Shown here: piece by piece, positions 1 through 64,000 of the stretch
How the letters are laid out: every line of letters starts with the position of its first letter
How positions within the stretch are numbered: the first letter of the stretch is position 1
Assembly: GCA_944325105.1 (NCBI GenBank)
Contig: CALUYW010000002.1
Coordinates: 62,001 to 126,000, forward strand
Source of the DNA: Candidatus Gastranaerophilales bacterium
GTDB lineage: Bacteria; Cyanobacteriota; Vampirovibrionia; Gastranaerophilales; Gastranaerophilaceae
Direction of reading: 5' to 3'
Length of the DNA: 64,000 bases
Made by a program: the position numbers and the translations under genes
Notes under the pieces: model-generated
What the model was told of the DNA's origin: nothing
Seen by the model: only the letters and a program-made list of their open reading frames with translations
Database searches by the model: none

Positions 1-249
1 ATAATTGCCGCAAGCGGTTTTCGCGACATGACACGTCTTGCCCTTACAAATGAGGTTTTGGCGTATGACATGCTTAAAATGAACAAAAAAAATATAGATA
101 AAAGTATAGATTTGTTTATTAAATCTCTCACTTACTTGAAAAACCTTAACGATGATGAGAGAATAGAGGTGCTTAAAAACATAAGCCAAAAAAGAGCACT
201 AATGTATGACAAAAAAGGTAAAAATAAATTCACTCCCAAGCTTGATTAA
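1..249 (+). CDS. tyrA: Prephenate dehydrogenase, C-terminal fragment (cut by window start)
   Basis: The frame is open from base 1, so the gene begins outside the window and the internal ATG at 28 is not its start. The visible part begins IIAASGFRDMTRLA, which matches the conserved ASGFRDxTR segment of TyrA-type prephenate dehydrogenases (tyrosine biosynthesis, NAD(P)-dependent oxidative decarboxylation of prephenate). A helical tail of about 65 residues follows, usual for the dimerisation domain. The stop lies inside the upstream extension of the next reading frame, so it is probably co-transcribed with the permease gene. Identification rests on one motif plus length and is fairly secure. Confidence 0.75.
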   Translation: MIAASGFRDMTRLALTNEVLAYDMLKMNKKNIDKSIDLFIKSLTYLKNLNDDERIEVLKNISQKRALMYDKKGKNKFTPKLD

Positions 250-277
250 AGCTTTTATCTATAAAAAATACAAAGAA

Positions 278-1381
278 ATGCCGCTTTTGGATAAATACAT
301 CTTAAAGCAGCTTTTGGAGGTATTTTTAATGGGTGTAATAATATTCACATCCATCATCTTTGCCTCCGAGACTTTTACTCAGCTTATAAAACAAATCACG
401 CTTTACGGCATACCTTTTAACATTGCCCTTATGATGATTGTACTTAACCTGCCTCAAGTATTTGTGCTTACAATACCAATCTCTACACTTTTTGCTACCG
501 TTATGACAATAAACAGGCTAAGTCTAAACTCTGAAATTACAGTGCTTAAAGCCTGCGGCATAAGCATTTCAAGAATATCAAAGCCAATATTTGCATTTGC
601 TATTGTTATGACATTTGTGAGCTTTTTTATAAGCGAGGTAATAGTCCCCACAACAAGCATGACATCAAAACACCTTGCTATTTATTCGCTGCAAAATAAA
701 CACGTGCCCGAGGGCAGAATGAATTTTACCCTGAAAGATTCAGGTAAAGACGGTGTATTAAAAAGGCTTATATATGTTGAAAAATGCGAAGATAAGACCC
801 TAAACAACATAACCCTTGTTGACTTATCCGATAAAGACGCAATACAGATAGTTCAGGCAAAAGCCGGTAGAACAGGAGCTTTAGGCTGGATATTTAACGG
901 AGGTGTAATTTATACCATATCAAGGAGCGGAAAAATCTTTAACACAAGTCTTTTTGACGATTCAACAGTAAGTTTTGGCATTGAAAACGCAGACGGACTT
1001 GTTAAAGAAACCGCAAGTCAGTACAACTTCTTTAAGCTTTTAAAATACATAAACAAAAATAAACTGGATAAAGAGTTTGTTGAAAAACTGAAAGTCAAAT
1101 ACCAAGTTGACCTCTATGACAAGCTGGCACTGCCCGTTACAACGCTTGCGCTTACAATAGTTGGCATCCCGCTTGCAATTACACCTCCTCGCGTAAGGTA
1201 TAACAGGGGATTTTTGTTCAGTGTAATTATAATTTTTGTGTACTATTTAATTCGCGCGTTCTCGCTGAATTTAGGCGAAACAAAGGCAATATCGCCGTTT
1301 ATGGCGGCGTGGCTGCCCGTTATTTCCATATTTCTTATAGGCTCATACCTGTATTACAAAAAAGCCTATACGATAAGCTAG
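278..1381 (+). CDS. LptF/LptG-family (YjgP/YjgQ) lipopolysaccharide export permease
   Basis: A membrane protein of the YjgP/YjgQ family, which forms the permease of the LptBFGC ABC transporter that extracts lipopolysaccharide from the inner membrane. I place the start at ATG 278 (MPLLDKYILKQLLEVF), because family members begin with this LDRYIxxxxL segment. The longer frame from 206 would add 24 residues and overlap tyrA. Three hydrophobic segments lie in the first 130 residues, a soluble beta-rich periplasmic part spans about 140-270, and three more membrane helices follow at the C-terminus (residues about 290-365), the usual 6-TM layout. Only one permease gene is here; a second subunit, if any, lies elsewhere. 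It implies an outer membrane. Confidence 0.85.
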   Translation: MPLLDKYILKQLLEVFLMGVIIFTSIIFASETFTQLIKQITLYGIPFNIALMMIVLNLPQVFVLTIPISTLFATVMTINRLSLNSEITVLKACGISISRISKPIFAFAIVMTFVSFFISEVIVPTTSMTSKHLAIYSLQNKHVPEGRMNFTLKDSGKDGVLKRLIYVEKCEDKTLNNITLVDLSDKDAIQIVQAKAGRTGALGWIFNGGVIYTISRSGKIFNTSLFDDSTVSFGIENADGLVKETASQYNFFKLLKYINKNKLDKEFVEKLKVKYQVDLYDKLALPVTTLALTIVGIPLAITPPRVRYNRGFLFSVIIIFVYYLIRAFSLNLGETKAISPFMAAWLPVISIFLIGSYLYYKKAYTIS

Positions 1382-2274
1382 AGCGCTATTTTTGACAAGA
1401 CATCGGGGAACTCGTCAATTAACACTTGTGCAAATACAATAGGGTCAATTTGCGTTGCCACTACCTGCAGCAAATCAGGCGGCAGCTCTTCTACCATAGG
1501 AATCAAAAACTCGGGGTCAAGCACTTCCATGGATTTTAAAATGTCGTGTTTTTCCATTGTGCGCATAGGGCGCGTTATATTTTCGGGGTTAATTTCTTCC
1601 ATAAGTTTGGGCTTTTCCTTGCACAAACCTACCATAAGGTCGATTTTATCAGTTCTTTTCATTCTTTGAAGCATTTTAGTAAAGTCATCGTCTTTCATAG
1701 CCTCAAGGAACTGCAGCTGTTCTTCCTGATTTTTTTCTTTCATTTGAACACCGAACTGTTCGACAAGAATCCTCTCAAGCTCGGTAGGGTCAAGGGATTC
1801 AAAATATTTCATGACATCTTTTCGCTCTACTTCGTCATTTTCAAGAAATTTATTCATCTCTTGAGTAGGCATAAGGGCAAAAATTTCCTTTAGTGTAAAG
1901 TTTTGCAAGACAACGCTTAAGAGCTCTTCTGTCTGGAGCTTGTTTAGCATTTCTATTATTTTATCTACCCTAAAATACTTTAAGCCCCAGAGCAAATCAT
2001 CCTGCTCAAGATAAGGAATAAGCTTTTCAAGGTCATTTTCGGATAAATTTCTGATAATCAAAAATCTGTTCTTGGGGTCCATTAACTGCAAAAGTTTAGC
2101 CAGCTTTTGGGGATTTTGCATGACAGAAGAAATCAGAGCCGCCGCAGAGTTGCCTTGCTGCTCTTCTATCTCCATGACTTCTTCAATACTCATTGAGGCA
2201 TACTCGTTCAATCTTCGAGTACTAATCTCAAAGTATTGCGTTAAATAATTCAAATCCAGATTTAGCTGAATCAA
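1378..2274 (-). CDS. Alpha-solenoid protein resembling MgtE N-terminal/FliG-type helical repeats
   Basis: A 298-residue soluble protein with a TTG start at 2274 preceded by a purine run (GGGG about 10 nt upstream). It is almost all helical, with repeated units of about 25-35 residues carrying L-x-x-L and 'L-x-P' patterns (for example LQLMDPKNR, FALMPTQEM, MEVLDPEFL, EELPPDLL). That periodicity is like the superhelical MgtE_N domain and the FliG middle domain, which share a fold. There is no membrane segment, so it is not a MgtE transporter. A link to the flagellar motor is possible but unproven. It converges with the permease gene: the palindrome CTAG at 1378-1381 provides the TAG stop for both genes. 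Confidence 0.5.
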   Translation of the reverse strand: MIQLNLDLNYLTQYFEISTRRLNEYASMSIEEVMEIEEQQGNSAAALISSVMQNPQKLAKLLQLMDPKNRFLIIRNLSENDLEKLIPYLEQDDLLWGLKYFRVDKIIEMLNKLQTEELLSVVLQNFTLKEIFALMPTQEMNKFLENDEVERKDVMKYFESLDPTELERILVEQFGVQMKEKNQEEQLQFLEAMKDDDFTKMLQRMKRTDKIDLMVGLCKEKPKLMEEINPENITRPMRTMEKHDILKSMEVLDPEFLIPMVEELPPDLLQVVATQIDPIVFAQVLIDEFPDVLSKIAL

Positions 2275-2304
2275 TTTTTTAACCCCGTGTAATTGTTTTT
2301 GCTG

Positions 2305-2332
2305 ATATAAGGGTACAACTATACCCTTATAT
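2305..2332. repeat. Perfect 11-bp inverted repeat between ileS and the solenoid gene
   Basis: ATATAAGGGTA, a 6-nt loop, then TACCCTTATAT. It lies 30 nt upstream of the TTG start of the solenoid gene and downstream of ileS. There is no T-run on either side, so a simple terminator is unlikely; an operator or an RNA hairpin in the leader fits better. A second AT-rich inverted repeat (AACAATTTTTG ... CAAAAATTGT, about 2340-2382) sits next to it, close to the ileS stop, and may end the ileS transcript. Confidence 0.5.
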
Positions 2333-2390
2333 AATAATTAACAATTTTTGTAAGAGCAAATTACACGCTTTTCAAAAATTGTAACACAGG

Positions 2391-5204
2391 TTAACAATTG
2401 ATTGCTTGAGCACAATCCTCACAAATACCGTCAGTGTTTAAGTCGCGATATTTCCAGCATCTTTCGCACTTTTGACCTTTTGCTTTTTGAATTTTTACAC
2501 TGTAGCCGTCTTGTTCAAACTCGCTAATTGTATCAAAATCAGCATTTTTGTTTACTAAAACATGAGATACAATGTATAAATCTCCCAAATCATCAGCGTA
2601 TTTTTCAAGTAGGGCTTGATTTTTAGCATCATCTGAAGTTATTAAAATATCCACTTCAAGAGAGCTGCCGACAATTTTTTCATCTCCCGAGCGAAGAGGC
2701 TCAATAGCGTGAGATACGATATCACGAGTTTTTAGAAGTTGAGAAAACTCTTCCTCAAGCTCAGGGTTATCCCACTGAGGTTTAACCTTAACCCAGTCTG
2801 AGAGCAAAATACTCTCCAAACCGCCCCTTTGGCACTCGGGCATATTTTGCCAGATGTCTTCTGCCTGATGAGGCATAACCGGAACTAAAATACGCACAAG
2901 GGTTTGAAGTATTTCATACATTACACTCTGACAAGCACGACGTGAGAGCGATTTTTTACCCGAGGTATATAATCTGTCTTTTACAATATCAAGGTAAAAA
3001 GAGCTCAAGTCAACTGCCGCAAAGTTTTGCAGGTATTGGAAATATTTATAAAATTCATAATTCTCAAATGCTTCATCAACATTTTTAACAAGAGAATTCA
3101 GACGAGAAAGGGCGAATTTATCAATACTTTTTAGCTCATCGTATTGAACATAATCGCTCTTAGGGTCAAAATCAAATAAGTTACCCAATAAAAATCTTGC
3201 GGTGTTTCTTGTCTTTTTGAAAATTTCAACAAGCTGCTTGATTATATTTTCACCGATTTTAATATCGTTTCTGTAATCAACGCTTGCTGCCCAAAGTCTT
3301 AGGACATCTGCACCATAGACTTTTGTAACTTCTTGAGGAAGAACAACATTTCCTAAAGACTTAGACATTTTTCTTCCTTCGCCGTCAAGCACAAAGCCGT
3401 GGGTTAAAACGGTTTTATAAGGTGCAATTCCTTTTGTTGCAACGCAAGTTAAAAGAGATGACTGGAACCAGCCTCTGTGTTGGTCAGAACCCTCTAAATA
3501 CATCTCAACGGGGATTGTGCCAAGCTCGTCACTTCTTTTTTCCACAACGGCTGACCAAGAAGAACCTGAGTCAAACCAAACATCCATGATGTCCGTTTCT
3601 TTTTCAAATTCACTGCAGCCGCATTCGCACTTATAACCCTCGGGTAAGAAGTCTTTTGCTTCGTATTTTACCCAAGCGTCAGAAGATTCTTTTTCAAATT
3701 TATTTGCAATTATTTCTATGCTTTCTTTTGTAACAATTGGTTTTTGACATTTTTTACAATACAGAACAGGAATAGGCACACCCCATGCTCTTTGGCGAGA
3801 AATACACCAGTCAGAGCGGTTTTCAACCATGTTAGAGATTCTTTTTTCTCCTGCTGCAGGTATCCAAGTTACGTTTTTGATAGCTTCAAGAGTTTTGTCT
3901 TTAAAATCGCCGACTTTTACGAACCACTGAGGAGTTGCCCTGTACATAACGGGATTTTTACATCTCCAGCAGTGAGGATAACTGTGAGTTATGGGCGACT
4001 GTTTAATAAGCGCGCCAAGCTCTTTTAGTTTTTCTATTACAAGAGAATTTCCCTTGTAGTACGGTACACCCTCAAGCTCGGGAACTTGACTTGTCCAGCG
4101 GCCTTTTGAATCAAAGGGTGAAAATGTTTCTATGTCATATTTTTGACAAACTTCCCAGTCCTCAAGACCATGACCCGGGGCAGTGTGAACAGCACCTGTA
4201 CCTGCTTCAAGGGTGACATGTTCTCCCACAAGAATCGGAGAAAATCTGTCATACATCGGGTGTTTTGTTCTGAGGTTTTCTAGCTCAATACCTCTTACGC
4301 AAGAACCTACAAGCTTAATGTCGCTCCATTCAACATCATTTGTAAAGCTTTCCAAGAGCTCTTTTGCAACAATATAGTTAGCTCCCTGATATTCAAAAAT
4401 TTGATATTCAAAATCAGGATGCAAACTTATTGCCATATTAGATGGGATTGTCCAAGGGGTTGTTGTCCAGATGATACTGTATAGAGGCTTATTTGAATCA
4501 AGATTTGCCATTTTGTAGATTTTTTCAGCATCCTCATCGACAAATCTGAATTTTACATATATTGATTCTGATGTATGGTCAGCATATTCAACCTCGGCCT
4601 CAGCAAGAGCGGTTTCGCAGCTTGCACACCAATAAACAGGTTTCAAGCCTTTTTGAACATAGCCTTTTTGATACATATCATAAAAAACTCTTATCTGTTG
4701 AGCTTCAAACTCGGGAGCAATTGAAAGATATGGGTTTTCCCAGTTGCCCCAAACGCCTAAGCGCTTGAAGTTTGCCTCTTGTCCTTTTAAATTTTTAAGA
4801 GCAAACTCACGGCATTTTTGCCTAAGCTCATAAGGAGTAAGCGCCTCTCTTCCGCCTTTTATGTTCTTTACAACGGCGTTTTCAATAGGCAGACCATGAG
4901 CGTCATAACCGGGGACATATGGCGCATAGTAGCCTTTTTGAGATTTATATTTTATAACTATATCTTTTAAAATTTTATTTAGTGCGGTACCTATGTGAAT
5001 TTTATCGGAACTTAAATACGGAGGGCCGTCGTGGAGAATGAACTTATTTGCCTTGTCGCGCTGAGCAATATTTTTTTCATAAATTTTGTTATCTTCCCAA
5101 AACTTTTGGATTTCAACTTCTCTTACAGGTGCGTTAGCACGCATTGCAAGAGTTGTTTGCGGCAAATTAAGCGTGTTTTTAAATTCTTTTTTGTCCTCTG
5201 ACAT
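2391..5204 (-). CDS. ileS: Isoleucyl-tRNA synthetase
   Basis: Class I aminoacyl-tRNA synthetase charging tRNA-Ile, 937 residues from ATG 5204. That ATG is chosen because GAGGAA lies 7 nt upstream; an in-frame GTG at 5219 would place the SD inside the gene. The HIGH-type signature is HIGT (residues 70-73, in GPPYLSSDKIHIGT) and KMSKS appears at about residue 610 (GRKMSKSLGN). The CP1 editing region lies between them. The C-terminus carries a CxxC...CxxC zinc finger (CERCWKY ... ICEDC, last about 30 residues), as in full-length bacterial IleS. No T-box leader is visible upstream. Confidence 0.97.
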   Translation of the reverse strand: MSEDKKEFKNTLNLPQTTLAMRANAPVREVEIQKFWEDNKIYEKNIAQRDKANKFILHDGPPYLSSDKIHIGTALNKILKDIVIKYKSQKGYYAPYVPGYDAHGLPIENAVVKNIKGGREALTPYELRQKCREFALKNLKGQEANFKRLGVWGNWENPYLSIAPEFEAQQIRVFYDMYQKGYVQKGLKPVYWCASCETALAEAEVEYADHTSESIYVKFRFVDEDAEKIYKMANLDSNKPLYSIIWTTTPWTIPSNMAISLHPDFEYQIFEYQGANYIVAKELLESFTNDVEWSDIKLVGSCVRGIELENLRTKHPMYDRFSPILVGEHVTLEAGTGAVHTAPGHGLEDWEVCQKYDIETFSPFDSKGRWTSQVPELEGVPYYKGNSLVIEKLKELGALIKQSPITHSYPHCWRCKNPVMYRATPQWFVKVGDFKDKTLEAIKNVTWIPAAGEKRISNMVENRSDWCISRQRAWGVPIPVLYCKKCQKPIVTKESIEIIANKFEKESSDAWVKYEAKDFLPEGYKCECGCSEFEKETDIMDVWFDSGSSWSAVVEKRSDELGTIPVEMYLEGSDQHRGWFQSSLLTCVATKGIAPYKTVLTHGFVLDGEGRKMSKSLGNVVLPQEVTKVYGADVLRLWAASVDYRNDIKIGENIIKQLVEIFKKTRNTARFLLGNLFDFDPKSDYVQYDELKSIDKFALSRLNSLVKNVDEAFENYEFYKYFQYLQNFAAVDLSSFYLDIVKDRLYTSGKKSLSRRACQSVMYEILQTLVRILVPVMPHQAEDIWQNMPECQRGGLESILLSDWVKVKPQWDNPELEEEFSQLLKTRDIVSHAIEPLRSGDEKIVGSSLEVDILITSDDAKNQALLEKYADDLGDLYIVSHVLVNKNADFDTISEFEQDGYSVKIQKAKGQKCERCWKYRDLNTDGICEDCAQAINC

Positions 5205-5377
5205 ATCCTTATTCCTCACATAAATACAATATTATTCTATGATAAAAAAAATTATTTTCAAAATTGAGAACACTACAAAATATAATTTTAAGAAATGTAA
5301 AAAAAATACAAAACCTGTCAACTCTTTTTATTCATACGCTTTGACATACTACAAGTTTAAAATCAGGAAAATTGTAT

Positions 5378-6382
5378 ATGCTAAAAGTTTCCTCTAATTA
5401 TACAAGCATATTGGCAACAGCGAGCAAACCGACTTCAAATCCTATAAGACAAAAATCATTGCCATTTAAAGGTAATATCAACAAGGCAGACCAAGATGCA
5501 TTTACAAGAAGCACAAACCCGAAAGAAGCTCTTCCTAAGAACCTAAAAGCCGAGTATGTAAAAGCACTTGAACAAACAGGCTATAGCGCTTTTGAACAAA
5601 AAGACTATAAAGCCTGTATAGCAAGCTTGGAAGAAGTGGTTGAAATCAACCCCGAATCGGCTAAAGCTTGGCATGCCAAGGCAAGTGCGGAAAAGGAACT
5701 TGGATTATATGAAGAAGCAATTCAAGACTACACGCGCGCTTTTACATTAAGACCGGATAGCGCAAACAGTATTGGACTTAGAGGATTAAGTAAGACAAAA
5801 TATGCTCAAAGTTTGCGAAAACAAGACCCTGAAAAAGCCAGAGAATTATATATATCGGCAATTATTGACTACAGTAAAAGTCTTGAAATAAAACCAAACC
5901 CCGACTTTTACGATTTAAAAGCAAATGCGTTGATGATTACAGGAAGATACGAAGAAGCAGTTAAATCTCTTGATGAAAGCATTTTACTGAATGAAGCGGA
6001 ACTTGAAAAACAACCTGACAATAAAAGATTAAAAGTAAAACTCGGCGATGCACATCATAAAAAAGGTATATGCCTTTACGCAATAGCGGGAGGCCCGCGT
6101 TCAAACGTAAATATTCAAGCTCGAGATGAATTTAGTAAGGCTATACAATACGTACCAAACTCTGCAAATAGCTATTACGAAAGAGCGCGCGTTAACAGAA
6201 GAATAGACATTGAAGAAGCAAAAGCCGACATAGAAAAAGCCATCGAAATGGCTCCGAAAAGGGCTCATTATTACAGACTGCTCGGTGATATGCTGGTTAT
6301 GAGCGATAACGAAGAAGAAAGACAGCAAGGTTTTGACTACATTGCAACATCAATAAAGCTAAAACAGGAAGAAGAACAATAA
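5378..6382 (+). CDS. TPR-repeat protein with N-terminal VSS...LPFKG tag
   Basis: A 334-residue protein made mostly of tetratricopeptide repeats (about residues 45-330; typical units are YKACIASLEEVVEINPESAKAW and YEEAIQDYTRAFTLRPDSA). The ATG at 5378 follows AGGAAA by 8 nt; a TTG two codons upstream is less likely. It has no signal peptide. Instead the first 33 residues are Ser/Thr/Lys-rich and low in structure, beginning MLKVSSN and ending SLPFKGN. The same layout occurs in the two amylase-superfamily proteins later in the window. The partner is unknown; TPRs mediate protein-protein contacts. Confidence 0.8.
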   Translation: MLKVSSNYTSILATASKPTSNPIRQKSLPFKGNINKADQDAFTRSTNPKEALPKNLKAEYVKALEQTGYSAFEQKDYKACIASLEEVVEINPESAKAWHAKASAEKELGLYEEAIQDYTRAFTLRPDSANSIGLRGLSKTKYAQSLRKQDPEKARELYISAIIDYSKSLEIKPNPDFYDLKANALMITGRYEEAVKSLDESILLNEAELEKQPDNKRLKVKLGDAHHKKGICLYAIAGGPRSNVNIQARDEFSKAIQYVPNSANSYYERARVNRRIDIEEAKADIEKAIEMAPKRAHYYRLLGDMLVMSDNEEERQQGFDYIATSIKLKQEEEQ

Positions 6383-6415
6383 AATATAAAAGCCTCAAAA
6401 GAGAGCTTTTATATT
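6383..6415 (+). terminator. Hairpin terminator after the TPR gene
   Basis: An 11-bp perfect stem (AATATAAAAGC / GCTTTTATATT) with an 11-nt loop lies directly after the TPR stop codon. The T-rich stretch after it is broken (GCTTTTAATATTT), so strength is uncertain. Confidence 0.55.
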
Positions 6416-6430
6416 GCTTTTAATATTTGA

Positions 6431-6448
6431 TGTGATAATCTTAACACT
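6431..6448 (+). promoter_or_regulatory. Extended -10 promoter very close to hisG start
   Basis: TGTGATAAT gives an extended -10 (TGn + GATAAT, 6434-6439) ending 9 nt before the hisG ATG. No Shine-Dalgarno is seen before the ATG. The predicted leader is 2-3 nt or none. No clear -35 is found. Confidence 0.4.
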
Positions 6449-7318
6449 ATGGATAATACATTAAAAATAGCTATCCCTAATAAAGGGAGACTTTCAACGA
6501 AAATTTATGAACTTTTAAACAATGCAGGCCTGTCTTTTGGCACAAAAGATGAAAGATGTCTAAAAATCGCAACTCGTGACGGCAAGTATTCTCTTATATT
6601 TGTCAGAACTCAGGATATTCCAAGATTCTTAGATGCCAAAGTCGCTGATGTAGGCTTTACGGGCTGGGATGTCGTAGTTGAGGAAGGCGTTGAACTTGAT
6701 AAAGTTAAAGACTTTGACTTTGGCGCATGCGAAATGGTGGTAGCGGTTAAAGATGAAGACACTTATAAAACCCCCTCTGATCTGCCAAATGAAATTAATG
6801 TTGCGACATCGTTTCCTAATATTGCAAAAAGATATTTTGAAAGCTTAGGCAAAAAAGCAAAAATTATTGAAGTATCAGGAGCGGTTGAAATTACACCCTC
6901 ATTAGGTCTTAGTGATGTTGTAATTGATATAACGTCAACAGGTTCAACCCTAAAGTCAAACAGGCTTAGAATAATTGATAAAATTCTTAAATCAACGGCA
7001 GTAATTGTTGCAAGAAAAAATCTTGAAGAAGATAAACAAAAGAAACTAAACTCACTAATAAGGGCGCTTGACTCGGTAATTGACGCTCAAGAGAAAAAGT
7101 ACCTTATGGTACATGTTCCAAAAAACAAAATCGAAGAGGTCAAAAGCTTTATGCCGGGGCTATCTTCCCCTACCGTTACGCAGCTTTGGGGCGATAGCGA
7201 AAATGTTGTAATTCACGTTGTTGTAGATAAAGACAAAGTCTATGACAGTATTGACCACCTAAAATCCATAGGCGGCAAAGGTATTTTGATTTTAACCGTT
7301 GACCAGATGGTGAAATAA
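6449..7318 (+). CDS. hisG: ATP phosphoribosyltransferase, long form
   Basis: Catalyses the first step of histidine biosynthesis (ATP + PRPP to phosphoribosyl-ATP). The N-terminal catalytic part begins IAIPNKGRLS. The PRPP-binding loop is visible at about residues 153-176 (DVVIDITSTGSTLKSNRL). At 289 residues with a C-terminal ACT-like domain (about 210-289, KYLMVHVPKNKIEEV...), it is the long HisG type, which is feedback-inhibited by histidine and does not need HisZ. The stop overlaps the mazG start by one base (TAATG), so translation is probably coupled. Confidence 0.95.
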   Translation: MDNTLKIAIPNKGRLSTKIYELLNNAGLSFGTKDERCLKIATRDGKYSLIFVRTQDIPRFLDAKVADVGFTGWDVVVEEGVELDKVKDFDFGACEMVVAVKDEDTYKTPSDLPNEINVATSFPNIAKRYFESLGKKAKIIEVSGAVEITPSLGLSDVVIDITSTGSTLKSNRLRIIDKILKSTAVIVARKNLEEDKQKKLNSLIRALDSVIDAQEKKYLMVHVPKNKIEEVKSFMPGLSSPTVTQLWGDSENVVIHVVVDKDKVYDSIDHLKSIGGKGILILTVDQMVK

Positions 7319-8082
7319 TGAAAAGTAATATTGAAAAGCTCCTTGAAACAATGCGCATTTTAAGGGGAGAAAACGGCTGCAAGTGGGATAGGGAACAAAC
7401 TCATAAAAGCATTAGAGAAAATATGCTTGAAGAAGCCTATGAGGCAATTGATGCCATAAATGCAAACGATATGAAACACCTTAGGGAAGAGCTTGGCGAT
7501 GTGCTTTTGCAAGTTGTACTGCATGCGCAAATTGCAGATGACAACGGTTATTTTAACTTTGATGATGTGGCAAAAACAATTAATGAAAAGCTTATACACC
7601 GCCACCCGCACGTTTTTTCAGACACCAAAGTAGCTGATGTAGGAGAAATTTTATCTAACTGGGAAAAGTTAAAACTTGAGGAAAAACCCCACAGAAAAAG
7701 TGTTCTGGATGGTATTTCAAAATCTCAAAGCGCTCTTATGAAAGCTCAAAAAATCTCCAAAAAAGCAGTGAGAGCAGGTTTTGAGTGGCAGAATATCGAG
7801 CAGCTTAAAGACTGCGTAAAAAGCGAGTTTATTGAGTTTGAAAACGCAAAAACCCAGCAAGAAAAAGAGGAAGAGTTTGGCGATATTCTCTTTGCCCTTG
7901 TTAATTTGGCAAGATGGAACAAAATTGATGCCGAGCAGGCGCTAAATATCGCAAATGAAAAATTTACAAAAAGATTTAAAAAAATGGAAGAACTCGCCCA
8001 AAAACCCCTTGGTGAATTAAGTTTTGATGAGTGGGATACACTCTGGCGCAAAGCTAAAAAAGAAGTTTCAAATGAGCTTTAA
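7318..8082 (+). CDS. mazG: MazG nucleoside triphosphate pyrophosphohydrolase
   Basis: An all-alpha NTP pyrophosphohydrolase of 254 residues, the usual two-domain MazG length. The N-terminal domain shows the family signature CKWDREQTHKS...ENMLEEAYEAIDAI...LREELGDVLLQVVLHA, with the ExxE and ExxD metal ligands. A second copy follows at about 175-205 (VKSEFIEFENA...EEFGDILFALVNLARW). It cleaves non-canonical or damaged NTPs to NMP and PPi. Coupling to hisG is notable because HisE, the next histidine enzyme, belongs to the same superfamily; whether this MazG covers that step is not known. Confidence 0.95.
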   Translation: MKSNIEKLLETMRILRGENGCKWDREQTHKSIRENMLEEAYEAIDAINANDMKHLREELGDVLLQVVLHAQIADDNGYFNFDDVAKTINEKLIHRHPHVFSDTKVADVGEILSNWEKLKLEEKPHRKSVLDGISKSQSALMKAQKISKKAVRAGFEWQNIEQLKDCVKSEFIEFENAKTQQEKEEEFGDILFALVNLARWNKIDAEQALNIANEKFTKRFKKMEELAQKPLGELSFDEWDTLWRKAKKEVSNEL

Positions 8083-8086
8083 AAGC

Positions 8087-8121
8087 TTTACAGATAAGGC
8101 CGTTTAACGTATAATCACCCT
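8087..8121 (+). promoter_or_regulatory. Consensus promoter giving a leaderless transcript
   Basis: -35 TTTACA (8087-8092), 17-bp spacer, -10 TATAAT (8110-8115), then only six bases before the ATG at 8122. Transcription would begin at or within a base or two of the start codon. No Shine-Dalgarno is possible. Confidence 0.75.
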
Positions 8122-8940
8122 ATGAGAAAATTAATTTTAATATTTATTTTCACTATATTTTTTTCAGGTGTTGCAAGTGCAAAAAGTGTTGAGTTTTCGG
8201 TAGTTTCAAATGCGGGAGTTCAAACCGATACATCGGTTAAAGATGCTCAAAAACTTACACCCTCCATTAAAAAACTTATGGACTCAATTGACTTAATAAA
8301 CAAAAACGGCAGCGAGTTTACAATATTTCTGGGCGATAATCTTGCAGCAGCCAACAAATACAATCTTGTAATGTTTTCAAAAATTATAAGAAAACTAAAA
8401 AAACCTGTTTATGTGGCCATTGGCGATAAAGATGTCGCACAGACAAAAAACCTTGATAAAAAAGAATATTATAGAATTTTAAATCTCTTTTCCAAAAACA
8501 GAATAAAGAAACTCCCCGAGGCTAAAAAAATAAACGGTTTTGTATTTGTGTTTATGGATGGAGTAAATCAGTTTATACCTACACAGTACGGATATTACAG
8601 AGAAAGTGAACTTGCAGAACTTGATATTATTTTGAAAAAATACAAAAACGACCCTGTGGTAATTATAGGACACTATCCGATATACTCATCTGACGAAATA
8701 AAAGAAACAATATTGCCTCACAATATTGAGAGCTTTTATAATACATTATCCAAGCACAAAAATGTAATAGCAGTAGTTTCAGGTCATCATAACATTGACG
8801 ATGAGTACACAAAAGACGGGATTTATAACATATCGGTACAATCATTAGATAAAAATTCTGAATTTAAAAAAATCTACATTGACTACACCGACAGGGCAAA
8901 ATTCACTTTCGTAAAAACCAGAGTATACAAGGTAGAATAA
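8122..8940 (+). CDS. Exported metallophosphoesterase-like protein with degenerate metal site
   Basis: A 272-residue protein with a cleavable signal peptide (MRKLILIFIFTIFFSGVASA, cleavage after about residue 20). The order of motifs follows the calcineurin-like phosphoesterase fold: FLGDN (about 70), AIGDKD (about 94, where the family has GNHE/D), GHYP (about 184) and SGHHN (about 213). The first motif, normally DxH, reads SVVSNAG, so one metal-binding pair seems lost. It may be a weak hydrolase or a non-catalytic binder. Ten bases separate it from the ArnT-like gene, so the two form an operon. Substrate unknown. Confidence 0.6.
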   Translation: MRKLILIFIFTIFFSGVASAKSVEFSVVSNAGVQTDTSVKDAQKLTPSIKKLMDSIDLINKNGSEFTIFLGDNLAAANKYNLVMFSKIIRKLKKPVYVAIGDKDVAQTKNLDKKEYYRILNLFSKNRIKKLPEAKKINGFVFVFMDGVNQFIPTQYGYYRESELAELDIILKKYKNDPVVIIGHYPIYSSDEIKETILPHNIESFYNTLSKHKNVIAVVSGHHNIDDEYTKDGIYNISVQSLDKNSEFKKIYIDYTDRAKFTFVKTRVYKVE

Positions 8941-8949
8941 GGAGTAAAG

Positions 8950-10671
8950 ATGGAGAAAGTTTATCAGAAAGTTAAAATGTTTTGTATAAAACATTCAAAC
9001 ATCCTAAACATAATCATCTTAGGATTGTTTTGTTATTTATTTTTGTTTCACAATTTAGGCTTATATCCGCTTATAGACATAGATGAAACACGCTATGTAA
9101 ATATGTCGCGAGATATGTTTTTCTTAAAAGATTATGTAACACCATACCTTAATTTTGAAAACTTTTTAGAAAAACCGCCTCTTTATTTTTGGCTAAATGT
9201 TGTTGCATATCATATTTTTAATGACACGGGGATTTTTGTCTCCCGCTTTGCAACCGCACTTTGTGCAGCATTTAGCGTATTTTTTACTTATTTCTTTGCT
9301 TCAAAAACCATGCAATCAAAAGCCTACGGTCTAATTTGCGCATTTGTGCTTTTATCATCAGTATGGTTTTTAATTCTTTCTCACATAGCAATTTTAGACA
9401 TGAGCTTTATGACTTTCTCATCAGCTGCTATATACTGCGCTATATTAAGCGAATTTTCTCAAGAAAAAAACAAAAAATACTGCTGGTATTTTGCTTGGTT
9501 TTTTATGGCGCTATCAGTTCTTGCAAAAGGTCTGATAGGTATAATTATCCCCGCTATGGTAGTATTTCTTTGCTTTTTGGCATTTAGAAAAGTTAAAGAA
9601 TTATTTAAACCTATAAACATAATCCCCGGCATAATAATATTCCTGCTCGTTGCTCTTCCATGGCACATTCTGGTATTTAAGGCTCATGGCATGGCTTGGT
9701 TTAATGATTACATTGTAAAACACCACTTTGCAAGATTTATAGATTCATCCATGGGTCTTGGAAGAAAACAACCTTTCCTTTTCTATGTTCCAATTGTTCT
9801 TGCAGGCATTATGCCTTGGACGGTTTCATTTATATGGCAAATATGCAGGGGTATTAAATCCGCAGCTAAAAATTACAGAGCTGCAAAATCAATAAAAGTA
9901 TGGTTCACATCAGATACAAACGATAAAAAAGTCATACTTTTTGCGGTAATTTACGCCATATCAACACTTTTATTTTTCTCTGTATCAAGTTCAAAACTCC
10001 CGACATACGCACTTGCAATTTTCCCTGCTTTAGCTCTTATTGTAGGGTATTTCTGGTGGGGTTATGTTTCTTTTGACAAATATACAAAAAACATCAAAAT
10101 CTCAAGCCTTATAACATTTGTTATTTTAATCTTGGCAGGTGTTACAGGCGCTATATTATCTTACTTTCCGCCAGAAGGTATAAAGCTATACATCAATGCA
10201 TTTCAGTCTTTTAGCAGTGTTACTTGTATATGGTTTATAGTAGTACCTTTAATAGGCTGCTTGTGCTTAATTGCGAAAAACAGAGCTCTGCTTTTCATAT
10301 CAAATGTAATATTTATGCTTGGTGTAATGTTAATTACTACAGTTCATCTGTTCCCAATGATTACAAATTTTGGACAAAAAGAACTTGAAGAGTTCTCTGC
10401 AATTGCCGCCTTGGACAACAAAGGAGCAGAGCTTGTAACATTCGGTTTTGCAAGAAAATATTCTCTTATGAATAAATTTGACAAGAAAATAATCTACATT
10501 ATAGATACAACACCAAAAGACATTAACGAACTAAATAATGCAGTATCTAAAAAAGGTAGAGTATATGTAATAGTTAAAAACGAAACATATGAGTACTTCA
10601 AGCCTCAGGGAGTATTTAAAAACCTTAAAGAAGAAAAGAAACACAAAAAATACATACTTCTTGTAAAATAA
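8950..10671 (+). CDS. ArnT/PMT-family membrane glycosyltransferase
   Basis: A 573-residue integral membrane protein with about a dozen hydrophobic helices. The N-terminal loop after TM1 carries the family signature: DIDETRYVNMSRDM (DE and R are the catalytic-loop residues of ArnT/PMT enzymes), then YVTPYLN and FLEKPPLYFW. ArnT-like enzymes move a sugar from an undecaprenyl-phosphate carrier onto lipid A or another envelope acceptor at the outer face of the inner membrane; donor and acceptor here cannot be read from sequence. The C-terminal about 90 residues are soluble. SD GGAG lies 6 nt before the ATG. Confidence 0.8.
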   Translation: MEKVYQKVKMFCIKHSNILNIIILGLFCYLFLFHNLGLYPLIDIDETRYVNMSRDMFFLKDYVTPYLNFENFLEKPPLYFWLNVVAYHIFNDTGIFVSRFATALCAAFSVFFTYFFASKTMQSKAYGLICAFVLLSSVWFLILSHIAILDMSFMTFSSAAIYCAILSEFSQEKNKKYCWYFAWFFMALSVLAKGLIGIIIPAMVVFLCFLAFRKVKELFKPINIIPGIIIFLLVALPWHILVFKAHGMAWFNDYIVKHHFARFIDSSMGLGRKQPFLFYVPIVLAGIMPWTVSFIWQICRGIKSAAKNYRAAKSIKVWFTSDTNDKKVILFAVIYAISTLLFFSVSSSKLPTYALAIFPALALIVGYFWWGYVSFDKYTKNIKISSLITFVILILAGVTGAILSYFPPEGIKLYINAFQSFSSVTCIWFIVVPLIGCLCLIAKNRALLFISNVIFMLGVMLITTVHLFPMITNFGQKELEEFSAIAALDNKGAELVTFGFARKYSLMNKFDKKIIYIIDTTPKDINELNNAVSKKGRVYVIVKNETYEYFKPQGVFKNLKEEKKHKKYILLVK

Positions 10672-10672
10672 A

Positions 10673-12388
10673 CTACTCTAAGGGTATAACAATGCAAAAC
10701 TCGGTGCAATAAGCATCGGGTTTTGTTTTATCTTGTTTTTTTGAGTTGAATGATATCTCACCTTTGTGTTTTTCAATAATCTTTTTACAAATTGCAAGCC
10801 CAAGCCCTGTGCCTTCTCCGACTTTTTTTGTAGTAAAACCTGCCTGAAAAATCTTCTTTTTATTTTTTTCTTCTATTCCAAGCCCGTTGTCTTTTACGGT
10901 AACACAAAGGTTATTATCAGCACACTGCGTGGTTATTTCTATGCTTGCGCCATACTCTCCTATTTTGAGCGTCTTTTTTTCAACAGATTGAATGGCGTTC
11001 ATCAAAATATTCAAAAACACCTGATTCAGCATATTTGGATAACACTTTACACTTGGAATTTCACCGTAATTTTTAACTATTTTAATTCCTTTTTTAGTTT
11101 TGTGTTTTAATAAATCAAGCGTCAAATCAAGCTCCTGATTAATATCAGCCTCTTGTTGCACCATCTCATCAAGGCGCACAAAGCGCTTTAGCGACCTTAC
11201 AAGGTTACTTATTCTCTTTATTGCTTCAGCATCAATTGAGTTTAAATCCCCTAAAACATCCTTGTCATCTTGGCTAAATTCTCCAAGAGCGTAGATTTTT
11301 TTTGATATTTCATTATTTGCACTTATTGAGGCTAAGGGAGTGTTAATCTCATGAGCAACTGAGGCTATTAATTGACCCAAAGACGCCATTTTTTCAGCAT
11401 TAATAAGCTGCAATTGCGTTTCTTTAAGCTCTTTTATTGCAGATTCAAGCTCTTCTTTTTTCTTTGTCACCTGATTAAAAAGTATTACCTGAAATATCGC
11501 ACTTGAAATTTGTCCTGAAATACCCACCAAAAGCTCTTTTTCTATCTCGCCTATTTCTTTTTTTGGAGTAAAAATAACAATTATACCAAGTACTTCAGAG
11601 CTTTTTATAACAGGGATAATTATCCTATTCAGCGGAGCTTTGAGGGTTTCTTTTGAGGCGTTGTGCTCTTTCAGGCAAAACTGAAACGAGTTTTTTCCGC
11701 TGTAGATATTTTTTAAAATATTTTTGTCATATACAAGCTCCTCTCCTATTTGAGAAGAAAAAGATGAGGGGTAAACACAATCCGTTATGAATTTTTCCTT
11801 TGCATCAATAGCGTAGTATACCTTATGTGCACCAAAAATAAGACTCAACTCTTTAAGTGCGGTTTTTATAAGACTTTTAGCATCAAGTGTTTCTCTTATG
11901 CTCGTTGAAATCCTGTTTAGAAGAGCCATTTTTAGGGCTTGATTTTGCGCTTTTGAGTTTGTATTTGAAAATTCAAGGTTTTGAATTTTCAAAATTTCGT
12001 TTTCCTTGCGGAGTTTCTCCAGCTCGAGCTCTTTTGTAACGTCATAAAAATAAACTACTTTATACTTTTTAAAAGTAAAAGATTTTATTATGTAGTATAG
12101 GTATTTCCTCTCCTCAAGCTGATAGAGAGCATATGTTGTAAAGTCGCTCTTGCTCTTAATGGCAGCAATAATGGGAGAATATGACATAAGCTCTTCACTT
12201 TGCAGCAGACATATGTCACAGTAGAACTTGTAGTTTATTTTTTTAAGCGCATCAAGTCCCAATATACCGTCAAGCTTCATAAAAGCTTTAGAGAAAGCTT
12301 TGTTGCAGTGGATTAAATTCTCACTTAAATCATAAATTATTACAGGCTCTTTAAGGTTATGATAAAAACTTCTTAAAATTTTACTCAT
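10673..12388 (-). CDS. Sensor histidine kinase (PAS-like, GAF-like, HisKA, HATPase)
   Basis: 571 residues, soluble. Residues about 5-120 form a PAS-like sensor with Cys 28 and a CDIC motif (57-60), which could hold a cofactor or metal. A short coiled coil and a GAF-like domain (about 165-300) follow. The HisKA box is SVAHEINTPLASISAN with phospho-acceptor His 346. The ATPase N box is LNILMNAIQSVE, G1 is VKDNGLGIEE, and G2 is GEGTGLGLAICKKI. No membrane helix is seen, so it senses an intracellular signal. It has no response regulator next to it; the gene 31 nt upstream encodes a MerR-like protein and is probably in the same transcript. Confidence 0.9.
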   Translation of the reverse strand: MSKILRSFYHNLKEPVIIYDLSENLIHCNKAFSKAFMKLDGILGLDALKKINYKFYCDICLLQSEELMSYSPIIAAIKSKSDFTTYALYQLEERKYLYYIIKSFTFKKYKVVYFYDVTKELELEKLRKENEILKIQNLEFSNTNSKAQNQALKMALLNRISTSIRETLDAKSLIKTALKELSLIFGAHKVYYAIDAKEKFITDCVYPSSFSSQIGEELVYDKNILKNIYSGKNSFQFCLKEHNASKETLKAPLNRIIIPVIKSSEVLGIIVIFTPKKEIGEIEKELLVGISGQISSAIFQVILFNQVTKKKEELESAIKELKETQLQLINAEKMASLGQLIASVAHEINTPLASISANNEISKKIYALGEFSQDDKDVLGDLNSIDAEAIKRISNLVRSLKRFVRLDEMVQQEADINQELDLTLDLLKHKTKKGIKIVKNYGEIPSVKCYPNMLNQVFLNILMNAIQSVEKKTLKIGEYGASIEITTQCADNNLCVTVKDNGLGIEEKNKKKIFQAGFTTKKVGEGTGLGLAICKKIIEKHKGEISFNSKKQDKTKPDAYCTEFCIVIPLE

Positions 12389-12419
12389 ATAACTTTTGCC
12401 CGAATAACAAGCTTAAATA

Positions 12420-13094
12420 CTACAGTACAAAATCGTCAGTATTTTTCTTCACATAAAGACCAAGACCGACAGGCTTGTAGCTTGCGTTTTCATTTTTTAA
12501 GTTGAAATTTTCTTTATTAAGTTCGTTTAATCTCTGCCTTAGTGTTTCATTTTCAGTTTTTGAACGAATAAGCTCAACAATAATCTCATCCAGCCCATCC
12601 ATTTTCTCACTTAAGACATCAGATATTTTTGACACAATATTGTTTTCAAGGTTTTCAAGCTTAGCGGTTACATCCAGCGCCTGATAAGAGGCAAGAGACG
12701 CTACAGCGTTTTCTTTGTTAAATCTCGATTTAGCGCGGGTTAAGAAGTTCCCTTCACTAAGATTTGCAACAGGAGTATCCATATCTTGTGCTCTCATTTT
12801 TTCCTCACGCTCAGAGCGTTTCATACGCTCAATAACTCTATCCACTTTTTGTTTTTTAGTATCACGAACAGCACTTGTATGTTCGTAGAGTTCCTTAACT
12901 TTTTTAAGAACATCTATATCGCTTTTTGAAAAGTAAACATTACCGAAACCGTCTTTTTTAGGTTTTAAGCATGCTTTTTGACACCAGCTGGAAACCTGCG
13001 CGGCACTTGTATTCAAGATTTGCTCAACCTGATTTGCATTAACTATTTCTTCGACGTTAGTATCTGTTGTTTGATTGGCTGTATAACTTCCCAC
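12420..13094 (-). CDS. MerR-like helix-turn-helix protein with coiled-coil tail
   Basis: 224 residues from a GTG start at 13094, supported by GAGGAA 8-9 nt upstream. Residues about 18-70 look like a MerR-type winged helix (VEQILNTSAAQVSSWCQKACLKPKK...GNVYFSKSDIDVLKKV). A basic linker follows (about 75-105, rich in K/R), and the C-terminal half is a long coiled coil (about 140-205, ENLENNIVSKISDVL...LNELNKENFNLKNEN). It probably binds DNA as a dimer or higher multimer. Targets are unknown. It sits upstream of the sensor kinase in the same direction. Confidence 0.6.
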   Translation of the reverse strand: MGSYTANQTTDTNVEEIVNANQVEQILNTSAAQVSSWCQKACLKPKKDGFGNVYFSKSDIDVLKKVKELYEHTSAVRDTKKQKVDRVIERMKRSEREEKMRAQDMDTPVANLSEGNFLTRAKSRFNKENAVASLASYQALDVTAKLENLENNIVSKISDVLSEKMDGLDEIIVELIRSKTENETLRQRLNELNKENFNLKNENASYKPVGLGLYVKKNTDDFVL

Positions 13095-13170
13095 CTGATA
13101 AATTCCTCAAAACTATGATAACAATATTATAGATTAAATTTTTTAAAAAAGTAGTTTTATTATTTAATTT

Positions 13171-13185
13171 TTACAAAAATTGTAA
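13171..13185. promoter_or_regulatory. Palindrome TTACAAAAATTGTAA upstream of tmk
   Basis: A perfect 6-3-6 palindrome that touches a TATAAT box (13186-13191) in the divergent intergenic region between tmk and the MerR-like gene. It could be an operator, for example for the MerR-like protein. AT-rich palindromes also arise by chance, so this is tentative. Confidence 0.3.
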
Positions 13186-13226
13186 TATAATTTTAAAAGC
13201 AGGACGTATAGGGGATTTTAGTATAA

Positions 13227-13850
13227 ATGGAGTTAAAAAGAGGATATTTTATTACCTTTGAGGGTGCTGACGGTTGCGGAAAAACAACCCAGATAAAACT
13301 TGTAAAAAATATGCTCGATGAAAAAAATATAGCGAATATTCTCACTCTTGAGCCGGGTGATACTGACTTAGGCAAAAGTTTAAGAGAAATTTTACTCCAC
13401 TATGACAAACCCGTTGCAAGCTCTGCTGAGATGTTTTTGTACCTTGCAGACAGAGCCCAGCATGTAAAAAGTGTAATTGATGTGGCACTAAAAGAGAAAA
13501 AAATCGTCCTATGTGACAGATACACGGACTCAACCGTAGCTTATCAAGGATACGCCAGAGGAGAGGACATAGAGCAGATTAACTGCCTTAACAAAATTGC
13601 AACGGATAATCTTGAACCTGATTTAACAATTGTTTTTGATGTGGATAGTAAAATTGCCCAGCAACGTGTAGGAGAAGAAAAAGACAGGCTTGAATCAGAA
13701 GGATTAGAGTTTCATAAAAAAGTCAGAAACGGGTACTTGGAACTTGCAAAAAAATACCCTCAAAGAATAAAAGTAATTGACGCTAATCAAAGTATTGAGG
13801 AAGTGTTTACCAACACAAAAAAAATAATCGGAGAGCTTTTAAATTTATGA
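13227..13850 (+). CDS. tmk: Thymidylate kinase
   Basis: Phosphorylates dTMP to dTDP. 207 residues, the normal length. The P-loop is EGADGCGKTTQ (about 10-20). The DRY motif is CDRYTDSTVAYQGYARG (about 96-112), and the C-terminal half is usual (FDVDSKIAQQRV, then the lid). The motif usually read as EPGGT is EPGDT here, a small departure. The last four bases overlap the start of the exported TPR gene (ATGA), so the two are translationally coupled. Confidence 0.95.
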   Translation: MELKRGYFITFEGADGCGKTTQIKLVKNMLDEKNIANILTLEPGDTDLGKSLREILLHYDKPVASSAEMFLYLADRAQHVKSVIDVALKEKKIVLCDRYTDSTVAYQGYARGEDIEQINCLNKIATDNLEPDLTIVFDVDSKIAQQRVGEEKDRLESEGLEFHKKVRNGYLELAKKYPQRIKVIDANQSIEEVFTNTKKIIGELLNL

Positions 13851-15559
13851 AAAAATTCATAATTTCAATGTTTATATTTTTTGTACTTGTCTCAAAAGCA
13901 ACTGCCACAGAGATTACTGACGGTATAAAACTTTTAAACTCAAATAATTTAAACAAAGCATGTGAGTTTTTTAAAAACTACACAGACAACAAGCCAAATG
14001 ACCCTGACGGGCACTACTGGCTTGGTCTTTGCTACAAGCGTGCAGGACAAAATGAACTTAGCGCATATCATCTTCAAAAATCCTTTGAGCTCTCTCAAAC
14101 AATTGAAGATATCGACATAGTTGAGCCTATAGGTTTTAAAAACCAAAACGATTACCTTGATATAGCTCTTATGTACCTTGAAAACGGCGAGTTTGACAAG
14201 GCTCATACATACACGGATATGACCTTAAAACTAAACCCCGATAACGCTGACGCCTATAGTCTGAGGTCAAAAATTTATCTTGCTCAGGAAGATAAAGACA
14301 ACGCCCGCCTTGCTGCAATAAGAGCAATTCAGGCAGATAATTCGCTTTTAAACAGTGATTTAGCAAAAGAGTTTGACATAGTTGAAGTTCCTCCTTTTGA
14401 TTTTGAATACTACAATTCAAAAGGGGTTGAATACTTCTACAGAGGAGAGCTTGAAAACGCTATTGCCTGCTTTAAAAAATCCCTTGATATGAACTTTAGA
14501 AACCCCGTTGCGCTTAACAATCTGGCTCAAGCCTACATTAAAATGCAAAATTTAGAGCAAGCCAAAAATACTCTTAACAAAGCAAAAATCCTAAATCCTA
14601 AGTATTATCAGACATATATTAACCTCTCATCCGTTGCAAAGCTTGAGAGCTTAAGAGATGACATATCGGAATTCACAAGAAAAAAACACAAATCCGAACA
14701 GGAAAAATACCTAAAACAAGCGCTTAAAATAAACCCTAACGATAAAAGAGTCTATCTTGAACTTGCTAATTATGAACTTGAGCAAAAAAACTTTGAAAAA
14801 GCCATAAAATATTTTAATACCGCTCTTGTATATGATGATGAGTATTTTGAAGCTTATTTAGGGATAGCTATAGCCTACATTGAATCAGGCAACATGCAAA
14901 AGGCACTTTTAGCCTTAAGAAATGCAGGCGCACTAAACTCTAAATCCGACGAGATTTCTTTTTATCTTGCTAAAATGTGCATATTGGATAATAAATTTGA
15001 CGAAGCTAAAGAGTATCTGGAAGATGCCGTATCAAAGGCTGATGATTCGGATTATTACCTTGAATTAGGCAAAATCTACTTTGGAAAAAACGACTACACC
15101 AAAGCTTCCGAGATGTTTTTAAAGGCTCAATCGCTTGATGTAAGGCTAAAAAATGCAGCAGAATTGTATAATTATCTGGGTCTTTGCTACTATCACACAA
15201 AAGACTTAAAAAACGCTTATTCAAACTTGAAAAAAGCAGTTGATATGAACCCTGATAATGTGATTTATATGTACAATCTCTCTCTTGTTTATAAAAGTAC
15301 AAAACAGGATAGCGAATATCAAAAGATGTATCAAAAAATCACACGCTTTGAGCCAAAAACCGCTCAAGACTACATTGACTTGAGTACAATATACTACGAT
15401 AGAGGTCAAAGTGACATTGCAAGAAGTACTTTGGATGAGGGTATTAAAAAAATGCCCGATAAAAAGATAATCTATCTTGCAAAATTAAAGCTTCTTAAAA
15501 CCCTTGGCGACAAAGAGGGTGCAGACAAACTTCAAGAGTTAATAAATAAAGTCTTCTAA
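13847..15559 (+). CDS. Exported TPR-repeat protein
   Basis: 570 residues with a signal peptide (MKKFIISMFIFFVLVSKATA) and TPR units from about residue 22 to the end (for example PDGHYWLGLCYKRAGQNELS, KAYSNLKKAVDMNPDNV type repeats). It should reside in the periplasm or on a membrane face and act as a scaffold. It overlaps tmk by 4 nt. Its TAA stop overlaps the TAG stop of manC on the other strand by 4 nt (15556-15559). Confidence 0.85.
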   Translation: MKKFIISMFIFFVLVSKATATEITDGIKLLNSNNLNKACEFFKNYTDNKPNDPDGHYWLGLCYKRAGQNELSAYHLQKSFELSQTIEDIDIVEPIGFKNQNDYLDIALMYLENGEFDKAHTYTDMTLKLNPDNADAYSLRSKIYLAQEDKDNARLAAIRAIQADNSLLNSDLAKEFDIVEVPPFDFEYYNSKGVEYFYRGELENAIACFKKSLDMNFRNPVALNNLAQAYIKMQNLEQAKNTLNKAKILNPKYYQTYINLSSVAKLESLRDDISEFTRKKHKSEQEKYLKQALKINPNDKRVYLELANYELEQKNFEKAIKYFNTALVYDDEYFEAYLGIAIAYIESGNMQKALLALRNAGALNSKSDEISFYLAKMCILDNKFDEAKEYLEDAVSKADDSDYYLELGKIYFGKNDYTKASEMFLKAQSLDVRLKNAAELYNYLGLCYYHTKDLKNAYSNLKKAVDMNPDNVIYMYNLSLVYKSTKQDSEYQKMYQKITRFEPKTAQDYIDLSTIYYDRGQSDIARSTLDEGIKKMPDKKIIYLAKLKLLKTLGDKEGADKLQELINKVF

Positions 15560-16947
15560 GCCTTAACTCTGCCATAGATGTCTTTATAGCGGATGATATC
15601 CTCCTCAACAAGCTTATCACCCCTTTGGACTTCCATTATCTTAAGTTCTTCTTCATAAGGGTTTGCAAGTGAGTGCTTAACTTTTACAGGGATATCAATA
15701 CTTTGTCCCGGTTTTAGCATAAAAGTTTTTTCATCAAGCGTAACTCTTGCAGTTCCTGATAGCACAACCCAGTGCTCAGAGCGGTGATTGTGAGATTGCA
15801 AGCTTAGCTGACCTTTTTTAAAGACACAAATCATCTTTGTCAGATACCCTTCGCCCTGATTTAATACGGTATAATAACCCCAAGGACGATACACGGTGCG
15901 ATGAATTTTAAATGTGTCATCTTTTATTTCTTTTAATTTATCGAAAACTTTTTTAACATCTTGAGCACAGTCTTTCTTACATGCAAGAACCGCATCAGAT
16001 GTCTCAACGATTAAAACATCCTCCAATCCTACACCTGCAACAAGTCTGTCTGAGCCATATAACATGGAGTTTTTACACCCCACTTCAAGAGTGTTACCAA
16101 ACCTTACGTTGCCGTTTTCATCTTTTTTGTTGGTATCATAAATTGCTTCCCAGCAGCCAAGGTCATTCCAATCTGAGGCAAGAGGAACAAGAGCTATATT
16201 TTTAACATGCTCCATAAGCGCATAATCAATTGAAATTGAGGGCATTTTGTTAAAAATTGCATAAGGAATATTTTCATCCTGAGTAAAGTCAAATTCCCCA
16301 TAAATATCATAAATTTCTTTTGCATAATGCTCAAGCGCCTCTACAAAAGTTGAAGCCTTGAACATAAATATACCGCTATTCCAGTAATAGTTACCGTCTT
16401 CAAGATATTTTTGAGCGGTTTTTTCATCGGGCTTTTCTTTAAATTCATCCACCTTAAAGCCGCCCTCAAGAGGTTTTTTTGCTTTTATATAGCCATAACC
16501 CGTTTGCGCTGAATCAGGCTTTATGCCAAAAGTTACAATATAGCCTTCTTTTGCAAGCTTTTCACCCTCTTTAACAGTCTTAGAAAAAGCCTTTACATCG
16601 TTTATTATATGGTCTGAAGGTACTACAATTATTACATCGTCCTTACCTTTATCAAGGATATATTTAACAGCCGCTGCAATAGCCGGAGCAGTATTTTTTG
16701 CAACGGGCTCAGATAGCACGACAGGATTTTGCGCAAGAGATGAAAGTTGAGTTTTTACATCTGTTGCGTGTTTTTGGTTTGTTATACTGATGATATTTTT
16801 TTCATCAATTAAATCAAGGAGTCTTAAGAACGTCTTTTCCAGCAAGCTTTTTTTAGAGTTTAACTTCAAAAGCTGCTTAGGATAAAGTTCTCGTGAAAGA
16901 GGCCAAAGTCTTGAACCTGAACCACCAGCTAAAATAATACCGTGCAT
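15556..16947 (-). CDS. manC: Mannose-1-phosphate guanylyltransferase / mannose-6-phosphate isomerase
   Basis: A bifunctional type II PMI/GMP enzyme making GDP-mannose. The N-terminal nucleotidyltransferase signature is ILAGGSGSRLWPLSRELYPKQ (residues 5-25), and VVPSDHI is near residue 105. The C-terminal cupin isomerase domain (about 350-463) has RPWGYY, QSHNHRSEHW and LDEKTFMLKPGQS. At 463 residues it has the usual length. SD GGAG precedes the ATG by 7-8 nt. It lies 48 nt downstream of rmlD and is probably co-transcribed. The phosphomannomutase at 27.3 kb would supply mannose-1-phosphate. Confidence 0.95.
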   Translation of the reverse strand: MHGIILAGGSGSRLWPLSRELYPKQLLKLNSKKSLLEKTFLRLLDLIDEKNIISITNQKHATDVKTQLSSLAQNPVVLSEPVAKNTAPAIAAAVKYILDKGKDDVIIVVPSDHIINDVKAFSKTVKEGEKLAKEGYIVTFGIKPDSAQTGYGYIKAKKPLEGGFKVDEFKEKPDEKTAQKYLEDGNYYWNSGIFMFKASTFVEALEHYAKEIYDIYGEFDFTQDENIPYAIFNKMPSISIDYALMEHVKNIALVPLASDWNDLGCWEAIYDTNKKDENGNVRFGNTLEVGCKNSMLYGSDRLVAGVGLEDVLIVETSDAVLACKKDCAQDVKKVFDKLKEIKDDTFKIHRTVYRPWGYYTVLNQGEGYLTKMICVFKKGQLSLQSHNHRSEHWVVLSGTARVTLDEKTFMLKPGQSIDIPVKVKHSLANPYEEELKIMEVQRGDKLVEEDIIRYKDIYGRVKA

Positions 16948-16995
16948 TTTTAACTCCTAACAGACTGTCATTATAGATTATATAACAACTTTAGC

Positions 16996-17817
16996 CTATT
17001 TGCCAATAAGATATTTTTCAAGAGATTCTTGCCAATCAGGCATTACATTGTCCCCCTCAAGGACACAGTAGTGCGGCCTTTTAGCGGGACGAGGAAAATC
17101 GCTTTTATCTATCGCATTTACACATACGTTACGTTTCTTAATTTCAAATATTTTTTTTGTAAAATCCGCCCAGCTGGCTTGACCTGAAGAGCAGAGATGA
17201 TATGTGCCGTATGGTTTATTATTTTTCATAATATCAATAATTGCTTCGCACAGGTCTTTTGTCCAAGTGGGGCAGCCTATCTGGTCATCTACCACACTAA
17301 TCTCGCGCCTTAACATGGAAAAAGTGAGCATGGTATCAACATAATTTTTTGAACCTTTGCCATATAGCCACCCTGTGCGGATAATGTAGTATTTTTTGCA
17401 GGTTTTAAGAATTTCTTCTTCACCTTTTAATTTTGACATGCCATAAACATTAATAGGATTTGCACTGTCATTTGTTTTATATGGTGTGTCTTTTTTGCCG
17501 TCAAAGATATTATCAGTGCTTATGTATAAAATAGGAACATCAAGTTTTTTAGCTATTTTTGCAAGGTTTTTTGTCCCTATGTGATTTACTCTAAAGGCAT
17601 CTTCCTTATGAGTTTCAGCCATATCGATATTAGTGTAGGCGGCAAGGTGAATGATAAAATCCAAACTCACTTTGTTTATTATTTCATTTACCATTTTTGT
17701 ATTAGTGATATCAAAAATCTTACTGTTAGTAGCCCAAAAAAGCCACCCCTCGCGCTCAAGCATCGGACAAAGTTCCTGACCTAAACTCCCGCTTGCACCT
17801 GTTACTAATATCCTCAT
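16996..17817 (-). CDS. rmlD: dTDP-4-dehydrorhamnose reductase family protein (RmlD-like)
   Basis: An extended short-chain dehydrogenase of 273 residues. The Rossmann motif is TGASGSLGQE (residues 6-15). The active-site motifs are ISTDNIFDG (family STDYVFDG) and YGMSKLKGE (YxxxK). C-terminal half: IRTGWLYG, DQIGCPTW and GTYHLCSSG, all typical of RmlD. RmlD makes dTDP-L-rhamnose, but rmlA/B/C are not present here, so a related nucleotide-sugar role is possible. The neighbour manC supports an envelope or surface polysaccharide setting. Confidence 0.85.
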   Translation of the reverse strand: MRILVTGASGSLGQELCPMLEREGWLFWATNSKIFDITNTKMVNEIINKVSLDFIIHLAAYTNIDMAETHKEDAFRVNHIGTKNLAKIAKKLDVPILYISTDNIFDGKKDTPYKTNDSANPINVYGMSKLKGEEEILKTCKKYYIIRTGWLYGKGSKNYVDTMLTFSMLRREISVVDDQIGCPTWTKDLCEAIIDIMKNNKPYGTYHLCSSGQASWADFTKKIFEIKKRNVCVNAIDKSDFPRPAKRPHYCVLEGDNVMPDWQESLEKYLIGK

Positions 17818-17904
17818 AAAGTAGTTCCTGTTTTGTAGTAAATTTGGGGAAATATTTTGTATAAATAAATCATCCGTTAATCCATTTATATATCAGATAA
17901 TTAT

Positions 17905-17919
17905 GCTAAAATCAATATA
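17905..17919 (+). promoter_or_regulatory. Extended -10 (TGCTAAAAT) close to the lipoprotein start
   Basis: TG at 17904-17905 and TAAAAT at 17907-17912 end 7 nt before the ATG at 17920. There is no Shine-Dalgarno in the remaining bases. No convincing -35 is seen. It fits the leaderless pattern found at other genes in the window. Confidence 0.4.
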
Positions 17920-19767
17920 ATGAAAAGAATTGTGTATTTAGTGTTAATATTATTCATCGTTGCCTTTGCTCTAAAAGGCTGCCTTAAAAAGGATAGAGGC
18001 TTTGATGATGATGTGTATTTAACTGACGTAAGACCCCTCGAGGTTGTAAAATACGATTTTGAAAAACCAAAAAACGTAACAATAAACGGTGTTGATTATC
18101 TTCAAGCAAGAGGTGAGGTCGGAAAATTTGGCGGTGAGATAATTTCTTCTACAATTGGCGAAGGGCCAAAGACTTTTAATCCCTTTAATGCTAATGATAA
18201 CACTTCAGCTCAGCTATCGAGCATTATGTACGACGGGCTTGTCACAACTGACCCATACGACGGTACAATTATCCCTAAACTTGCAAAAGATGTAGAAATA
18301 CTCCCCGATAAAAAAAAATACATAGTACATCTTCGCCATGGCATAAAATGGTCGGACGGAAAAGAAATAACAGCGGATGACGTTGTATTTACCTATGGCA
18401 CTATTATTTTTGGAGGCTACGGAGATACCGCAACAAGAGATTCTCTTTATATAAACGGTAAACTCCCCACGGTTGAAAAAATTGATAAATACACGGTAAA
18501 ATTCACCACTCCCGAGCCTTTTGCACCTTTTATAAGGACACTTACTACACCCATTGCGCCAAAGCATGTATTTAAAATTGCAACAGATAAGGGAAAAAGC
18601 TACTTTAGAAGCTTCCACGATACAAATACAAAGCCAAAAGACTTTGTTACATCGGGCGCTTTTAGAATGAAAGAGTACGTTCCCGCACAAAGAGTAATTT
18701 ATGAAAGAAATCCTAACTACTATATGGTAGATAAAAAAGGGCAAAAACTTCCTTATCTTGATAAGTATATAATTTTAATAGTAGGTGATTTAAACAACGA
18801 CGCACTTAAGTTTGAAGGACTCGAGACAGATGTCATTAACTTGCAGGGTTCAATGGTAGCAAGATACAGAGAACTTGAAAAACACAGCGACTTTACGCTA
18901 TATAACCTCGGGCCCACCACAAGCACAACATTTGTAGTGTTTAATTTAAACACAAGAAAAAATAAAGAGGGTAAGTACTACGTTAACCCCATAAAACAAA
19001 GATGGTTTAATGACCCGAACTTCAGAAGCGCGGTTGATTGGGCAATTGATAGAGAAAACCTTGTCCTAAATGTTTTATCCGGAGTCGGCGAACCGCTCTA
19101 CAGTGCCGAATCTATCTCAAGCATATTTTTAAATGAAGAAATAGCAAAAGGGCACAAGCAAGACATTAGCTATGCAAGAGAACTGCTTAAAAAATCAGGT
19201 TTTTATTTAAAAGATAATAAACTATACGACAAATACTCTAACAGGGTAGAATTTGAAATGCTCACTAATGCCGGTAATACTCAAAGGGAGGCAACAGGTG
19301 TAAGCATAAAAGAGGATTTAGCACAACTTGGCATGAAAGTTAATTTTAAACCTGTTGAATTTAATTCACTTGTATCAAAACTCTCTAACACATACGATTG
19401 GGATGCTATTTTAATAGCACTTACGGGCAACCCGCTTGAACCACACTCGGGACACAATGTCTGGACTTCAAACGGAGCATTGCACCTTTTTAACCAGCGC
19501 TCGGATGAAGATTTAAAAAGCACGGATAAAATTCTGCCCTTTGAGCGCGAATTGGATGAAATATTTAAAAAAGCAGCTCTTGAAGTTGACTTTAATAAAA
19601 GAAAAGCATTGTATAATAAATATCAGCAAATTGTTGCTCAGGAAAATCCGGTAATTTATCTTTACAGCCCCGCGAATATAGTAGCTATAAGAAAAAAATT
19701 TAAAAATATATACCCCACAGAATTAGGTGGTATACTACATAATATCGAAGAGGTGTACATTAATTGA
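17920..19767 (+). CDS. Oligopeptide-type ABC transporter substrate-binding lipoprotein
   Basis: 615 residues. The signal sequence ends in a lipobox (FALKGC, Cys 21), so it should be a membrane-anchored lipoprotein. The rest matches family 5 solute-binding proteins (OppA/DppA/NikA): FNPFNANDNTSAQLSSIMYDGLVT, the DGKEITADDVVFTYG motif (about 145-160), FVTSGAFRMKEYVPAQRVIYERNPNYY, and FRSAVDWAIDRENLV. It is longer than a usual OppA (about 540). No permease or ATPase genes are nearby, so it is an orphan receptor here. The ligand could be peptides, nickel or sugars. Confidence 0.85.
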   Translation: MKRIVYLVLILFIVAFALKGCLKKDRGFDDDVYLTDVRPLEVVKYDFEKPKNVTINGVDYLQARGEVGKFGGEIISSTIGEGPKTFNPFNANDNTSAQLSSIMYDGLVTTDPYDGTIIPKLAKDVEILPDKKKYIVHLRHGIKWSDGKEITADDVVFTYGTIIFGGYGDTATRDSLYINGKLPTVEKIDKYTVKFTTPEPFAPFIRTLTTPIAPKHVFKIATDKGKSYFRSFHDTNTKPKDFVTSGAFRMKEYVPAQRVIYERNPNYYMVDKKGQKLPYLDKYIILIVGDLNNDALKFEGLETDVINLQGSMVARYRELEKHSDFTLYNLGPTTSTTFVVFNLNTRKNKEGKYYVNPIKQRWFNDPNFRSAVDWAIDRENLVLNVLSGVGEPLYSAESISSIFLNEEIAKGHKQDISYARELLKKSGFYLKDNKLYDKYSNRVEFEMLTNAGNTQREATGVSIKEDLAQLGMKVNFKPVEFNSLVSKLSNTYDWDAILIALTGNPLEPHSGHNVWTSNGALHLFNQRSDEDLKSTDKILPFERELDEIFKKAALEVDFNKRKALYNKYQQIVAQENPVIYLYSPANIVAIRKKFKNIYPTELGGILHNIEEVYIN

Positions 19768-19777
19768 GGAGAAAGTG

Positions 19778-20503
19778 ATGATTGAAAAACTCGCAAAAAT
19801 TCAAGTCGCCATGCTGGGACTTATTTTAGGCCTGTGCCTTATAATAGGCGCATCTGTTTTATCAAGCAACTTTAAGAAAAATGAAATTACCGTAACGGGT
19901 TCTGCTTATGAAATCGTAAAATCAGACAGTGCAAGCTGGAGGGTTCAACTTTCAACAAAAGCACCGACTTCGGTTGAGGCGTACAATAAACTCATGGCTC
20001 AAATGCCTATTGTAGTTGAGTTTTTAGAACAAGCAGGAATTAAAAAAGAACAGATATCATACCTTGGAATAAACAACTACCCGACATACAAAAGAGATGC
20101 CAAAGGCAACTACACTCAAGATGTTGCATTTTACAACTACAATCAAGAGCTGAAAATTACTTCAGATAACCCTGAACTTGTAAACAAAACTTACCTTGAA
20201 ACCCCCTCTTTAATTCAAAAAGGAATAACAATTCAGGCTTATCCGCCCGAATATTATTACAGTGACTTAAACAAGAAAAAAGCAGAACTTCTAAAGGCTG
20301 CAACCGCTGACGCCAAAGTCCGCGCTCAAGGTATGTTAAAAGCAACAAATAATAGAGTGGGCAAAATCTCATCCGTTAAAATGGGTGTAATGCAAATTAC
20401 TCCTGCTGATTCAAATGAAGTTTCAGACTGGGGAATAAATGACTCCAGCACAATTGATAAAAAAATAACAGCAGTAGCAAATGTGGTGTTTTCTGTGAAA
20501 TAA
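19778..20503 (+). CDS. SIMPL-domain (DUF541) membrane-anchored protein
   Basis: 241 residues from ATG 19778. I chose this start because GAGGAGA (19766-19772) lies 5-6 nt before it; a longer frame from 19727 would overlap the lipoprotein gene. One N-terminal hydrophobic segment (about 8-28, MLGLILGLCLIIGASVL) serves as anchor or uncleaved signal. The body matches SIMPL/DUF541 proteins: ITVTGSAYEIVKSDSASWRVQLS, followed by alternating beta strands, and KKAELLKAATADAKVRAQGML near the end. The biochemical role of the family is unclear. It starts 10 nt after the substrate-binding protein, so it is in the same operon. Confidence 0.8.
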   Translation: MIEKLAKIQVAMLGLILGLCLIIGASVLSSNFKKNEITVTGSAYEIVKSDSASWRVQLSTKAPTSVEAYNKLMAQMPIVVEFLEQAGIKKEQISYLGINNYPTYKRDAKGNYTQDVAFYNYNQELKITSDNPELVNKTYLETPSLIQKGITIQAYPPEYYYSDLNKKKAELLKAATADAKVRAQGMLKATNNRVGKISSVKMGVMQITPADSNEVSDWGINDSSTIDKKITAVANVVFSVK

Positions 20504-20512
20504 ACTAAAATT

Positions 20513-20539
20513 AAAACGGGGCTTATGCCCCGTTTTTTT
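20513..20539. terminator. Bidirectional hairpin terminator between SIMPL gene and gloA
   Basis: The stem AAAACGGGGC / GCCCCGTTTT with a TTAT loop is followed by a T-run on the + strand and has an A-run on its left side. It can therefore end both converging transcripts. Confidence 0.9.
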
Positions 20540-20939
20540 AACCTTTATAAATAATTTCTATCTCATTGCCGTCAGGGTCTTTTACAAAAGATATCCTTTT
20601 AACCTCAACTGTTCCGTCTTCATTTTTTATATCAAGGTTAAAAGGACTGTCGTAGAGAAGTTCAACACCTAAATCAGATGCTTTTTTAACAAAAGCATCC
20701 ATATCTTCGCATCTAAAAGCAAAGTGTCCGAAAGTTTCGCCGTTTTTATAAGGCTCAGCCGGTTTTTCCCAGTTATCTGTAAGCTCAATTTCAGGTGCAC
20801 CCTCATATTCTGCTAAAAAATAAAGTGTGCAATCATCTAAATCCTTTTTGCTTTGCAACTTTAAACCTAATAACTCCTCATAAAATCTAAGAGAATTTTC
20901 AATATTATTAACTCTTATCATTGAATGTAAATACTTCAT
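20538..20939 (-). CDS. gloA: Glyoxalase I (lactoylglutathione lyase)-like protein
   Basis: 133 residues of the vicinal oxygen chelate fold: two beta-alpha-beta-beta-beta modules. Metal ligands fit GloA: His 5 (KYLHSMIRV), a Glu in module 1 (GAPEIELTDNW), His near residue 72 (TFGHFAFR), and a Glu at the end (DPDGNEIEIIY). GloA converts the hemithioacetal of methylglyoxal and a low-molecular thiol to the lactoyl thioester. Substrate choice in this lineage is not known. SD AAGGAGGT precedes the ATG. Confidence 0.85.
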   Translation of the reverse strand: MKYLHSMIRVNNIENSLRFYEELLGLKLQSKKDLDDCTLYFLAEYEGAPEIELTDNWEKPAEPYKNGETFGHFAFRCEDMDAFVKKASDLGVELLYDSPFNLDIKNEDGTVEVKRISFVKDPDGNEIEIIYKG

Positions 20940-20968
20940 AAGACCTCCTTTTGTAGAATTTTAACATG

Positions 20969-21001
20969 AAAAAACTCCGAGAACATAAGCCCTCGGAGTT
21001 T
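20969..21001 (-). terminator. tuf operon terminator
   Basis: On the minus strand, AAACTCCGAG, a 10-nt loop, CTCGGAGTTT and then a T-run lie 24 nt past the tuf stop. This is a strong intrinsic terminator. Confidence 0.9.
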
Positions 21002-21024
21002 AATTTTATATTGTAATAAAATTA

Positions 21025-22233
21025 TTATTCAATAATTTTATCTACAACGCCGGCACCAACTGTTCTACCGCCTTCACGGATAGCGAATCTCATACCTTCT
21101 TCAATAGCAACAGGAGCGATAAGTTCAACTTCCATTACTACGTTATCACCAGGCATAACCATTTCGCCGTCAAATTTGATAGAACCGGTTACGTCAGTTG
21201 TTCTGATGTAGAACTGAGGACGGTATCCGGGGAAGAATGGTGTATGACGTCCGCCTTCGTCTTTTGTTAATACGTATACGTTAGCAGTGAATTTTGTGTG
21301 TGGGTGAATTGTACCGGGTTTAGCAAGTACTTGACCGCGTTGGATATCTTTTTTATCGATACCACGAAGTAGAGCACCAATGTTGTCACCTGCTTGACCT
21401 TGGTCAAGAAGTTTTCTGAACATTTCTACACCTGTTACAGTTGATTTTTTAGTTTCGCCGAAACCAACGATTTCAACTTCATCACCAACTTTAACAACGC
21501 CACGTTCTACTCTGCCTGTAGCAACTGTACCACGACCTGTGATAGAGAAAACGTCTTCAACAGGCATCAAGAAAGGTTTGTCTAGGTCACGTTCGGGAGT
21601 TGGGATGTAGCTGTCGATAGCATCCATAAGTTCCCAAATTTTATCAACCCATTTATCTTCGCCGCGTTGAATGCTTGGGTTAGCTTGAACAGCTTCTAAA
21701 GCTTTAAGAGCTGAACCTCTGATGAAAGGAATGTTGTCACCGTCAAATTCGTAAGATGATAACATTTCACGAACTTCCATTTCAACTAAATCAAGAAGTT
21801 CTTCATCATCAACCATATCGCATTTGTTCATAAATACAACTAGTCTGGGAACACCAACTTGACGAGCAAGTAGAATGTGTTCACGAGTTTGAGGCATAGC
21901 ACCGTCAGTTGCTGCAACTACAAGAATTGCACCGTCCATTTGAGCTGCACCTGTAATCATGTTTTTAACGTAGTCAGCGTGGCCGGGGCAGTCAACGTGT
22001 GCATAGTGACGCGCATCTGTTTCATATTCAACGTGAGCAGTTGAAATAGTAATACCACGTGCTTTTTCTTCGGGAGCTGCGTCGATTTCGTCGAATTTCT
22101 TAGCTTCGGCTTTACCTGCAGCAGCCATACAACCTGTAATCGCAGCTGTTAAAGTCGTTTTACCGTGGTCAACGTGACCAATGGTACCGACGTTAACGTG
22201 CGGTTTGGTTCTTTCAAATTTTTCTCTAGCCAT
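21025..22233 (-). CDS. tuf: Elongation factor Tu
   Basis: 402 residues; delivers aminoacyl-tRNA to the ribosome with GTP. G1 is [10 protein letters not shown]2 is the ARGITIS segment, G3 is DCPGHADY, and G4 is NKCDMVDD. The three-domain length is normal, and the end is [10 protein letters not shown] as in all bacterial EF-Tu. Its codon use is clean and the gene is less AT-rich than its neighbours, as expected for a highly expressed gene. SD GGAGA lies 9 nt before the ATG. It is the last gene of the tRNA-Thr/Thr/Tyr operon. Confidence 0.98.
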
Positions 22234-22291
22234 AAGATAGATTCTCCTTTTTCTTATTGTTTTTTGGTTGGTTGGTTTTATTTTAAAAGTG

Positions 22292-22374
22292 TGGGCAGGG
22301 GTGGATTCGAACCACCGTAGTCGTTAGACGGCAGATTTACAGTCTGCTCCCTTTAGCCACTCGGGCACCTACCC
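22292..22374 (-). tRNA. tRNA-Tyr(GTA)
   Basis: 83 nt. The acceptor stem GGGTAGG pairs with CCTGCCC (with one T-G pair). The anticodon loop ACTGTAAAT carries GTA. A long variable arm marks a class II tRNA, as expected for bacterial tRNA-Tyr. The T-loop GGTTCGAATCC is normal. CCA is not encoded. The gene is intact although its first 14 bases are repeated upstream at 22537-22550. Confidence 0.95.
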
Positions 22375-22558
22375 ATATTAAATTTTAAAATGTGCGGTTA
22401 TTTTATCTTCGGCGCCGCTCCTGTCAAATTTCAAAATGAAATTTGTTCGCTCGCTCTGCTCGCAACGTCGCCATCGATTGGTTACATCTTTCGCTTTCTC
22501 AACGAAAGCTCAAGATTAACACACGGCTTACGCTTTTCGGGCACCTACCCATATTAAA
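22361..22558 (-). repeat. 22-bp direct repeats of the tRNA-Tyr 5' end flanking a ~154-bp element
   Basis: Copy 1 is 22361-22382 and copy 2 is 22537-22558; they are identical over 22 bp, covering eight leader bases and the first 14 bases of tRNA-Tyr (GGGTAGGTGCCCGA). The enclosed 22383-22536 segment is richer in GC than its surroundings. It holds two inverted repeats: CAAATTTC/GAAATTTG (22425-22445) and GCTTTC/GAAAGC (22493-22509). No ORF of note fits. The layout looks like the insertion of a small mobile repeat (MITE- or REP-like), or a decayed integration site, with the tRNA regenerated at one end. Confidence 0.65.
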
Positions 22559-22610
22559 ATAAATTTCTAACACCGCTACCGTAGCTAAGCTCGCTCTTGC
22601 AAAAGTATTT

Positions 22611-22682
22611 TGCCCTTGACGAGATTTGAACTCGTGGCCTCTCCCTTACCAAGGGAGTGCGCTACCCCTGCGCCACAAGGGC
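22611..22682 (-). tRNA. tRNA-Thr(GGT)
   Basis: 72 nt. The acceptor stem GCCCTTG pairs with CAAGGGC. The anticodon arm CTCCC-TTGGTAA-GGGAG carries GGT. The T-arm is CACGAGTTCAAATCTCGT-like. Discriminator A; no CCA is encoded. Confidence 0.95.
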
Positions 22683-22747
22683 ATAAACTACCCTTTGACG
22701 GGTGCGGCATTAATTAAACAATTTTAAAAGTGCAATTGTAGAAAATC

Positions 22748-22819
22748 TGCCGATGGAGGGAATCGAACCCCCAACCTACGGTTTACAAAACCGTTGCTCT
22801 ACCATTGAGCCACATCGGC
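22748..22819 (-). tRNA. tRNA-Thr(TGT)
   Basis: 72 nt. The acceptor stem GCCGATG pairs with CATCGGC. The anticodon arm ACGGT-TTTGTAA-ACCGT carries TGT. Discriminator A; no CCA is encoded. It is the first product of the tRNA-tuf operon. Confidence 0.95.
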
Positions 22820-22839
22820 ATTTCTTCATGATATGTACA

Positions 22840-22868
22840 ATATTATTAAGGACAAGGCAAACTGTCAA
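22840..22868 (-). promoter_or_regulatory. Promoter of the tRNA-Thr-Thr-Tyr-tuf operon
   Basis: On the minus strand: -35 TTGACA (22863-22868), exact 17-bp spacer, -10 TAATAT (22840-22845), about 20 nt before tRNA-Thr(TGT). It is among the closest matches to the sigma-70 consensus in the window, as expected for a tRNA/EF-Tu operon. Confidence 0.85.
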
Positions 22869-22878
22869 GCAAAATTTA

Positions 22879-23802
22879 TTACAGGATATTTTTAACTTTA
22901 GAATAAAATTTATGAAATATTTTTCTTAAACCGCCTTTAATGTTTATAATGCCTTTTCCTTTTGATAATTTAAGGGCTAAATTGTACAAATCTTTATCAT
23001 AATCAAGCTTAATTATCCAATAATTTAAAATTGATGAAACTTTTTGAATATAATATTCCTCTCCCATTTTGTTGACAATTGTATCTTTTATATAACCAAA
23101 TGCTTTTTCAAATTGTTCAACAACATAGTCATTATTAAATTTCTTTTTTCTGAAAAATCTATAGTAATATCCTGCAGCATCTAAATATGTTGCCGTTTTG
23201 GCATGCGCTAAAATGTCACAGTAAAAAACCAAATCTTCACTAAAACCTAAATCTTCCTTGAAAAATATCGAACTATTACATAAAAAATCTCTGTTAAAAA
23301 TCTTGTTCCAGACTTCATAGCTCAGCTCAAGTAATTCTTTTGTCGAACTTTGAACACAAAAGGGTTTTTTGAAATTAACAATAGGTTTTAGCATACGCTT
23401 TGAATTGTCCCTTTTTACGCGCTTTTTAGTCTCCATGTACAAATGATACGGAAAAATAAGCATATCCGAAGGGTTTAAACACAGTTCTTCATAGGCTCTT
23501 TTAAGTATTGTTTCTTCTAAATAATCATCAGAATCAATAAAATAAATGTATTTTCCGCAAGCATTTTTCAACCCGTAGTTTCTGCAAAAAGATACTCCTC
23601 TGTTGTTTGCAATGTTATGTATCTTTATTCTGTCATCTTTAAATTCTTCTAAAACATTTAAAGTATTGTCGGTTGAACAATCGTTAACTACAATAAACTC
23701 AAAATCTCCAAATGTTTGATTTAGCACACTCAAGATACACTGTTTGATGTATTTTTCTTTATTATACACAGTTGTGACGATTGAAAAAAAAGGCTCTTTC
23801 AT
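22879..23802 (-). CDS. Family 2 glycosyltransferase
   Basis: 307 residues. GT-A fold signature: FSIVTTVYNKEKYIKQCILSVLNQTF, VVNDCSTDNT, NNRGVSFCRNYGLKNACGKYIYFIDSDDYLEE (the DSDD is the metal/nucleotide site). The C-terminal part is helical and basic, with no membrane helix. It adds a sugar to a surface glycan; donor and acceptor cannot be read from the sequence. It stands alone between the tRNA operon and the divergent HerA-like gene. Confidence 0.85.
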   Translation of the reverse strand: MKEPFFSIVTTVYNKEKYIKQCILSVLNQTFGDFEFIVVNDCSTDNTLNVLEEFKDDRIKIHNIANNRGVSFCRNYGLKNACGKYIYFIDSDDYLEETILKRAYEELCLNPSDMLIFPYHLYMETKKRVKRDNSKRMLKPIVNFKKPFCVQSSTKELLELSYEVWNKIFNRDFLCNSSIFFKEDLGFSEDLVFYCDILAHAKTATYLDAAGYYYRFFRKKKFNNDYVVEQFEKAFGYIKDTIVNKMGEEYYIQKVSSILNYWIIKLDYDKDLYNLALKLSKGKGIINIKGGLRKIFHKFYSKVKNIL

Positions 23803-23873
23803 ATTATAATTTTACAATAAAAGTTCACTTTGATATAATTATTAGGCAAATTTTTACGAGATAGAAAGTTAAA

Positions 23874-26267
23874 ATGCAGGTCATACAAACAATAAACGAC
23901 ACCATAAGGGTTTTATTCAGCCCCTCGGAAGAAGACTTTAAGCTCCTTGATTTTTTATTGGTGCAAGAATCCGGTAACAAATATCTGGCACAAATCATCG
24001 AAATTTATGATGATAAATATGACGCGTCACAAAACGTAGCAAGGGTAAAATTATTCTTTAAAGTCAACGAGAACGGCGAAGTATTCAGCTATGACCACTT
24101 CACCCCATCCAAGGAATGTGAAATAAATAAACTTAAAAAAGAGGAAATTTTAACTTTCATAAATGAAGGCAAAGAAGCCATAAACATTGGTCTTGACTAC
24201 AAAAGCGAAGAGCCCCTTGACATAAATCTTGATTTTTTAAAAAATAATGCGGTAATTTTCGCTGACAAAATTGACCACTCAAACAATATTTGCGCACATC
24301 TTGCCCATACAATGTCAAGATACAACAAACACAGTGTAGTATTCGACTACACCGGCACTCTTGAAATACAAAATGCAAAAAAATTAAAAGTCACAAAAGA
24401 TATCAAACTGCCTCTGGATTTTTACAGTGTTGAATACATCTGGGAAAAAGGTCTTTCTACTGCAAGCCTTGAAACACAAGCTATTTGCAGAGAAATTTTC
24501 AATGAAGTAAAAACATTTGCAAAAAAAGCTCCTGAGGGTTTTATACCGTTTAATAAATTTTTAAATGTTGTTGAAATACAATACAAAGCCACCCCTATAA
24601 CCGAGCTTACCGTACTTTTAAACAAACTTAAGGCGTATCAAAAAAATAATATATTTGCGAAAAGCAAAAAAGATTTTGAAATAATTGAAAAAACAGTAAA
24701 TGAAAACGATGTAACAATTATAGATTTTTCGGAACTGAAAACAAGTTGGCACAAAGAATTTAGCGAATTTATAATAAGAAATCTTAAAGAAGATATATTT
24801 GTATTTTTAAGATTAAATGAAACAAATACGGATATTGACCTGATTAATTTCATGTATGACAAAAAACCTAAAGTCAGGTTTATTCCGAGTATTTCATACT
24901 CGTTTTCAAAAATGCCTCATATAGTCGAGCGGGCAAAAAATTATATACTTCTTCCTACACTCAACCCCAAGCGCGACTTTGGTGCGGCAAACTTTGAACT
25001 TATGTCTATCGCAAAAGATGAATGTATTTTGTTTGGCGAAGATACTGAAGAGTTTATATTTACAATAAAAAATAACAGGTTTGAAAACAGCTCTCATAGC
25101 GAGCCAAGAGCTCTTAAAAAAACAAGGCTGAAAATTGCAGATTTAGAAATAAAAACCGGCAATACATTAAGGGAAAAACCGAGCGAAGAAATTCAAGAAC
25201 AACCGGAAGAGGCAATGCCTACGGAAGAAGAGCTGGAGTTTTTTGCTCAATTTGAAGAACCTGTTGAGGAAAAGGGAAATACGGAGGAAGAAAAAACTCC
25301 GATAAAAAAGCCTGAGGAAGAGGATATTCCGGCATATTACGATGAGCCTGCACAAAATCCTCAACAAGAAAAATCTTTGATTGAAACAAAAGAGGAAGAA
25401 GCAGTTTCACAAGCACAGGCAGAAAATAATACAGAACCCATAGAACAGGTTGAAGAAAATTTGCCCGAAGAAGAAACGGAACAGTTGCCTCAAGAAACTA
25501 TAGAAGAAACAGTATCGGAAGAAATTCAGCAAGAACCCGAAGTGCAAAAACCTCAAATGCCTGAGGGTGTGATAATTGAAGAAGCAGACACCGAGCAGGA
25601 GCTTGTTTTGGAGGAAGAAATCGCGGAGCAAACAGAGCCAGAAGAAGTATATCAACAGGTTGAAAACCTTGAAACTTTACCGATTATTGAAGAAGCCAAT
25701 GAAACACAAGAGCCCGCTTTGGATACGGAAGAGCAAAATGTCATAATCGAGCAAAATGAAAAACAGCCCGAAGAGAATTCTGACGAGCAAGTTCCAGCAG
25801 ACAATAAATTTCAAAACATTCTTGAAGAAACACAAGAAGATGAACCCCTTCAAGAAAGTCAGGACGATTCTCTTTCCCTTGAAACGCTTGCGCAACAGTC
25901 AATTGAGGCAGCGTTTAGTGAAGTTATGGATAACGAAGAGGAAGAAAAATCCGACTCAAAAGAACAAAACGATAATTCAAACTCACTTGTAATAGACAAC
26001 AATGTGGTTATAGATTTAGAAAAAATTAAAGACCAGATTGATACTAAAAACGGCAGCGAGTTGCCTATTTTTAAAAACAAAGCCGAAGTTAAAGAAAAAG
26101 AAGTTTTTAATACCGGTGATAAAATCGAGCATGATAAATACGGCAAAGGCGAAGTTGTAAAAGTAATCACTTACGCTAACCGTTCACTGTTACAAATCAA
26201 CTTTGAAGAAGTTGGCAAGAGACTTCTTGACCCTGATATTGCAAACATTAAAAAAGCAGATAAATAA
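23874..26267 (+). CDS. HerA-like protein lacking Walker A, with acidic linker and PcrA/UvrD-type C-terminal domain
   Basis: 797 residues, three parts. (1) Residues about 1-105 are a beta-rich domain (IRVLFSPSEEDFKLLDFLLVQ, YLAQIIEIYDDKY, ARVKLFFKV) similar in layout to the HAS-barrel that opens HerA/FtsK-type ATPases. (2) Residues about 115-425 follow the order of a HerA ATPase, but the P-loop position reads NAVIFADKIDHSNN with no GKT/S. VTIIDFSELK stands where Walker B would be. (3) Residues about 435-740 are a disordered Glu/Pro/Gln-rich linker, ending in a small domain (FNTGDKIEHDKYGKGEVVKVI...INFEEVGKRLLDPDIANIKKA) that resembles the C-terminal RNA-polymerase-contact domain of PcrA/UvrD helicases. 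The C-terminal match is clearer than the HerA one. Function unknown. Confidence 0.5.
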   Translation: MQVIQTINDTIRVLFSPSEEDFKLLDFLLVQESGNKYLAQIIEIYDDKYDASQNVARVKLFFKVNENGEVFSYDHFTPSKECEINKLKKEEILTFINEGKEAINIGLDYKSEEPLDINLDFLKNNAVIFADKIDHSNNICAHLAHTMSRYNKHSVVFDYTGTLEIQNAKKLKVTKDIKLPLDFYSVEYIWEKGLSTASLETQAICREIFNEVKTFAKKAPEGFIPFNKFLNVVEIQYKATPITELTVLLNKLKAYQKNNIFAKSKKDFEIIEKTVNENDVTIIDFSELKTSWHKEFSEFIIRNLKEDIFVFLRLNETNTDIDLINFMYDKKPKVRFIPSISYSFSKMPHIVERAKNYILLPTLNPKRDFGAANFELMSIAKDECILFGEDTEEFIFTIKNNRFENSSHSEPRALKKTRLKIADLEIKTGNTLREKPSEEIQEQPEEAMPTEEELEFFAQFEEPVEEKGNTEEEKTPIKKPEEEDIPAYYDEPAQNPQQEKSLIETKEEEAVSQAQAENNTEPIEQVEENLPEEETEQLPQETIEETVSEEIQQEPEVQKPQMPEGVIIEEADTEQELVLEEEIAEQTEPEEVYQQVENLETLPIIEEANETQEPALDTEEQNVIIEQNEKQPEENSDEQVPADNKFQNILEETQEDEPLQESQDDSLSLETLAQQSIEAAFSEVMDNEEEEKSDSKEQNDNSNSLVIDNNVVIDLEKIKDQIDTKNGSELPIFKNKAEVKEKEVFNTGDKIEHDKYGKGEVVKVITYANRSLLQINFEEVGKRLLDPDIANIKKADK

Positions 26268-26268
26268 A

Positions 26269-27180
26269 CTACTTCATAAATTCATTTAAGTCTATAAATT
26301 CTACCGCTTCTTCTATGGTGTCAAAGACATGTATTATGTTGTTTAAAAATACATAGTTAAGGGCTCTTTTTACATCCTCGCAAGGCTTTACAAGGATAAA
26401 TAAACCGTCCTTCTGCGATGTAGTCTTATAAACATCTGCAAAAATACTTGCATACCTGTCGGAAAAAATCTTTATATGCTCAAGATTAAATATTATGTTC
26501 GGTTTGCCTGTCAGAACATTTGTATTGGCTTCTTTTAAAATTCTATCAAGGTATTTTTCGTTATTTATCTTATAAATTGTCATTACACAAATATTTTCAT
26601 TAATGTAATACTTGTGAAATTCTTCATTTACCGTTTTATTTGTAGAGTTGGAAATAAACTTCAAAATACCCTCATGCCATTGAGGCTGCTTAGGTATAAA
26701 CTCGTCAACACCATACTTATAGCACTCTTGAATCATCTTAGTGTCGTCCGTGCCTGATATTACAATGAGTTTAAAGTCTTTCTCCTCTTCGGATTTAATC
26801 TTATTTGCTTCACTTATAAGCTCAAAACCGTCTTTCGCATCGGGCAAGAAAAGGTCAATTATAAGATAATCTATTTTTTTCTTTTTAAGCTCTGTTAGTG
26901 CTTCTTCTTTGTTGCGAGCAACATAAACATTAACGCCAATTTTTTTCAACATGGAAGTAAGCTGATAAATGGAAAGTTCCATATCATCAACTATAAGTAC
27001 ATTTATATTTTCAGCAGTGAAAAAACTTAAAGGGTAGTTAAAAAAGTTCAACTTCCTCTCAAGTGCAATGAGTGCTCTTGAAACCGTTTCCCCTGCCTGA
27101 ATTTCAGGGTTTACATCTATCCCGGATAATTTAACCAAGTTTAAATACTGGTCATATGTCAATTTTATTTCATCTTCCAT
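26269..27180 (-). CDS. Response-regulator receiver with C-terminal STAS-like domain
   Basis: 303 residues. After a 58-residue helical lead, a receiver domain runs from about 60 to 185: acidic pair D65-D66 (VLIVDDMEL), phospho-acceptor D109 (YLIIDLFLPD), the ISGT switch residue, and the conserved Lys (FIPKQP). The rest (about 190-303, ICVMTIYKINNEKYLDRILKEANT ... FNLEHIKIFSDRYASIFADVYK) has the strand-helix order of a STAS/anti-anti-sigma domain. Such proteins usually pass a phospho-signal to a partner-switching module rather than to DNA. No kinase or sigma regulator is adjacent. Its stop is one base from that of the converging HerA-like gene. Confidence 0.75.
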   Translation of the reverse strand: MEDEIKLTYDQYLNLVKLSGIDVNPEIQAGETVSRALIALERKLNFFNYPLSFFTAENINVLIVDDMELSIYQLTSMLKKIGVNVYVARNKEEALTELKKKKIDYLIIDLFLPDAKDGFELISEANKIKSEEEKDFKLIVISGTDDTKMIQECYKYGVDEFIPKQPQWHEGILKFISNSTNKTVNEEFHKYYINENICVMTIYKINNEKYLDRILKEANTNVLTGKPNIIFNLEHIKIFSDRYASIFADVYKTTSQKDGLFILVKPCEDVKRALNYVFLNNIIHVFDTIEEAVEFIDLNEFMK

Positions 27181-27278
27181 AATCCTAATTATACAATAAT
27201 ATACAGAAAATGCCAGAAGAAAAAATTTGTACTATAATAATTTCTAAAAGGGGATAATTAACAAACAGGAGCAATTTA

Positions 27279-28790
27279 ATGCAAGATACACTAAACACAA
27301 AAGCTTTCGGCAAAAATGACATAAGAGGAATTTTCCCGTCAGAAGTAAACTCAGAACTTTATTTTTATGTTGCAAAAGGTTACATAAGCTGGATGCAAGA
27401 GCAGCTTACAAAGTTAAGCGGGACAAAAAAGCCTGTTGATGAGATTTTAGTTAGTGTATGCATGGATGCAAGACTGCATTCAAAAGAACTTAAAGACGCC
27501 CTGATACAAGGACTTTGCGCAGCAGGGGTAAATGTTTTAGACTTAGGTCTTGCGCCGACTCCCCTTGGCTACTTCAGTGAATTTGCAAAAATAGACGCTG
27601 AAATAACCGAAGGAAAAAGCGTAAACGGTGCACTTATTATAACAGCGTCACATAACCCGAGCGAATACAACGGGCTTAAAATGACATTTAACAAAGCCTC
27701 TTTAAGTGAAGAACAAATTAAAGAAGTAAAAGAACACACTCAAAAAGCCTATGAGGACGCTAAAGCCGATAAATACAGAACATTTAGATGCGGTTTTGTT
27801 AAAAAATACGATATTATCTCAAACTACACAGATAAAATATCCGATATGTTTGACAAAATAGGAAACGGCATTAAAATTGTCGTAGACTCAGCAAACGCCA
27901 CGGGCGGGCTTGTAGCACCACAGTTGTACCGTGAGCTTGGCTGCGAAGTGGTTGAATTATTCTCAGAACCTGACGGAAATTTCCCAAACCACCACCCTAA
28001 CCCGTCAGATGAAAAAACCCTTGATGCTATCAAAAAAGCAGTGGTAGAAAACAAAGCCGACTTTGGTATAGCTTTTGACGGTGATTCAGACAGAATAGGC
28101 GTGGTAAGCTCAAAAGGCAAAACTATTTCAGGCGACAAACTACTTTTAATCTATGCTCTTGATTTAATAAAAGAATTAAAAGCACACGGCGAGTCACCGA
28201 CTGTCGTAAGCGAAGTTAAATGCTCACAAGTACTCTACGATACAATTAATGCTCAAGGCGGTGTAGCTATAATGCATAAAACAGGCCATGGCTACATTAA
28301 GTCTAAAATGAAAGAAACAGGAGCACTATTAGCAGGAGAGATGAGCGGACATGTGTTCTTTAAAGACAGATACTTTGGTTATGATGACGCTATTTATGCC
28401 GGCTGCAGATTGATTGAAATAGTTGCAAAAAACAAAAAACTAAAACCGAACTTTGACTTGGAAGAATTGATTAAACCCTTTGATGAGGTTTATCTTTCAA
28501 ACGAAGAAAGGCTAAAATGCCCCAATGAATTTAAAAAGCCTGTCCTTGAAGAGCTGAAAGGCAGAATATCGGATGAACTATTCAATTCAAAAATAAAAGA
28601 TATCATTACAATTGACGGCCTAAGAATTATCTTTGAAGACGGTTTTGCCCTCATCAGACAAAGTAACACGGAACCAGTTTTTACTTTAAGATTTGAAGCA
28701 AAAACAAAAGAACAGTGTGAAAACTACCGCAAAACACTGTGCGATTTAACAAATGAAATTACTCTAAAATATGCTCAGACAAAAGTCTAA
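27279..28790 (+). CDS. manB: Phosphomannomutase / phosphoglucomutase
   Basis: 503 residues of the alpha-D-phosphohexomutase family. Motifs: FGKNDIRGIF near the start, the phospho-serine loop TASHNPSEYNG (about 127-137), the metal loop AFDGDSDRIG (about 265-274), the sugar loop GEMSGHVFF (about 350), and the phosphate loop RQSNTEPVFTLRFEA near the end. It interconverts hexose-6-phosphate and hexose-1-phosphate and would feed manC at 16 kb. SD CAGGAGC lies 8 nt before the ATG. Confidence 0.93.
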   Translation: MQDTLNTKAFGKNDIRGIFPSEVNSELYFYVAKGYISWMQEQLTKLSGTKKPVDEILVSVCMDARLHSKELKDALIQGLCAAGVNVLDLGLAPTPLGYFSEFAKIDAEITEGKSVNGALIITASHNPSEYNGLKMTFNKASLSEEQIKEVKEHTQKAYEDAKADKYRTFRCGFVKKYDIISNYTDKISDMFDKIGNGIKIVVDSANATGGLVAPQLYRELGCEVVELFSEPDGNFPNHHPNPSDEKTLDAIKKAVVENKADFGIAFDGDSDRIGVVSSKGKTISGDKLLLIYALDLIKELKAHGESPTVVSEVKCSQVLYDTINAQGGVAIMHKTGHGYIKSKMKETGALLAGEMSGHVFFKDRYFGYDDAIYAGCRLIEIVAKNKKLKPNFDLEELIKPFDEVYLSNEERLKCPNEFKKPVLEELKGRISDELFNSKIKDIITIDGLRIIFEDGFALIRQSNTEPVFTLRFEAKTKEQCENYRKTLCDLTNEITLKYAQTKV

Positions 28791-28855
28791 GTCATATAAA
28801 CTTTGAGGCAATTTTAACTTTAGTAGTAAACGACTATAATTTTTAAGGTTAAAGT

Positions 28856-28870
28856 TGATATAATCAGAAT
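28856..28870 (+). promoter_or_regulatory. Extended -10 promoter giving a leaderless transcript
   Basis: TGATATAAT (TGn + TATAAT, 28859-28864) ends six bases before the ATG at 28871. A clear -35 is absent, which an extended -10 can tolerate. No Shine-Dalgarno is present. Confidence 0.6.
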
Positions 28871-29707
28871 ATGAAAAAAATTACAGGCAATATTATAATA
28901 ACGGCACTAATACTTATGCTCATAAACCCAATATGCGCATACGCCGCTGCGCCTGTTACTCTTGCATCACACTTAGGCAAGATAGAGCAAGAGCTCTGGG
29001 GGTTTGAATACGGCTCACAAACTGACACCGAGCGTATAGGAAGAATTGAACAAAGCGTTTTTGGTCAAACAAATGACAAAGAAACAATCGAAAAAAGAAT
29101 AGAAAAAATAAATAAAGCCCTTGGCATAGAATCTCAAAAAGAAGCTCAAAGCAGTGCAGGGGAACTTTTAAGCGAAGAAATGGACGGTATTTCATATCCT
29201 CAAATTGACCAGCTTGAAATGAAACTGTTCTCACAAGTTTATGACAAAGAAAACATCTACAAACGTATCGAAAGACTTGAGAAAAAGATTTTTGGCGCAG
29301 CGCAAGACGGCGACTTAGCGTCACGTACGGATAAATTAAAAGGCTACTTAAATATAGATACCACACCAAAAACCGTTTATTCAAGGGGCGATATACCCCA
29401 ATACGAACAATCTTACGACGGTTATGGTTCAGATATTAATATACAAATCTCAGGGCTCGAACAGTCATTATTTGGAAAAACATTTTCCCAAGACCCAACG
29501 GGGTTAAGGCTTAACAGACTTGAGAGAAAAATATTCCAGAGAGATTTTTCTTCTGATGATGATGTAGTTCGCATGCAAAGACTTCAGGCTGCTGCAAGCG
29601 CTAAAAAAACAGCAAAATACTACGATATGAATAAAGCTCAAAAATTCACCTCTACAGGGCTTCAAATAGGTACGCTTATTCTTATGATACTTGCGATGAT
29701 ATTGTAA
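28871..29707 (+). CDS. Exported protein with LExxLFG / RLxRLExxIFG repeats
   Basis: 278 residues: a signal peptide (about 1-26, ending YAAA), three repeats of about 45-50 residues, and a C-terminal hydrophobic segment (GLQIGTLILMILAMIL). Each repeat is bipartite: an L/I-E-x-x-L-F/W-G start, then about 15 residues, then R-I/L-x-R-I/L-E-x-x-I/V-F-G (for example ISGLEQSLFGKTF ... RLNRLERKIFQRDF). The pattern suggests short amphipathic helices that pack on each other or on membranes. With N-terminal export and a C-terminal anchor it would face the periplasm. I do not recognise a named family. The big TPR gene follows 40 nt later. Confidence 0.65.
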   Translation: MKKITGNIIITALILMLINPICAYAAAPVTLASHLGKIEQELWGFEYGSQTDTERIGRIEQSVFGQTNDKETIEKRIEKINKALGIESQKEAQSSAGELLSEEMDGISYPQIDQLEMKLFSQVYDKENIYKRIERLEKKIFGAAQDGDLASRTDKLKGYLNIDTTPKTVYSRGDIPQYEQSYDGYGSDINIQISGLEQSLFGKTFSQDPTGLRLNRLERKIFQRDFSSDDDVVRMQRLQAAASAKKTAKYYDMNKAQKFTSTGLQIGTLILMILAMIL

Positions 29708-29712
29708 GTCAG

Positions 29713-29747
29713 TTGATTTTTGCACAAAAACATAAGATAATAATCCT
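29713..29747 (+). promoter_or_regulatory. Promoter giving a leaderless TPR transcript
   Basis: -35 TTGATT (29713-29718), 17-bp spacer, -10 GATAAT (29736-29741), six bases, then the ATG at 29748. No Shine-Dalgarno is present. Confidence 0.65.
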
Positions 29748-31790
29748 ATGGAAAATAAATTAGTAAAAACTACGGCATTATCAATTATTTTAGCGTTAAC
29801 ACTATGCAGCAACCTTAATATTAAGGCGTCTGCCGCGATGAGCAAAGAGTCAATTAAACTCTATAAAAGCGCTCAAAAATTTGAATCTCAAAACAGGTTT
29901 AAAGACGCTATAGACCTTATGGAAAAGGCTCTTGCAACTTCACCCGATGATATTACTTTAAACACTAAGCTTGCAGGGCTATACTCTCAAGTCGGTCAAT
30001 ATGATAAAGCGCTTGAAATATACCAAAAGACACTTAGAATAAAGCCTGATGACGGATTTTTGTACATAAGTATCGGCAATCTTTTGGAGCAAAAAAATGA
30101 TTATGAAAACGCCCTTAATGCTTACAAAGAGGCGCTTTCCATCATGCCTGATTACAAATACAACTACCTAAATATTGCAAATGTTGAATATATCTTAAAA
30201 GACTATCCGAACGCTATTAAAGACTATAAAATATTTTTAACCCAATATCCCGATAACACGCAAGCCATCACAAACCTTGCGACTTGTTATCTTGACTCTA
30301 AAGACTACAAAAACGCTATAGAAACCTTTGAAGATTCAATAAAATCAAACTCCTCAGGCTTTAGCGACTGGGGAAGCTACGGACTTGCACTTTTAAGAGA
30401 TAAAAGATACAAAGAAGCAAAAGAAGCGTTTGACAAGGCAGTAAAAGTCAACTCCACAGATTACGCATCATACGGAAACCTTGCGGTTGTTGAATCTTAT
30501 CTTGGAGAAAACAAAAACGCCTATTTAAACTTTAAAAAAGCTTTTGAACTTGAGCCGAATTTATACTCGCTAAAGTTTGACTACGCAGCACTTTTGACCA
30601 AAATGGGCAAATACGACGAGGCCATAGTTGCATACAATGACTATCTGAAAAAATACCCCAATGATGCAAATGCGTACTTAAATCTTGGTATTTTGTACAA
30701 AAACACCCAAAAACCAAAAGACGCTATCGCCGTTTTGCAAAAAGGTGTTAAGCTTGACAGTACAAACTACGATATAAAAAGCGAACTTGCAAAAAGCTAC
30801 TTTGAAAACAAAGACTATGACAAAGCTATCATAGTTTACGACCAAATACTTGCAAGAAACAAAGGCAACCTGCAAACACTTTTCAACAAAGCACTTGCCC
30901 TGCAAGGTGCAAAAGAATTTAAAAACGCTCAGGTTATTTACTCTAACCTTTTAAAAGAACCTGTTGAAAACCTTGGTAAATACAACCTTGAATACTCTGC
31001 TATTCAAGAGGCACAAGCGTCAAACTACATAGCCTGGGCTAACTATTACAATTCTAAAAAAGATTTTAAAAACGCAAAAGAAACCTACGCTAAAGCCCTT
31101 GCCATTAATCCCGATAACACGGGTGCTTATGAAGGACTTGCAAAAACATATGAAAATATGGGTGTAAAAGAGCTTGCTGTTGAAAACTTTGAAAGAGCGA
31201 TACAAATTGAGCCCGAAAATCCTAATCTTTTCACAAGCTACGGCGAGACACTTGAGCATATGAATGATTTAGAGCAAGCACAGAGCGCTTTTTCAAAAGC
31301 AATTGAGCTTGATGATAAATACTTTGATGCTTATGTTTTATCGGGCGATAACTACCTTAAACAAAAAGAGTTTAACAAAGCAATAGAGCAGTTTGAAAAG
31401 GCTCTTTCAATAAATCCTGATGATGATTCTGTTGCAATTAAAATAGGTAATGCTTACAAATACCAATCAAACAACGATAAAGCGCTTGAATATTATACAA
31501 AAACCCTTGATATCAACCCGCTTAATGAAAACGCCTATTTTAACATCGGACTTATTAACTACGAAAACGAGCACTACGACGAGGCTGTAGCTAATTTTTC
31601 AAAAGCAATTGAACTGAAAGAAGACTTTGCCTACGCATACTGGGGTCTTGGCTCTTGTTATGAAGAGCTGAAAAAGCCAAAAGACGCTATTTTTAACTAC
31701 GAAAAATACTGCGAATACGCGCCTGATGAAGATTCCAAAGAAAAAGCAGAACAAAAAGTAGATGAACTCTATAAAGAACTTGTAAAATGA
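29748..31790 (+). CDS. Large exported TPR-repeat protein
   Basis: 680 residues with an N-terminal signal peptide (KTTALSIILALTLCSNLNIKASA) and about 17-18 tandem TPRs over the rest (for example YDKALEIYQKTLRIKPDDG, FNKAIEQFEKALSINPDDD, YDEAVANFSKAIELKEDFA). The end is DELYKELVK. It likely forms a long superhelical scaffold in the periplasm. Its stop overlaps the start of the next lipoprotein gene by 4 nt (ATGA), so the lipoprotein is probably a partner. Confidence 0.85.
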   Translation: MENKLVKTTALSIILALTLCSNLNIKASAAMSKESIKLYKSAQKFESQNRFKDAIDLMEKALATSPDDITLNTKLAGLYSQVGQYDKALEIYQKTLRIKPDDGFLYISIGNLLEQKNDYENALNAYKEALSIMPDYKYNYLNIANVEYILKDYPNAIKDYKIFLTQYPDNTQAITNLATCYLDSKDYKNAIETFEDSIKSNSSGFSDWGSYGLALLRDKRYKEAKEAFDKAVKVNSTDYASYGNLAVVESYLGENKNAYLNFKKAFELEPNLYSLKFDYAALLTKMGKYDEAIVAYNDYLKKYPNDANAYLNLGILYKNTQKPKDAIAVLQKGVKLDSTNYDIKSELAKSYFENKDYDKAIIVYDQILARNKGNLQTLFNKALALQGAKEFKNAQVIYSNLLKEPVENLGKYNLEYSAIQEAQASNYIAWANYYNSKKDFKNAKETYAKALAINPDNTGAYEGLAKTYENMGVKELAVENFERAIQIEPENPNLFTSYGETLEHMNDLEQAQSAFSKAIELDDKYFDAYVLSGDNYLKQKEFNKAIEQFEKALSINPDDDSVAIKIGNAYKYQSNNDKALEYYTKTLDINPLNENAYFNIGLINYENEHYDEAVANFSKAIELKEDFAYAYWGLGSCYEELKKPKDAIFNYEKYCEYAPDEDSKEKAEQKVDELYKELVK

Positions 31791-32206
31791 AAAAAATAAT
31801 TTCAAGGTTCCTTTTTATGCTTGTGCTTGTTGCGCAAATCTTCCTGCTTAGCGGCTGCTCGGATGAACCTTTTATAGTTTTTAGCGCACAAAACCCAAAA
31901 GAGGGCCTAAATAAAAACCAGCTTGAAAATAACTTTAAACAAGGGCAAAGGGTTTATTTTGCAATAATTTCTCCAAAAGGCTTTAGGGATGATATGATAA
32001 GGATTTCTTTAACCAAAAAGGATGTAAAATCAGAATTTTGGGGATATTCTAACTACAGAAACCAAACAATAAGAACAAAAGGCGAAAAATACTACAGTGA
32101 CTATTTTGCAATAAGGGAAGAGGGAATTTTTGTGCTTCAGGCTTTTGAGCTGATAAACCTTAATAAGCCCATAGCAACAGGGGTATTTAGAGTCTATGCA
32201 AATTAA
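31787..32206 (+). CDS. Small predicted lipoprotein
   Basis: 139 residues. The signal sequence ends with the lipobox LLSGC (Cys about 24). The mature part is a compact beta-rich domain (VYFAIISPKGF, IRISLTKKD, YYSDYFAIREEGIFVLQAFELI), with no motif I can name. Coupled to the TPR gene before it, and its last 11 bases overlap the next gene. Confidence 0.7.
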   Translation: MKKIISRFLFMLVLVAQIFLLSGCSDEPFIVFSAQNPKEGLNKNQLENNFKQGQRVYFAIISPKGFRDDMIRISLTKKDVKSEFWGYSNYRNQTIRTKGEKYYSDYFAIREEGIFVLQAFELINLNKPIATGVFRVYAN

Positions 32207-32636
32207 AAATTTTATACAAGACATTATTCAATACATTAAAAATAAAATGTTCTCTTCAAGATACGTTGTTAAAGGCAAATGCAAAAAATGCGGCAAATGC
32301 TGCTCTACCATTTTACTATCAGATGAAAACGGATACATAAAAACCGAAGAAGATTTCATAAAACTGCAAAAACAAAACCGCGCGATAAGAAATTTTGTGA
32401 TAAACGGTATAGCAGATGATGTTGAAAAAGACTCCCCGCAATATGGCGCACTGCTTTTTAAATGCAGGATTTTAAGGGATGATGGCAAGTGCGGAAGGTA
32501 TTTTTTCCGCTCGCTTTTTTGCAGAGATTACCCCTCTATTAACCCTGATTTTATACAAATGGGCGGCACAACGCTTGACGGGTGCGGATATTATTTTGAT
32601 GTAGATAAAAAATTTGACGAATACCTGAAAGATTAA
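32196..32636 (+). CDS. YkgJ-type CxxCxxCC metal-binding protein
   Basis: 146 residues. The signature CKKCGKCC (about 25-32) plus later cysteines (FKCRIL, GKCGRY, FCRDYPS, GCGYYF) match the putative zinc- or iron-chelating family that includes YkgJ. Members may hold an Fe-S cluster or metal; their role is poorly known. It overlaps the lipoprotein gene by 11 nt. Its TAA stop overlaps the stop of the OstA/LptD-like gene on the other strand (TTAA at 32633-32636). Confidence 0.8.
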   Translation: MQIKNFIQDIIQYIKNKMFSSRYVVKGKCKKCGKCCSTILLSDENGYIKTEEDFIKLQKQNRAIRNFVINGIADDVEKDSPQYGALLFKCRILRDDGKCGRYFFRSLFCRDYPSINPDFIQMGGTTLDGCGYYFDVDKKFDEYLKD

Positions 32637-34630
32637 ATATTTTCAGGAACTTTTACCTTATAGTATTTTAAGTTTTCAAAATTGCTTGTCTTTTTACCTG
32701 CTTTATCAGGGTTTTTAACAGTCAGTTTGTCATATTTTATCTTGGCTGTATCCTTACCTACAAGGAATAACACATCAAAGATTGCTCTTTCTCTATATGT
32801 ATCATACGAAAAGGCAAGTTTAACATCTTCAGGGCCTGCCACAACATAGAATTTATTTTCTGTTAAAAGGTCTTTGTCCGGGTTATCTCTTAAAATAGAA
32901 ATTGTTCCCTGATAACCAACTGCCAAATACTTACCAAGTCTTATGTTTTCATCTATTGTAATGTACTGTTTACCGTAAATATATTCATCAAATCTAAGAG
33001 GACTTCTGCCATGTACGCCCGCCATACCATACATTATACGAGAACCCCAGTTCTTAACACGTGTTTGTATCATAGGGCCAAACCTTACAACACCTACCGT
33101 ATCACCCGTGCCATACAATGTAGCAGCGGCTTGCGTGTAGGCAAGAGTTCTTATATACATATCCTGCTCTTCGTTTTTCTTTTCAAAGATTTTTTTATAC
33201 AACTCACCTTGCCACCTTAAACGCATAGTACCGTTTCTGCTGAGACTCTCTTTTTCATTGTAGTCGGTTACATAACCCGCCGACCATCTTTGCCTGAATG
33301 TTGCGTCCAAATCTTTTATCTTATATTGCTTGTCATGAACTAACTGAGCAATATATCCGGGTTGTCTTCTTCCAAAAAACCACTCGTCAAAATACGCATG
33401 GCGACCATAATCTAAATATAAATTGTCGTTAAATTTATAGTTACCATGAACTATTAAATTCTCGCTTGATGTAGCGTACCCTGCTTCTAACATGTTCCTT
33501 TTTGACATGTACCTTCCGATAACACCAACGCCAAGTCCCGAGTCATACACAAGAGCGGGCATAACTTTCAGTGTTCCGCCAAAAGGAACTTCTGTAGTAT
33601 AACCCCAGCCCACATATGTACCAAAACCCCTGAACATACCTGCTTCAGGAAGATTTGACTCTACAAATGTTTGATTCTTATCCGTTAAAAGCTCGGCACT
33701 GCCGACTTTTGCAACTTTAAATTTTTTATAGTAAATCTCAGCATCTTTTAAAGTTATAGTATCGTGTTCTTTTTTACTTTCAATTATTATCTCTTTTGTC
33801 TTTATCCTAAGAGGCTCGCTTCTTTTTTTCTTTAGCTCCGGAGTAGCTAAATCCTTTAGAACAAGAGTTTCATCCAAGTAACCAAAACCTTTTGTTTGCA
33901 AAAGCATGTCAATGTCTTTTGCCATTTTGGCGTCCCCGTTTACCATTTGAATTTCATTAGCGTAAGCATAACCCTCTTGAGCCCTGATTGTCATAATGCC
34001 CATAGTACCAATAGGTTCATTCATAAGCACATTTTCTTCATTTAAATCTATGCTCATAAAATCACCTTTTAGGGTTGTGCCGTTTTTATCCAAAACAACA
34101 TTATCAAAAAGTCTTATAACATTTGTATTTTTGTTAAAAATTGCTTTATCAGCGGTTAAAACCGTATTATCAGGGTATGTTTTAATAACCACATGCCCTC
34201 TTGCTTCGATTTCATTTCTGTCCTCAAAATACTCCATAAAATCAGAATCTAAAGTGGCACTTTGTTTTGGTTTATCTGCTTGCTCATCAGGCTTTTGTTC
34301 AGTCACGTCCTCTTTTTGCTGCTTTTTATCTTTTATAACATCAATTAAATTCGGCACTTCAAGAGGGGGGCCCTCATAGCTGTCTTTCATTTTCATGCCG
34401 CCAAAATTAATATCAGCCTTATCGTCTTTTAAAATATCTGCCTCGACTTTATTAGGGTCAACCGTCGGAGCGTTTATAACCTCATAGGCATGAGAGGCAT
34501 TTAAAAAATTAAATGTCATAGAAACAAAAAGTGCCAGTATGAGCCTTTTTATAACCTGCACGCTAAAAAAATCTTTCTCCATAAGACTGACCATGGACAT
34601 TTTATCGCAAAAATGTTTTTTTGGCACCAT
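32633..34630 (-). CDS. OstA/LptD-like outer-membrane protein
   Basis: Up to 665 residues. A signal sequence (LILALFVSMTFNFLNASHA) ends at about residue 49 of the longest frame, so the true start may be a later ATG (34600 or 34582); no start has a good SD. Residues about 130-235 show OstA/LptA-type beta-jellyroll features (DFMEYFEDRNEIEARGHVVIKTYPDNTVLTADKAIFN). The remainder is strand-rich and resembles a beta-barrel. The layout fits LptD, the outer-membrane LPS insertase, but it is short and the mature part has no Cys, so the disulfides of proteobacterial LptD are absent. It sits 12 nt after the M23 gene, in one operon. Confidence 0.7.
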   Translation of the reverse strand: MVPKKHFCDKMSMVSLMEKDFFSVQVIKRLILALFVSMTFNFLNASHAYEVINAPTVDPNKVEADILKDDKADINFGGMKMKDSYEGPPLEVPNLIDVIKDKKQQKEDVTEQKPDEQADKPKQSATLDSDFMEYFEDRNEIEARGHVVIKTYPDNTVLTADKAIFNKNTNVIRLFDNVVLDKNGTTLKGDFMSIDLNEENVLMNEPIGTMGIMTIRAQEGYAYANEIQMVNGDAKMAKDIDMLLQTKGFGYLDETLVLKDLATPELKKKRSEPLRIKTKEIIIESKKEHDTITLKDAEIYYKKFKVAKVGSAELLTDKNQTFVESNLPEAGMFRGFGTYVGWGYTTEVPFGGTLKVMPALVYDSGLGVGVIGRYMSKRNMLEAGYATSSENLIVHGNYKFNDNLYLDYGRHAYFDEWFFGRRQPGYIAQLVHDKQYKIKDLDATFRQRWSAGYVTDYNEKESLSRNGTMRLRWQGELYKKIFEKKNEEQDMYIRTLAYTQAAATLYGTGDTVGVVRFGPMIQTRVKNWGSRIMYGMAGVHGRSPLRFDEYIYGKQYITIDENIRLGKYLAVGYQGTISILRDNPDKDLLTENKFYVVAGPEDVKLAFSYDTYRERAIFDVLFLVGKDTAKIKYDKLTVKNPDKAGKKTSNFENLKYYKVKVPENI

Positions 34631-34642
34631 GCAAAAAACTTA

Positions 34643-35797
34643 TTACCTCGGGATAAAATTAAAAGGATTAGTTGGTTGACCGTTTTGACGAACTTCAAAA
34701 TGCAAATGCGGCCCTGTTGAATAACCGGTCGTACCGACATTTGCTATAACCTGACCTTTTGCAACATTAGAACCGACTCCTACCCTGTAACTGTTTAAGT
34801 GAGCATAAAGTGTCGTTGTAGGAACGCCATTGATGCGCCCATGGTCAATAATTACAACCTTGCCGTATCCGCCGTACCAGCCTACAAAAATAACCTTACC
34901 CGCGTTTGCCGCCTTAACTGCCGCGTTCATTGGCATGCCAAGGTCAACACCTGAGTGATAAATTTTTCTTTTAAATATGGGGTGAATTCTCCAGCCGTAT
35001 GGAGATGTAACAGGGCCGCCTACAGGTCTTATAAAGCCGCCTGAAACAGTAATTTTTTGCTGGCTTTTTTCTGACCTTACGGTTTCTTTGTTAATCATAT
35101 CAGCAATAGCCCTACTTTGACGAGCTAAATCTCTTTCAGCTTTCTCCCAAGTGGCTCTATCTGTTTTTAGCTTATATATCATTTTTTCATTCTGACTTAT
35201 AGCGTCTTGAATGTTCTTTTGTTCTCTGTCTATTGACTTTATTGAACTTGCAAGATATCTTTTTTGCATTTCAATTTGTCTTTTAACTTCAAGTATTTTT
35301 CTTGTCTGCTGCTGCATATAGCGGATATTATCTTTATCCTGCTTCATTACGATATTTTCAAAATAAAGTCTGTCAAGGAAGTTATTCACATCATTTGATG
35401 AGAGCAAAAACTCAACATAGCTTTTTCTTTTCGTTTTAAATATTTGCACAATCCTTTTGTTGGTAGCATTTTGAAGCGCGTTAAAGTCATAAGTAAGTTT
35501 CTGCAACTTTCTCTCTAAAGTTAAAAGCTCATCTTGAGCATTTTTGTACTGCATTTTATTTTGATTAAGCGTTTGCTCGGTACGCTCAAGAATTTTTTGA
35601 TTTTTATAAAGCTTGTTTGTTTCAATCTTCTCGAGGAGTTTTAGCTTGTGTATCTGTTGTTTTGCAACGGCACGCTTTTGTTCAACTTGTTTTGCCTTAG
35701 TTGCTGCACTCTGCTGAGCAAAAACAGGCATTGCACAACAAAAAATCATTGTGCATCCAACTATTAAAGATAAAATTTTTTTGGAAAAATTATGCAT
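34643..35797 (-). CDS. M23 (LytM) family peptidase with coiled coil
   Basis: 384 residues: a signal peptide (about 1-27, ending VFAQ), a long coiled coil (about 30-235, like EnvC/NlpD-type activators) and a C-terminal LytM domain (about 258-384). The zinc and catalytic residues are present: HSGVD (HxxxD), LYAHL, and PHLHFE (HxH). So unlike EnvC it could be an active endopeptidase cutting peptidoglycan cross-links. It is in an operon with the OstA/LptD-like gene and a small membrane peptide. Confidence 0.9.
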   Translation of the reverse strand: MHNFSKKILSLIVGCTMIFCCAMPVFAQQSAATKAKQVEQKRAVAKQQIHKLKLLEKIETNKLYKNQKILERTEQTLNQNKMQYKNAQDELLTLERKLQKLTYDFNALQNATNKRIVQIFKTKRKSYVEFLLSSNDVNNFLDRLYFENIVMKQDKDNIRYMQQQTRKILEVKRQIEMQKRYLASSIKSIDREQKNIQDAISQNEKMIYKLKTDRATWEKAERDLARQSRAIADMINKETVRSEKSQQKITVSGGFIRPVGGPVTSPYGWRIHPIFKRKIYHSGVDLGMPMNAAVKAANAGKVIFVGWYGGYGKVVIIDHGRINGVPTTTLYAHLNSYRVGVGSNVAKGQVIANVGTTGYSTGPHLHFEVRQNGQPTNPFNFIPR

Positions 35798-35804
35798 ATT
35801 TTAC

Positions 35805-35912
35805 TTAGTTGAACAAAACAGGAATTAAAACCGTGGCGCCTATCATCCAAGTTGCAAACATCACGGTGAGTATTAAAATTATGATTTTTCTGTGCTTTCT
35901 AAAAAATTCCAT
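35805..35912 (-). CDS. 35-residue single-pass membrane peptide
   Basis: ATG at 35912, TAA at 35805-35807. The sequence starts MEFFRKHRKII and continues as one hydrophobic helix ending VLIPVLFN. A basic N-terminus followed by a TM segment predicts cytoplasm-in orientation. AGGAG lies just before the ATG (only 2 nt between them, close for an SD). The stop is 7 nt before the M23 start. The N-terminus resembles the anchor of SurA/PpiD-like proteins, but nothing follows it, so it is either a genuine small protein or the remnant of a longer one. Confidence 0.5.
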   Translation of the reverse strand: MEFFRKHRKIIILILTVMFATWMIGATVLIPVLFN

Positions 35913-35976
35913 AGCTCCTAAACTCTTTATCCCAAATCTGTTAATTTTTTAATAATATTTTAAACAAAAAAGCGCC

Positions 35977-37575
35977 TTAGTGCAAATTATGAACATTTTT
36001 TTTACTTTTGCACGCCGAGTCAAATGAGTCAACTTTACCGTCAAAGTTGTTATCTATGCCATCATAGCAGGAATTTTTAGACTCAAGACTCTCTGCGCGC
36101 ACATAGCGATTAAGGTATTTTTCATCGATTGAATTGTAAAGCCTGAAATAATAAGCCCGATAAGCCTTACCAAGAGCACAATTCCTTATTATAAGAGTAT
36201 TTTCATCATTATTTAAAACAGCATTTTTAGAAAAATTTGCACTTCCGCTTATAAAAGTACAAGTGTCAACAAGCATATTTTTCTGGTGATTTTTACCGCC
36301 CCAGTTTTCAACTTTTACTTTTATTGAATTTTCCCTGAGGTTATTTATTCTCTCCCTAAAGTTATAAGAAGCAAGCGCGTCAATTGTTACAACAACATTT
36401 ACTCCTCTTTTTTGAGCATTTATAAGCTCTGAGATTATATCCCTGTGAGTAAGGTAAAATGCGCTTATGAGAATTTCTTTTTTGGCGTTTTTTATCTCGT
36501 CTAAAATAGGTGAAAGTATATCGGACGACGGAGAAAAATAAACACTTATAACGGTATCCGCTCCAAGCGGGTAGTTAATAAGTTCATTTTTAGTTTTATT
36601 TGCATGAAAATTTCCGCCAAACATCTGTTCAAATTCTTTAGAAAAAACTTGTGCTATAACTTTTGAATTAATAATCACACCCGTATTTGAATCATAGCCG
36701 CCGCTTCCCGATTGAGATAAATTCATTGTATAAGTTGCGACTTTTTGCCCGTCAAAAATAAAAAATTTATTGTGCATAATGCAAAAAGAATTATCATCTT
36801 TGTGAGCAAAATTTTTTCTTAAAATCTTATTATCAGCATACATATCGCCCTTTTGAGGGTCGCTATCCAAAACAAATCTTACCCTGACACCTCGTTTTTT
36901 AGCGTTTAGAAGTGCTTGTATAATTTCATCTTGAGATTCAATACCGTATATAGCAGCGTCAATTGTATATTTTGCGCTGTTTATATTTTTTATAAGCGCT
37001 TGAGCTGCGTTTGTTCTTGCTCTTTTTGAAGGGCGAGAGTATTTATTGGGGTCAATAAGATACAACTCTATTGCACCAAAAACACCGTTAGGATAGGGAA
37101 GTTCAATTATTTCTTTTTGTTTTTTTGGAGGAGTAAAATAGCTTTTAGTCCTAACTTCAATAAAATCTTTTTTACAGGCAAAAATATAATCTATCGGCAA
37201 ATCTTTATAGTAAGGCTCTGCAAGTCCTTGACTAAGCAGATATAGTCCAATATCTTTATTATCAAGGTAGATTTTTGCATATTTTTGAGTTAAAAGAGAG
37301 TACTTACCAAGGGTGACTTTTTTATTTTTTAAAGTTTTAAGATAATCATTTGCGCCCTTAAATGTTTTTTGTTCATTTTTATTAAAAACAATGTGTTTTA
37401 GCCCGAAATACTCGTCATTTGAGCAGATATTATCGGAATTTAGGTCGATACAGAGATGATTTTCACTATCAACATCAATAAGCGCATAGGTCTTTACATG
37501 CTCTGTCTTATAAAAAGCCACAAAGCAAGAACATAAAACCAAAACCAAAAACAAATAAAAAAATTGTTCTTTCAT
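35977..37575 (-). CDS. SNase-like domain fused to two phospholipase D domains
   Basis: 532 residues. After a signal/anchor (about 1-20), residues about 25-150 resemble a staphylococcal nuclease fold (ALIDVDSENHLCIDLNSDN... YLKTLKNKKVTLGKYSLLTQKYAKIYLDNKDIGLYLLSQGLAEP). Two PLD domains follow with HKD-type motifs: MHNKFFIFDGQKVATYTMNL (about 265) and HQKNMLVDTCTFISGSANF (about 437). The C-terminus has a DGIDNNFDGKVDSFDSAC acidic loop, like calcium-binding repeats. The product should be exported. It may act on nucleic acid or phospholipid outside the cytoplasm. It stands first in the operon with the small peptide and the M23 gene. Confidence 0.75.
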   Translation of the reverse strand: MKEQFFYLFLVLVLCSCFVAFYKTEHVKTYALIDVDSENHLCIDLNSDNICSNDEYFGLKHIVFNKNEQKTFKGANDYLKTLKNKKVTLGKYSLLTQKYAKIYLDNKDIGLYLLSQGLAEPYYKDLPIDYIFACKKDFIEVRTKSYFTPPKKQKEIIELPYPNGVFGAIELYLIDPNKYSRPSKRARTNAAQALIKNINSAKYTIDAAIYGIESQDEIIQALLNAKKRGVRVRFVLDSDPQKGDMYADNKILRKNFAHKDDNSFCIMHNKFFIFDGQKVATYTMNLSQSGSGGYDSNTGVIINSKVIAQVFSKEFEQMFGGNFHANKTKNELINYPLGADTVISVYFSPSSDILSPILDEIKNAKKEILISAFYLTHRDIISELINAQKRGVNVVVTIDALASYNFRERINNLRENSIKVKVENWGGKNHQKNMLVDTCTFISGSANFSKNAVLNNDENTLIIRNCALGKAYRAYYFRLYNSIDEKYLNRYVRAESLESKNSCYDGIDNNFDGKVDSFDSACKSKKNVHNLH

Positions 37576-37673
37576 TGTATACCAATAGGTGAATTATCCG
37601 ACAAAACGGCACATAGTAGGAATTTTTTAACAAATATTTACAAAAATTACCACAAAGCATACAGGGGGCTTGA

Positions 37674-37705
37674 ATAATAACTTTGTTTTAGTTATTATCG
37701 TTTTT
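37674..37705 (+). promoter_or_regulatory. Hairpin with T-run in the rplS leader (possible attenuator)
   Basis: ATAATAACT / AGTTATTAT (9 bp, 7-nt loop), then CGTTTTT, 33 nt before the rplS ATG. It could act as a terminator or attenuator in the leader. The stem is all A/T but for one pair, so this is weak. Confidence 0.3.
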
Positions 37706-37737
37706 GCATAGAACATATAAGTCAGAAAAGGTGTAAA

Positions 37738-38091
37738 ATGAATCCGATTATTCAAGAACTGGAAAAAGAATATACTCAAAGAGAAATGCCAGAAACCAAC
37801 CCCGGCGATACAGTAAAAGTTTTTGTACGTATTATCGAAGGCAACAAAGAAAGAACACAGGCTTTTGAAGGTACTGTTATTAAAAAACACGGTTCAGGCA
37901 TTAACAAAACAATTACAGTAAGAAAAATCTTCCAAGGCGTTGGCGTAGAAAGAGTTTTTGCTATCTACTCACCCAGAATTGAAAAAATTCAAGTACTGAG
38001 AAAAGGTGACGTAAGACGCTCTAAACTTTACTACTTAAGAGAACGCTCAGGTAAAGCTACTCGTATCAGAGAAAAGATGGACCGTCGTTAA
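37738..38091 (+). CDS. rplS: 50S ribosomal protein L19
   Basis: 117 residues, the normal length. Family markers: [28 protein letters not shown] near the start, then [38 protein letters not shown]19 sits at the interface of the 30S and 50S subunits. SD AAGG lies 6-8 nt upstream. It is followed after 13 nt by rbgA and rnhB, a ribosome/RNA operon common in many bacteria. Confidence 0.97.
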
Positions 38092-38104
38092 TCTGAGCTT
38101 TGCT

Positions 38105-38953
38105 ATGGCACACATCCACTGGTTTCCGGGGCACATTGCAAAAGCCCAACGTGACTTAAAAGAAAAGTTAAATCTGGTTGATGTTGTTGTAGAAGTTCTT
38201 GACGCAAGAATTCCCGATTCGAGCTCTTATAAAAATTTAGAAAATTTAATAGGAAACAAATCACGCCTTATTCTTTTGAATAAGGCAGATTTGTCTGACG
38301 AGAAATACAATAAAATCTGGGCACAAAAAATAGAAGAAAAAACCTGCGCTCCGGTTATTATTACAGACTTGAATAATCAAAAAGACATAAACACAATTAT
38401 TGATAAAATAGTTGAAATAACTAACCCCATTATGCTTGAACTCCTTAAAAAAGGTTTACTGCCAAGAGCTGCGCGCTCTATGGTTATCGGTATGCCAAAT
38501 GTAGGTAAATCAAGCACAATTAACAGACTTATTAGAAAAGGTAAAGCAAAAACAGGCGCAAAAGCAGGTGTAACGCGCCAGCAGCAGTGGGTTAGAATAA
38601 ACAGAAAAGTAGAACTTCTTGACACTCCTGGGATAATACCTACCACACAAGAAGACCAAAAGCGCGCGCTCAAACTTGCCTGCGTTAACTCAATAGGTGA
38701 AAATGCCTACGAAAACGAATATGTTGCATCCGAACTTTTAAAATTAATCGTCGAAATGGGTTATGAGGACATTTTAAGAAATTACTACAAATTGCAGCCT
38801 GACACTGATATCACAATAGAAAACATTGCCCTTGCAAGAAACTGGATTGTAAAAGGCGCACAACCCGATGTTACGCGCACGGCTCAGTTTATTTTAACAA
38901 ACTTTAGAGAAGGAAAAATTGGAAAAATCACTCTTGAAAAGCCCCTTGAATAA
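38105..38953 (+). CDS. rbgA: Ribosome biogenesis GTPase RbgA (YlqF)
   Basis: 282 residues, a circularly permuted GTPase: G4 NKADLSD (about 61-67) comes before G1 GMPNVGKSSTINRL (about 131-144) and G3 DTPGI (about 180). The N-terminus IHWFPGHIAKAQRDL is the family signature. RbgA is needed for late 50S assembly. It is translationally linked to rnhB, whose likely TTG start lies inside its last 35 bases. Confidence 0.95.
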   Translation: MAHIHWFPGHIAKAQRDLKEKLNLVDVVVEVLDARIPDSSSYKNLENLIGNKSRLILLNKADLSDEKYNKIWAQKIEEKTCAPVIITDLNNQKDINTIIDKIVEITNPIMLELLKKGLLPRAARSMVIGMPNVGKSSTINRLIRKGKAKTGAKAGVTRQQQWVRINRKVELLDTPGIIPTTQEDQKRALKLACVNSIGENAYENEYVASELLKLIVEMGYEDILRNYYKLQPDTDITIENIALARNWIVKGAQPDVTRTAQFILTNFREGKIGKITLEKPLE

Positions 38954-39602
38954 CAGTCTTTTTGATTTTGATAATGATTTTAAAGAGAGCAAAAAAACTC
39001 CTCTGGGATTTGAACTTGATACATACACTCATATCTTAGGCACGGATGAAGCAGGCAGAGGCCCTGCCGCAGGCGGTGTTTGGGCAGCGTGTGTTTGTTT
39101 TTTAGATAAAAATATCGAAAAAGAACTCACAAAATTAAACGACTCAAAAAAACTCAGCGAAAAAACCCGTCTTGAGCTCTACCCTATAATCCGCGACGGT
39201 TCAGTATTTTCTATTAAATCAATTGATGTTGAGACAATTGAGAAAATAAATATCCTAAACTCTTCGCTTTTGGCTATGAAACTGTGTATTGAAGAGGTTT
39301 TAGGTAAAATTCAAGCGCAAAGCCCCATTGTACTTGTTGACGGCAACAAGAAAGTAAAAGGCTTAAAAATCCCTCAAAAAAATATAATAAAAGGAGACTC
39401 AAAATCCGCTTCAATAGCTGCAGCAAGTATTTTGGCCAAAGTTGAAAGAGATGAATTTATGAAAAAAATCTCTATTCAATACCCTAATTATCATTGGGAG
39501 AAAAACAAAGGATATTTAAGTAAAGAGCATATCGAAGCCATTAAAAAACACGGTGTTACAAAGTATCATAGGAAAAGCTTTCTAAGGAATATTCTTAACT
39601 AA
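38919..39602 (+). CDS. rnhB: Ribonuclease HII
   Basis: 227 residues from a TTG at 38919, chosen because GAAGGA lies 5-6 nt upstream; the gene then overlaps rbgA by 35 nt. It removes ribonucleotides from DNA. The catalytic signature is GTDEAGRGPAAGG (DEAGRG), with the second acidic pair in VLVDGNK, followed by KGDSKSASIAAASILAKVERD. The end HGVTKYHRKSF matches the family. The first 35 residues before the catalytic domain look unstructured. The stop abuts the flhA stop on the other strand with no gap. Confidence 0.93.
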   Translation: MEKSLLKSPLNNSLFDFDNDFKESKKTPLGFELDTYTHILGTDEAGRGPAAGGVWAACVCFLDKNIEKELTKLNDSKKLSEKTRLELYPIIRDGSVFSIKSIDVETIEKINILNSSLLAMKLCIEEVLGKIQAQSPIVLVDGNKKVKGLKIPQKNIIKGDSKSASIAAASILAKVERDEFMKKISIQYPNYHWEKNKGYLSKEHIEAIKKHGVTKYHRKSFLRNILN

Positions 39603-41693
39603 TTACGCATATGAACTTTCACCGATTGTATCTATAGCCTCAACCCTTATATCGGTTATAAGTTCAGAATACGATATGACAACAATAGTCGGGATGTGAC
39701 GCTCAAGCATTTGATACAGAGGCAGACGTATTCTTGGCGAGCAGAGGATTACAGGCTGAGTACCCACTGCCTGATGAGCGCGCATAAGAGTATTTGCGGT
39801 TGATTCAATAAGCTCTTGAACCTGCATAGGATTGAGCAAAAACATTGTTCCAAGCTCTGTTCTTTGACAACTGTCATCAAGTGTTTTTTCCCATTCGCTA
39901 GATAGCGTCAAGGCATAGAGAACTTTTTCTTTGTTACAATGCGCAAGACAAATCTGGCGACCCAGTGCCGCACGCAAGCGCTCAGACAATATATCAGGCT
40001 CTTTTGAAAATCTTGCATAGTCGCACAAGCGCTCAAATATAAAGATAATGTCTTTAATTGATACTTTCTCGCGAATAAGGTTTACAAATATTTTTCTTAA
40101 ATCACTTGTTGAAATAATCGTAGGTACAAGGTCGTTAACAAGCGTCGGGTCTTGCGATTTTACAAGCTCCATAAGTTTTAAGACATCGGTTTTTGTCATA
40201 ACTTCATCTACATACTTACGGACACAATCCTGCAGGTGCGTTACTATAACATCAACAGAGTCAACCGCCGTTATATTATCACGCTTGTCTATAAACTGCG
40301 GGTCAAGCCAGTAAGCCTGCGACTGATATGTCGGGTCAACACTTACGATAGCGTTTTCAGGCAATTTTTTGCCCAGAGCCTCCCACTGGTCGGCAATTAC
40401 CATGTATTTACCGGGGTACACCATGCCTGTAGCAACCGTATTTGAGCGAATAGAAATTAAATACTCGTTATCTGCTATGGCTGATGAGTCCATAATCCTT
40501 ATGTTTGGAATAATATAACCCAACTCATCTGTCACTCTTTGTCTTAGAGCGGCAATTTTTGCCAAGAGCTGACCGTCTTGGTCAGGGTCAGCTATTATAA
40601 GAAGTCCCGAACCCACTTGCAGGCTCAATACGTCAACACCCAATCTTTCATACATTTTATTCGGGTTAACAAGGTCTTGCATATTTTGCTTAACGGCATC
40701 CAACTGCCCCAGTTGCGCCTGAACATCAGCATTAACAAGAACAGAAAACCCTGCAAGCGCTATTATAATCGTAAACATTAAAAACGGCAGCCACGGCAGC
40801 CCTGTTATAGGGCTTGTAATAGCAATTAAAAGCAAAAATCCGCAAGCAAAAAACAAACTCTGCGGTTTAGATAAAATCTGACTTGATAAGTCTATACCCA
40901 AAGATGAACCCGTTGCAGTTGATCGGGTCATAATTATACCTGCCGAAATTGACATCAAAAGTGATGGTACTTGAGATGCCAAACCGTCACCTATGGTCAA
41001 GATAGTATATTTTGAAACGGCGTCTGCTGCAGGCATACCATTCATCAAAATACCGATAATTAAGCCGCCTACAATGTTTATAACAACGATAATGATACCT
41101 GCTATAGTATCACCTTTTACAAATTTCATAGCACCATCCATTGAACCGAACAAGGATGATTCTCTCTGCAAATCCTCACGGCGTTTTACCGCTTCTTCAG
41201 GTGATATAAGACCTGCGTTAAAGTCCGCGTCAATTGTCATTTGTTTACCGGGCATAGCATCCAGTGCAAAACGGGCTGCAACCTCTGCTATACGTTCTGC
41301 ACCCTTGGTAATTACCATAAACTGTACAACAGTTATGATAAGGAATATAACACCGCCGACGACCATATTTCCGCCGGTTACAAAAGAGCCGAAGGCATGA
41401 ACTACCTCGCCGGCGTCCCCTTTTGCCAAAATCAAGCGGGTTGAGGCAATGGATAAAACCAAACGAAACATTGTACCTATCAGGATAATAGATGGAAATG
41501 CCGCAAGTTCAAGAGGCTTTTGCACATACAGTGAAATCATCAAAAGCACAATGCCGAGAGTAATATTTAAACTTATAGAAAAGTTTATAACCCAGTTTGG
41601 CATCTCAATCAGCAATATCAAAATCAAAACGATTACAAATATTGCAAGAAAAATTTCACTTATAGGGTTTGATTGTGCGTTTGGTTGTGCCAT
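39603..41693 (-). CDS. flhA: Flagellar export apparatus protein FlhA
   Basis: 696 residues. Eight membrane helices lie in the first about 330 residues. The conserved FHIPEP-type region is clear (RLVLSIASTRLIL, FALDAMPGKQMTIDADFNAGLI, RREDLQRESSLFGSMDGAMKFVKGD). The C-terminal half is the cytosolic domain that forms the nonameric ring and docks chaperone-substrate pairs. It could in principle be the type III homologue SctV, but the linked fliE, fliF and fliH genes make it flagellar. It is last in the operon here; flhB/fliP/Q/R are not in the window. Confidence 0.93.
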   Translation of the reverse strand: MAQPNAQSNPISEIFLAIFVIVLILILLIEMPNWVINFSISLNITLGIVLLMISLYVQKPLELAAFPSIILIGTMFRLVLSIASTRLILAKGDAGEVVHAFGSFVTGGNMVVGGVIFLIITVVQFMVITKGAERIAEVAARFALDAMPGKQMTIDADFNAGLISPEEAVKRREDLQRESSLFGSMDGAMKFVKGDTIAGIIIVVINIVGGLIIGILMNGMPAADAVSKYTILTIGDGLASQVPSLLMSISAGIIMTRSTATGSSLGIDLSSQILSKPQSLFFACGFLLLIAITSPITGLPWLPFLMFTIIIALAGFSVLVNADVQAQLGQLDAVKQNMQDLVNPNKMYERLGVDVLSLQVGSGLLIIADPDQDGQLLAKIAALRQRVTDELGYIIPNIRIMDSSAIADNEYLISIRSNTVATGMVYPGKYMVIADQWEALGKKLPENAIVSVDPTYQSQAYWLDPQFIDKRDNITAVDSVDVIVTHLQDCVRKYVDEVMTKTDVLKLMELVKSQDPTLVNDLVPTIISTSDLRKIFVNLIREKVSIKDIIFIFERLCDYARFSKEPDILSERLRAALGRQICLAHCNKEKVLYALTLSSEWEKTLDDSCQRTELGTMFLLNPMQVQELIESTANTLMRAHQAVGTQPVILCSPRIRLPLYQMLERHIPTIVVISYSELITDIRVEAIDTIGESSYA

Positions 41694-41704
41694 CCTCTAG
41701 TTTG

Positions 41705-42475
41705 TTATTGACCTCCTTTGTATATACCAAAGGCATTTTGGATTATCTGCAGCTGGGTTGAAAAATTCGCATCCACCACACCGTTATTTGAAACCACAAC
41801 ACAGCTGCCCTTTTCAACTGTTTCATCTGCAACTACCGATACTTTAGCATCAAGTCTGTTAGTTTCAACTATCTCAGGCAAAGACGCTCTTGCAAAGTCA
41901 ACATCATCAGGTGCCACCCTTATTGTGATTTTCTCGTCAGTACTTGTAAGTTCACCAAGCACTTCATTAATTATATTTTTCAACACATCATCAGATAATT
42001 CCACTTCTTTTTTAATGATTTTCTTTGCAACTTCAAGAGAAATCTCAAGTATATGAGGCAAAAGTTCGTCATAAATTTCATATCTTGAAGATAAAAAATC
42101 CTCAAGAGCGGTTTTTAGCTTATCAATTTCTTTTTGTGCTCCCTCAAGACCGTTTTTGTAACCTTCTTTTGCAGCCAACTCTCTAATTGAGCGGGCCTCT
42201 TCCTGAGCACGCGACACAAGAGTACGCTCGTCGATTCTCCTGTAGCCTCTTCTCCTGTCGCCTCGTCTTCTTTCTATTCTTTCTTTAAATTCAATTTCGG
42301 AAATGTCGATTTTTTCAAATTCTTTTAGAGTATCTTGTTCTGTTTTTTCTTTTGGTTTTACTTCAACAACAGGGGGCTCCTCAGGCAAAATTTCAACAAC
42401 AGGAGCCTCTAAAATCTGCTGTTTTGCCGGTTTAGATTGATTATCGGGAGTTTTTAATTTTCTTTTAATTATCAT
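41705..42475 (-). CDS. fliH: Flagellar assembly protein FliH
   Basis: 256 residues. The C-terminal about 130 residues fit FliH/HrpE (LEISLEVAKKIIKKEVELSDDVLKNIINEVLGEL, then IRVAPDDVDFARASLPEI, KGSCVVVSNNGVVDANFSTQLQ). In the middle lies a coiled coil (AAKEGYKNGLEGAQKEIDKLKTALEDF). The N-terminus is Pro/Glu-rich, and an odd Arg block follows (RRRGDRRRGYRR, about 82-93). FliH regulates the FliI ATPase; fliI itself is not adjacent. The start overlaps the preceding gene by 4 nt (ATGA). Confidence 0.85.
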   Translation of the reverse strand: MIIKRKLKTPDNQSKPAKQQILEAPVVEILPEEPPVVEVKPKEKTEQDTLKEFEKIDISEIEFKERIERRRGDRRRGYRRIDERTLVSRAQEEARSIRELAAKEGYKNGLEGAQKEIDKLKTALEDFLSSRYEIYDELLPHILEISLEVAKKIIKKEVELSDDVLKNIINEVLGELTSTDEKITIRVAPDDVDFARASLPEIVETNRLDAKVSVVADETVEKGSCVVVSNNGVVDANFSTQLQIIQNAFGIYKGGQ

Positions 42476-43416
42476 AGGGTCTTTTCTTCCAGATACTTGC
42501 AGATTACATTTGCAACCCTCACAGGTATTGACACATCGGACTGTGCACCCAAAAGTACGAACTCGCGTATTTGAGGACGTTCATTTTTAATGATATTAGA
42601 AATTTCCTCTTTGTCCGAATTTTTTACAATTTTACATATTTTACGTTGTATTCTTTCTATCGACATACTCTGAGGCTCCGGTAATGCCTGTTTTATTTCG
42701 CTCAGACATCTTTGTGTAATCTTTGTATCTATTTTTGTTTCCAAATCTTTCATTGACAAGTACTGAAGCAGAACTTCTCTTTCCGGTTTGTTAAATTTAG
42801 ATAAAATATTTTTAATCTTACTTTCGGGAAAATTCCTTATAAGAAGCGCCAAAGAAGCAAGCTTAAGGATTTTATTATCACTCATATCGGCCCCTATTGC
42901 CTCTTCTTGTGCCTGAGTTTGAGCCATGGCATCAATATTTGACTGGCTGAGGGCATTTTGCTCGGCTTTATCATCAAGCACGCCTTTTTTCTTCAAATCA
43001 TCAAGGGCCTGTTTAAAACATACATTTACGTGGTGTTCTACAAGAGGAATAATCTGCTCTTGGGGCATTCTTTTTAAAACCGCCTGTTTTGAAATTTCAA
43101 ATACCGTAAAGGCTACTCTCTGGAGGATACCCTCCCTTAATGACGGGTCAATTTTTGAACGTATAAGGTCTATTGACTTGTGGAAAGACCACTCACCTAT
43201 AAATTGAGTAATCAAAGAAGCCTGAGCCGCGTCGAGATTTATTGTTTCATCTTTTATAAGAGCGTCGCCGGATAGAAAACAAAACTTATATACGATATCA
43301 ACTACAAATTTCTTATCATTCACGTCAATATCTTGCGGCACAACTTGTCCTGCTTGTCCCGCAAGGTTTTTTGCAAATGCTTTATGGTCAAATCCTTCTA
43401 TTTTACGCTCAGCCAT
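42472..43416 (-). CDS. FliG-position flagellar protein, strongly divergent
   Basis: 314 residues between fliF and fliH, where most bacteria keep fliG. It is all-helical, and residues about 180-314 show solenoid units (ALLIRNFPESKIKNILSKFNKPEREVLLQYLS, then SIPVRVANVICKYLEE) that could be FliG-like. The usual FliG marks (the EHPQ segment, the MFxFEDL motif and the charged rotor helix) are not seen. It may be a divergent FliG or a lineage-specific C-ring substitute. A second solenoid gene at 1378-2274 is an alternative candidate for the motor role. SD GGGGAG lies just before the ATG. Confidence 0.5.
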   Translation of the reverse strand: MAERKIEGFDHKAFAKNLAGQAGQVVPQDIDVNDKKFVVDIVYKFCFLSGDALIKDETINLDAAQASLITQFIGEWSFHKSIDLIRSKIDPSLREGILQRVAFTVFEISKQAVLKRMPQEQIIPLVEHHVNVCFKQALDDLKKKGVLDDKAEQNALSQSNIDAMAQTQAQEEAIGADMSDNKILKLASLALLIRNFPESKIKNILSKFNKPEREVLLQYLSMKDLETKIDTKITQRCLSEIKQALPEPQSMSIERIQRKICKIVKNSDKEEISNIIKNERPQIREFVLLGAQSDVSIPVRVANVICKYLEEKTL

Positions 43417-43441
43417 CTCTCCCCTTATAGTATATCAGGAT

Positions 43442-45145
43442 TTATGTACTTTCTATCCAATTTTTTAATTTTTCTGCAGCTTCATTTTCATCAAGTTCGC
43501 TGAAATCCATACTAAGTTCATCTAAAGCATCTTTTATGTCGCCGTCAGGAATTGCTTGTGCAGCGGCCTGAGGCTGAGAAACACCTTGTTGAGCTTGAGC
43601 CTGAGCAATTGCAGCAGCGTGCAAATTTTGCTGCTCTATAAGATTTTGCGCCATCTGTGCTTGTTTTTGTATAAGTTCTGCCGCTTTTAAATTTACGTCA
43701 TTAAGTTGTTTTTCTTGTTCTTGCGCTTTTTTTCTTAAAAGCTCAAGTTCTTCTTCCTGCCTTTGAGCTTCTTTTTTAACTTTTTGCATAATATGCCTCA
43801 AGCCAAAACCAAGACCGCACAACAAAAGTGCACCAACAACCCACCAAGGATTACCCGATTCCTCAGGTTTTGGAAGATTTGGCCCTTGGTCAGGAGCAAG
43901 TATAGGGCTGTTTGACTCAACAAAAGCTATAGAAACATTCTCGGGATTAACTTTAGGGCTTGCAGCATGAGCTATAAGCTCTTTTAGTTCCGTTATTGTC
44001 ATACTCATAGGAATTGATGACTCTTCAAGTGAAACGGCAATTGATATTTCTTCAATTACTCCTGCTTTCATATATTCATTAACCTGAGTCTTTGTAACCC
44101 CATATTGAGTTTCTTGTGCTTGGCGAACGTATTTTCTGTCTTGAGAAGAATTGGAACCGCTGTTTGGAACACCAAAAGGCAGATATGTGCTTACGGCATT
44201 TGTTGCAGAGTTAACATCGGTTGTATTATCTCCCAATTTTTCCGTAAAGTTTTGCTCGTTTACCGAAGTTTTTCTTGTCGGGTCATAGATTATGCTCGTT
44301 TTTTCAACAGGAGCTTGAGTTAAGAATGTTGAAACCGTAACCACGTAGTTGCCTTTGCCTACAAGCCTGTCTAATTGTGAGGCAACTTTTGATTGCATGT
44401 ATTTATCGTTTTCTTCAATTTTTGACAAAGCATCATCGGATGCACCAATTATACTGTTGTATACCGTTCCGTTTGTATCGGTTATAGAAATATTATTTGG
44501 TTCAAGTCCTTGAACAGCACCCAAAAGCAAGTTTGTAATTGCTTTTATTTTCATATTATCAAGGCGCTCGCCCGATGGCACGGTAACCTGAACAGTTGCC
44601 GTGATTGGTTTTTGTTGAGAGGTAAAAAATGTCTGCTCTGGAATTGAAATAAACACCTGTGCGTTTTCAATAGGTGGAATTTTCCTTATAAGACGGGCAA
44701 GTTCGCCATTAATAGCACGTACAAGGCGAATTTTTTTATCATCTTTTGTAGATGTAAAATCACCCTTGTCAAAAATCTCTAAACCCGTGTGCTCATCAAT
44801 TAAGCCTGATTTAACTATTGCAAGAAGAGCCCTGTCACGCTGCGACATGGTATATTCCGCAAGAAAAATGGTCGATTTTGTACCATCGACTTTCCTTTGA
44901 GCATGAATACCCTCGCGCGCAAGTAACGCCTGAACTTCAAGTGCTTGACCGATGTTATCCGTTGTAAATAAGTCAAGAGGTTCTTTTATAACCTTTTCTT
45001 TAACAACATCAGATGTACCTGCTTTATTACTTGATGAGGAAATAACTGCCGTTAAAGTTATGGAAAACAAAAGTACGACTACCACGATTCCCGCGATAAT
45101 CCCATAAAAAAGAGGCTTATTTTCAAGTATTTTTTTGAAGTCCAT
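43442..45145 (-). CDS. fliF: Flagellar MS-ring protein FliF
   Basis: 567 residues. It has TM1 at about 14-36, a YscJ/FliF ring-building region (about 60-245, ALEVQALLAREGIHAQRK, RAINGELARLIRKIPPIENAQVFISIPEQTFF), a second ring domain, and TM2 at about 430-450 (WWVVGALLLCGLGFGL). A long Gln/Glu/Ala coiled coil follows. The C-terminal tail is DIKDALDELSMDFSELDENEAAEKLKNWIES, where FliG normally docks. FliF forms the base of the flagellum in the inner membrane. The Gln-rich stretch (about 500-540) is lineage-specific. Confidence 0.92.
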   Translation of the reverse strand: MDFKKILENKPLFYGIIAGIVVVVLLFSITLTAVISSSSNKAGTSDVVKEKVIKEPLDLFTTDNIGQALEVQALLAREGIHAQRKVDGTKSTIFLAEYTMSQRDRALLAIVKSGLIDEHTGLEIFDKGDFTSTKDDKKIRLVRAINGELARLIRKIPPIENAQVFISIPEQTFFTSQQKPITATVQVTVPSGERLDNMKIKAITNLLLGAVQGLEPNNISITDTNGTVYNSIIGASDDALSKIEENDKYMQSKVASQLDRLVGKGNYVVTVSTFLTQAPVEKTSIIYDPTRKTSVNEQNFTEKLGDNTTDVNSATNAVSTYLPFGVPNSGSNSSQDRKYVRQAQETQYGVTKTQVNEYMKAGVIEEISIAVSLEESSIPMSMTITELKELIAHAASPKVNPENVSIAFVESNSPILAPDQGPNLPKPEESGNPWWVVGALLLCGLGFGLRHIMQKVKKEAQRQEEELELLRKKAQEQEKQLNDVNLKAAELIQKQAQMAQNLIEQQNLHAAAIAQAQAQQGVSQPQAAAQAIPDGDIKDALDELSMDFSELDENEAAEKLKNWIEST

Positions 45146-45210
45146 AGCTTATACAACAGGTGATAGTACTACACAATTAATTATACTATTAATTTTCTTA
45201 ATAGTTAAGG

Positions 45211-45543
45211 CTATATCTGAATTTGCATGATTTTTTCATACGTTTGTACGACTTTTCCGACAACCGTTGTTGCGATGTTTACGTTAATTTCCGATTTTGC
45301 AACGGCAGCCATAACATCATGTACATCGGCTTTACCCAGCATAGCGTCCTGCGTCAACTGCTCCGGAGCATTAACACTTTGATTTAACTGTTCGACAAGT
45401 CCGGTTAAAACTCCTTTAAAATCAGTTGTCTCAGGTTTTTCAATGTCATCAAGACGCGCTGATTTAATACTTCCGGGGGCGTCGAGTTTTGAAAACTCCA
45501 TTCTTTCAAATAAATTTATTTTAGGTGCAACTCCGTTATTCAT
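45211..45543 (-). CDS. fliE: Flagellar hook-basal body protein FliE
   Basis: 110 residues. The C-terminal helix MLGKADVHDVMAAVAKSEINVNIATTVVGKVVQTYEKIMQIQI fits FliE, the rod adaptor between MS ring and rod. The N-terminus is Pro/Asn-rich. SD AGGG precedes the ATG. flgB and flgC, often directly upstream of fliE, are not here; a lytic transglycosylase gene takes their place. Confidence 0.85.
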   Translation of the reverse strand: MNNGVAPKINLFERMEFSKLDAPGSIKSARLDDIEKPETTDFKGVLTGLVEQLNQSVNAPEQLTQDAMLGKADVHDVMAAVAKSEINVNIATTVVGKVVQTYEKIMQIQI

Positions 45544-45555
45544 ATTTTTCCCTTT

Positions 45556-46179
45556 TTATAGATACTGACTTAAAATTGAGCGAACATAGTTTTGTGTTTC
45601 TTTATAAGGGGGGACGCCTCCGTATTTTTTAACAGCGTTTGGACCTGCGTTATAAGCTGCAAGAGCAAGGATTGTATTACCGTTAAACCTATCAAGCATA
45701 GATTTTAAATATTTTACACCGCCTTCGACATTTTGAACGGGGTCAAGAGGATTTTTCACACCAAGACCTGCAGCGGTTGAAGGCATTAACTGCATTAATC
45801 CTAAGGCTCCTGCGTGAGATTTGGCGTTAGGGTTAAAACCTGATTCCTGCTTGACCAAGGCGCGCACAAGTTTTTCATCTATTCCATACTTTTGAGCAGT
45901 TCTGTCTATTAAACTTAATATCTCGTCTTTTGTATATTTTACTTTTCTTGAAAGTGAACCAAAAGGAATTTCAGGCGGTTTATCGACCTTAAAAACCGTG
46001 CCCGACTCTTCTTTTGTAACCTTTAGAACCTCATTAAAGGGTGTGATTGTTGAATTTTCTTTATTATCAACGGGCGTGGGGTAGAGTGCTTCAATGTATG
46101 AATTGAGCTGCTGCGCACGCATTTTTGCCTGCGCCTCGCCGCTTGAATTTATATAAGATTGAATTTTCGGATTAAACAT
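45556..46179 (-). CDS. Lytic transglycosylase (SLT domain) of the flagellar operon
   Basis: 207 residues from ATG 46179; a GTG at 46194 is possible, but the AGGGGGG run that could be the SD lies directly over it. The SLT domain covers about 85-205: the catalytic Glu is in VKQESGFNP, and [19 protein letters not shown] and [18 protein letters not shown] follow. It cuts peptidoglycan glycan strands, probably to open a gap for the rod. No signal peptide is visible, so export may go through the flagellar secretion system as for FlgJ-like enzymes. First gene of the fliE-fliF-fliH-flhA operon. Confidence 0.85.
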
Positions 46180-46298
46180 TGTGTGAAAAATCACCCCCCT
46201 GTTGAGGTATTCGACACTATACCTTACTACTTCAATTAAACACGGAAATTAAAGGGATTTTTCATACAAATTAATGATTTTTTTTATTTTGTCAAAAC

Positions 46299-47804
46299 TT
46301 AATCAGGGTTATGGTTATATGCCCAAGCAAATTTTTCCGCAACTTGATTTCTATAACTGCGCTCTACTGCACCATTTGCAAAAAGGTTATCATAGTGACT
46401 TTTTGGTGTACCGTCGGTTGAGAAATTTCTATTCTCAAGCATCAGATTATGCGTATTTGTTCCGTAATTCAGCGGAAATAAATCGTGCATTTGCATAAAC
46501 GAGGGGAGTTTTTCTGCAACACTGTCATAACCAAAAAGCGAAGAATTGATTTTGTTCATTCTATCGCTGTAGCAAATAAGCCCCTCGTCATTATCATCTG
46601 ATACCACAGGCCCCCAGGCAAAGTCATTGCACCAAGATTGAGAATGAGCAGAATTTTTAACCGCATCAACGCTATCACAGTACATTTGACTTGCCCCGGC
46701 ACTCACGCCCATATTTTTGTAGCGAAGAGAATCTCCCTCGGCTTTTTCACCTGAGAAACTCAAATCGGTTCTTCCCGTGCGCTTTCTTATTTCAGCTAAA
46801 ATATATGCCATCTGGTCGTAACTTGGTACAGCGCCAACACCTGCATAGTGCCCCCAGTCATAGCCGCCCACATGCTTTAGGGAATCAAAGAAAATACCAT
46901 CAAAGCCAAGCTCAATACCTTTGCAACAAGCAATAATAAATGCTTCAACATGCTCCGGGTTATTCCATCTGAATTGCCCCGAATCACCAAGCTTTAGTTG
47001 GTCTTCAGATATCAACATGCGAAAAGAAGTCTTAAAACCGCGAAGATGGGCAAGGTCATTAAATGCTTTTACTTGTTCTTCCGGAGTAAACCATTTATCG
47101 CCAATGTTAACCCAGCCAATGTTATCTGAGGCGCGTTCAAATTCAAGTTTGATACCATAGAGGGAATTTTCTCCGTTATTATTCCAACCATCTCCCCAGA
47201 TGTTGGGATAAAGCTGTGATACCAAAATACAATTCGCCCACTTATCATGAGAAGGGGGTATTAAGGGGAGCATTTTGATTGCGCCTAAGATTGAACTGTT
47301 TGTGCGGTCATTGTGCATCTCGCCCAATGCGCGGTTATTTATTTCTATGTAGTTTGCATGTCTGCCCCAGTTGTCCCCATAGTTTGGAGTTTTGATATCT
47401 GAGGGGATTTTATCGGGAACATTTTCGCCATATTGAAGTGTCATTATAGAATTTATTGCATCTTTTAAATCTCTGTTTAAAGCCTCACGAGGTTCAACAC
47501 CTGCAACCCATCTTTTCTCAAAGTGATTTACACCATGATACATATTTTGAAGTGTCCAACCGTCAAGTTTAATTTTTGAATTGCCCGAAGCTTTTGCGAA
47601 TAACTCTTGAGCAGGGGTTAGAGGTACTTGTTTTTTCTTTCTGGCGGTAAAATTAATCTTTGCACCGTAGATATTACCAAGAGGCAGCGGAGTGTAAGCC
47701 AAGTTGTTATTATAAACTTTTGGCGCAGCTACAGGCTTTTGAGAGCCAAAATTTAAACTCCTTTGATTATTTAAAGCTGATACACTTGAAATTTTTCCAA
47801 TCAT
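46299..47804 (-). CDS. Amylase-superfamily (GH13-like) protein with N-terminal ISSV...LNFGS tag
   Basis: 501 residues from ATG 47804, chosen because AAGGAG lies 6 nt upstream. A TIM-barrel glycosidase layout is visible: LRGFKTSFRMLIS (beta-3), the nucleophile strand GFDGIFFDSLKHVGG (D307), the acid/base strand LSFSGEKAEG (E353), and QMHDLFP (D441) at the third catalytic position. It has no signal peptide. The N-terminus begins MIGKISSVSA with two F-x-[GA] motifs (SLNFGS at 16-21, INFTA at 50-54), as in the TPR protein at 5.4 kb and the giant GH13. Substrate unknown; a glucan is likely for the fold. Confidence 0.65.
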   Translation of the reverse strand: MIGKISSVSALNNQRSLNFGSQKPVAAPKVYNNNLAYTPLPLGNIYGAKINFTARKKKQVPLTPAQELFAKASGNSKIKLDGWTLQNMYHGVNHFEKRWVAGVEPREALNRDLKDAINSIMTLQYGENVPDKIPSDIKTPNYGDNWGRHANYIEINNRALGEMHNDRTNSSILGAIKMLPLIPPSHDKWANCILVSQLYPNIWGDGWNNNGENSLYGIKLEFERASDNIGWVNIGDKWFTPEEQVKAFNDLAHLRGFKTSFRMLISEDQLKLGDSGQFRWNNPEHVEAFIIACCKGIELGFDGIFFDSLKHVGGYDWGHYAGVGAVPSYDQMAYILAEIRKRTGRTDLSFSGEKAEGDSLRYKNMGVSAGASQMYCDSVDAVKNSAHSQSWCNDFAWGPVVSDDNDEGLICYSDRMNKINSSLFGYDSVAEKLPSFMQMHDLFPLNYGTNTHNLMLENRNFSTDGTPKSHYDNLFANGAVERSYRNQVAEKFAWAYNHNPD

Positions 47805-47912
47805 ACATAACTCCTTCAGGCTATTGTATAAAGTCACTCAAGCTTAAAAATTGACAATATAAGAGAAATGTAACAAAAAATTTACAAAGTCTTTTGGCTC
47901 AAAAAATAGCAT

Positions 47913-47946
47913 TTGAACATAAAAATTTTTAAAATATAATATCCAT
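47913..47946 (+). promoter_or_regulatory. Promoter giving a leaderless coaD transcript with GTG start
   Basis: -35 TTGAAC (47913-47918), 16-bp spacer, -10 TATAAT (47935-47940), six bases, then the GTG start at 47947. There is no room for a Shine-Dalgarno. An ATG two bases earlier (47945) is followed at once by a stop in its frame. Confidence 0.7.
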
Positions 47947-48450
47947 GTGAGAAATAAATCGCAAAATCAAAGAACAGCAATTTACCCCGGAAGCTTCGAC
48001 CCCATTACAAAAGGTCACCTGGATGTCTTAGAAAGAGCATCTAAAATGTTTGACAGGGTTATAATTGCCGTACTTAAAAACTCTTCAAAAAAGTCCTTTT
48101 TGCCTGTAAGCGACAGGGTTCAGCTTATTAAAGACAGTATTGAGGGACTTGATAATGTTGAAGTTGACAGTTTTGAAGGACTAACAATTGAATACGCTCA
48201 ATCTAAAGGAGCGCATTTTTTAATAAGAGGATTAAGAGCAGTGAGTGACTTTGAGTACGAACTGCAGTTGTGCCAGACAAATTCAGCAATAGCTCCTGAT
48301 ATTGATACGGTATTTTTAACCACAAAACCAAAATACAACTTCATTTCATCAAGTATTGTGAAAGAATTATCGGATTTTGGTACCGATGTATCAAAATTTG
48401 TACCAAAAAGTGTGGTAGAATATTTACAAAAGCAAAAGAAAGGTAATTAA
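47947..48450 (+). CDS. coaD: Phosphopantetheine adenylyltransferase
   Basis: 167 residues; adds AMP to 4'-phosphopantetheine in coenzyme A synthesis. Nucleotidyltransferase motif GSFDPITKGHLD (about 15-26, TxGH), LIRGLRAVSDFEYE (about 93-106) and FISSSIVKEL near the end. The GTG is the only reasonable start (RNKSQNQRTAIYPGS). The start follows a promoter directly (leaderless). The coiled-coil gene follows after 6 nt. Confidence 0.95.
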   Translation: MRNKSQNQRTAIYPGSFDPITKGHLDVLERASKMFDRVIIAVLKNSSKKSFLPVSDRVQLIKDSIEGLDNVEVDSFEGLTIEYAQSKGAHFLIRGLRAVSDFEYELQLCQTNSAIAPDIDTVFLTTKPKYNFISSSIVKELSDFGTDVSKFVPKSVVEYLQKQKKGN

Positions 48451-48456
48451 CATAAA

Positions 48457-49020
48457 ATGTCACAGTCAGAAGAAAAAATGTATGATTTGATAGACAGGCT
48501 AAACCAGCTTTGGGAAACAGGTTTTCATATTCTGCCTCCTCTAATTGTTGTTAAAAGCCAAGAATTATCAAGAATTATATCAAGCTTTCCTGATGCAATC
48601 TCAAGCGAGATACGCGATGCTCACGTTATTTTGAGGAAAAAAGATGACATTATCCAAGATGCCAAAATGAAAGCTGAGAGAATAATTGCCGATGCGGAAA
48701 ACGAAAGACACAGATTTTTAAATGAATCAAGTCTTAATAAAGCAGTTGAAGAGCGCGCAAGAGAAATCCGCGAACAGGTTATTGAAGAGTGTGAAGCGAT
48801 TAAAATGAAAGCTTTTAATGAAGCTGAAAGCGCAAGACTTGCAGCTCAAGAAGAAGCTATAAAAATTAAAGAAGGCGCTCAACAGTACGCTCAAGAGGTT
48901 CTAAATAAGCTTGAGGGCGATTTAAAGCAGCTTTATCAGGTTGTTATGAACGGACAGCAATATTTGCAAGACATGCAATATCAAAACTCACAAGTCCCGA
49001 CCAACACAAGAAAAGATTAA
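48457..49020 (+). CDS. Coiled-coil protein of unknown function, coaD operon
   Basis: 187 residues. Residues about 60-165 form a long charged coiled coil (DIIQDAKMKAERIIADAENERHRF ... QEEAIKIKEGAQQYAQEVLNKLE), similar in feel to ATP-synthase b subunits or DivIVA-like proteins, but there is no membrane helix. Residues 1-60 are a short globular or helical region (MYDLIDRLNQLWETGFHILPP). I do not recognise a family. It lies 6 nt after coaD. Confidence 0.6.
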   Translation: MSQSEEKMYDLIDRLNQLWETGFHILPPLIVVKSQELSRIISSFPDAISSEIRDAHVILRKKDDIIQDAKMKAERIIADAENERHRFLNESSLNKAVEERAREIREQVIEECEAIKMKAFNEAESARLAAQEEAIKIKEGAQQYAQEVLNKLEGDLKQLYQVVMNGQQYLQDMQYQNSQVPTNTRKD

Positions 49021-49026
49021 AACTAT

Positions 49027-49049
49027 AAAAGCCGCTTAAAGCGGCTTTT
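49027..49049. terminator. Bidirectional terminator between the coiled-coil gene and the exported NTF2-like gene
   Basis: AAAAGCCGC / GCGGCTTTT with a TTAAA loop, with A and T runs on both flanks. It serves the two converging genes. Confidence 0.85.
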
Positions 49050-49052
49050 AAA

Positions 49053-49517
49053 TTATTTAGCATCCAAAAACTTTTGAACATTTGTCCCCATGCTCTCTTC
49101 TTTTATCTTCCAGCCTTGAGGGGTTTTTGTAATTATAAAGTAAGCGGGCAGGCCTGTTGCGTCGTTTCTTGGTATTCTAATAGCACTCAATTTATAGTCA
49201 GAGCCTGATTTTACTATTTTTTGGTTCACGTATCTGTTTTTATAACGCACGGTTTTAGCAAGCGTTGCACCCTTTTTAAGCTCGGATAAGTACCTGTCAA
49301 ACGGTATAACTACAGCTTGCTTTGTACCATCAGGTTTATGAACCACGCGCACGATTTTTGCATTCGGTACGTAATACGAGGGGATTGAAGTCGAGTAAGT
49401 GTTTGAAGCGTTTACAAAACTGTTAAAAAACGCGCTCACATCAGCTGTTTCATCCGCAAAGGAGCACAAGGGTAGCGCTAAAAAACAAACAAGACTCAAT
49501 ATTAACTTCTTTATCAT
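49053..49517 (-). CDS. Small exported protein, possibly NTF2-like
   Basis: 154 residues. Signal peptide about 1-21 (LSLVCFLALPLCSFA, then DETADV). The mature part starts with helices (VSAFFNSFVNASNTY) followed by antiparallel strands (KIVRVVHKPDGTKQAVVIPF, RYKNRYVNQKIVKSGSDYKLSAIRIPRN, YFIITKTPQGWKIKEESM). This helix-then-sheet order with a terminal GWKI strand is typical of NTF2/SnoaL-like domains. It would be periplasmic; ligand unknown. SD AGGAGG precedes the ATG. Confidence 0.65.
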   Translation of the reverse strand: MIKKLILSLVCFLALPLCSFADETADVSAFFNSFVNASNTYSTSIPSYYVPNAKIVRVVHKPDGTKQAVVIPFDRYLSELKKGATLAKTVRYKNRYVNQKIVKSGSDYKLSAIRIPRNDATGLPAYFIITKTPQGWKIKEESMGTNVQKFLDAK

Positions 49518-49636
49518 AATTCCTCCTAAACATTTATAAGTTATTTTAGCATTAAAAAAAGTACCAAATTATAAACTTTAAGATAATTTAACCACTACTC
49601 TATTTGTATAACGAAAAACAAATAAAAAAGTTCACC

Positions 49637-49674
49637 AAAAAACCCGCCTTATTTTGGAATTTAGCGGGTTTTTT
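49637..49674 (-). terminator. rpoBC operon terminator
   Basis: AAAAAACCCGC / GCGGGTTTTTT with a 16-nt loop, 23 nt after the rpoC2 stop. On the minus strand it ends in a T-run. Confidence 0.85.
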
Positions 49675-49696
49675 ATATTTATGAATAATTTTTTAA

Positions 49697-52600
49697 CTAT
49701 TCAATTGTAAAATCAGGAGCTCCAAACATACCTTCAATTTCTTCTAATATTGCAGAAGGCTTTCTTGCTTGGTTTTTCTGTTGAGCACGTCTTAGGGCTT
49801 CTTTTTCCTTTTCTTCATTTGCGTTAATCAAATGATAGTAGCCTGTACCTGCAGGAATTAAACGACCGATAATGACGTTTTCTTTAAGACCTCTTAACAG
49901 GTCTTTTTTACCTTCAACAGCAGCTTCTGTAAGGATTCTTGTTGTTTCTTGGAAAGAAGCGGCAGAAATGAAGCTTTCAGTATTCAAAGATGCCTTTGTG
50001 ATACCAAGTAAAAGTGCCTCATATGTTGCTTTTTCACCGCCTTGTTTTTCAACTTCAGCGTTTTGAGCTTCAATTTCCTTAAGTTCAACAAGTTCACCGG
50101 GAAGAAGTTTTGTTGTACCTGAGTCAACGACTCTGACTTTCTTAATCATCTGACGTACAATAACTTCAACGTGTTTATCAGCAATTTCAACACCTTGAGA
50201 ACGATATACTCTTTGTACTTCATCTACAAGATATTGTTGAGCAGCGTTTGCGCCTCTTAGTCTGATAACGTCATGAGGGTTTAGCGGCCCTGAAGTCAGC
50301 GCCTGACCTTTAACGATTTTTTGTTTATCCATAACAATTACGTTAGATTCGATAGGATATTTAATCTCGGTTCTGCCGTTTTCGTTTACAATAAACAATC
50401 TTGCAACGTCATCTTCGTATTCAATTTCAGCTACACCGTCTTCTTCTGCAACAATAGCGCAGTCTTTAGGTTTTCTTGCTTCAAGAAGTTCTTCAACACG
50501 AGGAAGACCTTGAACGATGTCACCTGTTTTTTGTCTTTCAAATACAAGTGTTGCAAGCAAATCGCCTCTTAGGATGAGTGCTGAGTTATCAACCTGTAAA
50601 AGTGTACCGGGGCTTATCAAGTGAGGTCTGCCTATTCTTACGGTTACTGATTTTGGTGTAACTTCAACTACTCTACCCGAGCAAGTAGATTTTTCGCCTG
50701 ATGAAGAAATAACCGCATCAAGTTTTACAAACTCGCCAACCTTAACGGTAGCTTTTGATTTGATGTCGATTTTTCTTTCATAAGTATCAGATACAAGAAG
50801 TAATCTTCTTAACTCTTTATCTGTTTGCTTAATGCTTGCAATTGAGTCATTAACCGAGAGAACTTGAGTTTTTGTAACAGGAGTTCTCGGTTCGATTATT
50901 TGTCCGTTTTCTACAAGAAGCTCTGTTTGAGTAGAAGATAACATTCTTGAGCCTTCTTCTTGTTCACGACGAACAATCAGAGTTTCAAGAACAACAATCT
51001 TCAAGCTGCCATTTTTATCAAGTTCAACAAGACCTTTTAAGTGGCTTAAGTAGCCGCCCATTGAAAGAACTAATGAAGTCCTTGTAAGAACGGCGCCGTC
51101 AAGGTTACGAACTCTTGCACCGTCTTTGAATTGTAATTGAGTCAAAGGAACAATTTCAATTGAGTCATCTGTTGTATCAAACTCAATAGAAACATCTTTC
51201 GGTTTAATTTCAAATCTTTGAATAGGTCTTATAAGTATCTGAATTGATTTGTTTTCAATGTTGTCATCTTCAACGATATCTTCTGTTATCTCTTCGTCCA
51301 AATCATCAATTTCAAGAACATCAGACTCGTTTTCAACAATAGTAACAATTGAATCAGCTTTTGCTTTAATGCCTGCCGCAACGATTGTACCGGCTTTAAC
51401 AACTTCACCCTCGTCAACTTTTAAGTCGTTAATTGAATCAAGTGTATGAAGTTCACCGGGACGGATAACAACTTCGTGAATAATGTCGTTAAATTCTTTA
51501 ATTTCAACAATACCGTCAATGTGAGTATAGAGGTCTTTTACAACTTCGGTACCCGCTTCAACATACGTACCTGATTCAACAAGTTTTAGAGATGAATCTT
51601 TTGAAATTTGATGAATTTCCTCAGGTATAAATATCGCTTCACCTGCTTTTGTTACCACTTGATTTTCATCAACTTCAACGCCGTTGTAGCGAATTTCACC
51701 TGAAGATTCAACTTTGTGTTCTTCATCTACAAGCTCGGCTATTATCATGCCGTTTTCAACCGTTGTATCAACGGGGGATTTAACAATGTATTTTTCGCCT
51801 GTTTTATCAACTGTCCAAAATTGTTCTTTTTTAGTTTGTTCAAAAGTAGCGTTTGAAGGTTGAATTGAAGCAATAACGATAGTAAGTTCTTTACCTGCAA
51901 CTATCTTTTTAATCTTCTTGCCGTCAAATTTAACTTCTTCAACTTCCAAAGAATTGCCTACTCTAACTTCACCGCCATGTTCAGAAACAATCAATGTTTC
52001 AGCGAGTTTTTCGCCTTTTTTAATTTTTTGACCGTCTGAAACAAGAACTTTAGAACCTGCAGGAAGTGTGTAAACATCTCCGCCTAAAACCCAAACAATA
52101 CCTGATTTATTTGAAGTTCTTGAGATGTTACCTTGTCTGTCTTTCTTTTCATCAGCTACGAAGTCTTCAAATACAACTTCACCTGAGATATCAGATGTGA
52201 TATCTTTTGTAGCTTTTTCAGTAAGACGAGAACCGTCCCCTTTTGAAGCGGGTTCGTATTCGGCAATTTCTTGACCTTTTTTAACTTCCATTCCTTGAGT
52301 AACGTATATTTTTGCGCCTGAAGGAACGTGAGCTTTTGTAATATTGCCCTTTTTATCTTCGATTTCAATATCAACTTCTTTTATTGCAACTTGTACAACA
52401 TCCCCGTGACGAGTTCTCAATTCACGAGTTTTAACCGCAGTTTTAACGGTACCGTCAACAGGTGACTCAACGTGCTTCATAGCACCTGAACCTTTAAATA
52501 CACCGCCTGTGTGGAATGTTCTCATTGTAAGCTGTGTACCGGGTTCACCGATTGACTGGGCGGCGATAATACCGATTGCTTCACCGATGTCTACAAGTTT

Positions 52601-53548
52601 TTGTGTTGTCATTGCCCAACCGTAGCATTTTTGGCAAATACCGTACTCAAGTTCGCAAGTAAGAGTTGAGCGAACATCAACCTCTTTAAGTTTTAGTTCT
52701 TTAATTTTTGCCAAATCTTCACGGTTAACGGTTGTATTTTTAGTAACGATTACATTACCGTCTTTATCTAAAATATCTTGCGCTACAGTTCTGCCCAAAA
52801 GTCTGTCTTCAAGAGGAACAATTACCTCATCACCATCCATGATAGCCGTTAATTTGATTGATTTATTTGTATGGCAGTCTTCTTCACGAATAATAACATC
52901 TTGAGCTACGTCAACCAAACGACGAGTCAGGTAACCTGAGTCAGCAGTTTTAAGTGCCGTATCTACAAGACCTTTACGAGCGCCGTAAGATGAGATAATG
53001 TATTCTGTAACAGACAAACCTTCTTTAAAGTTTGATTTAATAGGCAAGTCGATAATCTGACCTTGTGCGTCTGCCATCAAACCACGCATACCAACAAGCT
53101 GAGATACCTGAGATAAGTTACCTCTCGCGCCTGAGAATGCCATCATATAAACAGGGTTTAATCTGTCAAAGTTTTCAACTACCTGTTCTGTAAGTTTTGC
53201 AGTTGTTTCAGACCAAGTGTCGATAACTTTTGTATATCTTTCAACCTCTGTAATTTCGCCTTTCATATAGCGGTAAGTTGACTCTTCAATTTGATTTTGA
53301 GCTTCTTCCAAGAGCTGTTGTTTAACTTTAGGAACGCTCAAGTCATGAATTGAAATAGTTGTACCTGCTTTTGTTGCATATTTAAAACCTAAGTTCTTAA
53401 GGTTGTTTGCAAGTTCGGCAGTCTTAGCACCGCCCCACTCAAGATAAATTTGAGAGAGGAGTTTTCTTAAGCCGCCTTTATCAACTATTCTGTTAATAAA
53501 TTCAACAGTATGTTTTTTCTTTTTACTCTGCGGAGTTAACGTAGTCAT
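49697..53548 (-). CDS. rpoC2: RNA polymerase beta'' subunit (RpoC2), split-rpoC type
   Basis: 1283 residues. It corresponds to the C-terminal part of RpoC: zinc-site cysteines 225, 298, 305, 308; the bridge/trigger region GEAIGIIAAQSIGEPGTQLTMRTFHTGG (about 321-349). From about 360 to about 1005 runs an insertion made of several beta-rich sandwich-barrel domains (repeated SPVDGTV-, GEVVKAG-type segments), as in cyanobacterial SI3. The trigger-loop end and the rest of the C-terminus follow (GDIVQGLPRVEELLEARKPKDC, about 1008-1030). Thirty-eight bases after rpoC1, with its own ATG. Confidence 0.97.
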   Translation of the reverse strand: MTTLTPQSKKKKHTVEFINRIVDKGGLRKLLSQIYLEWGGAKTAELANNLKNLGFKYATKAGTTISIHDLSVPKVKQQLLEEAQNQIEESTYRYMKGEITEVERYTKVIDTWSETTAKLTEQVVENFDRLNPVYMMAFSGARGNLSQVSQLVGMRGLMADAQGQIIDLPIKSNFKEGLSVTEYIISSYGARKGLVDTALKTADSGYLTRRLVDVAQDVIIREEDCHTNKSIKLTAIMDGDEVIVPLEDRLLGRTVAQDILDKDGNVIVTKNTTVNREDLAKIKELKLKEVDVRSTLTCELEYGICQKCYGWAMTTQKLVDIGEAIGIIAAQSIGEPGTQLTMRTFHTGGVFKGSGAMKHVESPVDGTVKTAVKTRELRTRHGDVVQVAIKEVDIEIEDKKGNITKAHVPSGAKIYVTQGMEVKKGQEIAEYEPASKGDGSRLTEKATKDITSDISGEVVFEDFVADEKKDRQGNISRTSNKSGIVWVLGGDVYTLPAGSKVLVSDGQKIKKGEKLAETLIVSEHGGEVRVGNSLEVEEVKFDGKKIKKIVAGKELTIVIASIQPSNATFEQTKKEQFWTVDKTGEKYIVKSPVDTTVENGMIIAELVDEEHKVESSGEIRYNGVEVDENQVVTKAGEAIFIPEEIHQISKDSSLKLVESGTYVEAGTEVVKDLYTHIDGIVEIKEFNDIIHEVVIRPGELHTLDSINDLKVDEGEVVKAGTIVAAGIKAKADSIVTIVENESDVLEIDDLDEEITEDIVEDDNIENKSIQILIRPIQRFEIKPKDVSIEFDTTDDSIEIVPLTQLQFKDGARVRNLDGAVLTRTSLVLSMGGYLSHLKGLVELDKNGSLKIVVLETLIVRREQEEGSRMLSSTQTELLVENGQIIEPRTPVTKTQVLSVNDSIASIKQTDKELRRLLLVSDTYERKIDIKSKATVKVGEFVKLDAVISSSGEKSTCSGRVVEVTPKSVTVRIGRPHLISPGTLLQVDNSALILRGDLLATLVFERQKTGDIVQGLPRVEELLEARKPKDCAIVAEEDGVAEIEYEDDVARLFIVNENGRTEIKYPIESNVIVMDKQKIVKGQALTSGPLNPHDVIRLRGANAAQQYLVDEVQRVYRSQGVEIADKHVEVIVRQMIKKVRVVDSGTTKLLPGELVELKEIEAQNAEVEKQGGEKATYEALLLGITKASLNTESFISAASFQETTRILTEAAVEGKKDLLRGLKENVIIGRLIPAGTGYYHLINANEEKEKEALRRAQQKNQARKPSAILEEIEGMFGAPDFTIE

Positions 53549-53586
53549 ATTTTATTGTTTCCTCATCATTTTTAATTACATTTACA

Positions 53587-55299
53587 TTAAGCAAGAATTG
53601 ATTTACGAACTACTTCGTTAAATACGATTCTGCCCGGTGTGGTTTCTATTCTCTTTCCTTCATCATCTCTTACAACAATTTTGTCATGAAGCTTAACAAT
53701 TCCGGATTCAAGAGCGGAAATTGCATCCATGTAATCATGGAAATAGCCTTTTACGGGAGCGTTTTCGTCTTTTAGAATTGTCAGATAGTAAATACCTAAT
53801 ACCATATCTTGAGATGGTGTAATGATAGGTTTACCAGTAGCAGGAGCAAGAATATTGTTTGTAGCAAGCATTAACATTCTGGCTTCAGCTTGAGCTTCAA
53901 TTGAAAGCGGTACATGAACAGCCATTTGGTCACCGTCGAAGTCGGCGTTAAACGCTGTACATACAAGCGGGTGAAGCTGAATAGCACGACCTTCTACAAG
54001 AATAGGTTCAAATGCTTGAATACCGAGTCTGTGAAGGGTGGGGGCACGGTTTAACATTACTGGGTGACCGTCAACCACTTCTTCCAATATATCCCATACG
54101 ATGGGCTCTGAACGCTCGATTTTCTTCTTAGCAGATTTAATGTTTTGAACCAAACCGCGTTCGATTAATTTATTAACAACAAAAGGTTTAAACAATTCAA
54201 TTGCCATTTCTTTAGGCAAACCGCATTGGTTTAAGCTCAACTGAGGACCTACAACGATAACCGAACGGCCTGAGTAGTCAACACGTTTACCCAATAGGTT
54301 TTGTCTGAAACGACCTTGTTTACCTTCGATAATATTTGATAAAGATTTAAGAGGTCTTGAGTTAGGCCCCACAACCGTTCTACCGCGTCTGCCATTATCA
54401 ATTAGAGCGTCAACCGCTTCTTGCAGCATACGTTTTTCGTTACGTACGATAATTTCGGGAGCACCCATTTCAAGCAGTCTTAAAAGACGGTTGTTACGGT
54501 TGATAACACGTCTGTATAAGTCGTTTAAGTCAGATGTTGCAAAACGTCCGCCGTCTAATTGCACCATAGGACGCAAGTCCGGAGGAGTTATGGGAAGAAC
54601 ATCCATAATAAACCAAGTGGGCTCAGTTCCTGATTCAATTAAAGATTCAACAAGTCTTAATCTTTTGATTAACTTTGCTCTCTTTTGAACAGAACCGCCT
54701 GCAGCGTCAAGCTCGGAGCGAATTTCTTCAGCAAGTTCGGTGAGTTTTATTTCAGATAAAAGGTCTTTAATAACCTCAGCACCGATACCTACTTTAAGAG
54801 TAGAATCTTCATTTTCAAGAATGTAGTCTTCATATTCTTCTTCAGATAGAAGTTGGAACTTTTTAAAGGGGCTTTCGCCGCCGTCAACTACAACATAGTT
54901 GTTGAAATAAATGATTTGTTCCAAATCTTTTAAAGTCATATCGAGAAGTAAGCCAAGGTATGAGGGGATACCTTTTAAGAACCATATGTGAGATACGGGT
55001 GCTGCGAGCTTGATGTGACCCATACGGTGACGACGCACTTTAGAGTCTGTAACTTCTACACCGCAGCGTTCGCATATGATACCTTTGTGGCGTACTCTTT
55101 TATATTTACCGCAATAACATTCCCAGTCTTTTGAAGGTCCAAAGATTCTTTCGCAAAACAGACCGTCACGTTCGGGTTTTAATGTACGGTAGTTAATTGT
55201 TTCAGGTTTTGTAACCTCGCCGTAAGACCATTTCAATATGCGCTCGGGAGAGGCAATTGAAATTCTTATATAATCGAAATAATCAATACTAGTAGACAA
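53587..55299 (-). CDS. rpoC1: RNA polymerase gamma subunit (RpoC1), split-rpoC type
   Basis: 570 residues; the N-terminal part of beta'. The clamp zinc ribbon is [20 protein letters not shown] (about 62-81). RPPxL-type rim [28 protein letters not shown] and the catalytic [14 protein letters not shown] (three Asp binding Mg2+) are present. It ends shortly after the beginning of the funnel region, at a real stop (38 nt before rpoC2), as in cyanobacteria; there is no remnant of a joined frame. Slightly shorter than the about 620 residues usual in Cyanobacteria. Confidence 0.97.
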
Positions 55300-55335
55300 C
55301 TTTTATTCTCCTTAACTGTTGTTTATTATCTTTAA

Positions 55336-58300
55336 TTAGTCTTTAAAACTTGTCGGAGTTTCAAAGAAGTTGATGTTGAGAAGTTCACTGTCCATATCGG
55401 ATAGAACTCTCTTAGGTGCTGATTTTCTTAAATCATCAGTATCTGACATCAAGTCGACCTCTTCGCCGCCTTTTTTAGAAACAGCGATATCTAAGCCGAT
55501 ACTTTGAAGTTCGCGAACAAGAACTTTAAATGACTCGGGAATACCCGGACGAGGTATATTATCACCTTTAACGATAGCCTCATAAGCGCGGCTTCTTCCG
55601 TTAACATCATCTGATTTGATTGTTAACATTTCTTGAAGAGTATAAGCTGCACCATAAGCTTCAAGTGCCCAAACTTCCATTTCGCCGAATCTTTGACCAC
55701 CGAACTGTGCTTTACCACCCAGAGGCTGTTGAGTAACAAGTGAATAAGGACCTGTTGAGCGAGCGTGAATTTTATCGTCAACAAGGTGAACAAGTTTCAA
55801 TATATATGAAAGACCAACGGCAACAGGTTCATCAAACGGCTCGCCCGTTCTACCGTCGTAAAGTGTAACTTTACCGTCTTCTCTAACCCAATCGCAGCCT
55901 GATTCTTTAATACCTTTAAGAAGTTCTTCTTTGGTTGCAATTTCAGACTGGTTAGGTCCGTACATTTCATCAAATGACGGAGCTTCGTAGTAGTTTCCTG
56001 TCAGGTATGCAGCCAAACCTAAAAGTAATTCGTAAGTTTGACCTACGTTCATACGAGAAGGAACACCCAGCGGGTTAAGAACGATATCAAGCGGAGTACC
56101 GTCAGGCAAGAAAGGCATATCTTCTTTAGGTAATATTCTTGAAACAATACCTTTGTTACCGTGGCGACCTGATAATTTATCACCGACTGAGATTTTACGT
56201 TTTTGCGCAATATAAACACGAATTACGGTATTAGCACCGGGTGGAAGTTCATCTCCCTTTTCTCTGTCAAATACTTTAACGTCGACTACCCTACCGCCTT
56301 CGCCGTGAGGAACGCGAAGAGAATTGTCTTTAACGTCACGTGCCTTTTCGGCAAATATCGCACGAAGAAGTTTTTCTTCCGGAGGATGTTCAGATTCGCC
56401 CTTAGGTGTAATCTTGCCAACCAAAATATCGTCAGCATAAACTCTTGCACCGATTCTAACGATACCGCGCTCATCCAAGTGTCTGATTGAATCTTCAGAT
56501 ACGTTAGGAACTTCACGGGTAATTTCTTCAGGGCCGAGTTTTGTCTGACGTGCGTCTATTTCAAGTTTTTCTATGTGAACTGATGTAAATACATCGTCAT
56601 GAACAAGTCTTTCGCTCAATAAGATAGCATCCTCGAAGTTATAACCTTCCCAAGGCATATAAGCAACAAGAACATTTTTACCAAGTGCCAATTCACCTTG
56701 GTGAGTAGAAGCACCGTCTGCTATTACATCGCCTGCTTTAACCTTATCGCCTGCGCGAACTATAGGTCTTTGGTTAATACAAGTGTCTTGGTTTGAACGA
56801 ACGTATTTTAGTAAAGGATATTGGTAAATCTTGCCGTCATCACCTTTGATGTGGACTTCTTCACCAACAACTCTTATAACTTCACCGTCTACTTCAGAAC
56901 AAGTTACCATGCAAGAGTCTTTTGCTGCACGTTTTTCAAGACCTGTACCTACAACGGGGCGTTGAGTAACAAGAAGAGGAACAGCTTGACGTTGCATGTT
57001 TGAACCCATTAGTGCACGGTTAGCATCATCGTGCTCAATAAACGGTATCAAAGAAGTAGCAACTGATATTATCTGAATCGGGCAAACACCAACATAGTCG
57101 ACTTTTTTAGATTCACCCATTGTAAATTCAGACCTGTAACGAACGGGAACATATTCTTCTTTTATGCTTCTGTCAGGATTTAATTGAATATCAGCAGGTG
57201 CTACACGATAGTTTTCATCTTCATCTGCCGTTAAGTAGTGAACTTCATCAGTTACAACACCGTCTTTTACAACAAAGAAAGGTGTTTCGATAAAACCATA
57301 GTCGTTAACACGAGCATGTGTTGCAAGTGAACCGATAAGACCTGCGTTAGGACCTTCAGGAGTTTCAACCGGACAAATACGACCATAGTGAGAAGGGTGA
57401 ATGTCACGAACCGCAAAACCTGCACGTTCTCTCATCAGACCGCCGGGGCCAAGAGCTGAGATACGTCTTTTGTGAGTAAGTTCAGCAAGCGGGTTTGTTT
57501 GGTCCATAAACTGTGATAACTGTGAAGAACCAAAGAATTCTTTTAAAGATGCCACAAGGGGCTTAGTATTTAAAAGGTTCAAAGGTGTAAGAGTTTCACT
57601 GTCTTGCAGTGTCATTCTTTCTTTAACTATTCTTTCAATTCTTGATAAACCTACTCTGAATTGGTTTTGCAACAATTCGCCAACCGAGCGGATACGACGG
57701 TTGCCCAAATGGTCAATATCATCAAGAACACCTTCATCGTATGTAAGGTTAATTAAGTATTCAATACCTGCAACGATATCTTGAACAGTGATTGTTCTTT
57801 GTGTTTCAGGCAGGTTAAGACCCAGTTTTTTGTTTAATTTGTAACGGCCAACCTTACCGATGTCATATTTTTTCTCATCAAAGAAACGAGCTTCTAAAAT
57901 TGAGCGGCCGCCTGCAGCTGATGCAGGGTCACCGGGACGAAGTTTTTTATAAACTTCGATAAGCGCTTCATCTGTTGAGTTTGTTGTATCTTTTTCAAGA
58001 GTTTTCTTTAAGAATTCAAAGTGAGTAAATAAAGTTTCCATCTCAACAGGTGTGATACCCAACGCTTTAAGCAATGTTGTAGCAAGGATTTTTCTGTTTT
58101 TGTCGATTTTAACGTACACAAGGTCGTTAGAATCTGTTTCAATCTTCATCCAAGCACCGCGGTTAGGAATTAATGTAGCGTTGTAAAGACGTTTACCTGT
58201 GGGAGAAACTTCTTTTTTATAATAAATACCGGGAGAACGAACGATTTGAGAAACGATAACACGTTCCGCACCGTTTACAATGAATGTACCTTTATCGGTC

Positions 58301-58650
58301 ATTGTAGGAATGTCACCAATGTAGACTTCCTGTTCTTTAATTTCCCCGCTATCACGGTTAACAAGACGCATCATAACACGCAATTGCTTAGCGTAAGTAG
58401 CGTCATGAATACGAGCTTCTTCTATTGTATATTTGGGGTTATCAAATGTGTAATTAGGTAAGAAATGCAGCTCAAGTCTGCCTGTGTAGTCTTTAATAGG
58501 CGAAAAAGAAAGGAACTCTTCCTTTAAACCTTCTTTTAAAAACCACTCAAACGACTTTTTCTGAATTTCAATCAAGTCGGGTAAATCCTTAAGGCGTGTT
58601 TCGGGTATGCCCATAGGAGTAACTCGGTTCGCATATTTTGTTGTTGACAT
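55336..58650 (-). CDS. rpoB: RNA polymerase beta subunit
   Basis: 1104 residues, close to the cyanobacterial size and lacking the large insertions of E. coli RpoB. Recognisable: [33 protein letters not shown] (rifampicin region), [64 protein letters not shown], and [30 protein letters not shown] near the end. First gene of rpoB-rpoC1-rpoC2; rplJ/rplL are not upstream. SD AGAGG lies 8 nt before the ATG. Confidence 0.98.
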
Positions 58651-58782
58651 CTAAGTACCTCTAATATATGTAATTACAATTAAATTTTAAAACAGCTGTT
58701 AATGGTATAATTCTTTCTTGAACTTAAATTTTGCAAAAAATGATTTTTTCCCATCCTGCAATATCCTAGTCAGACATACTAA

Positions 58783-58810
58783 ATCATATCCGCTAAATAC
58801 CGCCAGTCAA
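58783..58810 (-). promoter_or_regulatory. Promoter of the rpoB-rpoC1-rpoC2 operon
   Basis: On the minus strand: -35 TTGACT (58805-58810), 16-bp spacer, -10 TATGAT (58783-58788). It implies a leader of about 120-130 nt before rpoB, long for this compact genome and room for regulation. Confidence 0.6.
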
Positions 58811-58819
58811 GAGCAAAAT

Positions 58820-58849
58820 TTTACATATCTTTACATTTTGTGGTAAAAT
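58820..58849 (+). promoter_or_regulatory. Promoter of the SH3-like exported protein gene
   Basis: -35 TTTACA (58820-58825), 18-bp spacer, extended -10 TGGTAAAAT (TAAAAT at 58844-58849). It is followed by an AAGGA SD about 10 nt before the ATG at 58871, so this transcript has a leader. It lies back to back with the rpoB promoter. Confidence 0.5.
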
Positions 58850-58870
58850 TTTAATAAGGAATTTTATTCA

Positions 58871-59527
58871 ATGAAAAAAATAATACTCATAGCAATATTT
58901 TTACTCATATTCACACTTAAATCAAACGCCGATGTCACTCCTCAGTACTTGGGTTCTGTTAATCACTGGGGTATTGGTGTAGCGCAAGTAGGCAAAGACA
59001 TAAAAATTTATGATACAAATACTCAAGGTGCAAAACTTCTGACAAATATTATCTGGAATGAACTTGGCAAGCTTGAGTGCAAAAACACTAAAATGAGCTG
59101 CGAAGGACGCGAGATGTTCCTGGGTTTTGCACCTGAAAATTCTGTAGCGCTTTTCTCTGTTGAAGATGAAACCGATGAATGGATAAAAATCTGCTACAAC
59201 CAAAAACGCAAACTCTTTGGATGGGTTAAAAAAGATGAAAATACAAAATACCTCAGCTGGAGCGAGTTTTTAATAAGTTACGGCAAAAAATACGGCATGT
59301 ATTTATTTAGAGATGTGCCGAAAGATTTTAAAAGGCTATATGCCGCGCCAAATATTGAAAGCGGATGCGTGGACAGTTTCTTTCTTGCAAATCACATAAG
59401 CCCGTGGCTTGTGAGCGGAAACTGGGTTCTTGTAAAAGTTGAAAATTATGATGATAAACAAAAAACCGGCTGGCTTCGCTTTAGAAGCGACACCGGTCGG
59501 CTTTTCGGTTTTGTAAATTTAAAGTAG
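58871..59527 (+). CDS. Exported protein with two SH3-like regions
   Basis: 218 residues. Signal peptide about 1-20 (IILIAIFLLIFTLKSNA, then DVTPQ). Two similar beta-rich halves (about 22-120 and 130-218) each end in a GW-type strand: KLFGWVKKDENTKYLSW and TGWLRFRSDTGRLFGFVNLK. They resemble bacterial SH3 (SH3b) domains that bind cell-wall components. It stands alone between rpoB and the giant GH13. Its TAG stop directly abuts the GH13 stop on the other strand. Confidence 0.65.
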   Translation: MKKIILIAIFLLIFTLKSNADVTPQYLGSVNHWGIGVAQVGKDIKIYDTNTQGAKLLTNIIWNELGKLECKNTKMSCEGREMFLGFAPENSVALFSVEDETDEWIKICYNQKRKLFGWVKKDENTKYLSWSEFLISYGKKYGMYLFRDVPKDFKRLYAAPNIESGCVDSFFLANHISPWLVSGNWVLVKVENYDDKQKTGWLRFRSDTGRLFGFVNLK

Positions 59528-62500
59528 TTAAACGGCAAAAAATCTGCTCATAATTTCCTTATGAGATACTTTACCTATGTTTATGGGCTTATAGAACGTA
59601 GTTACGGTATCGTTAATTGCAATCTTTTTGCCATCTGCACGTCTTAATTTGCCGTCAATTACAAAATACTTAACAGGGTTTCCGTTTGAGTCGGTTTCGT
59701 CAACGAATTTACCTCCCAAGTATTCTCCGTTTTTGTCGAATTCTTTTTGGTAAACTTTTCTGTAAAAATAGCTTTTATCAGTACCGTACTGAACACCGTT
59801 TACATCCTTAAGGCTTATGTCTTGAACTTCAATTGTTCCGTTTTCATCCATTTTTGAGTAAGGGTCACTTGTCATGCCTGCATTTGAAAATACATGCAGT
59901 ACATTTGAACCCTTATCGTCATATTTAAGCATTGCATAAAGGTCGCCTGATTCTTGCGGAAGAGAAACAGGCATACCTCCCGCTATTGCAGAAAGTCCAT
60001 ACTGTTTGTACAAGCCTGCGCTTGCCTGCATCCTGTCGTAATATTCACGTATCTCGGGTTTGTATTCTTTAGAATCTTTTTGTATCCACTCATGGTGAAC
60101 AAGGTTTCTGTTTGCAACAGAGATATTCTTTGAAGCATATTCATAACCGGTTGAACCCATGTTATCTCCCGCAAAGAAGAAAGGTACACCTGTTATTGAA
60201 TTTAGAAAATCTGACATTTTTGTCATTTTTTGAAGTGCAGGTTCCATAGCTGTCTTAAACACTGCATTTTGAATTTTTTTGCTTTCTTCATCGCTGAACC
60301 ATTCTATATTATCGCGTTCTGCAAGGTATTTTGCCTGCTGCATAATATCTTTTATTGATATATCAAAAGGATTTTGTCCAAATGACTCTGCACGCAAAAA
60401 GTCAGGATGAATTTTGGTTTTAAATTGACCCGTAGCTAAATCAGCTATGGCTTCGTTTATTATTTCCAGTTTATCGGGGTTAAACTGTAACTCTTTTGCA
60501 AAAGCATTTCTTAAAAAATCACCCACTACAACTGCTTTTGAGCTTACCTTGTCATAATTTTCGGGCTCATATCCGAGTACTCTTACTGCAGCCTCTTTTG
60601 CACGGGCTATATCGCCTTCTTTTGTTGCAGAATCAGAATTGATACCAAATCTTGAAAGGTACGCACCCATATCAAGCGCAAGACAGAAAGGCGCAAGCGG
60701 TTTATCATGGTTATCCACAAATATATGGCTGTGAGTCAAGTACAACAAAGGTCCAGAATTAAGGAATTCATTAATTTTGGATTCAAGTGATTTCATATTT
60801 GCAAAATCACCCGTAACATTTCCTTTTTCAAAGTTTTGCCCGAAAAGATTAGGTGTAAGTCCAAAGAATACCGAATAATTTGAACCTGTTGTAGCACCTG
60901 TTTTTTCATAGAACATACGCTCAGCGGTTTCAGGGTTTTTATATTTACCCCAATCTTGAGATATAAGCTCATCTACAAGATTGTTAATTTCGGTTTCGCT
61001 GGCACCGCTACCGAGGGCTGCAGCAACTTCATTTCTGTAGTTTTTATTATTTTTATAAAAACTGTAGAGGTCTGTTACTTCAGCAATAATGTAGGAAGAC
61101 GGGTTAATTTCTCTTACGTTTTTAATAAATTCGCCCCAAAATTCTATAACATCATCCCAAGAATCTTCAAATGTTCTAAGTCCGTTTCTGTTGGTATTTA
61201 AGTCGCCTATATCTTTAGCTGCGTCAAACCTCCAGTTCAGACCTCCGCCTGTAAGTTTTAGCAAGCTTTCTGCCATTTGGAAACCATCCAGCTTGTATCT
61301 GCTGACATCGGTAGAAGCAATTTGTTCCGCCAATTCCATCTGTTGTCCGTATATTGAAGATTCGCGGTCGAGATGTTTATAAATAATTTTTCCAAGTTGA
61401 AGCGCTTCATCTTTAAAATTACCTGAAGGCATAACACCTGCTTCATATGCAGAGCGTTCTCTCATTGCTTTTGAAACTTTAAGCATGCCGTCTTTTGAAT
61501 CAATGTAAGCACTATCTTGAGGGAACATTGCTTTTAATACCGCATAGCTTATAATCTTTGGAGCAAGTATATTAGCCATATATTGCCCGTAAGTTGTAAG
61601 TTTTGCACCGTTATTTATTTCTTCACGTTTGCTGGACTCTGTAGAGAGGATATCATTTATTTCGCTTGTAGGTTCAATAATAGCTTCTGAGGTACAGCAG
61701 TCAAGCTTTCTTAGAGTTTCTATCGTAAAGTTAAAAAGTCTGTTTTTAACTTGAGGGTCTTTCATATACTCGCCAAATTCCGGCATTGAAAACATTGCTT
61801 GAATTTGCGGAGAAACATCAAGAGTTTCATATCTGAAATTATTTATAATATCGGTAATATGAGCCTTAGCACTTACTACAGGTGCATTTGAGTTGGGTTC
61901 ATCAGAACAAGCCTGCTCAAGAGCAAGTTGAAGCTCTTGCGGAGTTACTCCGTTTTTCTTTGCAATATCCGCTACAAGAGCTCTTCCTTTTTCTCCCATA
62001 GAAAAACATTGTGCAAGGTATTCAAACAATGTATCATGTGCAAACTGCGTCCAGTATGTCGCTACAGAGTACAAATGTTCCCTTGCATCGTAGTAGCCTT
62101 CAACATTACCTTCCATAACATTGGGGTTTGAAAGGTTCATTTTAACAAGGTCAACATTACCGTCCCAGAAGTTTGCACCCCCTGAACGACCTTTTCTTAC
62201 GATATCGTAATTTTTGAAAGAAAAGAAAGAATCAAGATTATTTTTAATTTCAGGGTCATTCAACATTTTGCGGGAATATCCGCTAAATCTCTGACGAACG
62301 CTTTTATCCGTATAATCCAGTTCAAAATAGTACGGAAGAACGGAATCTTGATGCGTTGTTACATCAAAATGGTCTTTAGGATTAGAATTTGCATATCTTG
62401 TAATAAGATTTTTTGTGTCCCTTTGCTGGTCATCACTTGCGAGCCTGTCATCAAAAAATTGAATATAACTGGGCTTTTTAGGGTTATAGTCTTTTGTACC

Positions 62501-63493
62501 TCTTGGGTTTACTATCTTAAAGCCTATATGGTCAAATGCTTTTTCGCGTTTTGGATTTGAAGATAATATAGGGTCAGGTAAAACACCGAGTCTTAATCTG
62601 CCGTTTATTTTAAACCAGTGATAAAACGGTGAATCCTTGCCATATTTCAGGACATTTTGAAACATAGGGCTTTGAATGCTTTGAGATGTAAAAGCACCGT
62701 CAGCTATATAACCCTTGCCTTCTTTATAGAGGTCTACAAGAACTTCCTTAAATTTAGAAACCGAAGGAACTTGGAAGAAGTTTTCGCCCCAGTATTTATG
62801 AGATGACTTAGAATCCCTGCCAAAATAAGGGTTGGTCATAACATATCTGTATGGTTCAATTTCATCTCTGTATTTAACTATACCGTCTAAGTCACCGCCC
62901 GCTTTATTAAAGTGGTTTCTTACAAATGATGAGCGGTCAATTCCCTGGCTGTCAAATGAATCGTAAAAAATATGAGCAGCAGAACCTGACTTTGGCGTAA
63001 CACCCATGTTATTAGAAATAACGGTAAAATCGCCATATTCAGACTTAATTTTTACTCCGGGGTCATTAATGGTTCCGAGTGTCTCAAGGTCATCAAAGGG
63101 GCTCTTGTTGCTATTTGGGTCAATATTTTTAACAGCTTTTAGAGCTTCATTTTTATCCACAAGTCTAAATCTGTAACCCATATATTCGCTACATTCAGGG
63201 TCACTTATAACTATGGTTCTGGGATACTCGGCAGTTCCTAAATCTCTTAGCTCTTTATATGATTTATTAAGGGTAAAGGGCTTTGTTATATCCGTATCAA
63301 GTTCAAAGCCGCCCTTGCCGTCTTCTTTTACGGCGCAAAGTTGCAATACAAGAGCATACTTGCTTTTATCATAAGGAGGTGCGTAAAACTTATAAACATC
63401 TTCAAAATCATTGTCATAAGTTCTTTTAAGACCACTAAAGGAAGTCTTTTCCTTATTATCTGTTTTTTGCAGTTCTATTGCCGAGATTTTCAC
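59528..63493 (-). CDS. Giant GH13-type (alpha-amylase superfamily) protein with N-terminal ISAI...SFSG tag
   Basis: 1321 residues. GH13 motifs: NWRFDAAKDIGD (nucleophile D757), SYIIAEVTDL (acid/base E805), IFVDNHDKP (H929, D930). Before these, beta-3 reads YIADGAFTSQ (about 262-271) where the family has DxxxNH; the His is missing. Between beta-3 and beta-4 there are almost 490 residues, far larger than a usual domain B. A further large insert (about 950-1090) precedes PFFFAGDNMGSTGYE. No signal peptide; the N-terminus is MKISAIELQKT, then TSFSGLK. It sits next to another GH13 gene on the same strand. Confidence 0.8.
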   Translation of the reverse strand: MKISAIELQKTDNKEKTSFSGLKRTYDNDFEDVYKFYAPPYDKSKYALVLQLCAVKEDGKGGFELDTDITKPFTLNKSYKELRDLGTAEYPRTIVISDPECSEYMGYRFRLVDKNEALKAVKNIDPNSNKSPFDDLETLGTINDPGVKIKSEYGDFTVISNNMGVTPKSGSAAHIFYDSFDSQGIDRSSFVRNHFNKAGGDLDGIVKYRDEIEPYRYVMTNPYFGRDSKSSHKYWGENFFQVPSVSKFKEVLVDLYKEGKGYIADGAFTSQSIQSPMFQNVLKYGKDSPFYHWFKINGRLRLGVLPDPILSSNPKREKAFDHIGFKIVNPRGTKDYNPKKPSYIQFFDDRLASDDQQRDTKNLITRYANSNPKDHFDVTTHQDSVLPYYFELDYTDKSVRQRFSGYSRKMLNDPEIKNNLDSFFSFKNYDIVRKGRSGGANFWDGNVDLVKMNLSNPNVMEGNVEGYYDAREHLYSVATYWTQFAHDTLFEYLAQCFSMGEKGRALVADIAKKNGVTPQELQLALEQACSDEPNSNAPVVSAKAHITDIINNFRYETLDVSPQIQAMFSMPEFGEYMKDPQVKNRLFNFTIETLRKLDCCTSEAIIEPTSEINDILSTESSKREEINNGAKLTTYGQYMANILAPKIISYAVLKAMFPQDSAYIDSKDGMLKVSKAMRERSAYEAGVMPSGNFKDEALQLGKIIYKHLDRESSIYGQQMELAEQIASTDVSRYKLDGFQMAESLLKLTGGGLNWRFDAAKDIGDLNTNRNGLRTFEDSWDDVIEFWGEFIKNVREINPSSYIIAEVTDLYSFYKNNKNYRNEVAAALGSGASETEINNLVDELISQDWGKYKNPETAERMFYEKTGATTGSNYSVFFGLTPNLFGQNFEKGNVTGDFANMKSLESKINEFLNSGPLLYLTHSHIFVDNHDKPLAPFCLALDMGAYLSRFGINSDSATKEGDIARAKEAAVRVLGYEPENYDKVSSKAVVVGDFLRNAFAKELQFNPDKLEIINEAIADLATGQFKTKIHPDFLRAESFGQNPFDISIKDIMQQAKYLAERDNIEWFSDEESKKIQNAVFKTAMEPALQKMTKMSDFLNSITGVPFFFAGDNMGSTGYEYASKNISVANRNLVHHEWIQKDSKEYKPEIREYYDRMQASAGLYKQYGLSAIAGGMPVSLPQESGDLYAMLKYDDKGSNVLHVFSNAGMTSDPYSKMDENGTIEVQDISLKDVNGVQYGTDKSYFYRKVYQKEFDKNGEYLGGKFVDETDSNGNPVKYFVIDGKLRRADGKKIAINDTVTTFYKPINIGKVSHKEIMSRFFAV

Positions 63494-63609
63494 AGTAATT
63501 ACCCTTATTGTTCCCTTTATTTTTTACAAAACATCTGAACCGATAAAATTGCCTAAATATACAATTTCATTTTACAGATTTTAAAAAACTTAATCAGTGC
63601 GTCACGCGA

Positions 63610-64000
63610 CTAAAAATTTTGTTGCATAACGTTTTTAGGATTTGATAACTTTTCTATATCAGGTGTATCAATCTCAAATATATGCGCTCTTAGAGGCCCT
63701 AAATCAACAGTCATCGAACCGTTTTCCTTTTGGAAATAGCTTGGTTGCGAATAGTCAGGCAGGAGGTTATCCAGCTTTTGTTCAGCCTTAAAACCCGGGA
63801 TATTAATTTTTGCGCTCGTTCTCATATTAGCACTTCTGTTGCCTACAAAAAGAAGTGTTTTACCGTCTTTATGTCTTGCATAGGCAATAATTTCGGGGTT
63901 ATTTGTTTCAAGTTTGATAAATGAACCATGTTGAATAACGTCTTTAAATGTATCGTTATTTCTTATACCGAGAGATGATTTAATAAACTCTTGAATTTGC
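63610..64000 (-). CDS. GH13-type protein, C-terminal fragment (cut by window end)
   Basis: The frame is open from the window edge (63999, minus strand) to the stop at 63610; the ATG at 63825 is internal. About 130 residues are visible. The end of a glucosidase-type protein is recognisable: FIKLETNNPEIIAYARHKDGKTLLFVGNRS, then a beta-sandwich ending LGPLRAHIFEID, as in domain C of alpha-amylases (Y/FxR..., xLLVVxNxS). It lies 116 nt upstream of the giant GH13 in the same direction and could share its transcript. Confidence 0.7.
   Translation of the reverse strand, partial: QIQEFIKSSLGIRNNDTFKDVIQHGSFIKLETNNPEIIAYARHKDGKTLLFVGNRSANMRTSAKINIPGFKAEQKLDNLLPDYSQPSYFQKENGSMTVDLGPLRAHIFEIDTPDIEKLSNPKNVMQQNF

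Follow-up and report, generated by a model that had tools for sequence, protein, structure and literature searches.

A truncated copy of the tRNA-Tyr start upstream of tuf as a probable unit of RtT-like tRNA-end repeats

The segment that precedes tRNA-Tyr in the genome G000 is probably one unit of a wider class of tRNA-end repeats, resembling the RtT repeats of E. coli and produced by insertion or template switching with a duplication that rebuilds the tRNA. We would put the probability of this reading at roughly 0.55. The structured repeat that fills the unit, here called E, is dispersed; sites are found both empty and filled; tandem copy number differs; and cassettes resemble one another between unrelated tRNAs. 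The earlier note on this DNA described the tRNA-Tyr locus, but missed that E is one cassette within a wider class of tRNA-end copies, most of which are without E.

The tRNA-Tyr locus

The window is G000:C2:62001-126000, that is, the whole 64-kb stretch of DNA analysed, from a genome of 1.76 Mb. The features of the locus, in transcript order, are as follows.

22747-22820, minus strand: tRNA-Thr (tgt)
22610-22683, minus strand: tRNA-Thr (ggt)
22559-22609, minus strand: rest of the spacer from tRNA-Thr (ggt) to the upstream copy
22537-22558, minus strand: upstream copy (S5), consisting of 8 nt of leader and tRNA-Tyr nt 1-14, truncated (repeat search)
22417-22536, minus strand: E-family repeat core of 120 bp (AAAGCGTAAGCC ... 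ACAGGAGC) with two hairpins (model match G000:C2:84417-84536 and alignment)
22486-22516, minus strand: hairpin I of E (ATCTTGAGCTTTCGTTGAGAAAGCGAAAGAT; predicted fold, coordinates counted by hand)
22425-22445, minus strand: hairpin II of E (CAAATTTCATTTTGAAATTTG; predicted fold, coordinates counted by hand)
22375-22416, minus strand: stretch of tRNA-Tyr leader that separates E from the gene; the final 8 nt fall within the 22-bp repeat
22361-22382, minus strand: downstream copy of the 22-bp repeat, consisting of 8 nt of leader and nt 1-14 of the intact tRNA-Tyr
22291-22374, minus strand: tRNA-Tyr (gta), intact
21025-22233, minus strand: tuf (identified by sequence as elongation factor Tu), lying downstream within the presumed operon

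The transcript thus runs from the two tRNA-Thr genes through the truncated Tyr start, a 154-bp segment and tRNA-Tyr to tuf, and gene order and strand suggest that all of these are cotranscribed. A repeat search over the window returned the exact 22-bp direct repeat already reported in the earlier note, at 22361-22382 and 22537-22558 with a spacing of 176, covering the first 14 bases of tRNA-Tyr and 8 nt of leader and enclosing the 154 bp. It is the sole 22-mer that occurs twice within 1 kb in the whole window, and it is therefore not a matter of chance. The enclosed segment had been called GC-richer, which is true only to a modest degree (0.429; neighbouring spacers have 0.392, 0.317 and 0.246, and the window as a whole 0.368). 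Two inverted repeats had also been described. Stems of 5+6 bp and 9 bp are predicted (fold z-score -2.15), but a search for gapless inverted repeats of at least 12 nt lists none for the segment. In an Rfam scan of the window, the tRNAs alone pass.

Fifteen genomes of the genus were inspected at tRNA-Tyr, of which 13 were readable (G001 and G004 were unreadable). S5 and E are present together in eight: G000, G003, G005, G007, G011, G012, G013 and G014, the unit being divided between two contigs in G003 and cut at the contig end in G012. In G009, E lies beside tRNA-Tyr and runs to the end of the contig, and in G014 there are two E cores head to tail. E is absent at tRNA-Tyr in G002, G006, G008 and G010, with G006 representing an empty site whose Thr-Tyr spacer measures 20 nt. 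The idea that relatives might lack the segment is therefore borne out at four of the 13 readable loci, but the other nine carry E. In the other genera G019 and G029, tRNA-Tyr has an S5 of nt 1-16 with a different cassette and, by eye, an antisense stretch that is longer than 6 nt but imperfect, which indicates that the Tyr slot can hold content other than E.

It is worth adding that the Thr-Tyr spacer of G010 (L120) and G002 (L122) holds a different structured repeat (CTGCGAAGCCAGGGC...GACCGCCGTTGCGAG), without a tRNA copy.

The E repeat family

A covariance model built from 11 copies of E, applied with an E-value cut-off of 0.01, found nine matches in G000, matches in all 15 members of the genus, and matches in 24 of 58 genomes overall. 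The search of the genome and its relatives that the earlier note had suggested thus identifies the inner 120 bp of the segment as a dispersed repeat. Copies have the layout 5'-GCGYRAGCC, hairpin I, GGCGACGT, hairpin II, ACAGGAGC-3'. The hairpins vary from copy to copy, covariation is slight (a double change in 2 of 23 pairs), and tandem copies are common, with a period of about 100-113 bp. Sites include positions after stop codons and the groES-groEL spacer (gene names by eye).

An insertion sequence or MITE was considered and rejected. In the alignment the ends of E are AAAGCG.. and ..GGAGC, without the inverted ends of such elements, and in place of a short target duplication of fixed length the flanking duplication at tRNA-Tyr varies in length between 22 bp (the window) and about 56 bp (G005).

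Three further observations concern the distribution of E. The groES-groEL spacer of several genus members holds a short E-like hairpin (loci L003, L079, L091, L094 and L107). G013 has four similar E copies directly after the stop codons of an apparent repeated gene family (L074-L077). Contigs C26 and C27 of G000 (L071, L072) share one stretch, in which two E-related units stand in tandem and the near flanks are identical; this is either a duplication or an assembly effect.

Repeats of tRNA ends at other tRNA genes

The arrangement at tRNA-Tyr is one case of a more general one. In a 5' unit the order is leader, S5 (a copy of the tRNA from nt 1 to between nt 14 and 19), a hairpin cassette, usually A5 (the reverse complement of the D-arm region), the leader again and the intact tRNA. 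The 3' unit mirrors it, with trailer, A3 (the reverse complement of the T-arm), hairpins and S3 (a copy of the tRNA 3' end). At tRNA-Tyr of this genus the cassette slot is occupied by the dispersed, structured 120-bp E. Many other units have an antisense stretch; for the tRNA-Tyr unit of this genus it is 6 nt at best, GGCGCC at 22411-22416 in the leader of the window's tRNA-Tyr being a vestige of an antisense arm at most. With a clear A5 absent, it is S5, the breakpoint and the slot that would place the Tyr unit in the class.

Own-end copies were counted as matches of at least 12 bp within 320 bp of the tRNA gene. In G000, where 30 of 36 RF00005 matches were read, 16 of the 30 genes carry an own-end copy of some kind (5' end upstream or 3' end downstream). 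These comprise 12 sense and 10 antisense matches upstream and four of each downstream, and controls with other tRNAs gave 0, 4, 2 and 1 of 836 for sense upstream, antisense upstream, sense downstream and antisense downstream, respectively. Across six genus members, 68 of 134 tRNAs have an own match; the G000 figure is the cleanest, because stretches of G005, G013 and partly G006 and G007 were chosen partly for their position at contig ends, and in G014 21 of 34 matches were read. For the upstream sense copy the count in the six is 50/134 against 9/3338 controls. For the antisense copy it is 37/134 against 37/3338, the latter not negligible because D-arms resemble each other.

The breakpoints, expressed in the D-loop and T-loop numbering of the tRNA, are recurrent. 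Eleven of the 12 upstream sense copies in G000 start at nt 1, and most upstream copies run from there to nt 12-19. Downstream sense copies reach the last nucleotide, most of them from a start lying 11-17 nt short of it; those at Lys-ttt of G007 and G014 (44 nt) and at Trp of G006 (31 nt) are longer. The antisense arms measure about 11-17 nt and lie over the D-arm region or, for Ala, Arg-tct and Phe of G014, over about nt 15-30. At tRNA-Lys(ttt) on G014:C22 (L168) and G007:C15 a further tRNA-Lys copy adjoins the gene; an insert splits this copy, and its 3' part of 44 nt is intact.

The tRNA-Arg(tct) array of G014 (G014:C5:1-1700, running off the contig end) has at least five tRNA starts, two with E and two with an antisense-bearing insert, so that the E slot recurs at a second tRNA in the same array as units of the antisense type. 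The relatives are mostly fragmented metagenome bins whose contigs break in arrays, and copy numbers are therefore as assembled. In G000, four of 30 tRNAs lie less than 200 bp from a contig end (C1, C12, C17), against 0.19 expected, and the sequence there is within units, as expected if arrays stop the assembler.

Conservation and spread

The tRNA-Val(tac) unit recurs in the genus as one to three tandem copies behind one promoter-like sequence. For other tRNAs presence varies by species: Lys-ttt has a 3' unit in G000, a 5' unit in G006 and both in G014. The antisense arms track species differences in the tRNA itself at Ala-tgc, Leu-gag and Val-gac.

Cassettes of different tRNAs resemble one another more often than shuffled ones, with 16 of 372 pairs scoring at least 10, against 4 of 1116 shuffles, although three of the 16 are among Pro tRNAs and may be simple paralogy. 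A hairpin common to the Arg, Ala and Val cassettes keeps six of six pairs in all ten sequences, five of which have G-C in place of A-T, and the hairpin of the Trp cassette keeps 7, 7, 6 and 7 of 7 pairs; these counts are descriptive, the sequences having been picked as similar.

A restriction of the units to this genus was considered and dropped, since units are seen in other genera of the family. A first sample of these had none (G020 0/10 and G024 0/11 tRNAs). In a second, 19 of 69 tRNAs had an own-end match: 7/14 in G019, 3/19 in G016, 3/5 in G023, 2/3 in G015, and 2/5 in each of G027 and G029, with no own-end match in G021 (0/3), G022, G026 or G032 (0/5 each). Among 45 tRNAs of the few genomes sampled outside the family there was no 5' copy, and G045 had two 3' copies. 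To judge from these samples, the 5' kind appears to be patchy within one family.

Comparison with known systems

The closest known system is the RtT repeat found in the tyrT operon in E. coli (RF00391 in Rfam, and called rttR in the K-12 record), in which tandem units adjoin a tRNA gene, as they do here. The RtT unit ends in a 19-nt sense copy of the tRNA 3' end, preceded by an antisense T-arm stretch and hairpins, like the 3' units described above, and the Tyr unit likewise contains a sense copy (nt 1-14) of the end of the adjacent tRNA. RF00391 also scores above the gathering threshold at the E. coli lysT cluster, after all five tRNA-Lys genes (L312). The difference lies in the side. Among 47 E. 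coli tRNAs, 12 have a 3' copy and none has a copy starting at nt 1 or an upstream antisense match of at least 12 bp, whereas the units here are mostly on the 5' side and occur at roughly half the tRNA genes that were read. Run against 14 loci of G000, RF00391 gave no match at E 0.5, although it matches the E. coli loci, and no known Rfam family was found at the tRNA-end units.

RtT repeats are treated in passages of PMC8250186 and PMC7657543. No description of 5' tRNA-end repeats was found in the open-access full text searched. The 3' kind is thus already known from E. coli; for its mirror image on the 5' side, at so many tRNAs, the literature searched offers no precedent.

Folding predictions

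Folding was predicted for 27 units, one of which was dropped. With its own unit, the acceptor-stem probability of the tRNA falls below 0.1 in 26 of 26 units, whereas the mean is 0.52 when the unit of another tRNA from the same genome is substituted; the measure is already low for the tRNA alone at Pro-ggg of G000 (0.07). Before the tRNA exists, A5 is predicted to pair with S5 at 0.3 or above in 20 of 26 units. A cruder calculation, covering 28 units, agreed with this save for Phe of G014 (0.87 with more of the array). Each tRNA is thus predicted to be trapped by the antisense arm of its own unit. Here the units had been chosen for complementarity, so that pairing is partly built in, and equilibrium folding leaves RNase P and the speed of cotranscriptional folding out of account.

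In the window, the upstream copy at tRNA-Tyr and the real 5' strand are predicted to compete for pairing with the 3' acceptor strand (0.53 for the copy, 0.44 for the real strand), which bears on an earlier suggestion that the truncated start might affect processing. In five relatives the upstream copy scores from 0.00 to 0.62, but the real start prevails in G005 (0.99) and G007 (0.96).

These predictions bear on the proposal that the leader units are RNA switches that regulate tRNA maturation, with A5-S5 pairing during synthesis of the leader leaving the tRNA free to fold and A5 otherwise pairing with the D-arm and trapping it. Besides the folding itself, it draws on the position of the best promoter-like match, which precedes the first copy in 22 of the 25 cases listed, and on arms that follow tRNA changes and hairpins that keep their pairs. 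Against it stand, in addition to the selection of the units and the limits of equilibrium folding, the gain and loss of units between close species and the six of 26 units in which S5-A5 pairing is below 0.3. We consider such a switch unlikely.

Origin of the units

An origin of the units at the DNA level is most likely. In the scheme that we favour, insertion or template switching with duplication, the D-loop or T-loop part of a tRNA gene would be where a structured cassette inserts or the polymerase switches template. The tRNA end and its leader or trailer would be duplicated in the process, leaving an outer copy as scrap and an inner copy that rebuilds the working gene. Selection would tolerate the scrap because the tRNA is intact. 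The direct repeats would then let copies expand and contract, the array varying by recombination, and template switching at a later stage could maintain the match between arms and tRNA. Arms that track tRNA differences, together with compensatory changes in the hairpins, are signs of constraint, and argue against the outer copy being scrap. The earlier note had proposed a mobile repeat inserted in the tRNA with the gene rebuilt. This agrees with the dispersal of the inner 120 bp, the empty site in G006 and the intact tRNA-Tyr, but the duplication of the tRNA 5' end is not peculiar to the insertion at tRNA-Tyr.

Quasi-palindrome mutations are products of template switching with a duplication-inversion-duplication layout. 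The units share with them a duplication with an inverted copy between; they differ in their recurrent breakpoints and in hairpin cassettes shared among different tRNAs. The likeness has a bearing on whether unequal recombination or repeated template switching made the arrays by plain local rearrangement, with no insertion and with E in the spacer by chance. The S5/A5 layout, the tandem arrays and the match of the arms to the local tRNA are all what this would give. Nevertheless, cassettes not derived from tRNA turn up beside more than one tRNA, and at many tRNAs the breakpoint is in the D-loop or close to the T-loop, so that rearrangement alone is unlikely as a full account.

Movement by a Y1 (RAYT) transposase or a reverse transcriptase, as in a REP-like or retro-element, is improbable. 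E is short, structured, dispersed and often tandem, as are REP and BIME, but with 100-125 bp and two hairpins it differs from them, and no mover was found: a Y1 transposase is present in one of the 15 genus genomes and missing in the other 14. Reverse transcriptase occurs in 25 of 58 genomes and is absent from six of the 15 in the genus (G001, G003, G007, G008, G011 and G013), of which G007 and G013 have units; both enzymes are thus absent from genomes that carry units.

A scar of a phage or integrative element, or the decayed integration site that the earlier note had offered as an alternative, would account for a direct repeat at a tRNA gene, but is very improbable, given no match in 50,697 phage records, a segment that is a short hairpin repeat of 154 bp without genes, the same layout at many tRNAs, and a repeat at the tRNA 5' end whose length differs from lineage to lineage where attL and attR would share a constant core.

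Biological meaning

The RtT of E. coli looks like an isolated oddity. Here its layout, together with a 5' mirror image, recurs across the tRNA genes of a bacterial family and is gained or lost from one species to another, so that many loci become available for comparing how tRNA-end repeats arise. The folding models carry a prediction of their own, namely that a tRNA should end up trapped by its own transcript if nothing intervenes. An RNA switch, if true, would be a more interesting outcome than an origin at the DNA level. In its strongest form, which we hold to be rather improbable, a gut-bacterial family would control or proofread its tRNAs singly by antisense arms in their leaders, the decoy start and the antisense D-arm forming a kinetic on/off folding switch, with cassettes that spread between tRNA genes.

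Follow-up and report, generated by a model that had tools for sequence, protein, structure and literature searches.

The order Gastranaerophilales carries, as a core gene, a HerA-like pseudo-ATPase that is joined through a long acidic linker to a Tudor domain of the PcrA/UvrD type. In the window (the whole stretch of 64,000 nucleotides analysed here) the protein is encoded by one open reading frame of 797 amino acids (Table 1), which we call pseudo-HerA, and the gene is present in one copy in the 1.76 Mb Gastranaerophilales host genome. The preliminary description of this frame had named a HerA-type layout, the absence of GKT/S at the P-loop position, an acidic linker some 300 residues long and a C-terminal domain of the PcrA/UvrD type, and all of these held up. 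The full-length protein matched 58 of 58 sampled relatives from 37 genera, a count that includes a few relatives (e.g., the outgroup G057) in which the match is to the Tudor part of PcrA alone. With a 37-row profile of the N-terminal domain (N-domain), 143 of the 240 genomes in the class and 130 of the 292 in the phylum gave matches, every one of which falls within the Gastranaerophilales. One member of the family, G143, was without pseudo-HerA in that search. Across the Gastranaerophilales, pseudo-HerA is a core gene with one copy per genome, found in nearly every genome of the order. The gene is under strong purifying selection, with a dN/dS of about 0.07 for the N-domain (against the nearest orthologue, closest genus relatives) and 0.035 for the C-terminal domain (against the nearest orthologue). 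An assembly error as the source of the fusion was considered and rejected, because the fusion of HerA and Tudor parts recurs across dozens of independent genomes. We did not find a description of the protein in the open literature searched. The HerA body and the PcrA Tudor domain are each of a known kind; their combination, the complete loss of catalytic residues and the fixation across an order were not found described there.

The relationship to HerA is carried by the family. The protein of the window, taken alone, falls below the cut-off for the HerA central domain (PF01935, E = 0.23); thus, the relationship is invisible from a single sequence. PF01935 was above the cut-off on orthologues in a six-frame search (E = 2.9e-10 and 3.3e-9) and was detected at E ≤ 1 in 16 of the 37 family members (best 2.2e-9). 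A 37-sequence profile of residues 1-419 matched the Sulfolobus HerA structure 4d2i (E = 2.7e-7), and the alignment covers both the P-loop position and the next strand, FDYHGEY. An hhalign comparison of the family with HerA of a sister family and Cyanobacteria stayed in register across 318 columns (E = 5.7e-4 as a single comparison, probability 29%). The same kind of comparison gave a weak match to a second group of HerA-like proteins in the phylum, A5 (E = 0.044). An AlphaFold model of the N-domain, built from a 14-sequence alignment, was itself weak (pLDDT 58); its best Foldseek match was 4d2i (E = 5.7e-9, TM 0.30), and among the matches listed all are of the HerA type so far as they are described, with SIR2-HerA and DUF4297-HerA structures near the top. 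The strands modelled in residues 1-90 (E2-7, E10-15, E27-32, E35-46, E54-64, E70-72 and E83-86) are of low confidence. From these comparisons together, we consider the homology of the N-domain to HerA to be established and its HerA fold to be putative.

Table 1. Positions in the window of pseudo-HerA, its parts and the rpoB gene of the same genome.
Feature	Residues	Position	Strand	Basis
Whole gene (797 aa): HerA-like pseudo-ATPase, acidic linker and PcrA/UvrD Tudor domain	1-797	23874..26267	+	Open frame, single copy, orthologues
HAS-barrel-like N-terminal beta domain	1-90	23874..24143	+	Low-confidence AF2 strands; position as in HerA; invariant Q40
HerA/DUF87-type RecA-like core without catalytic residues	~100-403	24171..25082	+	4d2i; PF01935 on orthologues; hhalign
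Walker A place: FADKIDHSNNI, not GxTGSGKS	129-139	24258..24290	+	Alignment to HerA AGTGSGKS; column make-up
VFDYTGTL, counterpart of HerA VFDPHGEY; Asp158 invariant	156-163	24339..24362	+	Alignments
Walker B place: LRLNETN, not LLEEAHR	312-318	24807..24827	+	hhalign register
Places of the HerA QRP motif and Arg-finger strand (ISYSFSKMP ... LLPTLNP); QRP and Arg not kept		24891..24968	+	Family alignment; hhalign
Disordered-type acidic linker	426-729	25149..26060	+	Net charge; composition in orthologues
LPIF ([LIV]P[IV][YF]) before the Tudor domain	730-733	26061..26072	+	Conserved motif
PcrA/UvrD-type Tudor domain; H753, Y756, R783 and L785 at partner-binding positions	748-794	26115..26255	+	PF21196
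rpoB (supposed docking partner); beta lobe lacks the hairpin that docks PcrA		55336..58650	-	TIGR02013; no strict motif

The Walker A motif GxxxxGK[ST] is missing from all 89 orthologous N-terminal sequences, some of which are redundant. It is intact in all 15 HerA-type proteins that were fetched from sister families and Cyanobacteria, and EEAH is retained in the HerA of the phylum. Judging from the alignments, the ATP-binding motifs of the HerA family are lost in pseudo-HerA. An active but unconventional ATPase with a remodelled nucleotide site would be in keeping with the invariant Asp158 and with a Lys near the old P-loop place in part of the order (the column is K in 20 of 89 sequences). 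However, at the aligned positions nothing is left of the Gly-rich loop, GK[ST], the acidic pair of Walker B, QRP or the Arg finger, and the FADKIDHSNN-like residues at the P-loop position differ between lineages, so that we regard this alternative as very improbable. Nor is pseudo-HerA the silent half of a mixed ring with an active HerA, since its own genome has no active HerA: a PF01935 search of that genome gave no match, and 14 of 14 control genomes were positive. NurA (PF09376) was not found in the same genome and was absent in 28 of 29 relatives, the set giving one marginal partial match, with controls positive in 7. Pseudo-HerA is thus like the HerA DNA translocase (4d2i, PF01935, HerA-NurA) in having a HAS-barrel-like domain followed by a RecA-like core, with the strand and helix landmarks in register. 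Unlike the translocase, it is without Walker A, Walker B, QRP and Arg finger, and its core is shorter; unlike the HerA-NurA systems, it has a long acidic tail with a Tudor domain, in a genome without NurA.

Residues 426-735, 310 amino acids that include 82 Glu, have a net charge of -80. In full-length orthologues the linker ranges from 88 to 569 amino acids, mostly with 25-38% Asp+Glu. Within this otherwise fast-changing acidic sequence, an LPIF-type motif lies about 15-20 residues ahead of the Tudor domain. A loose form of the motif, [LIVMGT]P[IVLE][YFV], is present in 63 of 68 distinct sequences, and the Pro is invariant in the A3 alignment. The conservation of [LIV]P[IV][YF] before the Tudor domain suggests that the motif is a further contact. 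Such a contact could belong to another arrangement, in which HerA function persists without ATP hydrolysis: the HerA body would serve as a structural part of a larger nucleoprotein assembly for chromosome segregation, recombination or replication, and the Tudor domain would bind another protein. The core status of the gene across the order, the long variable tether and this second conserved motif near the Tudor domain would suit such an assembly, but no partner gene is linked and the Tudor surface is specifically of the PcrA type. We consider the assembly rather unlikely.

The C-terminal domain matched PF21196 (PcrA_UvrD_tudor) with an E-value of 1.9e-7 and 31.3 bits against a cut-off of 23.9. 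The family profile matched UvrD/PcrA C-terminal domain (CTD) structures in the PDB (best E = 3.2e-8), and the domain aligns without gaps to the CTD of E. coli UvrD. A structure model of the C-terminal 97 residues, made from 3 sequences, had a pLDDT of 38. Pfam identified no SF1 helicase motor domain in the protein, and the NCBIfam match is limited to residues 734-793. In PcrA, mutation of H681, W684, K712 and L714 (G. stearothermophilus numbering) weakens the pull-down of RNA polymerase (RNAP) and UvrB (PMC5397179). The corresponding residues of pseudo-HerA, read via the UvrD alignment, are H753, Y756, R783 and L785, and they are conserved or conservatively changed; the position of the critical K712 is an Arg. 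The domain is therefore like the PcrA/UvrD CTD (PF21196; 5DMA, 6yi2, 7egs, 9dqs) in its score and its partner-binding residues, and as in PcrA it stands behind a long disordered-type linker. It differs from PcrA/UvrD in that no SF1 helicase is attached, in being of the GKRLLDP type and in the Arg for the critical Lys. The GKRLLDP type resembles PcrA of a sister family (G057, VGKRLLDPNIAKL), and the order's own PcrA reads GIKAVDA or GKKAMDA at this place. This pattern fits the view that the domain was captured from an ancestral PcrA, after which the PcrA of the order itself diverged. Elsewhere in the host genome, two contigs (C26:10982-11101 and C27:8103-8222) each have a frame of 849 aa, and the PcrA Tudor domains of the two frames score equally. 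The pair reflects either a duplication of pcrA or a duplicate in the assembly.

The Tudor domain of Bacillus PcrA binds a TGE hairpin of the RNAP beta lobe, and the same motif, [VIL]DxxTGE, recruits PcrA to UvrB (PMC8318588). The docking hairpin was absent from the RpoB lobe in 10 of 10 genomes examined. RpoB of the host genome has [TS]GE sites in just two segments, one of which is DGRTGEPF. Of 9 genomes, 6 have the exact docking motif in UvrB and 2 others have a near match; the motif in the host's own UvrB is IDSVTGEVL. A DNA-pattern scan of the host genome for the strict motif returned 4 sites (control hits 0). One is UvrB and the other three lie in frames for transpeptidase-like, pyruvate-phosphate-dikinase-like and acyl-CoA-synthetase-like proteins. 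Since RpoB lacks the hairpin while UvrB has the motif, UvrB, not RNAP, is expected to be the chief partner of the Tudor domain. The dikinase-like protein keeps LDGGTGEVM in six genomes (L215, L222, L226, L227, L238 and L239); this docking-type motif, though conserved, is probably coincidental.

The preliminary description had instead tethered the protein to the polymerase. In that account, the Tudor domain holds a non-hydrolysing HerA-like ring on RNAP, where the ring would be a passive scaffold linked to transcription. In Bacillus the beta subunit of RNAP is indeed bound by the PcrA/UvrD Tudor domain (PMC8318588; PMC5397179), and pseudo-HerA largely retains the contact residues. With the PcrA-type hairpin missing from the beta lobe, however, tethering by the known PcrA route is unlikely, and this part of the earlier proposal was not borne out. 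The beta1 strand of RpoB, VNRD[ST]GEIKEQ, the region where the Tudor folds of Mfd and CarD dock, is intact, and pseudo-HerA might contact RNAP through this or some other surface. Also against the tether, no competition between PcrA and Mfd for RNAP is reported (PMC8318588). A scaffold on RNAP seems to us improbable. Beside rpoB, the largest RNAP subunit appears to be split into two genes of 570 aa and 1283 aa (window positions 49697-55299, minus strand), which resemble rpoC1/rpoC2 of photosynthetic Cyanobacteria.

A comparison of 37 loci identified no gene neighbour of pseudo-HerA that is conserved across the order. The pair nadD-yqeK is upstream in 9 of the 37 loci, and a glycosyltransferase, a response regulator-STAS gene, a phosphoglucomutase and a TPR gene are common beside pseudo-HerA only near the genus level. 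In the window, a gene at 26269-27180 on the minus strand, convergent with pseudo-HerA, encodes a response-regulator receiver with a C-terminal STAS-like domain and ends 1 base past the pseudo-HerA stop codon.

HerA domains have repeatedly been captured in defence systems (PMC10853773). Two genomes of the order (G046 and G036) have a HerA with an intact GNTGSGKS beside a SIR2-like gene (L139 and L140), and these are probable SIR2-HerA defence pairs, separate from pseudo-HerA. Both points could be taken to mean that pseudo-HerA is what remains of a HerA element, defensive or mobile, and has no role in the cell. We find this extremely improbable and it was already disfavoured: all of the sampled relatives are matched (a few by the Tudor part of PcrA alone), the N-domain dN/dS is low, PADLOC gave no match for pseudo-HerA as a defence gene, and the SIR2-linked HerAs are separate genes with an intact Walker A. 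The SIR2-HerA and DUF4297-HerA complexes (8wld, 8sub, 8ziq, 9c1m) are comparable in that a HerA-fold platform holds another protein, as we propose for pseudo-HerA. They bind ATP, are linked to defence and have adjoining effector genes, whereas pseudo-HerA lacks both a P-loop and an adjoining gene of this kind. The proteins termed "HerA-FtsK capture", DndH among them, likewise have a HerA/FtsK domain joined to unrelated domains; these belong to defence systems, and no PcrA Tudor domain is described in the available part of the source (PMC10853773).

The explanation that we favour, tentatively and as a single joint claim that stops short of probable, is that pseudo-HerA is a HerA-family pseudo-ATPase scaffold whose captured PcrA/UvrD Tudor domain, on its acidic tether, docks UvrB-type partners. 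The HerA-fold body would act as a scaffold or ring that does not translocate and may sit on DNA, and the HAS-barrel end might hold a partner, in the way that HerA holds NurA, SIR2 or DUF4297. At the end of the charged tether, the Tudor domain would catch proteins with a docking hairpin, UvrB first. Nucleotide-excision repair factors could in this way be concentrated, or the protein might compete with PcrA for them. Several points speak against this explanation. The UvrB motif may serve PcrA alone, no conserved neighbour gene links pseudo-HerA to repair, and K712 of PcrA is replaced by Arg. The N-domain is also net acidic, with a mean of -2.6 per 100 residues, although active HerAs are nearly as acidic. 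A more specific version is doubtful, namely an order-specific, passive, DNA-linked HerA repair hub that would gather UvrB (or RNAP) without the use of ATP and compete with PcrA for the docking hairpin.

If the favoured explanation is right, the partner of pseudo-HerA is directly testable with single-residue mutants, because the binding code of the docking domain is already known. Pseudo-HerA would then be a core-genome example of a ring motor turned into a non-motor scaffold. It would also suggest that Tudor domains of the PcrA type are adaptors that can move between proteins, with UvrB as their main partner wherever the RNAP of a lineage is without the docking hairpin.
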